A model generated the notes under the pieces. It made no database searches and had not been told where the DNA came from. It worked only from the letters and a program-made list of their open reading frames with translations. Positions 1 to 64,000 of a stretch of DNA of 64,000 nucleotides are shown piece after piece. The translations under genes were made by a program, and so were the position numbers. The number at the start of each line of letters is the position of its first letter. Position 1 is the stretch's first letter. The DNA comes from Aphrocallistes beatrix. Lineage: Eukaryota > Porifera > Hexactinellida > Sceptrulophora > Aphrocallistidae. Where the stretch lies: positions 1,116,001 to 1,180,000 of the forward strand of contig OY725505.1 of the NCBI GenBank assembly GCA_963281255.1. The letters run 5' to 3'.

Positions 1-405
1 AACATCTCTAAATATGTCCATCTTAGTGTTAAAACCGATTTCACTCGAAAAATCACCAAATTTGTCAATTTTAAAATTTTTGATGCGTAATGATGACGTC
101 ATAACAAAGTGATGAGTCATCATTTTTGGATGAAGGTCGCATCATATGTGAGGTATGTTAGTATACAGAATCTATTAAAATTTCAGCCTTCTATCTCCTA
201 TAATGGCTGAGTTATGCCCGAATAACTGTGTTGCTTAACTTTTAAAAATGTGACAATGACGTCATAATTCCATGATGAGTCGACATTTTGCTCTGAACTC
301 AGAACTTACTGGAGCCATAGCCAAAAGACTCCCACATGCCAAAAATCTGCCTTCTACGCTGGCAGTTTCTTCAATCAATTCGTTACAGATATATATATAT
401 ATATA
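1..405 (-). repeat. Terminal-hairpin repeat family (R1), reverse copy, cut by window edge
   Basis: This is the reverse complement of the ~480-bp repeat seen in full at 61078-61580. It contains the family's TGACGTCA palindromes (for example 257-264), 'gatgagtcatcat', and ends at the conserved 'ggcagtttcttcaatcaatt' followed by a (TA)n run. The hairpin end lies left of the window. Confidence 0.75.
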
Positions 406-416
406 CAATAATCGAG

Positions 417-1498
417 TTTTAATAGTAAGGATATATACATAAAGTAAACAAATTACAAAAATAGGCTAGAAACTAGCTTCCAACGGTTGACATGGGGTTT
501 TTAGAGATGTAGAATTCGAATATCATATTTTCAGATCGATATGATAAATTATTTGTTTACTTTTGTTTAATAATATATACATAAAGCAGGGTTGAAACCA
601 AATAGTTGATTATTCAGTTTAACCAAATATTATTTGCAAATAATTGATATTTGGTTTGTAACCAAATATCATTATTTGGTATTCGGTTGGGAACCAAATA
701 ATTTGGTCAACCGAATATTTGGTCAACCGAATAATTTGGTCAAACAAATAATTTGCATGCTTTCCCAATACAATCACACGTTCTTACATGAGGTGGTCCG
801 AACACAAATAAATCTAATAGGCCTACTTATACTTGATGATATTTTTTATAAATAGTTATATAATAGATAAAATTTGTGCAAAAATATAATCAAGTATTAT
901 TTGGTTAACCAAATTATTCGGTTGACCAAATATTCGGTTTGACCATTATTCGGTTAACCAAATTATTCGGTTTGACCATTATTCGGTTAACCAAATTATT
1001 TGGTCTGACCATTATTCGGTTAAAATGGTATTTGGTTGAAGCGGTTTCAACCTTGACATAAAGTATTCAAATTACAAAATAGCCTAGAGAATAGCTTCCA
1101 ACGGTTGACGTGGGGTTTTAGCGGTGTAGATTTCGAATATCATATTTTCAGATCGATATTTTGTTTACGTACAATAGATACATAAAGTAACCAAATTACA
1201 AAAATAGGCTAGAGAATAACTTCCAACGGTAGACATGGGGTTTTTAGTGGTGTAGATTTCGAATATCATATTTTCAGATCTATATGCTAAATTATTTGTT
1301 TACTTTTGTTTACAATAGATACATAAAGCAAACAAATCTAAAAAATATGCTAGAAACTTGCTTTCAACAGTTGACATGGGGTTTTCAGGGGTGTAGATTT
1401 CGAATATCATATTTTCAGATCCATATGAAAAATTATTCGCTGACCTTTGTTTACAATTTATATACTATAAAGGAAAACATTCCAAAAATAGTTTAGAT
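417..1498 (+). repeat. ~140-bp tandem repeat array (R2), interrupted by a hAT MITE
   Basis: Four diverged units share 'ggctagagaatagcttcc', 'ttgacatggggttt', 'tagatttcgaatatcatatt' and a run 'tttgtttacaatagatac'. One unit lies at 417-586 and three at 1064-1498; the 469-bp insertion at 587-1055 separates them. The array runs straight into a three-hairpin terminus at 1499-1570. Further units occur at 27592-27890 and 34395-34560. Confidence 0.8.
587..1055. mobile_element. hAT-type non-autonomous element (MITE)
   Basis: Terminal inverted repeats 'cagggttgaaacc' and 'ggtttcaaccttg' are flanked by an exact 8-bp duplication, 'acataaag' (579-586 and 1056-1063), as expected for hAT. The interior is built from many short copies of 'attattcggttaaccaaat' in both orientations, so it can fold on itself. 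No transposase is encoded. Confidence 0.85.
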
Positions 1499-1570
1499 TG
1501 GGTAACTCCAGGCGCCCGAAGGGCGACTCTGCGGACACATAGTGTCCGCAAGCAAGCGAAGCGCGCTTGT
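1499..1570 (+). repeat. R1 three-hairpin terminal module
   Basis: Three adjacent potential hairpins: AGGCGCCC/GGGCGACT (one mispair), TGCGGACAC (1530-1538) with GTGTCCGCA (1542-1550) as a perfect 9-bp stem, then 'AGCAAGCGAAGCGCGCTTGT'. Here the module terminates an R2 tandem array rather than the usual R1 body. Confidence 0.75.
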
Positions 1571-1689
1571 TATAAAACAAAATATCAGACAATTATGAAA
1601 CTTACATACAGCCTTAGCTCTGAAAAAATTACTACACTTTCTACTACACAGTTTCTTAATCTTTCTGTATTTACACATAAAACACAAAC

Positions 1690-2068
1690 GAATGCATCCT
1701 CCAATTTGGAACTAAACAAATGAGTCCAATCATTCCTAAAGCTAATTTTATCTTCATCCAACATAGTGATTTGACTCCATTATTTGAAACTAATGTAAAC
1801 GTCCCTTTGGTATCATGCACAGATGTTCTAAGTTCAACTACTTCCTCATGTGGTATTGGAACTATACAACTGCTATCATCATTACTTACCAAATCATCTG
1901 ATGCTAAATCGTTTTGGTATTCCTCAGAAATAAGTAATTTAGATTCCCAAACGGAATTATTGAGGATATTTTTCGACATTTCACTTTCTTTACTAAGGTA
2001 ACTTTCATAACATTCATATAATAATTCGGCATCTTCGCATAATGTTTTGATAAATAATTGAAAATCTT
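1690..2068 (-). CDS. Unassigned coding-like open frame
   Basis: A minus-strand frame stays open from about 2068 ('FQLFIKTLCEDAELLYECYE') through an Asp/Glu/Ser-rich middle ('DLASDDLVSNDDSS') to a hydrophobic tail ('LALGMIGLICLVPNW'), about 125 residues. I recognise no family. It lies upstream of spectrin exon A, antisense to it, next to a second coding-like region at 2870-3601. The two could be exons of one nested gene or parts of an unrecognised element. Confidence 0.3.
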
Positions 2069-2116
2069 ATATATTTAAACTCTAGGATTTTTTGTTTTGT
2101 TTGTTTGTTTGTTTGT

Positions 2117-2260
2117 CTGAATTGATTGAAGAATTGGCAAGTCGTAGAGATACCAAAATTGGCCTGTAGGTGTCAAATGATGAATCTAGGATTAATTTCG
2201 AAGATCTAAGCGAAATCTTCACACCTCGCCGAGATAGGTGACAAAATGTGCTGACAAATC
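2117..2260 (+). repeat. Repeat related to R1 start (R1b)
   Basis: Starts like R1 ('gaattgattgaagaa', 'tggc') but continues with 'aagtcgtagaga' and a different body ('aagatctaagcgaaat'). A second copy is at 26765-26900. A (gttt)n run sits just before it. Confidence 0.55.
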
Positions 2261-2755
2261 AAATTCGATTATTTTATAATGCAAATACATTGGAATAAAA
2301 TGGTAGTGACTTATGCATACTATCAAAAGAACTATTTGTGATTGAAATTCATTGGTTTATGTGAGAACCAATCAATTATCAGACTTTTATAATGCCATTC
2401 ACACGATTCTATTTAATATAAATGATTGAATACTGCTATTTTGAGTCTATAATTTGATTGTTAACAATAATTAAAGTGTGTTATATGCTACGATCAATCA
2501 ATTCGATCATAAAATAACTTTTAACGACATGGACTGGAATTGATTATTTAAGTATAATAATATTTAGCAATGTGAACTTTGTGTATTCAAATTGAGCTTG
2601 CATTCAGGATTAGTTTAATTAATACGAAGTAAATTCCATTTATCACGTAACAAAATTTCTGCTACAGTTCTGATTTCATTAATGTAACCGTAGACAAATG
2701 ACAATCCAGCGTACTTAGTATAAAACAAGAAAGCAACGTATTGTTTCTCTAATAT

Positions 2756-2834
2756 CCGCAAGCGCCCACTGGGTAAATCTGCGGACACGCAGTGTCCGCA
2801 AGGTGCGCAGCGCAAGCAAGCGAAGCGCGCTTGT
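2756..2834 (+). repeat. R1 three-hairpin terminal module
   Basis: Perfect 9-bp stem TGCGGACAC (2780-2788) with GTGTCCGCA (2792-2800), loop GCA, followed by the AGCGCAAGCAAGCGAAGCGC motif and CGCTTGT. The first hairpin is degraded here. No R1 body precedes it. Confidence 0.7.
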
Positions 2835-3601
2835 AGTAATTAAGTTGCAACGGACTAAATACTAGATATGTGACTCCAAACAGTCCAGTTAAAACCTTAG
2901 ACTCAACACTTTCTAAAATGATCCATCCCTCAAACAAAGAACTATTATTTTTAATGAACTTAAAATCTCTTAAATCTGTAAGCATAAAATCGACAAAAGA
3001 GTTGCACTCTTTTAAGATTTCCCAGTTAACTAAAATAAATCCATCTTTTGTTTGGGCAGGATTAGCATGGAAACATTTTAGAGCATCGAGCCGCACAACA
3101 CAATCACAATTGCTATAATGCCAGAAGTAATCATCATGAATATCAGATTCAGACGGCGTACCTCTGGATAGAAGTTCCCCATGCAAGTCTAAGTCTTCAC
3201 AACCTGAAACTATTGCACTTAGAAAGTTTTCAGACAATTCCCTCTTAATGCATTGATACTACAACTAATTTCATTAGGGGTCCTACTACCAATTCTACTA
3301 ATCAAACTATTACTACTATTACAATTCGTAAGGTAACCTACAGTATCTAAATCTATCAAATTTTTTCCTTACTTTTCAATCCTGAGACATCAACTGTTGG
3401 CTCCACTTGATGCATCTCTTCTGTCAACTCTGTCCATTTCGTTGTTTCTATCTGCTCTAGCTGTTCTTGCTGCTCCGTCTGTTCAAATTGTCCCGTCTTA
3501 TCTTGCTGCTCTGTCTGTTCCAACTGATTCGTCCTTTCTGTTCGTTCCTGTTCCGTCTTATCTCTATGTTGTGTACCATGCTGCTGATTTTTTCGCTCCA
3601 T
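2835..3601 (-). pseudogene. Unassigned gene-like region with Gln/Glu/Thr-rich N-terminus, two frame breaks
   Basis: From 3601 downwards the frame reads a start Met and a 75-residue Q/E/T-rich low-complexity segment built on 'LEQTEQQ'-like units. After a run of six A's (about 3360) a neighbouring frame continues with 'LDTVGYLTNCNSSNSLISRI'. A second one-base shift near 3240 ('gaggga') leads to 'SENFLSAIVSGCEDLDLHGE', then 'CDCVVRLDALKCFHAN' and a hydrophobic 'VLTGLFGVTYLVF'. Two single-base changes in homopolymers would make one frame of roughly 240 residues. It may be a decayed gene or a sequence with homopolymer errors. I recognise no family. Confidence 0.35.
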
Positions 3602-3639
3602 CCGCTCCCTTAGGATATGCTGAATGTTTCTCTATTTAG

Positions 3640-4440
3640 TCTCCACCTGCAATTCAGGGAGCTTCGCTTGTTATCGCGGTTTTTGCCGAGACCATAAGAG
3701 CCAGTTTCCCTCATAATGATTTCGGACATTTTGACCTTTCCGAATCAAGTTTAGCCTTCTAAGTATCGAAGTCATTGTGTCCTAATGACTTCAACGCTTC
3801 GATAAAAATGACTTTGCCGTCTCCTGTCATACCTAAAATCAGTACGTAATAAAGATTCCAATAATAATTACAAAGATCTATTCGTAAATCAATTAATTAT
3901 TTATTGTGTAATAGAAAACTACTTACTTGCGATAAGAACTTCTGGATAGATTAAAGATACTGGCGTTTGAGAGTAAAATATAATGAAATGTAAAAAGTTG
4001 TGAAATGCTTTGGAAAAAAATGAAATATAAGTATTATAACTAAATACAACATAAATACCTTTAATCATTTTCCAGAAACAAGACAAAAAATAAACACATC
4101 AACTATCCTCATCCAAACAGACATGTTCAACGCTGCTACTATGGATAATTGCATTCAGCTATTGACTAAAATAGTCACTAGCGAATCACTCCTGGAAAAT
4201 TGAGAAAATGTAAAGAGGGATAATTTTTTTAATTTTTAGTATTTAAGAAATATCTTGATATCAATAGAGTGGCAAAAAATTGATGTCCCACTGCGAAGTC
4301 AACCTGGGGGAAATTCGAAAATTTGAACATGTCATGTGAGTGACATAGGCTCCTCTACACACTGGTATAATATTTTTACTCTAGTGCTTATACTTTTCGA
4401 GATATTCAAGTTTGACATGCGAATCGGCTGCTAAAATAAC
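3640..4440. other. Gap without recognisable gene
   Basis: AT-rich sequence between the unassigned gene-like region and the hAT fragment. No coding signal, array or terminal repeat seen. Confidence 0.5.
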
Positions 4441-4479
4441 GTTCGCCACATTTATTACTTTCGCTTCAAATCAGACACA

Positions 4480-4990
4480 TATGAAGTTGACAATTAGATG
4501 GTGCAAGCATAAAGCCATAGCGCAAATAATTGACGGAATATTGTCGTCATTTCCTTTTATCAGAAGTAGTCATTTTGTTCTTTAAATATGATGTCTAAGT
4601 CTTCACAACCTGAAACTATTACACTTAGAAAGTTTGAAAGTTTGTGATACTAATTAAATTAGAGGTATATATTCAGAAATTTCTAATATTAATAGATTCC
4701 TCCAATTCTATATATACTAATTCGATTGGTATCAACGTCGTGTAAAGTTGTTTTTTATGATACTAATGATAGATATATAGTAATATGAGTCTTGTTTGAA
4801 TTACATTGTGTAAGCATTTATTCTTTATAATTTGTTATTAGCATTTCACAGGATTCTGAATTCAAACAACTGCTTTATCAATTAACTGGTTTGACAATCG
4901 AAAACTGGACGGTGATTTTTGATAATATTATATTATATATAATATCCCTCTCTTGATCAAAGTAATTCCTCAATCCAAAATAGACAGTAA
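4480..4990 (+). mobile_element. Fragment related to the hAT element at 38.2-41.9 kb
   Basis: Shares stretches such as 'gaagttgacaattag', 'aaagccatagcgcaaataat' and 'gacggaatattgtcg' with 41390-41900, in the same orientation. This is the region upstream of the transposase in that element. It ends where a foldback element begins. A 40-bp piece at 4590-4630 duplicates 3188-3230. Confidence 0.6.
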
Positions 4991-4997
4991 TTATGAT

Positions 4998-5938
4998 TGT
5001 TGGAGTTATATCTTGAAAACCACGATTGCTAGACATTCAAATGTAAATCCATTTGGTAGCGAACAGACTACTTACTATTAAGCGATAATACAATTTCGAC
5101 GTCTAAATTCAATGGTTTACGAGATATTCGATAAATTACCAAATGCGACCAATATGATAAATTGTCTAATAACTCGTAAACCATAATTTAGACAAATAAA
5201 TTATATTATCACTTAATAGGAAATACTCGATTGGTTATCAAATGGAATTAAATTTGAATGTCTAGCTCAGTGTTTCTCAACCTTTTTCTTCTCGCGGCAC
5301 CCTTTCTAAACTTGTACCTTTCAGCGGCACCCCTTAATTTGACTTAGTGGCAGGCCAATGAACAAATGATAGTAAAAGTGGAGATTGATTTGAATTATTA
5401 CGACTTTATTATAAAATAACTAATTAATAAACTAGGAAATTATTGTGAAAATTGTGTAATAAATTATTCCAGAGGATTGTCAGAGGACAATCATCAAATT
5501 CAACATTGACAATGGTATCAATAGAAAATAAAATAAAGCAGTATGTAAGTGTGGTAAGGCCTGCGGCACCCCTAGAGGAAGCAAATGGCACCCCGGTTGA
5601 GAACCACTGGTCTAGCTCTTGCGGTTTTCAAGATATGATCCCAACTGACGCACCTTTCCATAGTAACACTGGAATGTAGCAACATTCCATTAAAAATTTT
5701 ATGATAAAAACACTTAGAAGTGCCTGAAAATCATCAAATTTTTAACAAATATAAACTATTGCGCAACCATATGGTGACTAATTTGAATTTTAACAACGGA
5801 TATGGGTACTTTGATACCATATTTATAAATGCTGATAATTCCTAAGCTCTATTGTGCTTTGTTAATTATTTAAAGCAGCTCATGTATTACTTCAACCATC
5901 TTCTACCGCATCCCTAGTCCCAAATCCGCAAGTTACTG
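4998..5938. mobile_element. Foldback element (R3), left arm truncated, split by a hAT MITE
   Basis: The centre is near 5145 ('ttaccaaatgcgaccaatat'). The flanking arms are inverted: 'tttacgagatattcgataaa' left against 'attgtctaataactcgtaaa' right. The right arm runs to 'ttctaccgcatccctag' near 5910. The left arm is about 150 bp only. A 342-bp hAT MITE lies in the right arm. A full version is at 55513-56570 and another partial at 47660-47990. Confidence 0.7.
5268..5609. mobile_element. hAT-type MITE with perfect target duplication
   Basis: Ends 'cagtgtttctcaacc' and 'ggttgagaaccactg' form the classical CAGTGGTTCTCAACC hAT terminus, flanked by the exact 8-bp duplication 'gtctagct' (5260-5267, 5610-5617). 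Subterminal 'gcggcacccctt' is inverted at the other end. The same terminus bounds the 3.7-kb element at 38215-41947. Confidence 0.9.
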
Positions 5939-5944
5939 TGAGGC

Positions 5945-5990
5945 CTTATAAATCCCCGAGATTGAGTACTCAATCTCGGGGATTTATAAG
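5945..5990. repeat. Perfect 46-bp palindrome
   Basis: Two 23-bp arms (5945-5967 and 5968-5990) are exact reverse complements with no spacer; arm core 'AAATCCCCGAGATTGAGT'. It abuts the end of the R3 foldback element ('gtgaggcc'). Confidence 0.9.
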
Positions 5991-6302
5991 GGTGTACAGT
6001 GACATTCTACCACTGTTTTCGAAAAATATTTTAGTAACCCCCCCGTAAGTGTCTGAATAAATCATCAACAAAAGCTTAGCGCAGTGTAAATACGACTTCT
6101 TTAGCGCCAAGTTTTCATAGAAATTTTTGCTACGGGAAGCTTCTGTCCACTCTGCAATAAATTAACCTGTGATAAATCTTCTTGATGGATTTTAATTTAG
6201 AAATTGGGGAGAAGAAATACATCGATTTAAGACGTATTTTACTTTCAGATGCAAATGTCCTGCCACAATCGATTAGCTGATCTCAATCGAGTGGAAAGAT
6301 GT

Positions 6303-6356
6303 CATCCGTCAAGCAAATTTGAGATCGATGTGTATCTCAAATTTGCTTGACGGATG
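6303..6356. repeat. 23-bp perfect inverted repeat, 8-base loop
   Basis: Arms 6303-6325 and 6334-6356 ('catccgtcaagcaaatttg' and its complement) match exactly. An imperfect outer stem continues on both sides ('gatctcaatcga' with 'tcgatcgagatc'). Confidence 0.85.
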
Positions 6357-6629
6357 ATCTTTTCAGTCGATCGAGATCATCTAGTAGGCATTGCTGTATC
6401 TTACAGCAAGCTTCTGGCACACAGTAAGCAGAATATTAACTGCTTCTGCCAATGAAATTGTCAGCATTCTGAAGATACGAATTTCAGATGGACTTTACTG
6501 TTCTAGCTATCACCGAGTTTATCAGCATGCCACTCAGCCCGATATTTCAACGAAAAGTTTTGTTTTATTTGGGTTTAAGGTGATTTCCATATCTTATCTC
6601 GAGAACAAACTGATTTGGAAAAACCTAAT

Positions 6630-7440
6630 TCCCAATTCTCCCATCTCAATTAGACCCGTTGCGATACTAGCTCTACAGAAAAACGAAGACAACATTCGAA
6701 GATCTCATGGATACATATAGTCAATACGGAGTCTACACATCTTACAGAAAATGGATTAGAAATAACTAACGGTTTTTGTGGTTGAAATTCAGCGTTCACA
6801 ATTGAATGGAAAAATGGCTAAAATTCTTAGTAGTGCTGGAACCGCATGTATCCAGTTCTGAACAGCAGCATTCAAACAAATCCATGATCCGGAAATGGTT
6901 GGAGACGGGTTCTCAATTAATTGATCAATCACAGATGCAAAAGTATTATTTGAAGAGGTTAACGAAACAGGAATTTTGACACTGATTCCATCCATGTTCA
7001 AGCCCCCACATAATTGAAATTCACACATGCCTAGTAGCAATCCTACAGGTCTATAATAGCAGCAAAAGAGCTAATACTGAAGAACTAGCAAATGTTTACA
7101 GTAATATCTACCTATCAATGCTTCGTGGATTCCCTTGGGATAATATTTGCCCTACATTACACAAGTTGTTAGCACATGCACCGGGAATCATCTCAACGTT
7201 TAACAAAGGGCAAGGACTAGTAGAGCACTTATCTGAAAAAGGATTCGAGGCTTCTGACAAATTTATTCGGAGATATAGAGATCGTCTTGCTCGTTTCAAT
7301 GGAAGAAAATTTAAAGGCTATATTTGTGCGAATGATTTCTCACAGTGATCCCATACTGTTAACTAATCGCAAAAGTTTGCAAGCCTGCTTCTAGCCAAGA
7401 GCTTAAAAGTACCCAAGATATTTTAGTGAACGCCCTTATT
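6630..7440 (+). pseudogene. Transposon-protein relic ('LSEKGFEASDKFIRRYR' family)
   Basis: Broken + strand frames include 'PISIRPVAILALQKNEDNIR' and, at 7118-7348, 'LHKLLAHAPGIISTFNKG' and 'LSEKGFEASDKFIRRYRDRL', then 'SLLLAKSLK' near 7390. From memory these match an uncharacterised arthropod/cnidarian transposon-type protein with 'LSEE..EA..K.RRYR'. Several stops and shifts break it. Confidence 0.55.
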
Positions 7441-7446
7441 CGTGGT

Positions 7447-7478
7447 AATGATGATGATGATGATGATAGGAATGATGA
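7447..7478. repeat. (GAT)n microsatellite
   Basis: Seven near-uninterrupted 'gat' units follow 'gtaat'. Confidence 0.9.
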
Positions 7479-7688
7479 TTGGGTAACTTTTTCATTATTA
7501 CTTCGATTTATATTTATTACTCTTCTATATGTTATTTCTAGCTAGCAAATGTTTTATCCTCGAATGTTAGTTTTAAATGATAAATCTATTTATTTAGCAA
7601 CATATATATCGAACCACACATAACTAATTACACTTACAATTAAAATACTCAACTCTAAACTAACAAACGAATACTATTTACAATCCTA

Positions 7689-7910
7689 TTATTCTACCCC
7701 AATCCAATAACGAATGGTTTTCAATTGATCCTTCACCAGGCATATGGTTCTGCGATCCTCCTTCCTATATTCGTTCATCATAAGTATGGTACCACGATCC
7801 TCCTCCCTCTGTTCCTTCATCATGCATATTGTATCACGATCATCCTGCCTCCGATATCCTAATGTACTTAGCATTATTCCAGATTCGAATAATATGCATT
7901 CAAATGACTC
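7689..7910 (-). CDS. Short open frame with three ~15-residue repeats
   Basis: The frame reads 'YRRQDDRDTICMMKE', 'QREEDRGTILMMNE', 'YRKEDRRTICLVKD', three diverged repeats of a charged helix-like unit coded by a ~45-bp tandem repeat, ending 'LKTIRYWIGVE'. It resembles C-terminal tails of Myb/MADF-type transposon proteins, but I cannot assign it. Confidence 0.3.
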   Translation of the reverse strand, partial: ESFECILFESGIMLSTLGYRRQDDRDTICMMKEQREEDRGTILMMNEYRKEDRRTICLVKDQLKTIRYWIGVE

Positions 7911-8477
7911 ACAGTTGAATTTTCTAACTAATCAGTCATTCCTACCTTTTTGTAATTATCAATCAGTGCCACCCTATAACACATACGCCCATTTTAACCA
8001 CAAGACATTATGGCAATGAATTACCCACAAAACGATTACTAATAAACTATTACTAATTCAATTGTGTAGATTTCGAATATGAATTAAGATTTTTAGTATC
8101 TCTTTGAATTTTAATGTATTGCCCTTCATGAAAAAATCAAATATAGTATTATTTATATAGGAAAGAATCAAGTGTTCAAATACTTTTGTCCCGTTGGTGT
8201 AGTTCTATTTATTTGTTCTCGCTCTCACGCTCTGCTTTTATATTTGATAGCATTTTTTGATTTGCATGCATATAATCTTTTAAGAAAATTCTTTAATTTT
8301 TATTGTATTTATCAATTTATTTAAATAACATTCATTAAAAGGTGTCAAGTTATAATGATGACACAAGTACCATATACGATAACGTCATAACCCTCACATA
8401 TGAAGCCACAAACAGTATTGCATTCAATTTTTAGACAATGTTAACCAATCCTTACTATTATAACCCGATTAATTTGT

Positions 8478-8890
8478 ATATCTATATATATATCTATATA
8501 TATATATATGTGACGAATCGATTGAAGAAACTGCCAGGCATAGAAAGCTGTTTTTTTCCCTGTGGGATTCTTTGGGCTATGACTCCACTAGGTTCTGACC
8601 TCAGACGAAAATATCGACTCACCATGGAATTATGACGTCATTGTCACCTTTTTTATAATTAAAAATTTCAGTTTTTCGGCTATAACTCAGCCATTTTAGG
8701 GTTTAGAAGGCTGAAATTTTAATAGAATATGTATTTTAATATTCTTCTCATATGATACAACTATCATCAAAAAATGAGACTCTTCACTCTGTTATGACGT
8801 CATCATTATGCATCAAAAATTTACAGTCGAGTGATATCGATTTTAACAGTAGGACAGATTTGATCTGTTATCTCCCCCTCACCGTAAACA
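8478..8890 (+). repeat. R1 repeat copy without hairpin end
   Basis: A (TA)n run leads into 'gattgaagaaactgccaggc' and the R1 body with TGACGTCA palindromes. It stops at 'ttatctccccctcacc' before the hairpin module. Confidence 0.75.
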
Positions 8891-8939
8891 TTTTTTTGCA
8901 AAATCTCATCACTGGTTTTTATAAGTATATATTCATATT

Positions 8940-9590
8940 TTAACACCTCCACTACAAAGCTTTGTTTAAAGATATAAGTATGATCTCAACGGCTATTGTA
9001 GGGTATTTCAACATGTAGGACCGATTTTCGTGCTTTAAAAGTAATAATATGAATATTTTAAGAGTTATGAACATATTGATATATACATATTTTCACACCT
9101 TTTGAAAAATTCTTATTTTGAGCTAAAAGCGAGTTCTCAACGGCTATTCTAGGATATTTTAATATGTAGATTCCGATTTTCGCACTTTAAAAGTGATAAC
9201 GTGCGAATGCTATGAGTTACCACATAAGTTTATATTCACATTTTGACACCTTTTGAAAAAATCTTATTTTGTCCTAAAAGCGAATTCTCAACAGCTATTC
9301 TACGATATTTAATATGTAGATTCCGATTTTCGCTCTTTAAAAGTGATAATGTGTGAATATTATGAGTTATTACATCTGTTTATATACCTATTTTCACAAC
9401 TTTTGAAAAATTCTTATTTTGAGCTAAAAGCGAGCTCTCAACGGCTATTATAGAGTATTTTAATATGTAGACTCCAAATTTTCACACTTGGAATGTCCTA
9501 AAATGAGTATTTCCCGATGTATTCCGATATTCACATTTCATGTTCCATCAAGTCGCTTCCTGGAGCTGCACTATCGGTCTGTCGATCGAC
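8940..9590 (+). repeat. ~160-bp tandem repeat array (R4) with short terminal hairpin
   Basis: Almost four units share 'ctcaacggctatt', 'tatgtagattccgattttcg', 'ctttaaaagtgataa' and 'ttcacaccttttgaaaaa'. The array ends at 'ggagctgcactatcggtc' followed by TGTCGATCGACA (stem TGTCG/CGACA). Relatives: 22916-23385 and 46900-47065, with the same terminus. Confidence 0.8.
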
Positions 9591-9740
9591 ATTTTTTATT
9601 GATGAAATGTCTTATCTAAATATTATTTATATTCTTAATCTCCATATTCAGACCCATGATAACTTTTAAAATGTTAATAGTCTCAGTCGGAAGTTCTTTT
9701 AGGAGAGTGACGCATTTAATAAATTTATTTCAACATCTAG

Positions 9741-10058
9741 GTTTGGTCGATAGAATCTCGTATTCTTTGCTTGGCTGATTTGAAAGATTCATCCAAATTA
9801 GATAAAGAGCTAGAACAAGATGTCTCATCTTTACTTAATGAATGGGATCAATTGCTTGGACAAATGGAGGAACGAAAGCACATTATATGCAACCAATTGG
9901 AGATTCAATTTCTATTTAACGATATAGATGACATATTTGAATGGATTCAAGAGATTGGGAATGTTGCCTTCAAGAATAATCTGGGAAAGGATCTTATCTC
10001 TGTTCAATTGCTTTTGAGGGAACATGAAATGGTAGAAAATACTCGTTCGGCAATTCAG
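9741..10058 (+). CDS. Divergent alpha-spectrin-like protein, exon A (one spectrin repeat)
   Basis: The exon opens after the acceptor 'catctag' and ends at CAG before the donor 'gtacta'. It is 318 nt, phase 0 to phase 0, 106 residues. It carries spectrin-repeat landmarks: helix-A Trp in 'LLNEWDQLL', helix-B Trp in 'IFEWIQ', and the helix-C motif 'LGKDLISVQLLLREHE' typical of alpha-spectrin. Spectrin forms long antiparallel alpha/beta dimers in the cortical actin membrane skeleton. By eye it aligns with the alpha-spectrin repeat just after the SH3/EF-insert region. No upstream exon is visible in the first 9.7 kb, so the gene continues to the left of the window. It is clearly less conserved than arthropod alpha-spectrins normally are. 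Confidence 0.85.
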
Positions 10059-10435
10059 GTACTAGAATAGTTAATGGTTACTTTGATGTAAAATTTAGTT
10101 ATAATCTTATTCGAAATTTGCATTCATATGCACAAGCCCGCTTCAAAATTCTGTCACGCGGCTTGGCACACTTCGTATCTGCAAATCGCCATGCTGACGC
10201 CTGGGAATATCCACAAATTCAAAATCCCTACGGCGGCCAATTATTGCTGACTTTCACTGATCCAATAATGATAATAATATCCATCTTTTAATCGCAGATG
10301 CCATCCTGATTTGTTCAAGTGTGCTCTAAAGTTAATCAAGGAGTTATGCGTGTAATGTATACAGGGTGTATCATAAGTGTTGTCGGGTAATATAATTGAA
10401 TGTAAAAACCCAGAATGTATATAATGTATATATTT

Positions 10436-11314
10436 TCACTTATTTATGTAATCTCCTCGACTATCTATTACTGATTTAATACGATCAGGCATACTGGCGA
10501 CTAGATTTTCCAAGATATTCGGGTCAATGCTTGCCCAGGCCTTTTTTACTTGAAAAATCAGGTCTTCGATTTTAGTGACATTCTCCATTTGACTGACACT
10601 ATCCTTCAAAATCGACCATAGATTCTCGATAGGATTGAGATCGGGTGAGTTGCCTGGCCACTCCCCTTTACGCCAAAACCCTGGGAAATGCTCTGCACAC
10701 CAGACTTGAGTCAAATTTGCTGTGTGTGCTGGGGCACCATCCTGCATGAAAATAAAATTCGACATGTTTGAGAGCATTGACTTCTCCATTATTGAACCAT
10801 AATCCGACCTACGTTCAATGGCATCTTTACAGGTCTTTTCCAGAATATAGTTTCGGTAGTAACAACCATTTATCGTCTGTTTTTGCGGAACAATATGCAA
10901 CTCAGATACTGCACGATGTGACATCATGCCCCAGACGTTAATTTTTCCAGGAAATTTGACTTGAACACAAGGCTCAACCTCAGCTGAATTCCGAGCCCAA
11001 ACACGATCATTTTGTCTATTTGGGGTATTGAACAATTGAAAGGGTGCTTCGTCAGACCACAAAACGCGTTTCCAATCCTCAACAGTCCATTCTTTGCGAA
11101 ATTCAGCAAATTTTAGACGGTTTTCCTTCATTTTCGCAGTCAATCGCGGGATTTTTGGCCTTTTAAAGGATCTCACTCCTAAGCTATCCCTGAGATATCG
11201 GTAAACAGTTGAATGGGATATAGGATATCCCCTATTACTCACTATTCTTGCCAGTTTCCTAGTAGATTTTCCTCTCTTACCGAGAGATTTCGAAATCATA
11301 ATTTTGGCGGCCAT
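10436..11314 (-). CDS. Tc1-like transposase, second HTH plus DDE catalytic domain (DD37E)
   Basis: 292 residues. Residues ~5-45 form the second helix-turn-helix ('STRKLARIVSNRGYPI', 'STVYRYLRDSLG'). The catalytic acids are D in 'LWSDEAPFQLF', D in 'FMQDGAPAHTA', and E in 'SPDLNPIENLW'. I count 37 residues between the last two, so the triad is DD37E rather than the DD34E of classical Tc1. The open frame is uninterrupted. The first HTH is in a different frame, in the partly overlapping ORF at 11296-11505, so this ORF alone lacks the full DNA-binding domain. It is identical in sequence to the 38675-39553 protein. Confidence 0.93.
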   Translation of the reverse strand: MAAKIMISKSLGKRGKSTRKLARIVSNRGYPISHSTVYRYLRDSLGVRSFKRPKIPRLTAKMKENRLKFAEFRKEWTVEDWKRVLWSDEAPFQLFNTPNRQNDRVWARNSAEVEPCVQVKFPGKINVWGMMSHRAVSELHIVPQKQTINGCYYRNYILEKTCKDAIERRSDYGSIMEKSMLSNMSNFIFMQDGAPAHTANLTQVWCAEHFPGFWRKGEWPGNSPDLNPIENLWSILKDSVSQMENVTKIEDLIFQVKKAWASIDPNILENLVASMPDRIKSVIDSRGDYINK

Positions 11315-11505
11315 TTAACAGTTGAATTTCGTCCGGGGCGACTTTTGGTCTTTTGAGATTCTCCAAGTTTCTCTTTGTTCCACCAACGTTCGATTGATCT
11401 CAAACTAACTCGGAGCTTTAATGCAACATCCTTCTGAGTCATTCCTGCATTCAACATCCCAATGGCCTGCGTACGGAGCTCTAAACCATGATCTCGGACA
11501 TTCAT
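11296..11505 (-). CDS. Tc1-like transposase N-terminal HTH, separate frame
   Basis: 69 residues: 'LELRTQAIGMLNAGMTQKDV' and 'LRVSLRSIERWWNKE' are the first paired-like helix-turn-helix, followed by 'SRPGRNST', equivalent to the GRPR AT-hook of Tc1 transposases. It stops in 'WPPKL' 19 bases after the start of the catalytic ORF, which is read one base back. The start ATG follows a 'tttccagg' context. The same split occurs in copy 2. Confidence 0.88.
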   Translation of the reverse strand: MNVRDHGLELRTQAIGMLNAGMTQKDVALKLRVSLRSIERWWNKEKLGESQKTKSRPGRNSTVKWPPKL

Positions 11506-11845
11506 TTTCCTGGAAATAACAGGTTGACAACGATAGTAAAAATTCTGGAATTTCAGTTTAGCTAGAAATAGATTAAGTAATTTTCTACAAAGTGCAACGG
11601 GATACTAAGCAATACTGAACTAATAAATGAAGACTACTTGTGGTTATAATACAATAGTATGAATACTTTGACAATTCTACTACCCGACAACACTTATGAT
11701 ACACCCTGTACTCTAATCTTACGAATGTATTTGAAATCCTTACTATTTTACATCATAATTAGCTATAAAGTGGGTCTATTCATGAGTGAAATGTATTCAA
11801 ACTATTACAGATATTGTAATTTCGATTTCAAATTCATATTCTACA

Positions 11846-12353
11846 CAGGAGCACATGCATTAGTTTGAATCTGTATGTAGGCGTTAGTTCGAATCCTGTA
11901 TGTAGGCGTTAGTTCGAATCGAATTTGGCTATGTAGGCGTTAGTTCGAATAGAATTTAACCATGTAGGCGTTAGTTCGAATAGTATATAACTATGTAGGC
12001 GTTAGTTCGAATTAGAATTTGGCTATGTAGGCGTTAGTTCGAATAGAATTTAACTATGTAGGCGTTAGTTCGAATTAGAATTTGTCCATGTAGTCGTTGC
12101 AATTGTTACAAGTTTCTCCAATTTCTCATATTCTCAGCAGAAAATGCTGCTTTTCCCTCAGTTCTTAGAAATAGCTCTCCATAATGGCACTCAACTACCC
12201 CCTTCGTTCAGAAATGCCTTTTTCATCCTCAATTTTCTTCTATTCTCTAAAGAAAATGCTTCTTTTTCCTCAGTTCTTAGAAATATCTCTTCCAAATGCC
12301 ACTCAATGACAGTACTACATTGAAAATCTATTCGAACTAATGCTGCGTCCCCA
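11846..12353. mobile_element. Non-autonomous element carrying a 32-bp minisatellite
   Basis: Ends 'ggagcacatgcattagtttg' and the complement of 'ttcgaactaatgctgcgtcc' are imperfect inverted repeats. Inside, 11870-12095 holds about eight units of 'tatgtaggcgttagttcgaa' plus 'tagaatttaac', and 12110-12300 holds a duplicated 'ctcagttcttagaaata' segment. The minisatellite unit contains the 'ttagttcgaa' core of the terminal repeat. Confidence 0.65.
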
Positions 12354-12400
12354 CAAATTACAACTCTGGTTTATTTTTAAGGCAGGTCATGTATTATATA

Positions 12401-12690
12401 CAGTAATCTGACAGAAAATCTAGCAATGTTCGCAGTCAAGTTTTTCTCTTAGGATTATGATTATTCATCATCTCTGGTACAAAATGGAACCTGGTACCTT
12501 TTTCAAAATTTCTCCGATGACGTCATATTTAACAAAAATCGCTGTCGTCATATTTAACGGTGATAAAAAACTTCAATTTGATCGTATACTTAATCCGAAT
12601 AACTCATTCGAAACTAGAAGAGGAGAGTAATTTTTCATATTGGAACTACACCCATTATAATAAAGAGTCAAAAAGTACGATTGTTTATAT
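12401..12690 (+). repeat. Left terminal inverted repeat of the large transposon
   Basis: Pairs with 21063-21315. The left arm holds an extra ~30 bp ('acaaaaatcgctgtcgtcat') that duplicates its own TGACGTCAT-containing segment. Confidence 0.85.
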
Positions 12691-12939
12691 ATTTGTATTA
12701 TGGTTCTCATTCATCACCAGAATCCTCAGATGAGGAGAAGTGTGAAAATTCACTTACACTTGCATCTGAACTACTTTCACCAAGGTCTTCTTCTACATCT
12801 CCCTCTGAATAATTGTCTTCACAATCTGCAGCTGCTTCATATGTATCGTTTGTCACGTCTTTATTCAAATTTGACTTTTCAATATTCTTATAAAATTTAG
12901 TTTAATAGGTTATTTTTTTGCTTTTGTTAAGTATCGACG

Positions 12940-13311
12940 GGATACAGACTTTTCGTGACAGGACTTTTTGTGACGGACATTTCGTGACAAGACTTTTGTG
13001 ACAAGATAGGTACACCTATATTATATAATTGTTGTGATAAGGCGAAGTCATGATAATCATCCCTGAAGATAAAATACATATTGCATCTACATTATCAGTG
13101 TCATATAAATTAGTGAGAAGACAATTGGAAATTTCATTCTTTCTGGGATACAGACTTTTCGTATATCACTTGTATTTTATCTTCACAGATAATTATCATG
13201 ACTTCGCCTTACCACAACAATTATAGAATATAGGTATACCCATCTTGTCACGAAAAGTCTTTTCACGAAATGTCTCGTCACGAAAAGGCCTGTCTAGAAA
13301 AGTCTGTATCC
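12940..13311. mobile_element. Foldback element with ~130-bp inverted repeats
   Basis: Ends 'ggatacagacttttcgtgac' and its near-complement. The arms contain four to five 'ttttcgtgacaagac'-like short tandem units, then 'aaggcgaagtcatgataat' inverted at 13190-13210. It interrupts the transposon gene between 'LPQALKRAQIQTVIW' and its acidic tail. Confidence 0.8.
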
Positions 13312-14661
13312 TTGCCAAATAACTGTTTGTATTTGCGCTCTTTTTAATGCTTGTGGGAGAGAATCTGGATCAGGTGACAAGGACACAGATGACTTCCTTT
13401 TGTTGTTGATACAACCGCATTCTAGTTTGAAGATAGCTTTCACTCTTTTTACCACTATACATAATTGTAGCTATGAATTGCTTCAAATCTTTTTCTGTTT
13501 GCACAGTGTTACTTCCTTTTGTAGGTTACGTATTATATAGCAGTTTTGTGGAGCCTTTAATAAGTTCGCACTTTCCTAACTCTGAAAAATATGACATTGT
13601 GTCACATTCGGTTAGCGAATGGAATGGTGGGAGTATTCCGCATAATGTCTTTCCAAAAAAATTGACAATCAAACCAATATCTACAAACTTTTCGTGGTCT
13701 TATTTCATATACCATTTGTTAGTAATAGAGAAATGGCTGTATGTCCAGACAAGAAGAATCAGAACGTCTGTGTCCTTTGTTACCACTACCACATCTTGGC
13801 CTGACAGGATTGTATGCAGTATAAGTCGTGTATCTGCCTCTTCGTGATTGCAATCGATAAGCATACGATTACCAAGACTATCTATCCTGAATGTGTGCTA
13901 TTTGGATGTGACAATAAACGGGAATGGGAATTTAGATCTTCCCTCTGGTGATTTAAGAAAGTCTGAAATTATCGCTATTACAAATAGATCCTCCTTGTTG
14001 TTGCCTCGATGAAGAAAATCATCCCAGCGTAAGCCTTGTAGCATTTTTGGATCGACACTTTGAATATGGACTCTTTGGCCTTGCTCCCCTCTCTCTTGTC
14101 TTGTTCCTTCTCTCGCGCTCGTATCTTTGTAAGTGTAGTTAATGATTCCTATAAAAGATGGAAATTCTTTGAATGTTGTTCTTGCTTTCATTGATCTTAT
14201 AGCAGCCATTCCATCAACAAACCATGCACAATGCTGAGGAACGTTGTTAGAACACGACAGTGATGCAGATATCAAGTGATTTCTGAAATGAGCTTTGTTT
14301 GACTGCCTAAGACTGCATTTAGTTGTTGCAATCACCAGTGGAACGGTTGTGAGCGGATAATGCTTCTTCCATATTCACAGACTTAGAGACTTTCAATCCA
14401 AAAGCTTGCCTATCCTCTTTTAAGACCTGGATTGCCTTGGGTACTTTCTTCCTTTTCTCTATTCCGATACAAAGCTTGTTTTTCACAATTGGCTCATAAT
14501 TGCCCTTAATTCCATCAACGAAGCATTCTTTCAAGAAATTTCATACTGTTTGCTTCCGAGTTTTGCAGCCCCCATCATATAATTTACAATATTCGAAGGA
14601 ATTTCAACGCCAGTTGCAAATGATCTTGGCTTGTCATATGAGAACGGATCTATGCCATATA

Positions 14662-15225
14662 CGAGGGTCACTCGATAAGTTTTGAGCCTGGGGTAGTTGC
14701 TTCCATTTGATTGTGTTGAAAATTCCTAGGATTATTCATCTACCTATTATTACTTGTATCTTTGTCTTTGAGTTAGATTGGACAAGTTTCTAAAATATTA
14801 TGCCACATATAGTGGAGTGTCCTTGTGGACTCCGACACATTTGCAAGCAACTTCCTATGGAATTTTATTTATTCTCTTTATGGAAAAATGATAGTTGAGA
14901 ACAACTTTTGATAATTCAATATTATCAATGATGCGATATATTCACAATCCGGGGGGATTCTATGATTATCATATTTAAATTTCGTTTGCAAAACATAAAT
15001 AAATGTTCAAAGATATCCCAATTCAACACTTGTGGTTGTGTTTTCATAGAGGCTAATACAAAATATCTTAGACAATTTCTTCATTGCAATATTTTAGAAA
15101 CTTGTCCGATTGCAATCAAACTCAAAGTCAAAGATAATAATAGGTAGGTGAATAATCCTAGAAATTTTCAACAAAATCAAACGGAAGCAACTACTCCAGG
15201 CTCAAAACATATTGAGTGACCCTCG
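14662..15225. mobile_element. Foldback MITE, 564 bp, TA duplication
   Basis: Starts 'cgagggtcactcgataagt', ends 'attgagtgaccctcg', with TA on both sides (14660-14661, 15226-15227). Each arm is about 150 bp ('gattattcatctacctatta' inverted at 15140-15160). The terminus looks mariner-like. It splits the transposon gene between 'HSKHVTKQ' and 'FVDGIKGNYEP'. Confidence 0.85.
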
Positions 15226-16612
15226 TAGAACAAGTTGTTGCTTTTGTTTTGTCACATGTTTACTGTGAATTTTCTTACTACCACTGCACAGTTCATTATG
15301 CTTTGAGGAAGTTTTGAATGCAACCATATTGCGAAATTTTTCACGCAGTTTGCAGTGCATATGAATAGTACACACCCATGTGTTCACAGCAGAAATGTCA
15401 GTGCTAAATCCAGCACGGAATGGACCTGCAGTATCCTTTGTTAGTTTGTTAAAATGCTCCGTAATCAAGTCTCCATGAACAGATATGAACTTTTCCCCGG
15501 AGCCGCTTGCACCAAAACCCCGTTCTGACAAGTGTTGAAAAGCTTGTTTGTTCTCTGTGCACATGTACTGGAGAAAAACATGCTGGTAACTACAGTAACG
15601 GGCATAATTTTGATGATTGAATGCAAAGTTAAGGGAGAGCATTTCCCACTCAGCTTCAATATGCCAGCATAGATTTTCTTCTCGCACTGCAGATAGCATC
15701 GCCAGCATTGTGGATCCATCTTTAAGGTACATTATTGTGAAATGTCCTTCAGTGCCATCTTTGAAACAAAATCTTTGAAAAAAGAACATTAGAAACCAGG
15801 GCACTGAAATAATCATGGGATAAAACCTGATTCAAGGATTCATTGCTTGGGTTTGTCTAAGAATTTCGATCTTTTCTTTTAAGTCAGCGTCAGTTGTTCT
15901 GCTGTATGATTTGTTCAATGCGGAACTGAACTAATACATCAAAGCATTATTTATATATACGAATGCACCGGTAATAGTGACGTCCCTCTATCCACACACC
16001 ACTGTTGCATGCCTCTACAATGGTAACGCTTATATATTAATCGTTGCATCACTCGCAATTGGTGAAACCCACCCATCAACAGTAAAATATTCTTGTAAAG
16101 TTATTTGTCCTTCCACAGTATGTGACATAGCTTGGAGTATACTGCCTCGTCAGCATGAACAAATACATGGTCAACCTCTGAATCCTTGATTAAATCTAGC
16201 ATGGAATCCATATACTCTTTGAGCACAGGATAGTCTGGAGGTTCAAGTTTAACTGGTAGGTACTCTTGGATCATTTCGTCGGCACATAGTCAGATACCTA
16301 TAAGATATGCAAAAATATTTGATACGATTCTAAAAAACCTGGGAAATATTCATAATAGATGTTCTTATAACCGGTATCTACTGTACTAAAATTTAAGTGT
16401 GACTGTAATATGATTGTATTATTACTACAAGTACCTGCTTGTTGAAGGAAGTCCACGAGCCAAGTGGGTCGAAATAATCAGAAATGTCTGCTACGCATCC
16501 TGCTACTGACCAAGCTATGTCTTTCCGGAGACATCGTTCTAATTCTCCCTTGAAATTCATTTCAACGTGATTCTTAAATATAGGTGGTTTTTTTCCAATC
16601 ATGTAAGAGGCT

Positions 16613-19125
16613 GTTAATAATATTAATAATGATATACATTTATATAGCGCAGATTCCTTATTAATATGTACAATTCAATAAAAGTAAGTGTATTTTATGC
16701 ATGTACGTATTTGTGTGTATGTATGCGTATGTATGCGCATGTATGTGTATGTATGTTTGTAAGGTATGTAGTATATGCACTGAAATTAATTTAATGAGTA
16801 TTTATTTAAGTGGATGTGTCGTCCGCGATGCAGAAAAGATGAGTTTTCAGGAGTTTTTTGAAGAGAAGAAGTGAACGGGCATTCCGAATGCTCGGACGAT
16901 CACCCAGAGTTTTGGAAGATTTGATAGTAGGTTGTTCAAGGAGGATGGCATTGGATGATCGTAGAGTAGGATTGGATGACTTAACCTGTATGACTTGGAT
17001 GATATAGTCCGCAGCAAGAGAATGGATGGCTTTGTAAGTTATGAGGAGAATTTTGAAGAGGATGCGATGTTTAACAGGCAGCCAGTGGAGGTAAATAAGA
17101 AGAGGAGATGACGAAAAGGTACGAGAGACATTGTAGATAAGCCTGGCTGCACTGTTCTGGACTCGCTGGAGTCGAGCTAAGAGGGATGAGGGGCAAACAT
17201 ACAAGATGCTGTTACAATAATCAAGACGAGATGTGATAAGAGAATTAACAAGAGTTTCACAGGCTTCCCTAGAGGGATACTTTCTAATACGCCGGATGTT
17301 ATAGATGTAGTAGATGCAGGCTGAGGCAACTTTGCTGACCTGAGTAGACATTGAGAGGGTATTGTCGAGCCAAGTTCCAAGATTCCGTACTTCTTTGGAA
17401 GAAGAGATTCTCGACTCACCAACAGAGATGCTATCAGTTTGAACCTTAAATAGTTGTTGACGAGTATAAGGAACTCAGTCTTGGTATCATTGATAAGCAA
17501 CTTGTTGGTGAGGATCCAGGAACGGATCGCGGAGATGCAAGATTGAATGGCGGAGAAATCAGATTCTTCAGAAGAGATGGAACCGGGTTTAAAATAAAGA
17601 TAGACCTGAGTATCGTCGGTATAGCAGTGCATTTAAGGCAGTTGGGACCTAATGAGGTAGAATAGAGGACTAGTATAGAGGCTAAAGAGAAGCGGACCAA
17701 GACAAGAACCCTGAGGAACTTCGTGTTGGCCCGGGATATTGGTGGAATCAGAACCCTTAATCGAGACGAATTTAGTCCTATCAGTGAGGTAAGATTCATA
17801 CCAAGACAGAGAAGAGCCGCTAATGCCGAAATGAGACTGGAGACGGTTGAGTTGGTTGGTATGGTCGACGGTGTCGAAGGCTGAGCTAAGATCAAGAAGA
17901 ACCAGAAGAGATACGTGTTGGCGATTCATGCTGATGAGGATGTCGTTTGTGACCTTCTGGAGCCCAGTTTCCGTACTGTGGTGTTTACGATAGGCAGACT
18001 GCGTCTCGGGGAAGAGATGATGTAATGTAGGATGATTCACGCCCTGGATGGAAGCGGCCCTCTCAGTGATCTTAGAAATGAAAGAAAGATTGCTAAGTGG
18101 ACGATAGTTAGAGAAGATGGGATCAAGATTTGGTCTTTTAAGTTTGGGCAAGATGATGGTGCGCTTCCAGGGAGAAGGAAAATGACCAGTGTAGAGGGAA
18201 CCATTTACGATTTTCGTAAGGATGGGCGCTAGGATGGGTAGAGATGATTTGACCAAGGGTGCTGGGATATGATCGAAGATGCAAGATTTATTAGGAGCAG
18301 AGGAAACAAGCGAAACAATTTCTTCCTTAGATAATTCTTTGAATTGATTGAAAAGTATGTTGGGATTCGATGTTTGGATTATCTGAGGAGGTAACGGAAG
18401 ACGACGATGCATTTGAATCAATGGTGGAACGGATGTTATTTACCTTAAGAACAAAGAAGTTGGCGAGTTCCTGAGTAAGAGCAGCCTTATCAACATGAGG
18501 TGGTAGGACCTGCTGGCGTAAGCCGAGAAGTGTGTTAGCCTTATTGAAGAGTTAGCGCTGGTCATGACAGGACTGACTGATCCAATCAGAATAGAAACTG
18601 CGACGTTCCATGTTCCTCAGGTCAGTCACAAGATTCCTCTGATGCTTGAATTCAGCCAAATGGTCAGGGTCATTAGACTGGCGCCGCTCCTGTTCAGCTT
18701 TCCTTCTCGCACGCTTGGCCTGCTTGATGCTACTGGTGAACCAAGGGACACGGGGACGGGTGACTATGGTTTTGGATCGCGGAGGAGCGTCCTGATCATA
18801 GATGGAGGATAGGGTGCTGTTATATTATACAAGAAGTTCCTCAAGATGCTCAGGTGGGTTAGCACAGAGATCAGAGGAAGCGAGATCAGCAAGAACGATT
18901 GGGCGGTTGATGGATTTGGAACGTTAGGAAATCTCCTGAGAGGAAAGAGAATTGGAAAGCGAGAGACTACAAGAGATGGAGAAATGGCCAGAGAATAGAT
19001 GGACAGGAGAGGGATCAGAGGATGATGTGTCAGCAGAACGGGATATTATTAGATCAAGAACGTGACTCTTCTCATGAGTTGGCTGATTCACATGCTGGAT
19101 CAAGGATAGAGAACGAACTCTCGAT
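16613..19125 (-). mobile_element. L2/CR1-type LINE, 5'-truncated
   Basis: The 3' end (low coordinates) is 'gcgctatataaatgtatatc' followed by an AT-rich 'attattaatatta' tail, typical of L2-type LINEs, preceded by a (catacata)n stretch. At the other end only the last part of the endonuclease remains ('SHVLDLIISRSADTSS'). No poly(A). It lies inside the large transposon, in the same orientation as its gene, between 'SQLA' and 'TASYMIGKK'. Confidence 0.85.
16806..19110 (-). pseudogene. LINE reverse transcriptase (L2/CR1-type), broken
   Basis: Order along the minus strand: endonuclease C-terminus; linker 'RVPWFTSSIKQAKRARRKAE' and 'LFNKANTLLGLRQQVLPP'; RT domain with 'DPIFSNYRPLSNLSFISKI', 'AYRKHHSTETGLQKVTND', motif A 'LLVLLDLSSAFDTVDH', motif B 'PQGSCLGPLLFSLYTSPL', and motif C 'CYTDDTQVYLYF' (Y-T-D-D instead of Y-A-D-D). 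The C-terminal domain has 'RLDYCNSILYVCPSSLLARL', 'QNSAARLIYN' and 'LHWLPVKHRILFKILLITYK'. A TAA at 17633-17635 sits just before motif C, a frameshift lies near 17450, and another stop near 18555. It copies RNA into DNA at a nicked target. This copy is dead. Confidence 0.88.
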
Positions 19126-19513
19126 CCTATTTATGCTAGGAGAGTGCTAGCTGACTTCCCAGACGGATAGCATTGTTCGATGCAGAATGATTGCCTTTGT
19201 GTAGGTAATCAATAGTTTCCTTGCTTCCAGTCATCCTGTGAACAATCAAACCTGAAAAGGAAGATATTTCAAATAACATTTATCGATTTCTGCTCACTCA
19301 TCTATTTTCTAAATTAAATATATGAAAAAAGTAAAGGGCAACAACACCACAAAAAACATGACTAACCTAGAATGGCTTGTTTTGGAGAAGGTTGCTTTGT
19401 GATCAACGATTCCCTGTTTCACTGGCAAAATTTTGTTGCTGCCAATTTTGTGTTTGTAACACACATGCCATAGTCATTTTTATTCGCACTATCCTTAAGC
19501 GTATGATATATAG

Positions 19514-19678
19514 CAGCGCTGTCCAACAGGCGGCCCGCGGCCTTGCTTTGTGCGACCCGCGTTGCGTCCAAAATGCCTCTATCCATACCCATCCCGAGTG
19601 CACGCCCCTGTATTGCGGCCCGCCACTAAATGGTATGAAGCAGTTACGGCCTGAAGTAAATATAGTTGGACAGCCCTG
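19514..19678. mobile_element. hAT-type MITE, 165 bp
   Basis: Ends 'cagcgctgtccaac' and 'gttggacagccctg' (one mismatch) are flanked by the exact 8-bp duplication 'atatatag' (19506-19513, 19679-19686). The interior is GC-rich ('ggcggcccgcggcc'), unlike its AT-rich surroundings. It interrupts the large transposon's gene. Confidence 0.92.
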
Positions 19679-21062
19679 ATATATAGCATTCTAATGCTCA
19701 AGAAGAGGTCCTTCGTCAAGTTTTTGTATAAATTTTTCAATTGACAGTTGCATTTCTTTGTCAGTTTCTTGTCTGTGGTTCATCTTTCTCCGGATCATTT
19801 GACCGAATGCTCTCACTAAATCATCATCCCTCAGCCCACATCTGTGAAGACCAGCAATTGTATAATTCCAAGGGTTTGTATCAGAAGCATATACAAGAAG
19901 ATACTTTGGACGGCCTTGAAAGATGTGTCTTGTTTAAATTCTTTTTCATTGCGCCTCCTTAGGTTTCTCGGGTTCTTAATAACTGGCTCTTCAAATCCTA
20001 CCTCTTCGCTTAAGCTCATTATATCATCTAACAGTTCATGAAAGAGACAAGCACATTTGTTTATTATGATTTTTCGTTTGATGTCAACTAGGAAAGACTG
20101 AATGGCCAGTTCCTTTTCTCCGTCTTTTTCTTTGCTTTCAACAGCAATGTAAGGATGTGCATAGGAAGAATAGCAATTTTTGTAGTAATATATCAGCTGA
20201 GAAAACGTCACAAGCATCAACTTTCAAAATTCCATCTAACCTATAAGAGGCCTGGTAATAGGCGTGAGCCTTTTTAAGTTGGAAGCATTATTTATGTTCC
20301 AAAATTCTTGTTTCTGCCCGACCCTCTGAACATCTGCCTAGCCCACCTTCGTTATATGGCAAGCCATCAGTGTTCTTTGTCTCATAGCAGATGAAACATA
20401 TTTTCTTGTCGTTACTAACTTTCGAACGAAGTTGCCTATTGTGTTGATCTTGTGGTGGATCCAACCTCAGCGAGTTTTCTCCACTTTCAATCTCCTTTGG
20501 AGACTTACCCATATCGTTGAGACTAACTAGCAACTTTTGTTCCGAATCTTAACCTGTATGAATTATGCACAACACCATGGGGTTCAGTAGACCCTGAAAT
20601 CTTCTCAAAACGGTAGTAAAAATTTATGCCTTATCTTGAACATCTATGTTTAGTTCACTTCAATCCTTGGCATCTTTACAAAATTTATCAAAACCACTAG
20701 TGGTTGTATTTCTATAGTCTTTTTCCTTATTACTTCATTGCAAATTAAACAATTTGAACTGTCCTTATTTCCTGGACTGAAAAGGGAACACACCTTTGAT
20801 GTGATTTCTTTTCTGTTTCTTCCATTTTACTTGTGTCTAAACAATATCACAATTAATGATGTAGCTCGACTTCCTCTAACACCTCCTTAGGAATCTATGT
20901 ATTGAAAAATGTTGGGTGAAAGAGACTACTAAATTTTGTCAGTACTGTAGAAGCGAAACTAGCAGACGGTAGGATTACAGACAAGTTATAGCAGTGAAGA
21001 AGCTTTGAATTGCGGTTAGAATAGAATAAAATAGAAAAATTTGAAATACAAATTTAAAAAAG

Positions 21063-21315
21063 ATCGTACTTTTTGACTCTTTAGTATAATGGGTGTAGTT
21101 CCAATATGAAAATTACTCTCCTCCTAGTTCTTTCGAATGAACTATCAGATTAAGTATACGATCAAATTGATTTCATCACCGTTAAACATGACGTAATCGG
21201 AGTAATTTTGAAAAAGGTACCAGGTTCCATTTTGTACAAGAGATGATGAATAATCATAATCTGAAGAGAAAAACTTGACTGCGAACATTGCTAGATTTTT
21301 CTGTCAGATTCCCCG
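21063..21315 (-). repeat. Right terminal inverted repeat of the large transposon
   Basis: Reverse complement of 12401-12690 with roughly 10% divergence by eye plus one indel of about 30 bp. Confidence 0.85.
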
Positions 21316-21965
21316 TATATTAATTAGTTTAACCATCTTCTACCGCATCCATAATTTAAAAACTGACAAATTCGTCTTTAGTTAAGAATAATATAAACAA
21401 ATAGATAAAGGGGGAATGCAAATATTATATCCTTAGTAATTTTCTCATTCACCAACTACAATTGGCTATACATACATTTAACACTCATTTTCAGCTCGCT
21501 TACCATAAATATTGTTTGTGAAGAACGAAGTTTGGAAACAGATAACCAAGACTTCTGGGTTGGATATTTGTGACCAACTAGACCAACAGCGAATGAAACA
21601 GAAACAAACTAATTGTGATAAACTTGTACCTGTAATACAAATTATATTCTTTTGATCTGCAGGAATTAACCTTCCGTGAACATGGAAATATCTGCAGAAT
21701 TAAATATTTCAGAACCAAATGAAAACGATCAAAGAGGTCTTTGGGCTACGACTTAGGATTCGTAGGACTATTTCGGACTATTTGTATTATGTTCAATAAA
21801 AGATAATGGCCCCACCAATCCGACCGGTAGCTACGCATATGTATTCTGACGAAGCAAGTATATTTGTCTGACTACGACCATCACAAAGTCTTATTTGTGC
21901 CATTCAAAGAAAGTATTTATATTATTAGCAGAAATACCTTGGAAATTTATTGTGGCTATGGCAGG

Positions 21966-22155
21966 GCTGTATCAACTCATTTAGAGTTGGCAAAAAACTC
22001 GTTTTCTCGTGACCAACTCATTTATTTATATTGTACCAACTCATTCAACTCATTCATTTGGATGTAATCAACTCATTCAATTCATCCAGCTTGAAGCAAC
22101 TATCTCATTCAACTCATTTCAACTCATTCAACTCATTTCAATTCATCTAACTCAT
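21966..22155. repeat. Degenerate 'caactcatt' minisatellite
   Basis: More than twelve imperfect 9-15-base units ('caactcattcaactcattt') with drifting spacing. A shorter relative lies at 57370-57475 ('cattcaatttaattcaattc'). Confidence 0.8.
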
Positions 22156-22915
22156 TTTAAATATTTCAACTGACATTTAATAATTAATCATCAAAAATAA
22201 TTGATTAAAAGATGTGTTAATGAAATGAATCAACATGAATGAAAAATTTTAGAAAATAAATGTATATCAACTTACTTGTTGTTAACAACTGATTACTACA
22301 ACATCTTATTGCCAATAACTATTGAAAGCAGCTAATTTGCTGTAATAACAATAAGTTAAAACAAGAACATCCAGCTACTACACAGTACTAGAGAAGAAAG
22401 CATTGCTGTTAACAGCATTTCGACCATCCAGAATTCAATATCTTTAGTTGTGCTTAACTGTCGAGCTATAATATCCTCATCAATTTTAGAATAAAGGTTC
22501 GAAAATCCACTGTAATATAAGTAGTGGATAAAAGCGAGCGGAGTGAGCAATGTTAACTTTGTTAAAATTTTGATTCTTAAACGATGAAAGATCAATCTAC
22601 ATCTATTCTTGCTACCTATGTACCAGCAATTCCAACTTAATGTTTAAAATGAAAAATGCCTGGCCAATCATTTAAGGATTGAATTAATTTTCGCTTAATT
22701 TCGGATTACTATTCACAATTTTTGCCATCTCTATATTTAAAGGCGAGGCACTCTGGTTATTGAGGGTTCTGAAACAGAACCCACCTATCCAGGGTTTCAT
22801 CCAGCTTTCCAAAGTCATACGCCTAAATGGACGGCACCAATTTTCTACGCGTCTATACTCTGCATTTTTAGTGCAGCTCCTATAGGGACGGAGTATCTCG
22901 TCCGTCCGTATGTAT

Positions 22916-23385
22916 GTATAGTTCTCATCGACTAATGAAGGGTTTTCACCATGTAGGATCCGATTCTCGTGCTTTAAAAGTAATAATATGAATATTTTAT
23001 GAGTTATTAACATATTGATATATACATATTTTCACACCTTTTGAAAATAATCTTATTTAATGCTAAAAGGAGCTCTCAACGACTAATGTAGGACATTTTA
23101 ATATGTAGATTCCGATTTTCACACTTTAAAAGTAATAGTGTGAATATTTTATGAGGTATTAGCATGTGGATATATACATATTTTTACACCTCTCAATATT
23201 TCATTTTGAGTTGAAAGCGACTCCCCAATTGCTATTATAGGGTATTTTAATGTAGATTCCAAATTTCACACTTGAAATTCCCTAAAATGAGTAGTCCCCG
23301 ATGAATTCCGATATTCACATTTCTTGTTCCTTCGAGTCACTTTCTGGAGCTGCACTATTGGTCTGTCGACCGACATTTTTATTTA
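22916..23385 (+). repeat. R4 tandem repeat array, second copy
   Basis: Two and a half ~160-bp units as in 8940-9590, ending 'ggagctgcactattggtc' and TGTCGACCGACA. The two bases between TGTCG and CGACA differ from copy 1 (AC versus AT) while the stem is kept. Confidence 0.8.
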
Positions 23386-23569
23386 TGTTAATGGAACTCT
23401 ACATTAGTAATTTTTTAAATCAACCAATTCTTCTAGAAATACATGCTTATACTACTAATTGTAGACTCATTTGAAGTTGTTATCCTTACTATTTAAAACT
23501 TAATAATATTCACTTAGTCCTAATTAGTACATGTATTCGGTATTCACATACCTTTTACTTCTGAAATAC

Positions 23570-24893
23570 TTGTCATTTCAAAAGTACTGATCACCCCCCA
23601 CCAATTTGATATTAAGCAACGACTGATGTGTTATTTAATTACATATTCTCGAACTAGTCTCCCTTGACGCGAATACACTCCTTTAGACGGTCTACCCAGC
23701 AGCGAAATGTATTTTTATACTCCGTCTGTGGGATCGATTTCAGGTACTTATGAACGGCGATTTCGATCTCCATTCGGCTAGTGAACTCCTTATCAGAGAG
23801 ATGACATTTCAGCTTTAAAACAACCAGAAGTCACAAGGACTTAGGTCAGGGGAATAGGGAGGGTGATTCAGTGTTTTCATCCCTATATCCTTGATGTATG
23901 CGGTGACTTGTTTAGTTTTATGGCTACTGGCATTATCATGCAGAAGTTTTATTCCACGAGGACCAGTTCTCGGCCGACGCTCTGTGTAGTGTTTACTGAC
24001 TTCTGCGAGCACACGAGTGCAATACAAGTCTCCAGTAACATTCTGGCCCTTCGGAACGCAAACCTGGGCAACTGAACCGTAGGCGTCAAACGCAATTGCG
24101 TATATTACCTTCTTGGCACGGAAATCTGGAAGCGGTCTTTTAGGTCGGGGTTCGCCGGGATGCAGCCAACACTTAGATTTTTCCTTGGATTTAGGTTGTG
24201 AATAGTAAATCCAAGTTTAATCTATGGTTACTATCTCATAGAGTCGCCTTGCATCAAATTTTTCGTAATGTAGAAGATTTTCACAACATTCTACCCTCTG
24301 TTTCATCCGGGCCTCTGACAGCAAATACGGCACCCACCGAGCGCAAACCTTCCTTACTCAGAGATCTTCATTCAGAATGTGATAAATATTTCCCGTTAAG
24401 ATATCCTTATACCTAGAAATCTCTTCAATAGAGCAGCAAGGGTCATTTCGAAGAAATTCACCAACCAACTCAATTGAGGGTCCACCGGTTGCAGATTTAG
24501 GCCTACCAGTCCGAGGCTCATCTTCAATGCTTCCTCTTCACTCTCTGAATAGTCGAGCCCATCTTCTAACCGTGGAATAATCTAGTGTTTGATCTCCACA
24601 AACTTCCACGAGATCATTGTGGGTATACCTGTTCGAATCTTTTAGCAGTGATCGAAACTTGATATACGCCCTTTGCTCTTGCTCAATAATAGACGATTTT
24701 GAAGCCATAAATGTATAAGTAGCCAAAACTGACGAGATTGAAATGATGATTATAAGAAAAATACTTATGCTATCTTAAAAATTCTTTTAGATATTAGGAG
24801 AGAATGGGTAATGCTATCTGGATTATATTAATTGGTACATTCGATAACCACTAGCTGTCAAAAATCAATAGTGATCAGTACTTTTGAAATGAC
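23570..24893 (-). mobile_element. mariner element, ~1.3 kb
   Basis: A perfect 22-bp inverted repeat ('gtcatttcaaaagtactgat' plus CA) occupies 23572-23593 and 24871-24892, with a TA directly after the right end. One nearly full transposase lies on the minus strand. The left outermost bases are slightly altered. Confidence 0.9.
23800..24711 (-). pseudogene. mariner transposase (DD34D), nearly complete with lesions
   Basis: Starts 'MASKSSIIEQEQRAYIKFRS' with the N-terminal HTH ('DYSTVRRWARLFRE'), linker 'SIEDEPRTGRPKS', first acid in 'VTIDETWIYYS', second in 'LLHDNASSHKTKQV', third in 'YSPDLSPCDFWLF'. I count 34 residues between the last two aspartates, the mariner spacing. A stop near 24356 and small shifts break it. 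Catalyses cut-and-paste transposition into TA when intact. Confidence 0.87.
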
Positions 24894-25685
24894 CTAAGTA
24901 CTTGTATACGAGTATAGTTATATATCCTTTCTATGATGCAATATGGGAAAAATATGATATTGTAAAAGTTTAGTCATACGCGCCTCTATGCGCGCCCAGT
25001 ATGCCTGGATGCCTGCTCCTATCCATGCACCTATGTTCCCTCCGCACAATATCACCAGCAGATATGACGCATAGTGTAGCATTTCCCCTTCCTCGAACAA
25101 AATGATGCCTCACTCCCCTTGGAATAAAAAATGATTCCCCTGAACAAAATATGAACAAAATTCCTGTCAAGAAACCTACCATTTTATCGGTCACCTATCT
25201 TTTCACCGTTTCCGCCGAAAGAGATGCACCTTTCATCCAACATCCTAGTAGGTATTATCTTCCCTTATAACACCTCATTTCGAATGATTTGATCAAATGC
25301 TATGCCAATTGTTGCAACCTTTGCAATGTCCCTTCCCAATCTTCGCCACTCCAGGTAACACAACTTATAAAAGTGACTGCTTTGTATTCTCCATGTTAAT
25401 CCGTTTCTAAGGACTTTTGTCCTTGGTTCAATTGTGGATGCAACATGGAACACGTGAAATTACTCCTCATCTTATCACGGGGTGGAACAGTAGGATGTCC
25501 TTGAAGACCCTTCTGCACAGCGGTGCGGACCTTTTCTGATGAAGATGTCTCATTGTACAGCATTCCGATGTCAAAACAATGCTGCTACACGAAGGTTATC
25601 AAGGCAGTACCTATTACAACTGTACTACTACAGTATAAGCTATATGAGGATCTCGGTAATACAGGTCTGGACGGTTGAACCTACA
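24894..25685. other. Gap, possible former coding DNA
   Basis: Less AT-rich than its surroundings, with overlapping minus-strand frames (24918-25453, e.g. 'LTWRIQSSHFYKLCYLEWRR'). No family recognised, no repeat structure seen. Confidence 0.3.
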
Positions 25686-26157
25686 ATGCCGCAGAAAGCT
25701 GATTTTTGGCATGTGTGAGTATTTTGGCTATGACTCCAGTGAGTTCTGAGCTCATATGAAAATGTCGACTCACATGGAATTATGACGTCATTGTCACCTT
25801 TTTTATAATTAGAAATTTTTTTCAAAAGTTTTTCGGGTATAACTCAGCCATTTTAGATGATAGAAGGCTGAAATTTTGATAGAATGTGTATATAAATATT
25901 CCACACATGTGATATAACTATAATCAAAAATGATGACTCATCACTCTGTTATGACGTCATCATTACGCATCAAAATTTTAAAAAATGATAAATTTGGTAA
26001 TTTTTCGTGCGATATCGATTATAACAATAGGTCAGACGTATCTAGAAATGCTATCTCCCTTATAATTAATCAATGTGACTCCAGGCGCCCGAAGTGCGGC
26101 TCCGGCGGACACAAAGTGTTCGCCAGCCGCGCGCGCAAGCAAGCGAAGCGCGCTTGT
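25686..26157 (+). repeat. R1 repeat, full-length copy
   Basis: Body from 'cagaaagctgatttttggca' through the two TGACGTCA sites to the three-hairpin terminus. Hairpin 2: GGCGGACAC (26104-26112) with GTGTTCGCC (26116-26124), one G-T pair. The outer pair is G-C, where the copies at 1530 and 2780 have T-A. Confidence 0.85.
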
Positions 26158-26689
26158 GTACTATTATGGACTATATCTTTGAAACAAGATCACTTTTGAT
26201 CACTTTTGAAACAACTCACACTGTACCATAACTCTTATTTCAATTCGAATTTAGTCAAGAATGCCATGAAATATTAAGGTTTAATTAATATTTAACACGA
26301 TTGATAGCAAACAACTAATGCATAAGTTCAATTAACAAAAAACAATCGAGTGAACTCCAATCTTATGATAAAATACAATGACACACCAGGTATACTCCAT
26401 TTTCGATATATTCGTATTCAAGACAATTAGAGTTAGCAATAAACATATATCTAGGTTAGAAAGCAATTAGTATACCTAAAAGAAGCAAAATTCATGGAGT
26501 TAAAAAAAATTCAAGACGGTCATTTTCGTCCAAAAGGTTCCGGACGTCAGGTGTCATATTTCAAGAATTCCCACCGTTGGAAAGCTTTTATATAGTACTT
26601 AAGTAATATTAATTTACTTAGGTATATAGCATAGATTTATGGTTAACTTTTACGCGCAATTATTTCGAGTATTTCGATCAAAAAAACAT

Positions 26690-26900
26690 TCTGTGGAGCG
26701 CAAGCAAGCGAAACGCGCATATATATATATATATCTTATATAGCAAAACGCTAGGAATTTTTTTTGAGTTTGTCCGAATTGATTGAAAAATTGGCCAAGT
26801 CGTAGAGATTGAACATTTGCATGTAGTTGTAAATGATATGACTACGATTAAGTTCTAAGATCTAAGCGAAATTTTCACTCCTCTGCAAAAAAATAGAAAA
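26690..26900 (+). repeat. R1 hairpin fragment followed by R1b repeat
   Basis: 'gagcgcaagcaagcgaaacg' (26697-26716) and a (TA)n run are followed by 'gaattgattgaaaaattggc' and 'aagtcgtagaga', the R1b body also found at 2117-2260. End of one repeat is joined to the start of another. Confidence 0.6.
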
Positions 26901-27033
26901 CAATTTTTCACACCTTATCTACGTACACTAAATAAATAGCTACACTATCACAATAGAAATCATTGTACGTCACTAAATTAGATCATCATTGTTATTAATA
27001 CTCCAAAGCCACAGCTTATGTTTGATATATTAA

Positions 27034-27475
27034 ATGTACAAGCGCGCAGCGCAAGCAAGCGAATAAGGGAAATAACATCTCTAAATATGTCTGTCCTACT
27101 GTTATAATCGATATCGCACGAAAAATCACTAAAATTATCAATTTTTAAAATTTTGATGAGTAATGATAACATCATAAAAAAGTGATGAGTCATCATTTCT
27201 TGATGATAGTTGCATCATATGTGAGATATGTTAGTATACAGATTCTATTAAAATTTCAACCTTCCATTTCCTATAATGGCTGAGTTATGCTCGAACAACT
27301 GTATTGCTTAACTTTTATAAATGTGATAATGACGTCATAATTCCGTGATGAGTCGACATTTTGGTTTGAGCTCAGAACTTCCTGGAGCCATAGCCAAAAG
27401 ACTCCCACATGTCAAAAATCAGCTTTCTGCGCCTGGCAGTTTCTTCAATCAATTCGTAACAGATATATAGATATA
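27034..27475 (-). repeat. R1 repeat, reverse body joined to a forward terminal motif
   Basis: The body 27064-27475 is the reverse complement of R1. At its inner end, 27034-27063, the hairpin motif 'gcgcagcgcaagcaagcgaa' is in forward orientation relative to the window, opposite to expectation. This suggests inversion or recombination at the hairpin end. Confidence 0.65.
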
Positions 27476-27591
27476 TATATATATGTACAAACATTAATCA
27501 AGTTTTAATAGTATGGATTATCATGTATAGCAATAAAAAAATCATGTGCATATTTTCACACCTTTATATATATATTTTACACCATTTGACG

Positions 27592-27890
27592 AATTTTGAA
27601 AAATACATAAATTAAACAAATTAAAAAAATAGGCTAGAGACTTGTTTCCAACGGTTGACATGGAGTTTTCAGGGGTGTATATTTCGAATATCGTATTTTT
27701 GAGTAAGTTCGATAATTAATTTGTTTTGTTTTGCTTACAATAGATACATAAAGTAACAAATTACAACAATAGGCTAGAGACTAGCTTCCAACAGTTGACA
27801 TGGGATTTTTAGTGCTGTTGATTTCGAATATTATATTTTCGGATCCATATGAAAAATTATTCGTTAACCTTTATTTACAACATTTATATA
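27592..27890 (+). repeat. R2 tandem repeat, two units
   Basis: Two ~140-bp units with 'ggctagagacttgtttccaa' and 'ggctagagactagcttccaa', as in 417-1498. Confidence 0.75.
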
Positions 27891-28175
27891 CAGGGTGTAA
27901 CAAAATTGATGCCCTATTACAGAAGGTCAATCAGTTTTCCTTTTGTTTGGGAACCATCTTGGCATGAGAGGTCTCTTGTAGCTTTTAGCACCGATAGTAT
28001 TCTTTAATCAATCACTAATGTCCTCTCTTAAAATAAAACGAAAAACTGGATTGGTTTTGACAAGAAAACCCCTACCAAACATGTCCGAATACATTTTCCA
28101 ACAAAACGGTGCTCCTGCTCACAAGGCTATAAGGACAAAATGCATAATTGGCTGATATAAAACCGTACCCAAATA
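27891..28175 (+). pseudogene. Tc1-like transposase relic
   Basis: Starts at 'acagggtgtaacaaaattga', a Tc1-like terminus. Near 28090 the frame gives 'SEYIFQQNGAPAHKAIRTK', the second catalytic block of Tc1-like transposases with Asp changed to Asn. Nothing else of the gene survives. Confidence 0.6.
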
Positions 28176-28199
28176 TCAGAAGTACTCTTTTCACAATTT

Positions 28200-28378
28200 T
28201 ATCTCTAAACGGAAAATCCCATAATAAATCTGCACTTGGAGAAGAAGCCTAGTTTGCGCGACCACTAAATAATTTCCAAATTGCTTGAATTTTTTATGAT
28301 GAACATGTGGTGATCAAAGTAAACTATTAGAAGGGTAATCGTCTAAAGATTCAAGCTTTTTTATTTTTTGACACACTC
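28200..28378 (-). repeat. R5 foldback arm fragment
   Basis: Matches the right arm of the element at 42776-43194 ('cgcgaccactaaat', 'tggtgatcaaagtaaactat', 'aagattcaagcttttttatt', 'tgacacactcta'). Confidence 0.6.
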
Positions 28379-28394
28379 TATAATGTGGATACGT

Positions 28395-28638
28395 ATGGAC
28401 ATATCTCAAATATGATGTTACTATCATAAAAAATGATGACTCATCACTCTGTTATGACATCATCATTACTCATCAAAAATTGACAAATTTGGTGATTTTT
28501 CGTGTGTTATTTATTACAACAGTATGACACACTTGTTTAGATGTGTTATCTACCATATAATTAATCATTTTGAGCCTAGGCGCTCAAAGGGCGTCTCTGG
28601 CTGACACATCGTTTCCGCCAGCCGCGCAGCGCAATCAA
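28395..28638 (+). repeat. R1 repeat, 3' part
   Basis: From 'gatgttactatcat' through the second CRE-like site (degraded) to a diverged hairpin terminus ('aggcgctcaaagggcgtctc', 'gcgcagcgcaatcaagcgaa'). Confidence 0.65.
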
Positions 28639-28639
28639 G

Positions 28640-31460
28640 CGAATATCCTGTAAATTGGAAAATATTCTTCACGCCCTTAAACACTTTCCAGGTTTAAACC
28701 ACACTTAAATTAGTGTCTAGCGCTCCTAGATCATCCCTTGAGATCAATTACTCTTATTTAAAGATTAGTGTTTTAAACAAACATTGTTTAAAGAAAAGTG
28801 TTTTAAACTAACAAAATTTATAGAAGGATTAAGCTTTAATTTATAGCAAAAAAGAGATATTTTGAATGGAAACATGTTTTCATTCCATTTATACTGATGA
28901 AAGAAATGGTTTACCACGCTTCATAAACTTCTTCCAAGTTGAGATATAAAATTAATTAAAATTTTCTTTTGGGCCCTCTAGTCCTTAAACGCTAGCGATT
29001 TCGGAATCAATCCAGTGATTTAAGGACCCCCAACAAACATTTGACGGAAATCAAAATAACATGGAGCAACAACTTGCAAGGAGGTCTTTTTTGAAAATTT
29101 CCAAGCCCAATTCTTGTGGAATCTTATTTCTCAAGTTTTCATTCAATCTTGATGCTAAATTGAGACAAGAGGCAGTTTTTACTTCTGATGTTTTAGTTTT
29201 CCCCAATTTTCAGGTTTTGTTTGATCTTCAAAATAACTCACAAGAACTTATCTCGATTCTGAGCATTTGGGGTGAATGCTGATTGGATTTTGCAAACTTC
29301 CATTGGCTGTTTTGACAACCAAAAGTCTATCCAGCGGATTATGGTGTTTTTAGTTTGAGTAGTACATAATCAGTTCCCTGATCAACATCAACAGGATCAT
29401 GATATTTTTGTATTTGTATCAAATTTACTTTGAGACTAAAACAAAATGCTAACTCTCACCGAGGAAAAATTAGAGATCCCTAAATCGCTAAATATTTAGG
29501 GTCAAAAGTTGAGGAACCTCTTATCGCTACTGACCCCAAATGCTAAAGTTAAGATACTAGGAGGCCATAAACACAAGTGCTCCCCCCCCCGATTCATTAT
29601 GAGATTTCGGGACTCCAGCCCTAAAACGCTAGTGTTTAATGTTTGTGGGCTCCAAAAACGGGCTTACACCCGCTATATTCTAGAATCAATCATATTTCTA
29701 CTATACTTATAATAATTGCATCAAATAAAAGAAGCTTTTTGACCCTGGAGCGTATCAAGACCTATCTTAGAATTTCGATGGGAGAGAAAGTGCAACAGGC
29801 CTTGCGTTAATATCAGCACATGGACGTGAGATCCAACTTGATCCAGAAGATCAATGAAATGGCGAATAATAAAAGAAAGATCGGAATCAATTTGTTAGAT
29901 TTTTTTAATGATGAAAGCTAGTAGATTTGAATATTAAATGAACTTCCAAATAATATTTCGGCGGGACATAGTCCCCTGTACACAAGTATTGTGCAGTAAA
30001 TACTTTACTGTCTCACTTTTATTGACCCTGTGATAACAATGCTGCTACTTCGTAAGAGAAACAACAAAACACTTGAATCTTCCTATGCATGCTCATATTA
30101 TGCTAGATGACCTGAAAAAAAATTCTTTTTCATGGCTCTGTACTGATCTTAATATTGTTAACATGCCTTGATCCAAGATACTACACATTATTCAGCAAAC
30201 CTCATCTCTCCGCCGAAACGATCAGACGAAAGCGCTGTTAGCTCTTGAGTTTGCGACTTTAGGTTGTACAATCCAGTAATCATTCCTATGATCATTCTAG
30301 TAATAGTATTTGTTAGTAGAATTAGAACAAGTGATAATATAGTATAGTCAGGTCAAAATAGGAAGCAAATAGTCCCAACCCTAAAAAATTGCAAGAAATT
30401 GTTTTATTGCATTTTCCGTTGTATCACGTCTTAGGAGTAACATACTAAAAGTTTACCGAAATCGAAACATCAGAAAATGATATGGCACTACCCGTCGTTG
30501 ACCCCAAACTATAAAAATCACCGGTTCTGAAAACTGAGATTTAAACTTTCATAATGATTGCAAATCTGAGAAAAACAAGGGGTCACTCGATATGGTTTAC
30601 ACCAAATTTGGAGATCGGAATGTTTACATTCCAGGTTGCTGCTAGGGAGGGCCCAAAATATTTTGCTCAAAATATAGTCAAGACATACATATATACAGTG
30701 TTTTTTTAAGCTAAATTTGGGCCCAAAAGGGCCTCTAATTTCTCTTCAGGGACCTCTAATTTCTTAACATTTTTATGACATATACTTAGCTACATATTTT
30801 TGTAATGTTATGTTTTGTGGTAAGGGACCTCTAATCTTTTGCAGGGCCCTCTGAGCAAATCCTTTTAAAAAACCTGTATATATATATATATATCAATTTG
30901 CCGGAAATTTGATGCTTAGCACGAATATGAAAACTGATTTGCAATAATTTGAAAGTTTAAATCTAATTTTATCGTCTTGATGGAGTGATGGATGGTACCT
31001 GGCATCATAGGCCAACTTTTGTTTAAAACCTGGCTTGGGCACAGCTGAAAGATTTTAATAGTTGTATTCCTGTAAGCAAATTTTATTACATTTGCATTTC
31101 ACATGGATAGACAATCTACGGTTGATTTGTTTTAATCGAAAATGCTCAATAACCTTACCTTAAAATACAACAATACCTCAATATTAAACTGCTGTTTGAT
31201 GGAAACATGTTTCAGCTCCTCCAGCAATTTGGTGCAACATTATATTTAGGGCACAGCATTAACTACTATATTGATTTGATTTCCATGCAATTCTCCAGTA
31301 CTTATTGTTCCCCGGAGAGAATAATCTGTCGACAGGACCTTGTTCATTAAATAAATCGAATATAGAACCTTTCCATCTCTTAACTCGAGCCTAAGGGTTA
31401 AGTGGAGTCCCCTCTCCTTTTTGGTCCTATACCTTATTTTTCTGTAAATAGGATTTTATC
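28640..31460. other. Intron gap with short repeats
   Basis: No gene recognised. Near 28975-29035 and 29470-29650 there are related 'ccttaaacgctagcgattt' and 'ctaaaacgctagtgttta' pieces. 30711-30870 holds repeated 'gggacctctaatttctt' units and ends in (TA)n. A C-rich run lies at 29583. Confidence 0.45.
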
Positions 31461-31462
31461 CA

Positions 31463-32650
31463 GGAGCCATATTCACTAAGAAGTTAATCACGTATTTACT
31501 TCGAACTTAAATCTATACTTTACTAAGTTCGAACTTAAGTACTAACTTTTATTATCGATTTACTTAAATTGAGCACTTGACTAAATACGTAGTTAGTAAC
31601 AAAAATTACTAACTAGTAAATCCTAAACAACTCGAACAATAAAATGGAAGAATTGCAAAACAAATTGGACGATGAATGTGGAATGTACTTTAATTGAATG
31701 TATTGAAATACATAGTGATTTGATTAAAGGGTCAGGTGATAGCGCCGAATTCATCAAGAAAAAAGGCACTTTGGATTGACATCGCAAGAACATGGGAATG
31801 ATAGAGGGGTTAATGAGGTGAAAAAAAGTGGAACAACCTGAAACTAGCCGCAAAGTCAAAGGTTATGCTAGTCTTATGGAGGCTAGTAGAAGTGACTAAC
31901 TCTGTTGGTGTCGTAGATTATGTTGAGACACTTCTCTATGCAGACAAGACTCACACAAACACCGAGAGAACATCACAAATGTTTGAGAATAGCCCATATT
32001 TCAGGGAAATTACAGCGGATCTCTTCCAAGCACCTCTTGAGATTGACAGTGAAGAGATCCTTGAATCTCATGTGGTGAAACTAAAGATTTATTATGCTGC
32101 AGAGAAGTAAAAGTCGAAATCGAAAATGGAAACATGAAGCTTCTCCCGAGTTTAGTTAGTCAAGGTTGGCAGCATCCCATTTAATCCCTCTGCAACAGTA
32201 CACTATCAACAAATATGCAGAACAAATGGCATATTATAAATTGGAAAAACTATTGAATCTTTGGCAGCTGCAGATGTAAAACTTGTAGATCCTATTATCA
32301 TGATTAATTTAGTATAATATAGAATTGTGGTTTTAGTTTGGAATATCGGCTCACATCTATACATCAAATGATGTAAATTGAAGCAGTTAAAAAGACGAAC
32401 GAAAAAATTAGATGCTCTCTATTTAATGGAATGTCATAATTGTTGATACTTCAAAGAAATATTGACTGTATGTCAATAATTATAAGCTAACGAATGTTTA
32501 AGCCACCTCTGTAGGTAACTTAAAGCTGTTATTTAAGTTCTTACTTCTGCACAAACTTAAATCTGAGTGAATACCAATTAAGTTCGAACTTAGTACTTAA
32601 TACTAAGTTCGAACTTAACACGCACCTAAAATGTTAATGAATACAGCCCC
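31463..32650 (+). mobile_element. Harbinger-like element with Myb/SANT gene relic
   Basis: Ends 'ggagccatattcactaa' and 'ttaatgaatacagcccc' are imperfect inverted repeats of the PIF/Harbinger type. Subterminal 'taagttcgaacttaa' palindromes occur at both ends (31535, 32575-32615). Interior frames are broken; pieces such as 'EEILESHVVKLKIYYAAEK' (32050-32108) and a preceding 'NEVKKSG' stretch suggest the Myb-like accessory protein rather than the transposase. Confidence 0.55.
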
Positions 32651-33856
32651 AGGTCTTGTCACTTATACAGATCTTCATTTACTATCCGGCGTATATAATA
32701 GTTTTATAGACATGCCGCTTATACGTACGTTTTATAAAATGCTAGTAATACTGACATTTGTTGCAAAATGAAGAGAAAAGTGTTACTTTTTTTGAGATAT
32801 TTCTCAAGATCTAGAAAAACAAAAACAAATGTTTCTTATGTCCATGAAATTCACAAAGTATCGATTATGCATATGACAAAGTGTGCTCTTTTTGTTCCTA
32901 ATGATATCCGTGTATGTAAATTAGGCATATATATGTCTTTTGTAGGATGTTTTGTCTTACTACCAAATTGCTTAGGGGCTTTGAATACACCACATTGTTA
33001 GAGCGTTTAATATAGATAGTTAATATAGATAGTAGATTTTGTTGTTGTTTTTTCAAACCTGTGTATAAAAAAGATAGGATATGTATGCAGACACAATTTT
33101 CTATTATTATCTACGGATAAATGGTTACTGACGGAATACTGAAAGACAATACATACTTTCCCTGGACAAAAGTATTCGTACTCCACAGTATTTTTTTCTA
33201 AATTGTTCTAAATTGTTATGATGCTCTAAATCTTGCTTATAATTCGTTTTCTTCACATCCAAATTACTCACTTTATAAGCTTTCAACTTAGATACTCTCC
33301 TTCAAGATTAAGTATTTCCAGCATTTGCTATCCTATGCCACATGTCTCGAGTTATCACCATTGTCTATGATGACATTGGTGGTACGAGGTGGCACAGTTT
33401 GAAAATGTTCAACCTTGGGGGAGACTAATCGAGTTAAAAGATTTTAAAGTGAGTTATTCAAATGTGGCGAATTCGAATTTGTCAAATACTCAATCGAAAA
33501 CACAGTGAAAATATGCGATTACCGAACTGATCTTAGCTAACTAACGCAAACCAAAACATGTTTATGCTTACAATGAAATATTTGGCAGGATAAGATTAAT
33601 TATTGTTGCCGCTTGGGAATCTTGTACGAACCAGATTTGGGATAATACACGTAATATGAAGTAAATGACTGAAGTCATTCTCGGCGAACACTATCAGACA
33701 ACTAAAAATTATGTTGTTATTTCTGAAATTAAGGGGTAATCCAGTAAAAAGGTATCTTTAGTACTTTTCAATGTTAATCATGAATAAATTGTGAATTCCA
33801 TATTTAATTTTGTCACATATTTGAATTTTATGCCTTTTATCATTTTGTAAATTTAG
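32651..33856. other. Intron gap before spectrin exon B
   Basis: AT-rich, with no repeat family from elsewhere in the window recognised. The polypyrimidine-rich acceptor lies at 33820-33856. Confidence 0.5.
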
Positions 33857-34254
33857 GCAAAGATTGATAAAGTATATTCCAAGTCAGAAATATTAGAACA
33901 AGCCCATGCTTCTTTAAGAAACACAGTAGTAATCAAGAAAGGTGATTTGAATAAAGCTTTCCTTGAATTTTCTCAAAATCTCAACAATCAGTCTTTTCAA
34001 TTAGAATCTTCCCATTATTACCAACGTTTTCTCACTGAACAGAGGGATCTCATCTCATGGGTTATTTCCTTAATTGAACTTGTATCTTTGGGAGAACTTT
34101 CAACTGAAATAAGTGGTGCAGAAGCATCCTTAATGCAGATTGAAGAGTTAAAAATTGAAATCGATGCACGAGAGGCGAATTTTTTATCTATTAAAAAATT
34201 TGGTACCGAACTAATTCAAAAGGATCATTACGCTTCTAATGAAATATCAAAAAG
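33857..34254 (+). CDS. Divergent alpha-spectrin-like protein, exon B
   Basis: Acceptor 'atttag' and donor 'gtaaga' bound a 398-nt exon that starts in phase 0 and ends with two bases of a codon. Translation runs 'AKIDKVYSK...' to 'HYASNEISK'. Helix-B Trp is present in 'DLISWVI'; the usual helix-A Trp is replaced by Phe ('AFLEFSQNL'). The stretch 'GAEASLMQIEELKIEIDARE' and the 'HYAS' linker motif match the alpha-spectrin repeat following exon A, so A and B are consecutive exons with no missing repeat. The intervening intron (10059-33856) is 23.8 kb and filled with mobile elements. The reading frame is intact. Confidence 0.88.
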
Positions 34255-34394
34255 GTAAGATTTAATCCTATACTTTGATGGATAAATTTAGGATTGTATA
34301 CTATGTAGGAATATTTATATGAATGAAATTATTTTAATAGACCAAACATTTTGTCCTGAGTTTCGCTTTTGTAGAATTTTTTTGAATTCATTTG

Positions 34395-34655
34395 TAGAAT
34401 TCAAATCTCTGGAATATGCTAGAACTTGCTTTCAATGGTTGACATGGGGTTTTCGGTGTGTAGATTTAGAATAATTATTTTTTCGGATCTATTTTAGAGA
34501 TCATTTGTTAACTTTTGTTCACAATATTTATATAAACTAAACAAATTCCCAAAATAGGATATATTGAGTAACTCCAGGCGCCCGCAGGGAGACATTGCGG
34601 GCACGAAGTGTTCGCAAGCCCCGCATCGCAAGCAAGCGAAGCGCGTGTATAGCTT
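34395..34655 (+). repeat. R2 unit plus R1 hairpin terminus
   Basis: One R2 unit ('atgctagaacttgctttcaa', 'gttgacatggggttttc') runs directly into 'gagtaactccaggcgcccgc'. Hairpin 2 is a 10-bp stem, TTGCGGGCAC (34595-34604) with GTGTTCGCAA (34608-34617), two G-T pairs. Same R2-to-hairpin junction as at 1498. Confidence 0.8.
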
Positions 34656-35633
34656 AATATTTACCTGTTTAATTCAATGGACTATATTTGCATTGTTAAA
34701 TTTACTGTCACATTATACTAAAGATAAATTATGTCGTAGTGGTCAGGAAGAAAAGCAATTTTAGCCCAATTTCGTACGGCAATAAGATTGAATTGATATC
34801 TAGCTTGGTATTGCTTAAATAGATCCCACTGTCTAGACCATACTCATCACGTATGACGTTTGTGGGATTCCTGGGTTGCGAAAAAATTAGTAAGGTAGAA
34901 GCAAACTGAGGTGTTATTATAATTTTTTATTCCAAACTAGTCATTCTGAAGAGAGACAATTCGGCATATTTTTGAGTGGAATTCTTTTTTCTACTATTAG
35001 GAATACCTTTTGAGAAATGCTGCCAACAAGATTCGTGGTAGAGAGTGGGTTCGAAATTTGAATTCAATTTTTGAGCAAATTGGACATTTCTTGTAAAAAA
35101 CTCAAAGCGTTCTTAAAGGGCTTTTTGTTTCAAAATGTATGTCCATAATTGTATTTTTTTCTGATTTTTCTATTTTGACCTCAGCGATGTTATAGACCTT
35201 AAAATGTAATATTGAAAACATTATCTAATACTTTCAAAATTCACTTGTAATTATATTTATCTGTACACTATCCAAACAAAGTATTTGTATACTACATTAT
35301 TTCCCATATAAATAGTATTAAAATAAAATATATTCCAACTCTAAGAGATCTTAAGAGTCTGATTTAAGATTCGAAACCTACACATTCGAATTAGTAATAG
35401 TTGAACAGGTAACGAAAATAATGTATTTTCGATTCCCTTATTATATTCCACAAAGGATTAGCTTCGATTGCTATATCAGCTTTTTGCGATATTATAATTA
35501 CTGTAGTTACTTTCCTAAATTGATATGCTCCATTTTAGGATACTACCGAAAGTCAAAATTTTCCCATTGAAAATGGCTAATCATGGCCTACTTAATAAGT
35601 AAGCCATGATTATGGCCAACTCATTATGTAGAC

Positions 35634-36080
35634 CAGGGGTCTTGAACCTGCGGCTCTTGAGCATGAAGTGTGCGTTCGCAGGCCATTTTTTATGAGTCAT
35701 TATTTTGTTTAATTTGAAATTTGTTATATAAGGATTCTGTATGTATTTTATTCAACGGACATTGCGAATATACTAAAGTATTAGCACTTTATTGTTTCTA
35801 TATTCTGTAAACCTTAATGATGTTTGAATTGTATAAAAGACTTATGTTGTCTTCAGAAATTAAGTTATGTATTCTCAATATTCAAAAGTATAAATCAGAA
35901 GTATTCGACAATATACTATTTCATTTTCAGATATCGAATACTCTGCAATTACACAGTTTCTTATTCATTGATTAGTTACGTATCCCATATGGCTACTTGA
36001 TCGTAAACTTTCAATGCGCCTCGCAAATTTAATAGAGAACTAAAATTTGACTCTCAGAAGAAAAAGGTTGAAGACCCCTG
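35634..36080. mobile_element. hAT-type MITE, 447 bp
   Basis: Ends 'caggggtcttgaacct' and 'aggttgaagacccctg'. The flanks 'atgtagac' and 'atgtagta' look like a diverged 8-bp target duplication. Confidence 0.75.
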
Positions 36081-37029
36081 ATGTAGTAGACCATTGGCTA
36101 ATATTTTGAAAGTCGTGAAATAAATGTATTAAAGCGTTGAATAATTAAAAACCGATTAGAACAAGTATCAAGGAGGTGTTCATTTGTATATATTGTGATA
36201 AAGTATATGTCATACTGGATATTTTGCCAGATTTTCGCCACATAAAAATTGGGACAAAACTGTCAGTGATTTTCGAACCGCATTATTCTCCCATCCTAAT
36301 TCTAAAATGCTTCGAAAAAGTCAATATATATATATATATTATTTATACGTATAATCCAATGTAGGTATTTATTTTGCCCTAAATTTGCTCATAACTGAAA
36401 TGCATCCAATAAATCTAAAACATCAGTTGAAAATAGATTACCCTAAACCTGTGTGCATAAAATCGAGCAGTGACCACAATAAGTATGATATTGGATCACT
36501 ATTTCATTGAAAGCCCCAAGTATTTTGTCAAATCTTTTAATACTATTACTATTCTAGTAGGAAACGTTTGTAGAACGTATTATCCGAACTTGGTGGAGAA
36601 AAAGGAATTTTGGATAACTGAAATTCGAAAGACTGATAAAATTCACTTTCTATTAGCGTAATTATCATTTATGTTGAACTTAGAATAATTTAATTAATTT
36701 GTTTGAGTAACACTATTTTGAAAGAAATGAATCAGGAATGTGATCTTCTATTATTCTTTTGAATTCTTAATTTCTTGTTTCGAACTATAGTATTATGATG
36801 TGCCTTATTTGAAGTGCTTTTAATACTTCCAATTCTCTTGGTTCAAGTGTGATTTCTAAATGTTTTATAAGCACCAGTTTGGTTAACCGAGGGATTCGGA
36901 TGACTTACATTCTACTGTATATAGTATACGTATATGCACTAAAGACCAAACATAATTATTTGAACTCTTCATTATTCCATATGCAATTACTTGTAGTTGT
37001 AAGATTATTCCTTCATGAAAAAGATTACA

Positions 37030-37430
37030 TATCAGCTAGTAATACATTTTAATAACCTAAAATTTACCGGTTCGGAGATATTGATATATAGCAGTTGGTA
37101 CCAGCCTTCGTACTTAAATTATTAATTGTCCCGACTGTTCTCACAAATATCTCCGAATCGGTAGATTTAGTTTATTAAAATTTACTATTACTTAATTGAT
37201 ATGACACTACCCAAAATATCTCAAAAAATAAAATTACTAATAAAATTGGATATCAGAAGTAAGCGTTTTGCAACTTTAGGTCCCAAACCGGGCGCATCCC
37301 ATTATAATTCTGGAAGAGATGGAGCCTACCTTGCACCCCCTCTAAATCATCTCCAATTGTTCTAAATTTTATGGTGAATATTTGGTGATCAAGGTAAACT
37401 ACGTATTTGCAGAATGTACATCAAAGATTC
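37030..37430. repeat. R5 foldback fragment
   Basis: Central hairpin 'taccggttcggagatattga' against 'caaatatctccgaatcggta' and the right arm 'gcgcatcccattataattct' ... 'atggtgaatatttggtgatc', as in the elements at 42776-43194 and 55376-56988. Confidence 0.6.
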
Positions 37431-37435
37431 AAAGG

Positions 37436-37890
37436 TACAGAAAGCTGATTTTTGGCATGTGGGAGTCTTTTGGCTACGGCTCCACAAATTTCAGACATCA
37501 GACGAAAATGTCGACTCATCATGGAATTATGACGTAATTGTCACCTTTTTATAATTAGAAATTTCGACCATAACTCCATTTTAAGCGATAGAAGGCTGAA
37601 ATTTTGATAGAATGTGTATATTCATACAAGTATATCTCACATATGGTCAACTATCATCAAAAAATGATGAATCGTCGCTCTGTTATGACGTCATCATTAC
37701 GCATCAAAATTTTAAAAATTTCCAAATTTGGTTATTTTCCATTTTTATCGTTTTAAACAGTAAGACAGACGTATTAGAGATCTTATTTACCTTATAATTA
37801 ATCAATGTGGGTTCAGGCCCCCAAAGGGCGCCTCCTGTGGACACAAAATGTCCGCCAACCACGCAGCGCAAGCACGCGAAGCGTGCTTGT
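37436..37890 (+). repeat. R1 repeat, nearly full copy with remodelled hairpin 3
   Basis: Body from 'cagaaagctgatttttggca' to the terminus. Hairpin 3 is CAAGCACGC (37869-37877), loop GAA, GCGTGCTTG (37881-37889), a perfect 9-bp stem. Other copies read CAAGCAAGC...GCGCGCTTG, with two mispairs. Both sides have changed here. Confidence 0.85.
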
Positions 37891-38483
37891 GCAATGAGGT
37901 TATGATTTTGGTTCCTAGTTTATGATACTAATATAGTTATTGACTATACAAATATTACACATACGAACATTAATCTTAACCTGTGACCCGTTTAAGATGA
38001 AAAATCTGGAATTGGCCCTTAAATTTAATTGGTTTGACAGTTGTCATATACTGTCCTCTAAGTTAATGACTTTGCCAATACTTAATTTGTTGTTATGCGC
38101 TGGTGTACGCTGTCACATTGATTGGTGGTGTTTGTGTAGTCAAAACTGTTATGTATAAACTTTATATAAATGAATTATGTCATTTTAATTCTGTCCAAAT
38201 TTAACACTTTAGTTCATGTTTCTCAACCTTTTCACTTATCGCCTCCTTATGTATTAAATTATTATATATATATATATATACAGGGTGTATCATAAGTGTT
38301 GTCGGGTAGTAGAATTGTCAAAGTAGTCATACTATTGTATTATAACCACAAGTAGTTTTCATTTATTAGTTCAGTATTGCTTAGTATCCCGTTGCACTTT
38401 GTAGAAAATTACTTAATCTATTTCTAGCTAAACTGAAATTCCAGAATTTTTACTATCGTTGTCAACCTGTTATTTCCAGGAAA

Positions 38484-38693
38484 ATGAATGTCCGAGATCA
38501 TGGTTTAGAGCTCCGTACGCAGGCCATTGGGATGTTGAATGCAGGAATGACTCAGAAGGATGTTGCATTAAAGCTCCGAGTTAGTTTGAGATCAATCGAA
38601 CGTTGGTGGAACAAAGAGAAACTTGGAGAATCTCAAAAGACCAAAAGTCGCCCCGGACGAAATTCAACTGTTAAATGGCCGCCAAAATTATGA
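38484..38693 (+). CDS. Tc1-like transposase N-terminal HTH, separate frame (copy 2)
   Basis: Identical 69-residue protein to 11296-11505: paired-like HTH ('AIGMLNAGMTQKDVALKL') and 'SRPGR' hook. Its TGA at 38691-38693 lies 16 bases past the ATG of the catalytic frame (38675), so the two ORFs overlap by 19 bp with a -1 frame relation. Confidence 0.88.
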   Translation: MNVRDHGLELRTQAIGMLNAGMTQKDVALKLRVSLRSIERWWNKEKLGESQKTKSRPGRNSTVKWPPKL

Positions 38694-39553
38694 TTTCGAA
38701 ATCTCTCGGTAAGAGAGGAAAATCTACTAGGAAACTGGCAAGAATAGTGAGTAATAGGGGATATCCTATATCCCATTCAACTGTTTACCGATATCTCAGG
38801 GATAGCTTAGGAGTGAGATCCTTTAAAAGGCCAAAAATCCCGCGATTGACTGCGAAAATGAAGGAAAACCGTCTAAAATTTGCTGAATTTCGCAAAGAAT
38901 GGACTGTTGAGGATTGGAAACGCGTTTTGTGGTCTGACGAAGCACCCTTTCAATTGTTCAATACCCCAAATAGACAAAATGATCGTGTTTGGGCTCGGAA
39001 TTCAGCTGAGGTTGAGCCTTGTGTTCAAGTCAAATTTCCTGGAAAAATTAACGTCTGGGGCATGATGTCACATCGTGCAGTATCTGAGTTGCATATTGTT
39101 CCGCAAAAACAGACGATAAATGGTTGTTACTACCGAAACTATATTCTGGAAAAGACCTGTAAAGATGCCATTGAACGTAGGTCGGATTATGGTTCAATAA
39201 TGGAGAAGTCAATGCTCTCAAACATGTCGAATTTTATTTTCATGCAGGATGGTGCCCCAGCACACACAGCAAATTTGACTCAAGTCTGGTGTGCAGAGCA
39301 TTTCCCAGGGTTTTGGCGTAAAGGGGAGTGGCCAGGCAACTCACCCGATCTCAATCCTATCGAGAATCTATGGTCGATTTTGAAGGATAGTGTCAGTCAA
39401 ATGGAGAATGTCACTAAAATCGAAGACCTGATTTTTCAAGTAAAAAAGGCCTGGGCAAGCATTGACCCGAATATCTTGGAAAATCTAGTCGCCAGTATGC
39501 CTGATCGTATTAAATCAGTAATAGATAGTCGAGGAGATTACATAAATAAGTGA
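38675..39553 (+). CDS. Tc1-like transposase catalytic part, DD37E (copy 2)
   Basis: Same 292-residue sequence as 10436-11314, with catalytic blocks 'WSDEAPF', 'QDGAPAHT' and 'NPIENLW'. It is uninterrupted, so the protein could be made if translation starts at its own ATG or shifts frame from the HTH ORF. The preserved identity implies recent movement of the family, perhaps with transposase supplied by an intact relative. Confidence 0.93.
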   Translation: MAAKIMISKSLGKRGKSTRKLARIVSNRGYPISHSTVYRYLRDSLGVRSFKRPKIPRLTAKMKENRLKFAEFRKEWTVEDWKRVLWSDEAPFQLFNTPNRQNDRVWARNSAEVEPCVQVKFPGKINVWGMMSHRAVSELHIVPQKQTINGCYYRNYILEKTCKDAIERRSDYGSIMEKSMLSNMSNFIFMQDGAPAHTANLTQVWCAEHFPGFWRKGEWPGNSPDLNPIENLWSILKDSVSQMENVTKIEDLIFQVKKAWASIDPNILENLVASMPDRIKSVIDSRGDYINK

Positions 39554-39780
39554 AAATATATACATTATATACATTCTGGGTTTTTACATTCAATTATATT
39601 ACCCGACAACACTTATGATACACCCTGTATATATATATATATAAATTTTCCAGTCCCCCTTCTAGTATTTCTGAATAAACATGCTACAAAGTTAGATCAT
39701 GCATGTATTAATTTGTTATTTATAAAATTATTAATGCATTGAAGAAATATCCAAAATGTTATCATTAATGAGGTTCCTGA

Positions 39781-41420
39781 TTAATGGGATCCCGAACATT
39801 GGTGCTCGCCTAAAAGAGAAACCCACTCCTGTAAGACATAGCTTCTATCTATGTAGTCGTACCGCCTGGAATGCCTAAGGACTAAAATCCATCTAAAGTT
39901 CTTAGTGAAAACGGCCCCTGATTTCGTTATTTGCGATCTATTTCGCTCTTTGCTATGTAGTCTCATTACTGCGCTAAATCCCTTCTCAACAAAGTATGAA
40001 GTCGGGAATGCAAGAATCAGAAGCTCTGTCATTTGCCATATCAAGGGCATGCTCAAAATATTCTTGGTTTGCAGCCAGAAGTTGTATATCCAAATTGATT
40101 AAATTCTATTTGAGATTCAATATCTGCTTGAACCTCAGCTAGTTGTTCTTGAATTTCTAACTCCACAATCTGTAGGTCTGTATTAATTGACCTCATTACC
40201 AAATCCGATATTATTAGCTGGATCAAATCGTTGAATTGTACTTGCATATCCTCCTTCACCATTTCGATATCCGAGGCATATACACGCAGTTGTGCATCAG
40301 TTATATCAGGAGCTGCTTGCAGAGAAGGAAACTGGTAAAACTCTCTACGACAGATATTCTGTCTATACAAAGCTAGTTTGCTGATGAAGGAAACAACGAC
40401 AGATTTCGTTTTGGTTAAATTAATATCTTGGCTTTGAAGTTGTAAATTTAACGAATTCAACTTATCAAAAATGTCAGTAAGATAAGCAATATCATTCTTT
40501 CTTATTTTAAATTGATGGGACAGTTCGAGATTAAATCAATCCAAAAACTCGACTATAGAATCAAATAATTCAGTGAACCTTTTTAAGCAGTTTCCCTTTG
40601 ACAACCATCTGACCTCTGTGTGAAGGTGAAGTCTTTCGAAATGTTCATCATTCTCATGGCAAAGCTGCCGTAAAAGACGATCTTTTAGTGAACGTGTTTT
40701 GATGGAGTTAATTGCAGTAATGACTACTTGTAGTGATGAATTTAGTTGATCACTGAGCTTCTTAGCTACCTAGTTTTGGTGGTGTATCACACAATGTATC
40801 GAACATATGTTAGGAACTACCTTCTTTAATAGAGCAATAAATCCTCAATAGCAACCAATCATTGAAGGAGCACCATCCGTTGAGCATGCGATAATATTCG
40901 ACAAGGTTATATTATTATTATAATACGCCAGTAATAGAGCTTCATTGTCACAGAGAGTTGACTCATCTAATTGTAGGCTAAATTCCGTAGTTAGGAGTAT
41001 CTGGATCAACTGAATCTCCACATCATTAACCATCTCCTCTATCCTCCTAGCAACTATATCGTTCAAGGGAATGGATTTGATAATTTCGGCAGCATTCTGG
41101 TTCATAACAGTTGAGATAACTTCAGTAATAGCAGGAAGAATTAGCGTCTCGCCAATACTATGTGGTTTCCCATCTTTTGCGATTAGTTTTGAAATATTGT
41201 ATGAAGCCACCATTCCTTCTTTGGCCATAGTAATACCTTTCTTGAACATATTAGGAATGCTATTTTGTTTCATTACTTTAGCTTTTAAATTTTCGAAAAA
41301 AGCAATGTCTTTGCTGCTTTGATGAGGATGCATTATCGAAAAATGTTCTTTCGCGACGGTTTCATTGCTTCATTGGAAAAAACATGTTCGCAAATCAAAC
41401 ACATAGGAAGTTGACAATTA
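39781..41420 (-). pseudogene. hAT transposase (zinc-finger BED, ZBED5/SCAND3-like), decayed
   Basis: Order along the minus strand: zinc-finger remnant 'CEHVFSNEAMKPS' (~41395-41350, then frameshift); 'ASYNISKLIAKDGKPHSIGE' and 'LILPAITEV' (~41210-41120); first catalytic region 'FSLQLDESTLCDNEALLL' (~40980); 'STDGAPSMIG' (~40870); 'HTEVRWLSKGN' (~40620); C-terminal dimerisation block 'FPTSYFVEKGFSAVMRLHSK' (~40000). Stops near 40844, 40540 and 40050 and several shifts show it is inactive. When intact such proteins move hAT elements with 8-bp target duplications. Confidence 0.88.
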
Positions 41421-42143
41421 GATAGTGAAGGGATAAAGCCATAGCGCAAATAATCAACGGAATATTGTCGACATTTGTTATGCTAGAAGTAGCCATTTAA
41501 TTCTTTAGCAAAATGATTATATACTAGTAGTTTGTGTATATTAAATTTAGATACGTAGTATTCGGGAATGTCTATATTTCTAATATTCCTCCATGCTATA
41601 TATACTGATTCGATTGGCATATCAATGTCGTGTGAGGTTTTTATTTGATTTTGATGACACTAATATTGTATTCATAATACGAATCCTGCAAGAATTCCAT
41701 TGTCTAAAACGCTAACCACACAATTTTGTTTATAACTGTTCATGCTATTTTGAATTCAAACAAGTGCCTTAGTAATTAACTGGTTGAATGGCAAACTGGA
41801 TTAGCAATTTATAATAATACTCTCCTCTATGTTATCCTCTCAATCAAATTATTCTTCAATCCAAAATTATACAAATAATTTATTATGATAGAGATATTCT
41901 CCTATCGCCCCCCTAAATTATCTGAACGCCCCCGTTGAGAACCACTGCTTTAGTTGATATTCGTAATACAATGTAGGATTAAAATGTACAGATGCTTAGA
42001 TTGTTCATATGTATTGAAATATAGAAATATACTCATATAGGGTTTCTCTTTGTAGTTTTGAATTTTGAGTTTCTATTTCTCTACTTTTTCATATTGTCAT
42101 TGTTAAAAATCTACTTCATATTTAAACATACTTTATAATTTAG

Positions 42144-42687
42144 GCTTTCTGAATTGAAAGATGACTGGAATGATCTAATTTCAAGTTATAGCGCTCGTGG
42201 TAACAAAATGAGAGACTGCTTAAAGCTTCTTTTCTTTTTCCGTGATGTGGAGCGTACCGAATTTTGGATTATGAATAAGAAAAACCTCCTATCAAAGTTT
42301 GATACTGAATTGACAATGGAAGAAGTACAAAATTTGATTAGGAATCTTAATGATTTCGATGAAAATTTAAAAATTCAGGAATCTAAGCTTAATTCTCTCC
42401 AAGATAATGCTAACAACTTAATTAAATTTCGGCATTATGCATCTGCACAGATTGCTGAAAAAAGAGCCCAGGTTTTACAAAGCTGGAATATTTTAAAATC
42501 TTTGCTGATTCTCAAATGTGATGAGGTTAGTAAAACATACTCTCTACAGCAATTTACTCTAGAATCTAGCGAGTTTGAAGTTTGGATAACCGAAAGAAGA
42601 GAAATTATGGATGGTAAAGATTTTTTAAACGCACCTTTTAACGCTTTAGAACAATATTGTCAGCGTTACGAAGCTTTGGAAGCTGAA
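42144..42687 (+). CDS. Divergent alpha-spectrin-like protein, exon C (about 1.7 repeats)
   Basis: The exon follows 'aatttag' and ends before the consensus donor 'gtaagt'. It is 544 nt: its first base completes the codon left open by exon B (AG+G, Arg), then 181 codons. Two helix-A Trp ('LKDDWNDLI', 'VLQSWNILK') and two helix-B Trp ('TEFWIM', 'FEVWIT') mark two repeats, with a second 'HYAS' linker. The C-terminal helix 'YCQRYEALEAE' corresponds to the alpha-spectrin 'HQAFEAEL' segment. Typical 'YGKDL' loop motifs are lost, another sign of divergence. The upstream intron is 7.9 kb and holds hAT and Tc1 insertions. Confidence 0.88.
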
Positions 42688-42775
42688 GTAAGTTTAATAT
42701 ATTAATCTCTTTTAATCAAGTTATCCTTTAATATTAATTTTATTCAAAGAAAAAATGTTGCACTAGTGTATACTA

Positions 42776-43194
42776 GAGTGTGTCAAAAAATTCAAAAATT
42801 TGATTCTTCATTGATTACCCTTCAAATTGTTTACTTTGATCACCAAATGTTCACCATGAAAAGTTAACTTTTTATTGGTCGCGCAAAGGAGGCTCCTCCA
42901 TGTGCAGATTTATAATGGGACTTTTCTATACTTTTAGATGGGATAAAATCTACCGGTTCGGAGATTTTAGTGAAACTAGTTGGGGCCATTAATAATTATT
43001 CATTGCCCCAACTAATTTCACCAATATCTCTAAACCGATAGATTTCCTTTATAAATCTGCACTTTGAGAAGTCTACCTTGCGCGACCACTAAATCATCTC
43101 CAAATTGCTTTTTATGGTGAACATTTGGTGATCAAAGAAAACTATTCGAAGGGTAATCATCTAAAGATTCAAACTTTTATTTTTTAACACACTC
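42776..43194. mobile_element. R5 foldback MITE, 419 bp, TA duplication
   Basis: Starts 'gagtgtgtcaaaaaattcaa', ends 'ttttttaacacactc', with TA at 42774-42775 and 43195-43196. The arms are inverted along almost the whole length, meeting at 'ggggccattaataattatt' near 42990. Starts 88 bp after the exon C donor. Confidence 0.85.
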
Positions 43195-43354
43195 TAGCTG
43201 TATACTCATAAATTGCGCTTAAGCACTTGCCTAGCAATGCTGGCGAAAAATTTGTGTCTGGGTGAATCCCATATCGGCTCCGAATACTGTGGACTTTAAC
43301 TAAACCAGTGATGAGTTTAATTCACACAAATTTGTAACAATGATGCCATTATTT

Positions 43355-44555
43355 GGGTGGAGTGAATTTCACTTTTTTCAAGCTATCAAAAAAGCTCTTC
43401 AGGATTTGGAGGCTTAGTCTAAGAAGGATCCCTGCCACAATCGACTTGTTTTAACCGGTCGAATTCATAAATCAGTGAACTAATATAGACCCATAAAATA
43501 TGGATTACACCTCGATTTAGTACTAAAATTAGACTTTTTTTGAATTTTTCTTAATAAATTGAAGATTTTGAAGTGCAAACAAGATTTAGTCGCATTACAT
43601 GCATTAATATACACAGATACAAATCTCTTACTGAAATGGCTATCAGATATGGTATTTCAGATCGTGCAGTTGCTGTAATTTGCAATGCTATGCTCCAGAC
43701 TTAAATCTTTTGGATGAGACCTGCAAATTGAACCGACACAAAATATTACGAGAAACGAGTGATGACTGAGTATCTACGAGAGAATAACAAACAAAGGAAG
43801 GGATTATTAGCAATTGCATTCGATGCACGAAAGGATGATTCGAAAGTATTAATTGAAAAACGTGGTGGCAAAAAGTACAGTTCCACCACAAATTTCAGAT
43901 ATCCCGATGAGTATTCTGGAAAAGGCTGTCATTGATGGGAAACTTTTGATTTCAAAGTTAGTTTGTAATACCCATTCAGTGGAACGGACTGTGAAGCTAA
44001 TCACAAAAATGTTTGCAAACAACATCATATGAAGAACGTCATGGTCATGTATTATCAAACTTAGCATCAAGAAACAAAATGCCACATTTTGACACAAAAA
44101 GAGAATTCATACTATAGAATTAAGTTACTAATTGATTATTTTATGCCCTATACACTATACTGTAATTAAAATTTGATTCTTAAAGAATAGCCAAAAGTTA
44201 CTTAATATAATGTCCTAAGGCATATTGAAACATTTTAATCCGCGTGAAATACTTTGGGAGTCAATGTGATTCGATATCACACATTCTGTGTATTTTAAGG
44301 GAGATGAAACTCAATTTATTAAGAAAAATTCAAAAAAGTCAAATTTTAGTACTAAATCGAGGTGTAATCCATATTTTATGAGTCTATATTAATTCACTGA
44401 TTTATGAATTCGACCGGTTAAAACAAGTCGATTGTGGCAGGGTCAAACATTAATATATCTTACTCAACTTTGCAGGAATACTTATTAGACTAAGCCTCCA
44501 AAATCCTGAAGAGAGCTTTTTTGATAGCTTGAAAAAAGTGAAATTCACTCCACCC
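43355..44555 (+). mobile_element. Transposon with ~220-bp terminal inverted repeats and gene relic
   Basis: Outer arms 43355-43575 and 44315-44555 are inverted ('gggtggagtgaatttcac', 'ttcaagctatcaaaaaagct', 'tcgatttagtactaaaatt', 'catattttatgagtctata'). Between them, broken + strand frames give 'IRYGISDRAVAVICNA', 'RGGKKYSSTTNF' and 'VCNTHSVERTVKLITKMFA' (~43965). The last resembles the 'SQAVER.VKLVTEAS' signature of an uncharacterised animal transposon protein family. Confidence 0.7.
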
Positions 44556-44749
44556 TAACCATCATCCATGATGTATAGAAAATGTTAAAATCTATATATG
44601 TAATTGTTGATTTATTAGGGGCATTTAATAAATACTAATCATATCCCACTAGAACTATAAATATTTTTTAGTTAATCATTTTTAGCAATGTTCAGAGCAG
44701 TTTCCTTTTTACTCTACAACTGAATTACTCTTTTATTCCAATTTTCATA

Positions 44750-45475
44750 GGTATTCCTAAACTCTTTTTGAGGTTCGTCTTCGAAGCGATGGAAAATTGC
44801 CGATCAAGGCTTACTCAATCTTAAAATTTGCCCCCGTTAAGTTATTCTTTCGTTTTCTAAAGAGCCAGAAGAGTCGCATGGAGCAATATCTGGTGAATAA
44901 GTATGATGTAAGACTTCTTCCATGCCATCGCTTTTTTTGCTTTATTTCCAAGATTCAATGCATTTTGGCCTTATTATGCAAAATTTTGATACAACGAGTA
45001 CCCGTCTTTTGACGGTGCTTAAGATAAACATTTTTAAACTCGGACAACACTACATCAGCGTACAATTGTCCAGTAAGTGTCTCGCCTTTGGGTCCGGGGC
45101 ACTGGGCTACTGGACCTAACCCATCGAAAAGTATGCTGTAATATGATGTAACACCTTCGGTGCACGGTAGTCGCACTCGCGAATAACTGAGGTAGCTCTC
45201 CTTCAGCCATACCCTGTCATCCTGCTTCTAATCGAATGTTTAAGATATATACATGTTTCATCCCCTGTTATAATTTCTAATAAACGTCTTGGGTCGCCTT
45301 GTTCATAAATTTCAAGGTTTTCTTTAGCCATTTGGAGTCTAATGGCCTTTAACCTCAAAGTTAAACAGTGAGGGACCATCGCACTTGGACCTTTTTCAGT
45401 TCCAATTCCGTAGTCAGAATCGTGTGTGCACTTTCTGTTTGTTTTAGTTAGATTCAGCAAGATTTAGGTCTGGAA
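44750..45475 (-). pseudogene. mariner transposase relic
   Basis: Minus-strand frames: 'EIITGDETCIYLKHSIRSRM' (first acid block), 'FDGLGPVAQCPGPKGETL', 'VYLKHRQKTGTRCIKILHN' followed by 'KAKMH' (second block, Asp changed to Lys/Ala context). The third block is lost. No terminal repeats recognised. Confidence 0.75.
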
Positions 45476-45862
45476 ATAAGTCTAATGGACTTGTGGAATC
45501 CCATCACAAGATAGTCAAAATATGCGTACAGTGAGATAATTAGTGATACAAAATACTTATAGTATTAGATTATCCCAAAGTTAACTTTTTAGCAAGATCG
45601 TAAAAATGAAGGCTGAATCTGAAGGATAATAACCATCAATTTACAGGCTGCTGCTTTTCCACAAACACTAAACTTAAAAAAGCAACTGGGTTTGTACCGT
45701 TCAAACTTATGTTCTGGAGGGACATTCAATCAGAAAATGCTAAACATAACCAAATGCGATTCAGATGATGTTAATATTTTGTAGGATGCCAAAAGTGTGG
45801 ATAACTATCGAAAGCATTCTGACAGAAATTTGATTTAGACTCAGCAAAATAACATTGAAATA

Positions 45863-46463
45863 TAGGGTGTCTCAAAAGTTCTGCACCAACCAATTTTACT
45901 TTGTTAATTTGACTAAGATCACTTGATTGTATTCCAAATTAGCCTCCATAAATGAAATCTAGCACCCTTTTAGCATAGAAATGAGCTCAACTCATTACGC
46001 AAAAAACATTTCTTTTAAAATTTTAAATAATTACATACCTAATAATTACTCCAAAATTTGGAGCTCAAAAGTGTCAAGTTTGAAGATCACTATTTTTCTG
46101 ATGAAATATTACATTAATCACTTCTATATTCTGTAATTGATTCATAATACTAAAATAATATTATTACTTTTGATTTATGTAACGGAAATCTTCTATAAGA
46201 ACGCGAGTATTTTAAGTATAGACGTCAAATGTACCATGGATATGAGTTTTTTTATTGAGATAAAAAATATTATTTACTAGACAACGATATATATGATCCA
46301 GCATTGCAAATAAATTGAGAAAAGCAGGCCATTGGGAATGCAAAATAATTAAGATAATCCTCCCTATTTTTTGATTAAAAAGAGGTATCGGATATTTGAT
46401 CTATTTATCTATATATAATGAATGCATCAGCAACATTTGTTGCAGAACTTTTGAGACACCCTG
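45863..46463. mobile_element. mariner-type MITE, ~600 bp
   Basis: Ends 'gggtgtctcaaaagttctgc' and 'gcagaacttttgagacaccc', TA on both sides. A relative of similar length in inverse internal orientation is at 58740-59334. No transposase inside. Confidence 0.85.
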
Positions 46464-46899
46464 TAGAATAATCAAGGTAAAAGAGGATATATAATAGAAA
46501 AGTAATTCATAACAGCTATATAGCAATAACTTGACTGATGTGTTTATATATTGATCCATAATTTCTATACATTAATGATTTTGTAGATCTAAAATCACTT
46601 AACAAATACATTATATCGCTAAATCTAAATTTTGAGTTCCTCTCTAAATCAGCTAATATTTTATTATATCAGTCCATGGTATATCTTATACAACAGAATC
46701 GTGTGAGATTTTAGAATCAAACGGTAAAATATAACATTTCAAAGCCAAGTAAATTCCGTGTAAGCTGATCTATCGTGTGATAGATTTTGCCCAATGTTGA
46801 TGCGAGTTGAGTACCATTCCATGATAACTATTAAAGATTTTTTTACAATGATTTTTGTTTCATTGATATACTATCTCCAATTAGTTAATCGCATTTCTC

Positions 46900-47065
46900 A
46901 CATCTCAAACAAATAATATGCGATTTTTCTTAATGTAGAGTTCAAAATTCACACTTAGAGTTATAATAGAATATTGCTGAATCAACATGTTTACTTATAT
47001 ATTACATTCCCAAACTTATGATAGCTTAGTGAAGCTGCACTATCGCTCCGTCGCTCGACATTTTG
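46900..47065 (+). repeat. R4 terminal unit
   Basis: A single diverged unit ('aatgtagagttcaaaattca', 'cattcccaaacttatg') ending 'gctgcactatcgctc' and CGTCGCTCGACA. The terminus is the best-kept part. Confidence 0.6.
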
Positions 47066-47659
47066 CGTACTAGTAGAACTGGTAAGCTACCAAAGCATCA
47101 TGCATATTACACAACGTCTACACAACATGTAGCATACTTACCAATGATCCAGGGATTTAATTAATAATCCTTTTAATAGCCTATAATAATTTCTATTTTT
47201 GTAATACTAGTGTATCGAATTTATTGATTAATTTTATGTCCTCATGATTTGGCAAGTCTTCAGAAATCCAAGTAAATATCCTGGATCACGAATTTCGAGA
47301 ATGGTTTTTGAACTTTGATTGAGTGATTATTTAACAAGTTATATGGCATTATATACATTATACATTTCTTTTAAAATCCAGGGAAATTCCTTGATATCCA
47401 GGGAATTTCCCTTGATCGCGAATATCGAAATTTAACTTTCCATTGATCCAGTGATCATTTAAAGAGTTCGATGACACTACTATCAGATTTACGACGTATC
47501 TTTCACTAAATAGTTAAGTTATTATCATTATCAAAAATTTAATGTCTCGATTCTACCTATTGCTAAAATCAAATTCAGCTGGCAGTACCAATTGGGAATT
47601 TTATATGCTTTGTCAAGAGGAGACTAGTCTAGTTTTGCAATGTCCAGCTGATTCACCCA

Positions 47660-47990
47660 AATCCCAAATTTGCTACATTCCAGTGTTGCTATGGAAACGT
47701 GTTTTGGTCAGTTCGAGTCATATCTTGAAAACCGCAAGAGCTAAGCATTCAAATGTAAGTCCATTTGATTGCAAATAGACGCGACAATATAATTTCGACG
47801 TTTAAATTCAATCGCTTACAAGATATTAGACAAATCACCAAATGTGACCAATATGATAAATTGTCAAATACCTCATAAACCATTGAATTTAGACAAATAA
47901 ATTATACTATCATTTAATAGGAAGTAGTCTATTCGCTATCAAAAGGACTTACATTTGAATGTCTAGCTCTTGCAGTTTTCAAGATATGAC
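47660..47990. repeat. R3 foldback element, central part
   Basis: Centre near 47850. Arms 'ctagacattcaaatg'-like left and 'acatttgaatgtctagctct' right, as in 55513-56570. Joined directly to a reverse R1 copy at 48004. Confidence 0.7.
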
Positions 47991-48003
47991 CAAAACAAAA
48001 AGG

Positions 48004-48330
48004 TAGATAACATCTCTAAATATGTCTGTTTTACTGTTTTAATCGATATCACTCGATAACTCACAAAATAGGTCAAATTTTCAATTTTTGATGCGTAATG
48101 ATGACGTCATAACAGAGTAATGAGTCATCATTTTTTGATGACCGTCATATCATATGTGAGCTATATTAATATACAAATTCTAATATACACATTCCAATTT
48201 CAGCATTCTCTCACTTAAAATGGCAGTGCTATGGTCGAAAAAACTGAAATTTCTAATTATAAAAAAGGTGCCAATGACGTCATAATTCCATTATGAGTTA
48301 TCATTTCGGAATTATGACGTCAATATTAAT
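48004..48330 (-). repeat. R1 repeat, reverse partial copy
   Basis: 'aacatctctaaatatgtctg' to 'aattccattatgagt', with two TGACGTCA palindromes. The sequence then duplicates the CRE-containing part (48310-48330). Confidence 0.7.
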
Positions 48331-48469
48331 TAATAATTTGAAAATTCAGTTTTTTGAGCTTATGCTGTCGTTGTATGAGATAAAAAGTTGAAATTTCGAT
48401 AGCAATATTGTAATAACTTTACTTACATGTAACTACCATCAAAGAAAGAATATTGAGTCATTGTTAAGA

Positions 48470-48935
48470 TGTAGCGTAATCACGACACATCATCCAGTAT
48501 CAGCCTCACTAACGTGATAATTATCATTTTGTGCTTGATCTAAGATAGCATTCACAAGGCGTGTAATCAATTCTTCAGGATTTGATCGCTCAAATACTGC
48601 ATGAGATTCTTTTCAGAGAGCCAGTTTTTCAGTTCTAAGCTAGTCTTTGCAGCAAGATTCAACAACTGTATTAGGTTCCTATTTTCATCAGTGTGACTCC
48701 GAATGGCAAGGTCCTGTCTCCCGCAAAGTTTGATAGTAGCCAAAATAATATCTAAAGCTCTGCGGTTTTCTTTTTTCTGTTGTATATGTTGCTCGCTCAT
48801 CAGACCTATCACATTTGGGCATGCTGAAGACGAATAAGTGGTGTTAGCTAACCTGTAGCATTCGGAATTTTCCTGAGTCTTAAATCTTCCATCTTTTCCC
48901 AAGGCCTTTTTCCAATTACAGTAGCCATCATGCAT
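48470..48935 (-). pseudogene. hAT transposase relic, ZMYM1-like (zinc-finger MYM type)
   Basis: 'MHDGYCNWKKALGKDGRFKT', 'ENRRALDIILATIKLCGRQD', 'LAIRSHTDENRNLIQLLNLA' correspond to the TTF-zinc-finger/hAT core of ZMYM1-like transposases ('FNNWKKA...H', 'LAFRGHDE'). It continues as 'PEELITRLVNAILDQAQ' down to about 48500. The rest is missing and no termini were found. Confidence 0.8.
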
Positions 48936-49744
48936 CCATTCTTTCGAGATCCGACATTAAGCGAGAATACGTTTGTTTATTAAAGTTTACTTACAACTAT
49001 GACCCGAAACCTTGGGTTGATCGCCATTTGGCTAAAGCCATGGAAATTGGTGTAGCCATGATTCCTGAGAGTGACGCCCAGTCATATATTAAAATAATAA
49101 GATAATAAGTACTCACTTATCACCGTGGGATCGATCTTAGGCTTGACATGTCTTCCTATGTACTTTTCAAATATTTTTGTATAGTACAATCTTAGTATTC
49201 TAGGCGCAATAGTATCTTTGAAAGTTAAACTACAAATTCCAGTGGAGATAACTATTCTAATTCTGACCAAATACTTAAATAAGTTGTTATCTCCTTAAAA
49301 TACCTAAATACTTTTACTTTCTGATGACTGTAATTGTCCTTAGAGCATTACGCTTTGAAAATCTCCCTAACTTTTGCATGTACCACCCGAACAAAAGTAT
49401 TTAAATACTTGATTCTTTCACATCCAAATAGTACAAATTTGGATATTTTCATCAAGGCAATACTTTTCAATTCCAAGAGATACTGTAAGACTGATTTCAG
49501 ATTCGAAATCTACACATCGAATTAGTCATTGTTAAACATATCTAATACATTTCTCCACTCAATTAATACTATTATAAGCCTGAGCCACCTTAGGTAATTT
49601 ATTGCCATATTTAATAGTAGTTAAAATAGGCGTACAGTATAATTCATAATTATTGCAACTCCATATTTGAGCCCATATTATTATCTTATTTTAATTAATT
49701 AGTACTTTTTATAATTCTATTGTCAAATGGCGCCTAGGTTCACA

Positions 49745-50000
49745 TTAAATAATTATAAGGTAGATTACTTCTCTAAATACGTCTGTTTTACTGTTTTAAT
49801 CGATATCACTCGAAAACTCACAAAATAAGTCAAATTTTCAATTTTGATGCGTAATGATGGCGTCATAACAGAGTAATGAGTCATCATTTTTTGATGACCG
49901 TCATATCATATGTGAGATATATTAATATAGACATTCTAATATACACATTCCAATTTCAGCATTCTCTCACTTAAAATGGCTGTGCTATTGTCGAAATATG
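49745..50000 (-). repeat. R1 repeat, reverse partial copy
   Basis: Nearly the same sequence as 48004-48240 ('ctctaaatacgtctgtttta', 'gatgaccgtcatatcatatg'), so the two copies share a more recent ancestor than the others. Confidence 0.7.
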
Positions 50001-50210
50001 GTCGCTGAAATAGTAATAACGAAATCCTTCTTGGATACTTTAGTGAGAAGTATGTCCAATCGAATTGGAAAGTACTAGAATTTAAATGTGATTATATTGA
50101 CATATGAAATTCAGAGTGAATGGAATTCAGCATGTTTTTTATGTAGTATATAAGTTAGTATATAAGTTAAAATGTTCAAGGGGCGAAGTCTTTTGAAACA
50201 CCCTGTCAAG

Positions 50211-50405
50211 CAGTAGTTCTGAACCTGGGGTATGCGTAGCACCTCCCAGAAGGTACCTGTGGTGAATTTTTAAAAATAAGAAAAATATTCATGCAGTCCA
50301 TCCCAAACCAACAAAACAAAACAAAACAAAACAAAATTGACAGGGGTACGTGAAACGCATTTGACACCAAGGGCTACCACTGACTGAAAAGGTTCAGAAC
50401 CACTG
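50211..50405. mobile_element. hAT-type MITE, 195 bp, with (AAAAC)n
   Basis: Ends 'cagtagttctgaacc' and 'ggttcagaaccactg'. Flanks 'ctgtcaag' and 'ctgtagag' (two differences). Interior (aaaac)n run at 50310-50335. Confidence 0.8.
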
Positions 50406-50500
50406 CTGTAGAGCCTCAACAAATATATAGCAACTCTCGATATCACTCAATGTTTTAGTCACAATTGGAAATATATCAACCGCGGAAGTAGACCCTAACG

Positions 50501-50657
50501 CAGCGGTTTTCAACCATTTCTAACTGTAGACCCCTATATCAATTTTCCTATATTCCCCTTCCTATCAACCGTAATACAAAATTTCGAATCCTGTGGACCC
50601 CCTGATATCTTAGGTGGACCACTAAGGGGTCTATGGATCCCAGTTTGTGAACCACTT
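50501..50657. mobile_element. hAT-type MITE, 157 bp
   Basis: Ends 'cagcggttttcaacc' and 'gtttgtgaaccactt' (imperfect). Flanks 'ccctaacg' and 'ccctagcg' (one difference) give the 8-bp target duplication. Confidence 0.8.
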
Positions 50658-51199
50658 CCCTAGCGGAATTGCATGAACAATTGTTGGAAATACAATTGTG
50701 GGGGATCACTTAGATTGTCGATGGCGCTGAAAACTTTGTTCTCAACTTGGCGGGTTAGATTTGTAGAAATTCACGAAGTCGTATTGTGGCGTTTTTATTA
50801 TCAAGTGCTTTGATATATATCTAATTCGTCGTTAATTGACTTAGATCGGTCATGAAAGGTCCGGTTTCTTAAATAACTATCTTAATAAAAAATAAAGAGT
50901 TGTTACACATGAGATCCAGCCGTTTCATATGTCGATTAAATTTAGTTTAGAAAGATGAACTGGAAATGAACTACTAACTAATAACTTATCTACCTTTTCT
51001 TCGTTGTCAGCTATGCTCTTAGATTAATCAGATTCAATCAGCAAACGTGATCCAAAGCTAGCCTTAGTGTATAGAATTATATTATACAACTCATTAACAA
51101 GCGCCTCATCCAGTTTAAAGAACTGGACATCTAGCAATGAATATAAATATCGAAAGACTTGATGTTAGGGATGGTATTGAGGTTACACTGATGCAACAC

Positions 51200-51670
51200 C
51201 ATGCTAGTTGGCATAATATATGCCGTTAAAAATTCAAACTTCAGCGACTGCAAAGCAAATACACAGATTAATGGAAGGCTAGTGATCGTATTCAGCTATA
51301 GTCACACATCGAGCCTTAATAAGGTTGACATCAAAAAATGTATTGTTTTTCTCTGTGATGAGCATGCTGGCTCTGAGGACCTCCATGAAGCTTCCACCTA
51401 TGACTTCGATATGAGGGTCAAGTGATATGTAATGGAACTAGAAAATACTACTCAAAAATATTTTCATTTGATGGATCATTCAAGGAAGGATTCCAGAAAG
51501 AATCTTTCCCGCAATCATTATTGACTCTTGTAAATATGATACTATATGGTCCAAATATTAAGAATCAAATTCAGAATGTGATAGCACAGCATAACTGCTT
51601 CACTTTCAATAGCTCAGCTCTTAAAGTTGAATAGACTTCGTTTCTGACAGGCAATCCAATGATGACTACT
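51200..51670 (+). pseudogene. Second relic related to the PIN/FEN-like transposon protein family (N-terminal part)
   Basis: Broken + frames: 'CDEHAGSEDLHEASTYDFDM', then 'FSFDGSFKEGFQKESFPQSL' and 'LTLVNMILYGPNIKNQIQNV'. From memory, 'VPQSLL.LV.MIL.GPNI' and 'LHEA.T...D.RVRK' occur in the N-terminal half of the uncharacterised transposon proteins that carry the GGFH/DTD/GCDT motifs. One stop (51422) and shifts. No termini found. Confidence 0.5.
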
Positions 51671-51884
51671 GACACAATTCGTCGTTAATATCTCGCATCA
51701 TAGACCCTACGTTGTATATAATAGTATAGAAAACACACGGAAAGTAAACGACCAATCCGCTTGGGAGCTGGACAAATAAATAGATATGTACTGATAGTAA
51801 CTTTTAGTCTAGGACCACAGGTGACAACCGAAAAATTTGAGAAGTATGAACCTTTTGGTGGTTTTGAATTAAACCTAATTAAGT

Positions 51885-53435
51885 ATGTTATGTTGGTCCA
51901 ATCGAGATTGGCAGGCAAGGGCATTTTCAGTCAGGGGGCGGTCACAGGAATTTTCCAAACCGGGGCTAGGCGGAGCCAAAATAAAACATCCAGAGCCTTA
52001 CCTATGATTTGGCTTTGATTGTCGAATGAAATCCGGGGCCGCATAATCAAACTTGGGGAAAATGTCCAGGATTCCCCCCCCGGGACCTGTTTACATTATG
52101 TCCCAAAATTTTAGCAGTGAACTTTAACTTCGTGTAATATTAAAAATATGTCTAGGAAGAGTTTTATAATTTCAGGATGATTTCGTTTGCACATTTCCAT
52201 TTGATGTTTATACACTATCTTGAATCACATTATCATACCATATGGTTAAACAGCACATTTTCTGTCATGCAAACTCAATTTTGTCGATTTTTTTGAAAAT
52301 CCCAGCGAATATCCATCACAGTATTGCAATGTATTCTTATATGCTACTGAATTTAGTTATGCAAATATTTCTGTACTAGTATGTAAATATCATTAGTTGT
52401 GTATTTTTTAGGATTTGTTCGAAGGATTTTGGAAGATATAGTAGGCTCTGAAAGTCAGAATGACTAGTAGCTATGTATTTGACGTTAGCCCAAATTAAAA
52501 CGCATAAATGAAGTCATCCTGAAATTATAATACTCTTCCTAAACATGCGTTTAATATTATAAGAACTTACAGGGTGACAATTAAGTTCTGTTACAAGCTT
52601 CATTAAGTATAAAATGTATTATACTCAAACGATCTTAGTTATTCTGGCCCTTAGAGATTGTAATTCGAATATTTTCAATGATTTTAAAAGATTTTTCGAT
52701 TCTAAGACTTAGAAATGTGTTTTGTATGGCGAGTTTGAAGAAAAAAAAATGTGTCCTGGCACGGAGCGAAATTCGTGAATCAGGGCCCACTGCTTTTCAA
52801 GTTATTTTCAAAGAGTCTTCAAATTCTAGGAAAAATTAGCTCACACGTTTTCCTCGAACACTCTAAATTTGTAGAAATATAGGATGTTCAGATCAGTGCA
52901 CTTTGAAGACCAATTGGATCAGATTTTTTGGTGATGTGAAAAAAAGTGCAATTTTGGGGAATTTTGCAAAATGTACCTAATTTGAACTGCGAATGAATAA
53001 CTTTTTCTCGTTTCTGATGATCAATTCAGTGGATTTATGAAATATTTATATGGCGAATGAAAGGTATCTGGTGCTAAATCGTCATAGAACATCGATTATG
53101 AAGACATTTTTTACAGAAGCAGTGGGCCCTGATTCGCGATTTTCGCTGCGTACCAGGACACATTCTTTTTTCTTCAAACTCGCCATACAAAACACATTTC
53201 TAAGTCTTAGAATCGAAAAATCTTTTAAAATCATTGAAAATATTCGAATTACAATCTCTAAGGACCATAATAACTAAGATCGTTTGAGTATAATAAATTT
53301 TATACTTAATGAAGCTTGTAACAGAACTTATGGGTCACCCTGTAAAGTTCAATTCCAATAATTTGGGACATAATGTAAATACCCATCCCTGCCAATCTCG
53401 GTTGGACCAGCCATAACATACTCAACAACAATCGC
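51885..53435. mobile_element. Nested foldback complex
   Basis: Outer inverted arms: 'tatgttatgttggtcca' and 'cgagattggcagg' on the left against 'ccaatctcggttggaccag' and 'ccataacatac' on the right; also 'tttacattatgtccca' (52091) with 'tgggacataatgtaaat' (53363). A second foldback (52130-52560) has 'tctaggaagagttttataat' and its complement. A third (52570-53342) starts 'cagggtgacaattaagttct', ends 'agaacttatgggtcaccctg', with ~230-bp arms ('cgagtttgaag', 'ttagaatcgaaaaatctttt'). Confidence 0.75.
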
Positions 53436-53575
53436 GCTTCGGTCGCTTGCGCTGTGCGGAGTAATAGTAGAAAATCAATTTTATAATAATAAAATAAGGT
53501 GGCAATGACGTTATAATTCCATGATGAGTCAACATACTGGTCTGAGCTCGGAACTTAGTGGAGCCATGGAAGTTA
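53430..53575 (-). repeat. R1 repeat fragment, reverse
   Basis: 'gcgcttcggtcgcttgcgct' is a reverse hairpin motif, then the CRE region ('caatgacgttataattcca') and 'gagctcggaacttagtggag'. The middle of the body is deleted. Confidence 0.6.
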
Positions 53576-53654
53576 TATATATACACTGCCTGGAGATAAG
53601 TATTCGATCACCATATTGATTTACAGAGGTGCATGCATTTGTCATAATTATCCT

Positions 53655-54650
53655 CGCTGTCACTTGTCAGAATAGGTTTTTAAGACTGCTGTCACTTGTC
53701 AGAATGGTTTTTAGGACTGCTGTCACTTGTCAGAATGGTTTTTAGGACTGCTGTCACTTGTCAGAATGGTTTTTTAAGACTGCTATCATTTGTCTGAATC
53801 CTTACAATATTTGTTGATATTTTATCGCATTCTGGAAACCTTTGCAATTATATTTATGAATACAACAGGTGTTTTGGTAAGAGGTGTGTATAACATGCAA
53901 TTATGCAGTATGTATATATTTACATTCAGGCATGGTATATTCATTTCTCTGATCATCATCATTACGCCGTTCAGTCACAAAACCTTTATGGAATACTCTT
54001 CGGAAGAATACAAACACAGCATTAGAAAAGTTTGTACAACTGTAGACGGGCATAAATATATTCGTTCAAAAATAACTGCGGGTTATTTTTATCTTAAGTG
54101 CATATTATTCAGGACGCATAGCTGCAGAGATACTGGCAGGCTAAATCGTGAGACTGATTTGATTATTCCTCTGAATCAGCATAATCACCCTGTTGAAGAT
54201 TCAAACAAACGTATTGGAACTCAAAACCAATTGCAAAAATACTGCTAAACGTATACAAACAAATATCAGAAACATTTTTGATGATGTTATAAGAATGGAT
54301 CCTTCTGCATGTGACATCTCCTTTAGTGAATGCGAGTCTTCAATGTATAGGGTAAGAAGAATAACAAATCCCAAATTCCTCAAACCGCCATCTAGTTTTC
54401 GGGTATATTGTCAACAACAAGTTTTGGAGAGCATCACAGATTTATTGTGAGATGTGGTGAACAAACAGGAGTATTTTCTGCTATAATCAAATGACTACTA
54501 GTATTTTAGCTGATATTATCGATATCCAATTGTTGAGCAGATTTTTCCAGAAGAATTATCAATCTTTGAATTAAACATAACCACAAATAACGTCTTAAAA
54601 AAACATTCTGACAAAGTGACAGCAGTCCTAAAAACCATTCAGCAGTCTTT
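53655..54650 (+). mobile_element. MULE-like element with tandem repeats in its ends
   Basis: The left end holds four to five copies of a ~34-bp unit ('ctgctgtcacttgtcagaat', 'ggtttttaggactg', 53664-53790). The right end has the inverse ('tctgacaaagtgacagcagt', 'cctaaaaaccatt', 54605-54645). The interior encodes a FLYWCH-type zinc-finger protein fragment but no transposase core. Confidence 0.65.
53960..54450 (+). pseudogene. FLYWCH zinc-finger protein (MULE-derived), frameshifted
   Basis: 'DGHKYIRSKITAGYFYLKCI' with 'HSCRDTGRL' and 'NQHNHPVEDS' give the FLYWCH C-x-C...H-x-H layout. A frame change near 54195 continues with 'LKTNCKNTAKRIQTNIRNIF', 'SECESSMYRVRRITNPKF'. The latter matches the 'ESSMYR.RR...P..P' segment that follows FLYWCH in MULE-type proteins. 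Ends at 54450. Confidence 0.7.
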
Positions 54651-54674
54651 TATTTTCGAACTTTAGGTATATAC

Positions 54675-55010
54675 TTATCCATGAACTAATCGCTTCAATG
54701 GAATCGAATTTGTGTCACTCACCCTGTTTTCCATACATTGACAGGATGTTATAGGTAGTCTTTCTTCATTTGGGAGGATGGGTAAGATACGCCTGAAGTA
54801 CATGGAAAGTACATGTAAAAGTTTCCCATTCGAAAACCTCCTACTTATGGAAGGTGAAATCAGCAAATCAACGATGTCATTACTGGTGCGATTTGTACTG
54901 TTACTTAGTGACCGCACGAGTGAAATCATGGAAGTTAATGAAGCCAGAATCTATTCACATAGAAATTCTGGAACCTGAAAAACCAACCACCAACGCAGGC
55001 AGCACTCAAA
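54675..55010. other. Region with unassigned ORFs on both strands
   Basis: Overlapping open frames (54778-54978 on +, 54675-54929 on -) suggest former coding sequence, e.g. 'LLMEGEISKSTMSLLVRFVL' on +. No family recognised. Confidence 0.25.
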
Positions 55011-55017
55011 CAACACA

Positions 55018-55365
55018 TTATGGGAGAAAACATCTCTAAATGCATCTGTCCTACTGTTATAATCGATATCGCACGAAAAATCAACAAATTTTACAATTTT
55101 CCAATTTTTGATGCGTAATGATTACGTCATAACAGAGTGATGATTCATCATTTTTTGATGATAGTTGTGCCATATTTGAGATATATTAATATACATAATC
55201 TATTAAAGTTTAGCATTCTATCTCCTATAATGGCTAAGTTATGCTCGAATAACTTTATTGCTTAACTTTTAAAAATGTGAATGACGTCATAATTCCATGA
55301 TGAGTCGACATTTTGATCTGAGCTCAGAAATTACTGGAGCCATAGCCAAAAGACTCCACATATAT
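55018..55365 (-). repeat. R1 repeat, reverse copy
   Basis: 'gagaaaacatctctaaatgc' to 'gagccatagccaaaagactc', then (TA)n. The hairpin terminus is missing. The TA run is the insertion point of the next element. Confidence 0.75.
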
Positions 55366-55375
55366 ATATATATTA

Positions 55376-56988
55376 GGGTGCTCCAAGAAATTCCAAAGTT
55401 TGAATCTTATAATGCACACCCTTCAAATGGTTTACCTTCATCACCAAGTATTCACCATAAAATTTTCATTCAATTTGGAGATGGTTTAGTGGTTGCGCAA
55501 GGCATAGCCTACTATATATAAGGCCTAAGAGTAACTTAACCAGGGATGCGGTAGAAGATGGATGAAGAAATACATGAGCTGCCTTAAATCATTAACAAAG
55601 CACAATAGAGCTTAGGAATGTATTACCAGCATATATAAATATGGTGTCAAAGTATCCATATCCGTTGTTAAAATTTAGATTAGCCATCAAATGATTCCGC
55701 AACAGGTTATATTTGGGTCAAATTTAGTGATTTTCAGAGGCCGTTTAAGGGCACTTCTAAGTGTTTTGATTATAAGGTTTTTCGCATTGAACTGAGAAGT
55801 TAATGTGTTAATACTAAAAATTTGGAATTTTTTCATGGAATGTTCTTAGATTCCAGTGTTGCTATGGAAACGTGTTTTGGTCATTTGGGGCTATATCTTG
55901 AAAACAGCGAAAGCTAGACATTCAAATATAATCCCATTTGATAGCAAATAGGTTACTTCCTATTTAGCTATAATACAATTTCTGTGTCTAAATTCAATGG
56001 TTTACGAGATATTCGACAAATTACCAAATGTGACCAATATGATAAATTGTCTAATAACTCGTAAATTATTGAATTAAGACATAGAAATTGTATTATAGCT
56101 TAATAGGAAGTAGCCTATTTACTATCAAATGGGATTAAATTTGAATGTCTAGCTATCGCTGTTTTCAAGATATAGCCCCAACTGGCCAAAACACGTTTCC
56201 ATAGCAACACTGGAATGTAAGAACATTCCATGAAAAAATTCCAAATTTTTCGTATTAACACATTAACTTCTCAGTTCTATGCGAAAAACTTTATAATGAA
56301 AACACTTAGAAGTGCCTTTAAACGACCTCTGAAAATCACTAAATTTGACCCAAATATAACCTGTTGCGCAATCATTTGATGACTAATCTAAATTTTAACA
56401 ACGGATATGTGTGCTTTGATACCATATTTATATATGCTAGTAATACATTCCTAAGCTCTATTGTGCCTTGTTAATGATTTATGGCAGCTCATGTATTTCT
56501 TCAACCATCTTCTACTGCATCCCTAGTGCCAAATTCGCAAGTTACTCTGAGGCCTTATTATAGTAGGCTATCCGCAAGGTATCCTCCCCCTCGTGCTAAT
56601 TTATAATGGGACATGTCCGGGTTGAGGCCAGAAGTTGTAAAAAGCGAACTTCTGACATTTAAATATACTAGTAGCTTGATTTTTTGTGATATTTGAGGGT
56701 GGTTTTATATCAGCTAATAATACATTTTAATAACCTAAAATCTACCGATTCCGAGATATTGGTGAAAACAGTTGCGACCAGCCTTCATACTTGAAATTAT
56801 TAATGGTCCCAACTGTTTTCACCAATATCTCGGAATCGGTAGAAAAACCACCCTCAAATATCACAAAAATCGGGCTACTAGTATATTTAAAAGTCAGAAA
56901 TTCGCTTTTTACAACTTCTGGCCTCAACCCAGACATATCCCATTATAAATTAGCACGAGAGGGAGGATACCTTGCGCAACCAGCACCC
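55376..56988. mobile_element. R5 foldback element hosting a nested R3 foldback
   Basis: Ends 'gggtgctccaagaaattcc' and 'cgcaaccagcaccc' with TA on both sides (55374-55375, 56989-56990). The right half is itself a long hairpin: 'aatctaccgattccgagata' (56739) against 'tatctcggaatcggtagaaa' (56825), and 'acttctgacatttaaatata' against 'tatatttaaaagtcagaaat'. Confidence 0.8.
55513..56570. mobile_element. R3 foldback element, complete, ~1.06 kb palindrome
   Basis: Arms of about 510-520 bp meet around 56032 ('ttaccaaatgtgaccaatat'). Outer ends 'tagcctactata' and 'tatagtaggcta'. Matching arm landmarks: 'aagaaatacatgagctgcc' (55566) with 'ggcagctcatgtatttctt' (56484); 'ttccagtgttgctatggaaa' (55851) with 'ttccatagcaacactggaat' (56198). 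No open frame of note. Confidence 0.85.
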
Positions 56989-57624
56989 TAATATATATAT
57001 ATATATATATGTACATTAATCGAGTTTTAATAGTAAAGATATCAGTGTTGTTATAAATTATTTATGTATTGTTATACAAAACCAACTTTTTTATCAAACT
57101 CAAATGACATATTTGATGAATCTATTGATGACAGTGAGTCGACCTTCATTCTCAGATTTGCAATATACACTTTCTAGAAGCTCACAAAGTTAGCAGGAAC
57201 TTTTTCTGAAATGACTGTTTACTAAAGGCTAAACTTAAGTTGACAATTATAATTTACATAAATTATGATTTAGTATGCAATTAGCAGAGCACGACCATCT
57301 TAGAAGCGAAGTTGTGTCAAACTCAATGTTTTTTGTGTAATATTGCATCTGATCATATACATAATACACACCAGATCAATCAATTCAACCATTTGCGGTT
57401 ATTCAAATCGTTCAGCTCATTCATTTTAATCATTCAATTTAATTCAATTCAATTTCAATTCAAAAATTCAAAAACAATCGTTTCTCCATTCAACATAGCC
57501 CTATAAAGTGCACAAATGCGTGTTGCAATCCTAAAAAGTCGTCCGTTTCCTGCAATAGACGGAGGTGGGATTAATTAGATCTGAGACAATTTGAATAAGA
57601 TAGGAATCTGTTTGCCATTTGTAC

Positions 57625-57891
57625 TCAACCAAACTTGGGGGAATCAATATCGAAATCATTACTAACGCACTTCGCTAAACTGTTAAAAATATATAGTTCC
57701 TCCTCGATTGTGTCTATTTGTGGAGAATAATATCTAATCTTTGTGAACAAACTTGTACGACATCTAGATGGCGAGGAAACATGTGGAGAAATTGGAGTTG
57801 TTGGAATCCTTAGGTCCATTTCAACGATTCGTCCTGTATGACTACCTTTAAATATCTTGATACCTAATAATTCTGCATTCAGTTTTAGCAT
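57625..57891 (-). CDS. Unassigned open frame
   Basis: 88 residues including 'GSHTGRIVEMDLRIPTTPIS' and 'YYSPQIDTIEEELYIFNSLA'. The composition looks protein-like but matches nothing I recognise. No supporting splice sites checked. Confidence 0.2.
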   Translation of the reverse strand: MLKLNAELLGIKIFKGSHTGRIVEMDLRIPTTPISPHVSSPSRCRTSLFTKIRYYSPQIDTIEEELYIFNSLAKCVSNDFDIDSPKFG

Positions 57892-58260
57892 TAGTACATA
57901 CTCATAAAATTCACTATCACACCTAACATACTTTGCAATCTCTTTTCCTAAGGTTTATCTCTAAAAATGATGAGATTGAATGAATTTGTTTAATGTATGG
58001 ACGACTATGAGATTATGCTCATTATTTTGACGCCATGATGAGTCAGTATAAAGTCCTCATCAAGAAATCGTAAATCGTCAATCATCATATTTTTCCAAAA
58101 TATATCTATAATCGTTAATTTTGTTGGAAACTTACTCTCATCTCGTCTGACTTTTAATAATTTTGAGCTCACAAATTTATTCTCTTGTTATTTACTATAT
58201 TGTAACAAATTATTTAATTGCATAAACTAGCTAACTTTTTTATATATAATTTACTTTTAG

Positions 58261-58700
58261 GTGTCTGGTAGCGAAGGAAAGATTAGATCTATATTAAATC
58301 ACGGTCAGCAATTGGTTGAAAATTATCACTGCCAAGGTCAATTTGATGCTGTATCTATTAGGATTGCAAGTCTAGAAAATAACTGGAATTCATTATTATC
58401 TGCTTTTGAAGAATGTCATGCCGAACTGAATCACACTAGGGAGAGATTTGATTTTATACGATGTGCCAAGGCTATATTGAATTGGATTGATGATGTTAAT
58501 TTACAAATAGAATCTAAAGAAGTTGCATATGAGATTGAAAGCGTAGATGCTCATTTAGATACTTTAAGTTTAATTTCCGTCGAGATAAAGACAAGAGATG
58601 ATCAAATATCTCGATTAAAACAGCATTCTGAAGTTCTATTGACAAAATATGATATCGATGCAAAGATTATCGTAGAAATTTTGCAAAATCTGGACGAAAG
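58261..58700 (+). CDS. Divergent alpha-spectrin-like protein, exon D
   Basis: The acceptor 'acttttag' opens a 440-nt exon in phase 0, matching the end of exon C; it ends in phase 2 before 'gtatta'. Translation includes helix-A Trp 'LENNWNSLL', helix-B Trp 'ILNWIDDVN' and the start of the next repeat ('EILQNLDER'). It continues exon C across the repeat boundary ('ALEAE' + 'VSGSEGKIRSILNHGQQL'), as alpha-spectrin does. The next exon must lie beyond the window or in the last 5 kb, where I find none. The intron before it is 15.6 kb. Confidence 0.85.
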
Positions 58701-58739
58701 GTATTAACTATCTTTTTATTTTGAATAATATCTAGTATA

Positions 58740-59334
58740 CAGGGTGATCCAAAAGTTCTGCAACAAATTTTGCTGAAGTATTATACTTACACATGAGAAT
58801 ATAACATCCGACATGAGAATATATCATCCGAAAATTATAAGGGTTATTTCAATTATTTTGCGATCCAATTTTCTCTCTTTCCTAATGTATTTACTAAGGT
58901 GGATCATAAATGTTTGTGTGTTTAGAAAAAATAGAAAAATCAAAAGAAAGAAATCTCGAATGCTTGGTCTATTTTATGATTATACTTTAACAATTGTTGT
59001 TCTTATTGATGATTCCCGGTCAATAAATCAAAATAAATAGTCAAATATTAGTATTTTGAATTAATAACTGACTATAGGAAAATATACATATATTTAATCA
59101 GGGGAAAAAAGTTTTTTCCGAAATTGACATTTTTGAGATCAGATTATTAGAGTCCCTGGTATATAATATTTCAAAAATTTGTATAAAAAATATTTTGCGC
59201 AATGAATAGTGTTCATTTCTAAACTAGAAGGGTGCTAGATTCCATAGATGCAAACCAATTTAAAGTTAAACTAAATTATCTTAGTAAAATTAATGAAGTA
59301 GAATTTATAGTTGCAGAACTTTTGGATCACCCTA
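58740..59334. mobile_element. mariner-type MITE, ~595 bp
   Basis: Ends 'cagggtgatccaaaagttct' and 'agaacttttggatcacccta', TA on both sides. Internal 'gggtgctagatt' matches, inverted, 'atctagcaccctttt' in 45863-46463. Starts 40 bp after spectrin exon D. Confidence 0.85.
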
Positions 59335-60565
59335 TATATTGAATGCAAAGTATAGGAATGTACCATTGAAGGGAGAATTATGATGTGAGGTTGAATACTG
59401 ATGTGGACAAAATCGAAGACAAAATATTTGCTTCAGCCACCAAACATGTACCGAAGATTCATGTTTAGGCAGGATTTTCTTCCATGGGCAACACTGAGAA
59501 GTTCACTGAGAACAATGATATGTTATTACAAATAATGGAGGGCCATTTACTTATTCAGGCACATATATATCTTGAAGATCGGAGGCGATTGATCATGGAT
59601 AGTGATCCTAAACTTACCTCATGTAAAGTAAAATCTTGACCCATAAATCAGGTTCCTTAGCAAAAGAAAAATGCTCCAGCGACTTCGAGATAGGCAATTG
59701 AAGTTAACCAGGCAGTCTTTCCAATGCTAGTGAATGAATACACAGTGTCGCAGCCTGTAAGTGCATGGAACTTTGGAAAGGTAGCAGGTTTTTTCGTCCC
59801 AAATCCGGTGCTACTTCATGAATTGCTATAACCCGAAGCAATAAACGACACAAACCGTACCACTGTAGAGACAATGTGAGGATACCGATTCCTATCTTAT
59901 CTTCGACCTGAGTACCCCTAGAATATTCAAATCCCCCTTTGGTCCTCCAGTGGTTCGGGTTAGCATCGTCGCTGATGGCAATGTTTACAAATATAAATAA
60001 TATATATTTTATTATTCGATATTCAGATATGAGTTCAGTTTTAATAATTTCCTACTCTAATTTATAATCCCATTATGCTATATAAATAATATAGAAACAA
60101 ATTTTTTGTTTTTATTTTATTAAATTCACAATAGGTAAACAAAATATTAAGTATCAGATACATATAATTAACTTTTAAATGATGAAACATAATGAGTTTG
60201 ATAAAGCATTTTTTTTAAGATTTAAATCATCAAATTTTAAGATGCCCTGAGTGTGAGATTGTAGCAGAGTGGCTCATTTTTGGAAGCCAGTATTATAGTC
60301 CAGTAAATCTACGAAATTTGAGGTCCAATGGGATAAAATTGCAACAGAATTTATTTAATGGGTTAAATGAACGTGGGAGGCTACATAATTAGCATACTAA
60401 AAACCCCAAATCCCTTTGGTAGAACATCCCTAAATACCACTTTACATGTTGGGTTATAAGTTCTGTCCAATTGTTAAAATACCGTAATTCAAATATTAGT
60501 GTTTAGATTGTCTTATAATTTATAGGAATTAACCACATATTATTTCTTTAAGAAATTCATTTAAC
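59335..60565. other. Gap after spectrin exon D
   Basis: 59380-59850 has coding-like but broken + frames ('VFPMLVNEYTVSQPVSAWNF') that I cannot assign. 60000-60565 is plain AT-rich sequence. Confidence 0.35.
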
Positions 60566-60592
60566 TTTCAATATACCCACCCTTCTTTTTTA

Positions 60593-62070
60593 TTACAGCC
60601 TTGAGGCGTCTGGAAACGGTCTAAACTGAAATAGGCAACGTTTCTTGAGGAATATGGCCCATTTCTTGACTAAAGACTTTCTCAAAGACTCCAAATTTCG
60701 ATGTGGCATAGAACGAGCCTTTCTCTCTAAAATTAACCAGATGGAAAAGTCCATTGTGTCCAGGTCTGGACTGGAGGGGTGCCACTCTTCCTTAGACAAA
60801 AACAGGAATTTCATTCTGAAGCCACTCCTGAGTGATTCTAGCCGTGTGTGCAGGAGCACCATCCTGTTGGAATAAAAATGCACAGTTATTGAACATGTTA
60901 TATCCGTGTTCTTTAACTACATGCTCCATAATGAGCTCTCTCTAGGTGTTTGCATTGATTTTGACTTCAGAGAGTACGAAAACTAAGGGTGTACAACCCA
61001 GCAGAGATCCCTAGCCAAGCATGCCAGAACTTGGTTTATCCTTACTATTAAAACTCGATTAATGTTTGTATATATATATATATATATGTTACGAATTGAT
61101 TGAAGAAACTGCCAGGCGCAGAAAGCTAATTTTTGGCATGTGGGAGTCTTTTGATTATGGCTCCAGTAAGATCTGAGCTCAGAACAAAATGTCGACTCAT
61201 CATGGAATTATGACGTCATTGTCACATTTTAAAAAGTTAAGCAATACAGTTATTCGAGCATAACTCAGCCATTATAGGAGATAGACGGCTGAAATTTTAA
61301 TAGAATCTGTATACTAACATACCTCACATATGATGCAACTATCATAAAAAAATGATGACTCATCACTTTTTTATGACGTCATCATTGCTCATCAAAATAT
61401 TATAATTTGTTAAATTTGGTGATTTTTCGTGCGATGTCGATTATAACAGTAGAACAGACGTATTTAGAGATGTTATTTCCCTTATAATTAATCAATGTGA
61501 TCACAGGCGCCCGCAGGGCGCCTCCGGCGAACACAAAGTGTCACCCAGCCGCGCAGCGCAAGCAAGCGAAGCGCGCTTGTGTACTCTATTTTCCAATGGA
61601 TGCTTCTCAGGGATAAAATAGACTGACTGTGACAATTCTGTCATTTTGCCTGTTTAAAGCTTCTTCTATAGTACATAATTTCTTATCGATCACTACTTTT
61701 TCAAGCCGCACTGTATCGTATCTTTTAGAAATCTTTTGTTTCTTGCTGGTCTCTTTACTTGAGTTGGTTGAGAAAGGAAATGAACTTGCTTTTGTCTTGA
61801 AAGAAGACAATCCCAAATCACTTTTCACAAAAGTACGAAGAGATCCGAGAGAAAATTTCAGGCCAGTGACCATTTTACTTGAACTTGCAGTCACTGGACG
61901 ACCAGAGCGAAGCTTGTCTACCATGGACCCGTATCTTTATATCACTTGGTAGTGTGGTAAACGAATTTTCGATGCTTCTGCGAGATTTCTAAATCCTTCA
62001 TAATTTCACCAGGACTCTTTCCCCTTTGAAATAGTTCTATTATTGAGGTTTGCTCCTTCTCCATTACCAG
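60593..62070 (-). pseudogene. maT-like transposase, interrupted
   Basis: N-terminal part: 'MEKEQTSIIELFQRGKSPGE' (~62060), 'DKLRSGRPVTASSSK', 'LSSFKTKASSFPFS', 'KKLCTIEEALNRQNDRI' (first acid region, 61640), then the R1 insert. Distal part: 'CTPLVFVLSEVKIN', 'FYSNRMVLLHTRLE' (shifted from QQDGAPAHTA), 'KEEWHPSSPDLDTMDFSIWL' with the last Asp. Spacing between the last two acids is about 36-37 after allowing for the shift, fitting maT (DD37D). Frameshifts and the insertion inactivate it. Confidence 0.75.
61040..61580 (+). repeat. R1 repeat, best full-length copy
   Basis: (TA)n, 'gaagaaactgccaggc', body with two TGACGTCA sites, then hairpin 1 perfect (AGGCGCCC 61505-61512, loop GCA, GGGCGCCT 61516-61523), a degraded hairpin 2, and the AGCGCAAGCAAGCGAAGCGC motif with CGCTTGT. 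Its insertion into the maT gene marks both borders: 'actattaaaactcgatt' left and after 'cgcgcttgt' right. Confidence 0.85.
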
Positions 62071-62089
62071 AATGATGATAAAACCAGAT

Positions 62090-63011
62090 GCCGTTACAAT
62101 TTTTATATTGTCTTATAATATGTTTATTTAGAATTAAGTAATATAAAATTTCATGCCCCCAATTAGTGAGATATTCCATCGATTAGAATAGTTATTCTGC
62201 ATCTTTCTTGAAATTTATACCGTTGGAATTTTTTTTTCCTCTGTTATAGCCTTTTTATTAGTAATGGGACCTTTTCAAAAAACGTCTGATATTTCTGTTT
62301 TTCCGATTTTAACTGTTCTGTTTCAGAATGTGAGACTGTTATTTTTATTTGGGTAATAGTCCATTGTGTAAGCATTCATTCTTCAAACTATTATGCACAT
62401 AGCATATACTACCTAATCTCGATGTAGCATTCGCGTCCATATTCCGAAATTTCTGTTTTTGGAGACAGAATCTTCGTATCCCAACTATCAAATTATAAAG
62501 CCTCTCCCTTATAAGATTAACTATCTATTTTTAGTAAACACTGTTCGGAAGTTTTACGCACAACTTAGAGTGCTTACATAGATACGTAATTGCAATAGCT
62601 CACTCAATGTGCGGGTTTGTAACTAAACAGCAAGTGAAAAATATCAGCTCGATTAGGACTAATAGTATGTTGGCCGATCTTTTGATACAGGCATAATATA
62701 GAATAGAAAGTTCATCAAGACGATAGTTTAGCTATCTGTATCTTTAATAAAGTTCAAATGAAGCAAATTTTTGTTAACAATAGCACGCAACAATCTTCTC
62801 TCCCCGCTTATATAAAGGTTATTGAATTTCACAAAATTATGATGGCAGCTCTCCAATCCTTGTTCCGAAAAGTAACGAGTCCTAAAAGTTGTTTCTCTAA
62901 TGATTTGTTCATATTGACTGTGATGAGATAGTTGCGCAGATGTTAAAGAATAAAGTGTATCTTGGGAGTTTGTCTGGTAAGCTCTCTAACGCATTTCCTT
63001 TTTTGTCAATA
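62090..63011. other. Gap without recognisable gene
   Basis: AT-rich sequence between the maT-like element and the pogo-type MITE. No coding signal seen. Confidence 0.45.
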
Positions 63012-63243
63012 CACTCGAACCTCTCTTATCCGGGCAGTGCCGGACCGGAGGGTGCCCGGATAACAGAATTTGCCCGGATATCGGAACTCCGGATAAGAGA
63101 GGTGCCCATAACTCAGAAATCAACTTGTTAGCAGTTTATAGTGTTAAAACTGTCAACTTGTATAATGGGTGAGTTTAAACAATATCTAGTGCCCGGAACT
63201 TAGAGGTTATCAAAATTTGAGTTCCGGATAAGAGAGGTGATTG
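63012..63243. mobile_element. pogo/Tigger-type MITE, 232 bp
   Basis: Ends 'cactcgaacctctcttatcc' and 'ggataagagaggtgattg' with TA on both sides (63010-63011, 63244-63245). 'cggataacagaatttgcccg' subterminal repeats are typical of pogo-like MITEs. Confidence 0.85.
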
Positions 63244-63692
63244 TAAAATAGATATTCTATAAAGGAAAAGAAACTATTCCATTGCGATTGATTAATACAT
63301 TTTAAGCAGTATTTACCCCTGAATATATTACTAGATGTCGCAATTATCTTCCAAATTCATTATCAAAGTTCATTAAATAATATTACATGATAATGATTGC
63401 TGGAATTGTGGTTAATAACACAGGTCAACAAAAATTAACTTCACGATCTCATCAAGTATTACGTTGTCATTTTATAAGATACTTTTTACGCTGAATTCAA
63501 ATCTGCTTTCAGATTCCTTCTAGCACGTCTAGATTTTTCTAGCTACAAGTCATCGATTTTTTGGTATTTTCCTAAATTTCCCTGTATTTTGATAGTCATG
63601 GCTGTTTTTTATTTATCATAGATCAACTACTCACAAACTACGGAGAATATATATAATGTTAGAAGTGGAAAGATAAGCTAAGAAAACTAAAT

Positions 63693-64000
63693 CTAAAGGT
63701 GTTGAGAGTATGACTTCCTTTTGTATATCTTGTTGGGATTATCTCTAAACAGCCTCCAACAGTAATCGGACATCATGCCCTCATTCCAGAAACCTTGGTA
63801 TCGGGTTTCCATTTGTTGTATATCCTGGTGGAATCTCTCACCCTGTTCATCACTTACAGCACAAGGTTCTCAGGAAAGAAATCAAGGTGAGAGTGCAAGA
63901 AGTGAAGCTTTAGCGACATACAGCAGCCCATCTTCTCATATGCGTTAAGCAAGGTTTCCACTCCTTCTCTATAATCCGACGACTTCTTGTTTCCTAAAAA
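63693..64000 (-). pseudogene. 3' end of a transposon-type gene ('HSHLDFFPENL' family), one frameshift
   Basis: From the window edge the minus strand reads 'GNKKSSDYREGVETLLNAYE', 'KMGCCMSLKLHFLHSHLDFF', then after a one-base shift near 63858 'SDEQGERFHQDIQQMETRYQ', 'GFWNEGMMSDYCWRL', ending at TAG 63693. From memory this is the conserved C-terminus of an uncharacterised, widespread arthropod/cnidarian transposon-associated protein. The rest is outside the window. Confidence 0.65.

Follow-up and report, generated by a model that had tools for sequence, protein, structure and literature searches.

In the Academ superfamily of DNA transposons the nuclease is of the XPG type, and the AcademH lineage features an Academ-type transposase. 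The superfamily is attributed to Kapitonov and Jurka 2010 (as cited in PMC4455052) and encodes a DDD/E transposase, according to the available text of PMC9587614. In the portions of PMC10045372 at hand, AcademX elements encode a nuclease and feature target site duplications (TSDs) of 3 or 4 bp, while AcademH elements (Kojima 2020), also mentioned in PMC10799480, encode a helicase and have TSDs of 9 or 10 bp. For curated Academ elements of bivalves, PMC10294476 gives a mean length of 5565 bp.

The element described here occupies positions 12397-21319 of the window (the whole 64,000-nucleotide stretch of sponge DNA analyzed): it is a transposon bounded by terminal inverted repeats (TIRs), a real unit, and this copy is decayed and dead. 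Quite probably it derives from an autonomous DNA transposon that moved by cut and paste and fits best into Academ, within the nuclease-bearing AcademX lineage, with a protein carrying Cys pairs at its N-terminus, a putative DDD/E core and a PIN/FEN1-like nuclease.

The inverted repeats, described in an initial annotation of the sequence as ~290 bp long and 8.9 kb apart, are borne out. Four inverted arm pairs, between 12415-12699 and 21045-21299, are found by an inverted-repeat scan of the window; extended to the tips, the arms measure 303 bp (left) and 275 bp (right), with 254 of 270 aligned bases identical and 38 gap columns. A BLAST search of the genome with the left arm recovered the right arm (E 6.6e-83), with an 82% match across 304 bases of the query. 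The TIR is found in three places of the genome: the two arms themselves and a site at most 0.8 kb from another gene remnant; no TIR around unrelated coding content was found by this left-arm search.

TSDs were surveyed in nine copies, leaving out the C6 pair. Exact 3-bp duplications, and none longer, are present in every one of the five further copies whose two tips can be read (GTA in L025, CAA in L021, TAC in L027, GTT in C9, AAG in C1), the chance of a single 3-bp match being about 0.02; C9 and C1, 1.4-2.0 kb long, were recognized from the TIR alone. Of the remaining copies, C11a and C7 have one end truncated or diverged, and the flanks of C11b were not extended. For the window copy a TTA duplication is probable, emerging only when a 1-bp tip indel is allowed; it is weaker than those of the other copies, since a gap-free scan of the flanks over 18 offsets gave only 3-bp matches within an AT-run, at the two outermost offsets. 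The tips start with TA in all six copies, window included.

One broken gene lies between the TIRs, running on the minus strand from 20500 (N) to 13217 (C); homology to relatives, detected by tblastn, covers its three main parts in N-to-C order (Table 1). The single minus-strand gene initially annotated is correct for the element itself, but two further units lie within the interval: a LINE encoding a reverse transcriptase, and an inverted-repeat element of 564 bp. These later insertions make up about one third of the 8.9 kb: the region between 16615 and 19160 spans 2545 bp, versus 257 bp in copy L023, while the inverted-repeat insertion is missing from copy L024. Without the two, the element measures ~6 kb. 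The C-terminal half of the gene is interrupted by a TAG, a TAA and a frame change; the acidic tail which follows likewise closes the L025 protein.

Table 1. Features of the transposon copy, in window coordinates
Feature	Position	Strand	Basis
Probable TSD, left (TTA)	12394-12396	n/a	identical to 21320-21322, adjoins TATAC tips
Left TIR	12397-12699	n/a	aligned with right arm
Acidic C-terminal tail, 64-aa open piece	12707-12901	-	DNA match to L024 over 12592-12938
Gene C-terminal half, PIN/FEN1-like nuclease domain	13217-14498	-	tblastn with L025 (E 1.2e-61), L021, L028, L054
TECDTMS, fifth and last acid motif (relatives have GCD)	13592-13612	-	alignment A4, hhalign
TKDTDVL, fourth acid motif	13760-13780	-	alignment A4, hhalign
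HEEADTR, third acid motif, matching EAD/EAE of EXO1/FEN1	13826-13846	-	alignment A4, hhalign
GIINYTYKD, second-acid site, D replaced by Y	14123-14149	-	alignment A4
FVDGMA, first PIN acid	14204-14221	-	motif located in translation
Nested inverted-repeat insertion, arms of 140 bp	14662-15225	n/a	arms 14660-14799, 15088-15227
Gene middle, putative DDE transposase core	15232-16611	-	DUF6589, E 8.6e-7; tblastn with L021, L025, L054
GDLITEH, core motif	15454-15474	-	motif search
GGFH, core motif	16062-16073	-	motif search
HADEAVY, core motif	16137-16157	-	motif search
LINE-like retrotransposon region with reverse transcriptase, interrupting the gene	16616-19159	-	RVT_1, E 4e-17
Gene N-terminal part	19682-20500	-	tblastn with L025 N-terminal ORF, E 5.9e-30
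Right TIR	21045-21319	n/a	inverted-repeat pairs, BLAST, tip alignment
Probable TSD, right (TTA)	21320-21322	n/a	identical to 12394-12396

The motifs FVDGMA, EEADTR, TKDTDVL and ECDTMS, in an order recalling the acids of FEN1/XPG-type nucleases, had led to the proposal of a PIN-type enzyme. All four are located on the minus strand in that order (14204 to 13592), within three contiguous pieces of the same frame (13526-14374), split by a TAA and a TAG, and the family series D...D...EAD...DTD...GCD matches the expected one. In alignment A4, EAD, DTD and CD are invariant in all six rows; the second acid is D in four of the five rows covering the site, the exception being the window copy, with Y (INYTY). 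In addition to the change of Gly to Glu in GCDT, already noticed, this copy has lost the second expected acid. Degenerate remnants deviate further: L023 features FVNGM and EEVD, L071 EEVD, L072 GDVD and GNDY, and L076 no clear EAD.

Profile comparisons support homology of the C-terminal domain, as a distant relative, to the EXO1/GEN1/XPG/FEN1 nucleases. Compared by hhalign with these proteins of the same genome, the domain profile scores 43.5 (probability 80, E 1.3e-5), with four of the five acid motifs in line within 196 aligned columns; none of 200 column shuffles reaches this score (mean 11.1, maximum 16.9). A three-against-three profile comparison scores 39.6, with none of 100 shuffles reaching it (maximum 23.2); in both comparisons hhalign leaves the first PIN acid unaligned. 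Against single sequences, the profile scores 26.5 for EXO1, 25.1 for GEN1 and 20.2 for XPG, the last barely higher than the best of 13 unrelated proteins (9.9-19.6). The domain shares with FEN1, EXO1, GEN1 and XPG (Rad2 family, PIN-like fold) the acid order D...D...E-x-D...D-x-D...G-C-D and a GxGK-like turn after the acid series; unlike them, it is fused to a putative transposase and has a long insertion separating its second acid motif from the third. It appears to lie outside the Pfam XPG family: no PIN/XPG family, neither XPG_I nor XPG_N, was matched by the pieces scanned against Pfam, even at permissive thresholds, and PDB sequence searches with the PIN profiles did not match FEN1/EXO1, returning one chance-like match each. 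Both AlphaFold models, of this domain and of the core, are too poor to use (pLDDT ~35; 35.5 for the PIN model, with 2 alignment rows); a PDB structure search with the PIN model gave nothing at E 0.001 and is, given the poor model, uninformative.

Upstream of the nuclease, the same protein features a D...D-E...GGFH...D-x3-E-x2-N series which, together with the DUF6589 region, resembles DDD/E transposases and marks a putative RNase-H-like core. The DUF6589 match (Table 1) is the only one above its own cut-off in the Pfam scans of family pieces, the rest being weak and unrelated. The series is present in L054, L021 and L069, and likewise in the window copy except for the first motif: DNxD is absent from its expected place. 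The core profile scores 9.9-21.4 against seven transposase pieces of the genome and 12.9-17.9 against five non-transposases, hence no clear match to other DDE families, with a poor alignment around the first motif.

Other copies show TIR and gene travelling together. In each of three families (L025, L027, L028), a gene of this type is enclosed by inverted arms particular to the family; in the L025 TIR, the 185 bp on the inner side match a high-copy repeat. In L054, the one locus found in prokaryote contigs among 135 pattern matches, core and nuclease halves are joined in one 1466-aa open frame, the core at residues 294-984 and the nuclease at 986-1300. Viral contigs contained no relatives of the transposon family, nor of the FEN1-type alignment, and phages none of the L054 protein. 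dN/dS values (0.26 and 0.41 for L025-L021; 0.80 for L027-L028; 0.54, 0.66 and 1.23 for window pairs) are too noisy for a claim of selection.

It might be argued that TIRs and gene are separate units, overlapping by accident in an interval crowded with nested repeats (LINE, foldback elements). The repeated TIR-gene-TIR layout of the three families, and the proximity of the third genomic TIR match to a gene, make this extremely improbable. In the version of the initial annotation, the PIN/FEN1-like nuclease itself may move the element, with no working DDE transposase. The profile homology to PIN nucleases is compatible with such a mover, and neither model nor profile comparison demonstrates an RNase-H fold for the core; yet the upstream D...D...GGFH...E series recurs in independent families, alongside the DUF6589 match, and the 3-bp staggered duplications are of the kind made by DDE transposases. 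FEN1-type enzymes, moreover, cut DNA, but are not known to join strands. A nuclease acting in place of the transposase is accordingly very unlikely.

The family, initially called uncharacterized, probably is not, since 3-bp TSDs and the 1466-aa open relative fit Academ/AcademX. Of the AcademX traits it shows TIRs flanking one large transposase gene, TSDs of 3 or 4 bp (five exact, the window one probable) and an encoded nuclease, by profile homology. Compared by description, AcademX and the window element, ~6 kb before the nested insertions, show no difference beyond the decay of this copy. AcademH would share the Academ-type transposase and differs by its helicase and its 9-10 bp TSDs. Also the KolobokE, KolobokP and KolobokD lineages are DDD/E transposons carrying an extra nuclease, but, in the available text of PMC9587614, of the lambda-exonuclease, His-Me finger or DnaQ types, and with TTAA duplications. 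The case for membership in Academ draws on the length of the TSDs and on the architecture, known elements having been compared by description, not by sequence. This, with DUF6589 as the only domain offered by Pfam and no paper found by a literature search on that word, leaves some room for an unnamed sister superfamily, a DDD/E transposon with its own PIN/FEN1-like nuclease. Such a reading is unlikely: the length of the TSDs, the size of the element, its one large protein and its nuclease all agree with AcademX, as far as the available portions of PMC10045372 and PMC10294476 describe it. Searches joining Academ with XPG, or XPG or FEN1/PIN with transposase, returned nothing relevant in the literature. 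The kind of transposon is thus probably already known, and this member new and dead.

Judged from relatives, the ancestral protein of this putative AcademX element would have been a single chain of ~1500-1600 aa, the Cys-pair N-terminus being followed by the putative RNase-H-like core and then by the nuclease. The core would bind the TIRs, cut one strand per end and integrate the element at cuts staggered by 3 bp; the flap-type nuclease may trim or cut the other strand, or process flaps and gaps, whether at the donor site or at the target. That the fused FEN1-like domain is a working part of transposition, with the PIN domain cutting or trimming the strand left by the DDE core, is a tentative and rather doubtful proposal. 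The window copy itself is a dead one of ordinary interest. The role of the nuclease is testable, thanks to the L054 open frame and to low-divergence copies in the genome. A protein that joins a transposase to a flap-type repair nuclease is by nature a cutting machine with two enzymes and, if both do take part, this would explain why nuclease-bearing Academ elements feature TSDs of 3-4 bp, versus 9-10 bp in the helicase-bearing ones.

Rather than replacing a transposase, the FEN1-like nuclease of this transposon seems to accompany a probable one. The initial annotation had proposed a PIN nuclease acting in place of a DDE transposase. Its FEN1-like reading of the C-terminal domain is supported at the level of sequence profiles. 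Replacement is not supported: the upstream part of the same protein carries a transposase-like motif series and a match to DUF6589.

The C-terminal domain of the better-preserved relatives contains an ordered motif series: D-[AG], preceded by a hydrophobic strand, then V-x-D-x-Y, E-A-D, D-T-D and G-C-D. Deviations are found in more degenerate remnants: FVNGM and EEVD in L023, EEVD in L071, GDVD and GNDY in L072; L076 lacks a clear EAD. In this last, divergent relative (L076:63-641, minus strand), EDMDLLVLLL, nearer to the SEDMD wording of FEN1, replaces the DTD stretch, and GCDTTSS...GKKSA is kept.

Homology was evaluated by hhalign, comparing 11 fragments from 9 loci with 6 fragments of four nuclease genes of the same genome (EXO1, GEN1, XPG, FEN1); the EXO1 piece was verified against PDB EXO1 (E 1.1e-87). 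The transposon profile excluded L021 and L027, which nearly duplicate L025 and L028, as well as L023, L024, L026, L073, L075 and the window copy. The comparison scored 43.5 (probability 80, E 1.3e-5), against a mean of 11.1 and a maximum of 16.9 in 200 column shuffles; a three-against-three comparison scored 39.6 (probability 63), reached by none of 100 shuffles (maximum 23.2). The second acid, EAD, DTD and GCD are in register; the first acid is left unaligned, although a D is present. Against single sequences the profile scored 26.5 for EXO1, 25.1 for GEN1 and 20.2 for XPG; 13 unrelated proteins gave 9.9-19.6, so that the XPG piece alone is barely set apart. The AlphaFold model of the domain has a mean pLDDT of 35.5, and a PDB search with this low-confidence model gave no match at E 0.001; PDB sequence searches with the domain retrieved neither FEN1 nor EXO1. 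Profile score and ordered acids support homology to FEN1-type nucleases, with a putative PIN fold.

Upstream of the nuclease, L054, L021 and L069 share the series D-N-[IS]-D, [DE]-[EQ]-[AP]-[IL]-[YF], G-[GA]-[FL]-H and D-x3-[EK]-x2/3-N; in L069, E replaces D at the second site and K replaces E at the last one, which may reflect a decayed copy. The window retains the last three motifs, and matches DUF6589 above the Pfam cut-off (E 8.6e-7); the L054 match (E 0.003) is below it. The series is similar to the strings D, D, C/DxxH, E described for hAT, P, MuDR and Kolobok transposases (PMC9587614, PMC8230255). Core profile scores against seven transposase pieces of the genome (9.9-21.4) overlap those against five non-transposases (12.9-17.9), and the structure model has a pLDDT of 34.6. 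The region is judged a putative DDD/E core because of the motif series and the staggered 3-bp duplications.

An intact relative, L054 (JAJRVU010000273.1), is a 6.5-kb contig of a Planctomycetota MAG; it combines both halves and a cysteine-rich tail in a 1466-aa reading frame with an open 5' end. The AT-rich flank of this contig, without long frames, suggests probable eukaryotic contamination of the record rather than a bacterial gene.

Features of the window
Feature	Position	Strand	Basis
Left TIR	12397-12699
Right TIR	21045-21319
Gene N-terminus	20500-19682	minus	tblastn with relatives
Gene middle	16611-15232	minus	tblastn with relatives
Gene C-terminus	14498-13217	minus	tblastn with relatives
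Tandem array	11871-12076
Foldback	12940-13311
Further gene remnant	59657-59815	minus

The inverted repeats and the single minus-strand gene between them, both initially annotated, are borne out. The TIR arms agree at 254 of 270 aligned bases, with 38 gap columns. Both tips start with TATAC and are flanked by TTA. This is called a probable target duplication, since one of the tips must carry a 1-bp indel for it to be read so; when 18 tip offsets were scanned without gaps, the only matches were 3 bp long, lay within an AT run and were confined to the outermost two offsets. The gene is interrupted by in-frame stops and frame changes, by a LINE with reverse transcriptase (RVT_1) and by a second insertion, about 564 bp long, that carries inverted repeats of 140 bp. 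The two insertions add about 2.9 kb compared with L023 and L024, so that the element would otherwise measure about 6 kb. With these insertions, a broken frame, Y as second nuclease acid and, as first noticed, Glu for the Gly of GCD, the copy is dead and cannot work.

Other repeats lie nearby. Outside the left TIR there is a tandem array built from units of 25-32 bp (TATGTAGGCGTTAGTTCGAAT), and similar sequence is present near the L024 copy; close to the gene's 3' end there is a foldback whose arms measure 85 bp, together with short repeats of the TCACGAAAAG type. The further remnant, about 38 kb from the element, is L028-like (64% identity over 47 aa) and contains HALTGCDTVYSF.

Gene and TIR appear to travel together, as anticipated. 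In the whole genome (100.5 Mb, 28 contigs, with eukaryotic gene content) the window TIR occurs at three places: its own two arms and a third, at most 0.8 kb from another remnant of the gene. Other families of the gene type have different arms: about 350 bp in L025, enclosing ORFs of 665 and 509 aa, 325 bp in L027 and 213 bp in L028. One search found 52 stretches matching the PIN domain at E 0.01 or better, some elements contributing several. The inner TIR of the L025 family (L025:3531-3718, query bases 172-358) matches a high-copy repeat, and may be shared or captured sequence. Of 1088 initial candidates 40 were scored, and these included five pairs in inverted orientation at spacings of 1.5-1.9 kb.

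Besides the window copy, five copies can be read at both tips, and each is flanked by an exact 3-bp target duplication and none longer: L025 (GTA), L021 (CAA), L027 (TAC), and two short copies (1.4-2.0 kb) identified from TIRs only, C9 at 1.07 Mb (GTT) and C1 at 9.93 Mb (AAG). L028-type tips were read with longer flanks; in C11a and C7, one of the two ends is truncated or has diverged. The tips of these five copies and of the window copy all begin with TA.

The AcademX nuclease is XPG-like, the X standing for this nuclease. Target duplications are given as 3 or 4 bp for AcademX and 9 or 10 bp for AcademH in PMC10045372, which relates these lengths to the encoded nuclease and helicase, respectively. 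The measured features of the present transposon fit AcademX: the first reading, from sequence alone, seems to have rediscovered the FEN1-like domain of a named superfamily. To the architecture and homology, which the sequences document, a mechanism may be added as a proposal: most likely, the DDE core would perform strand transfer, and the flap nuclease would process the other strand, or flaps left at donor or target.
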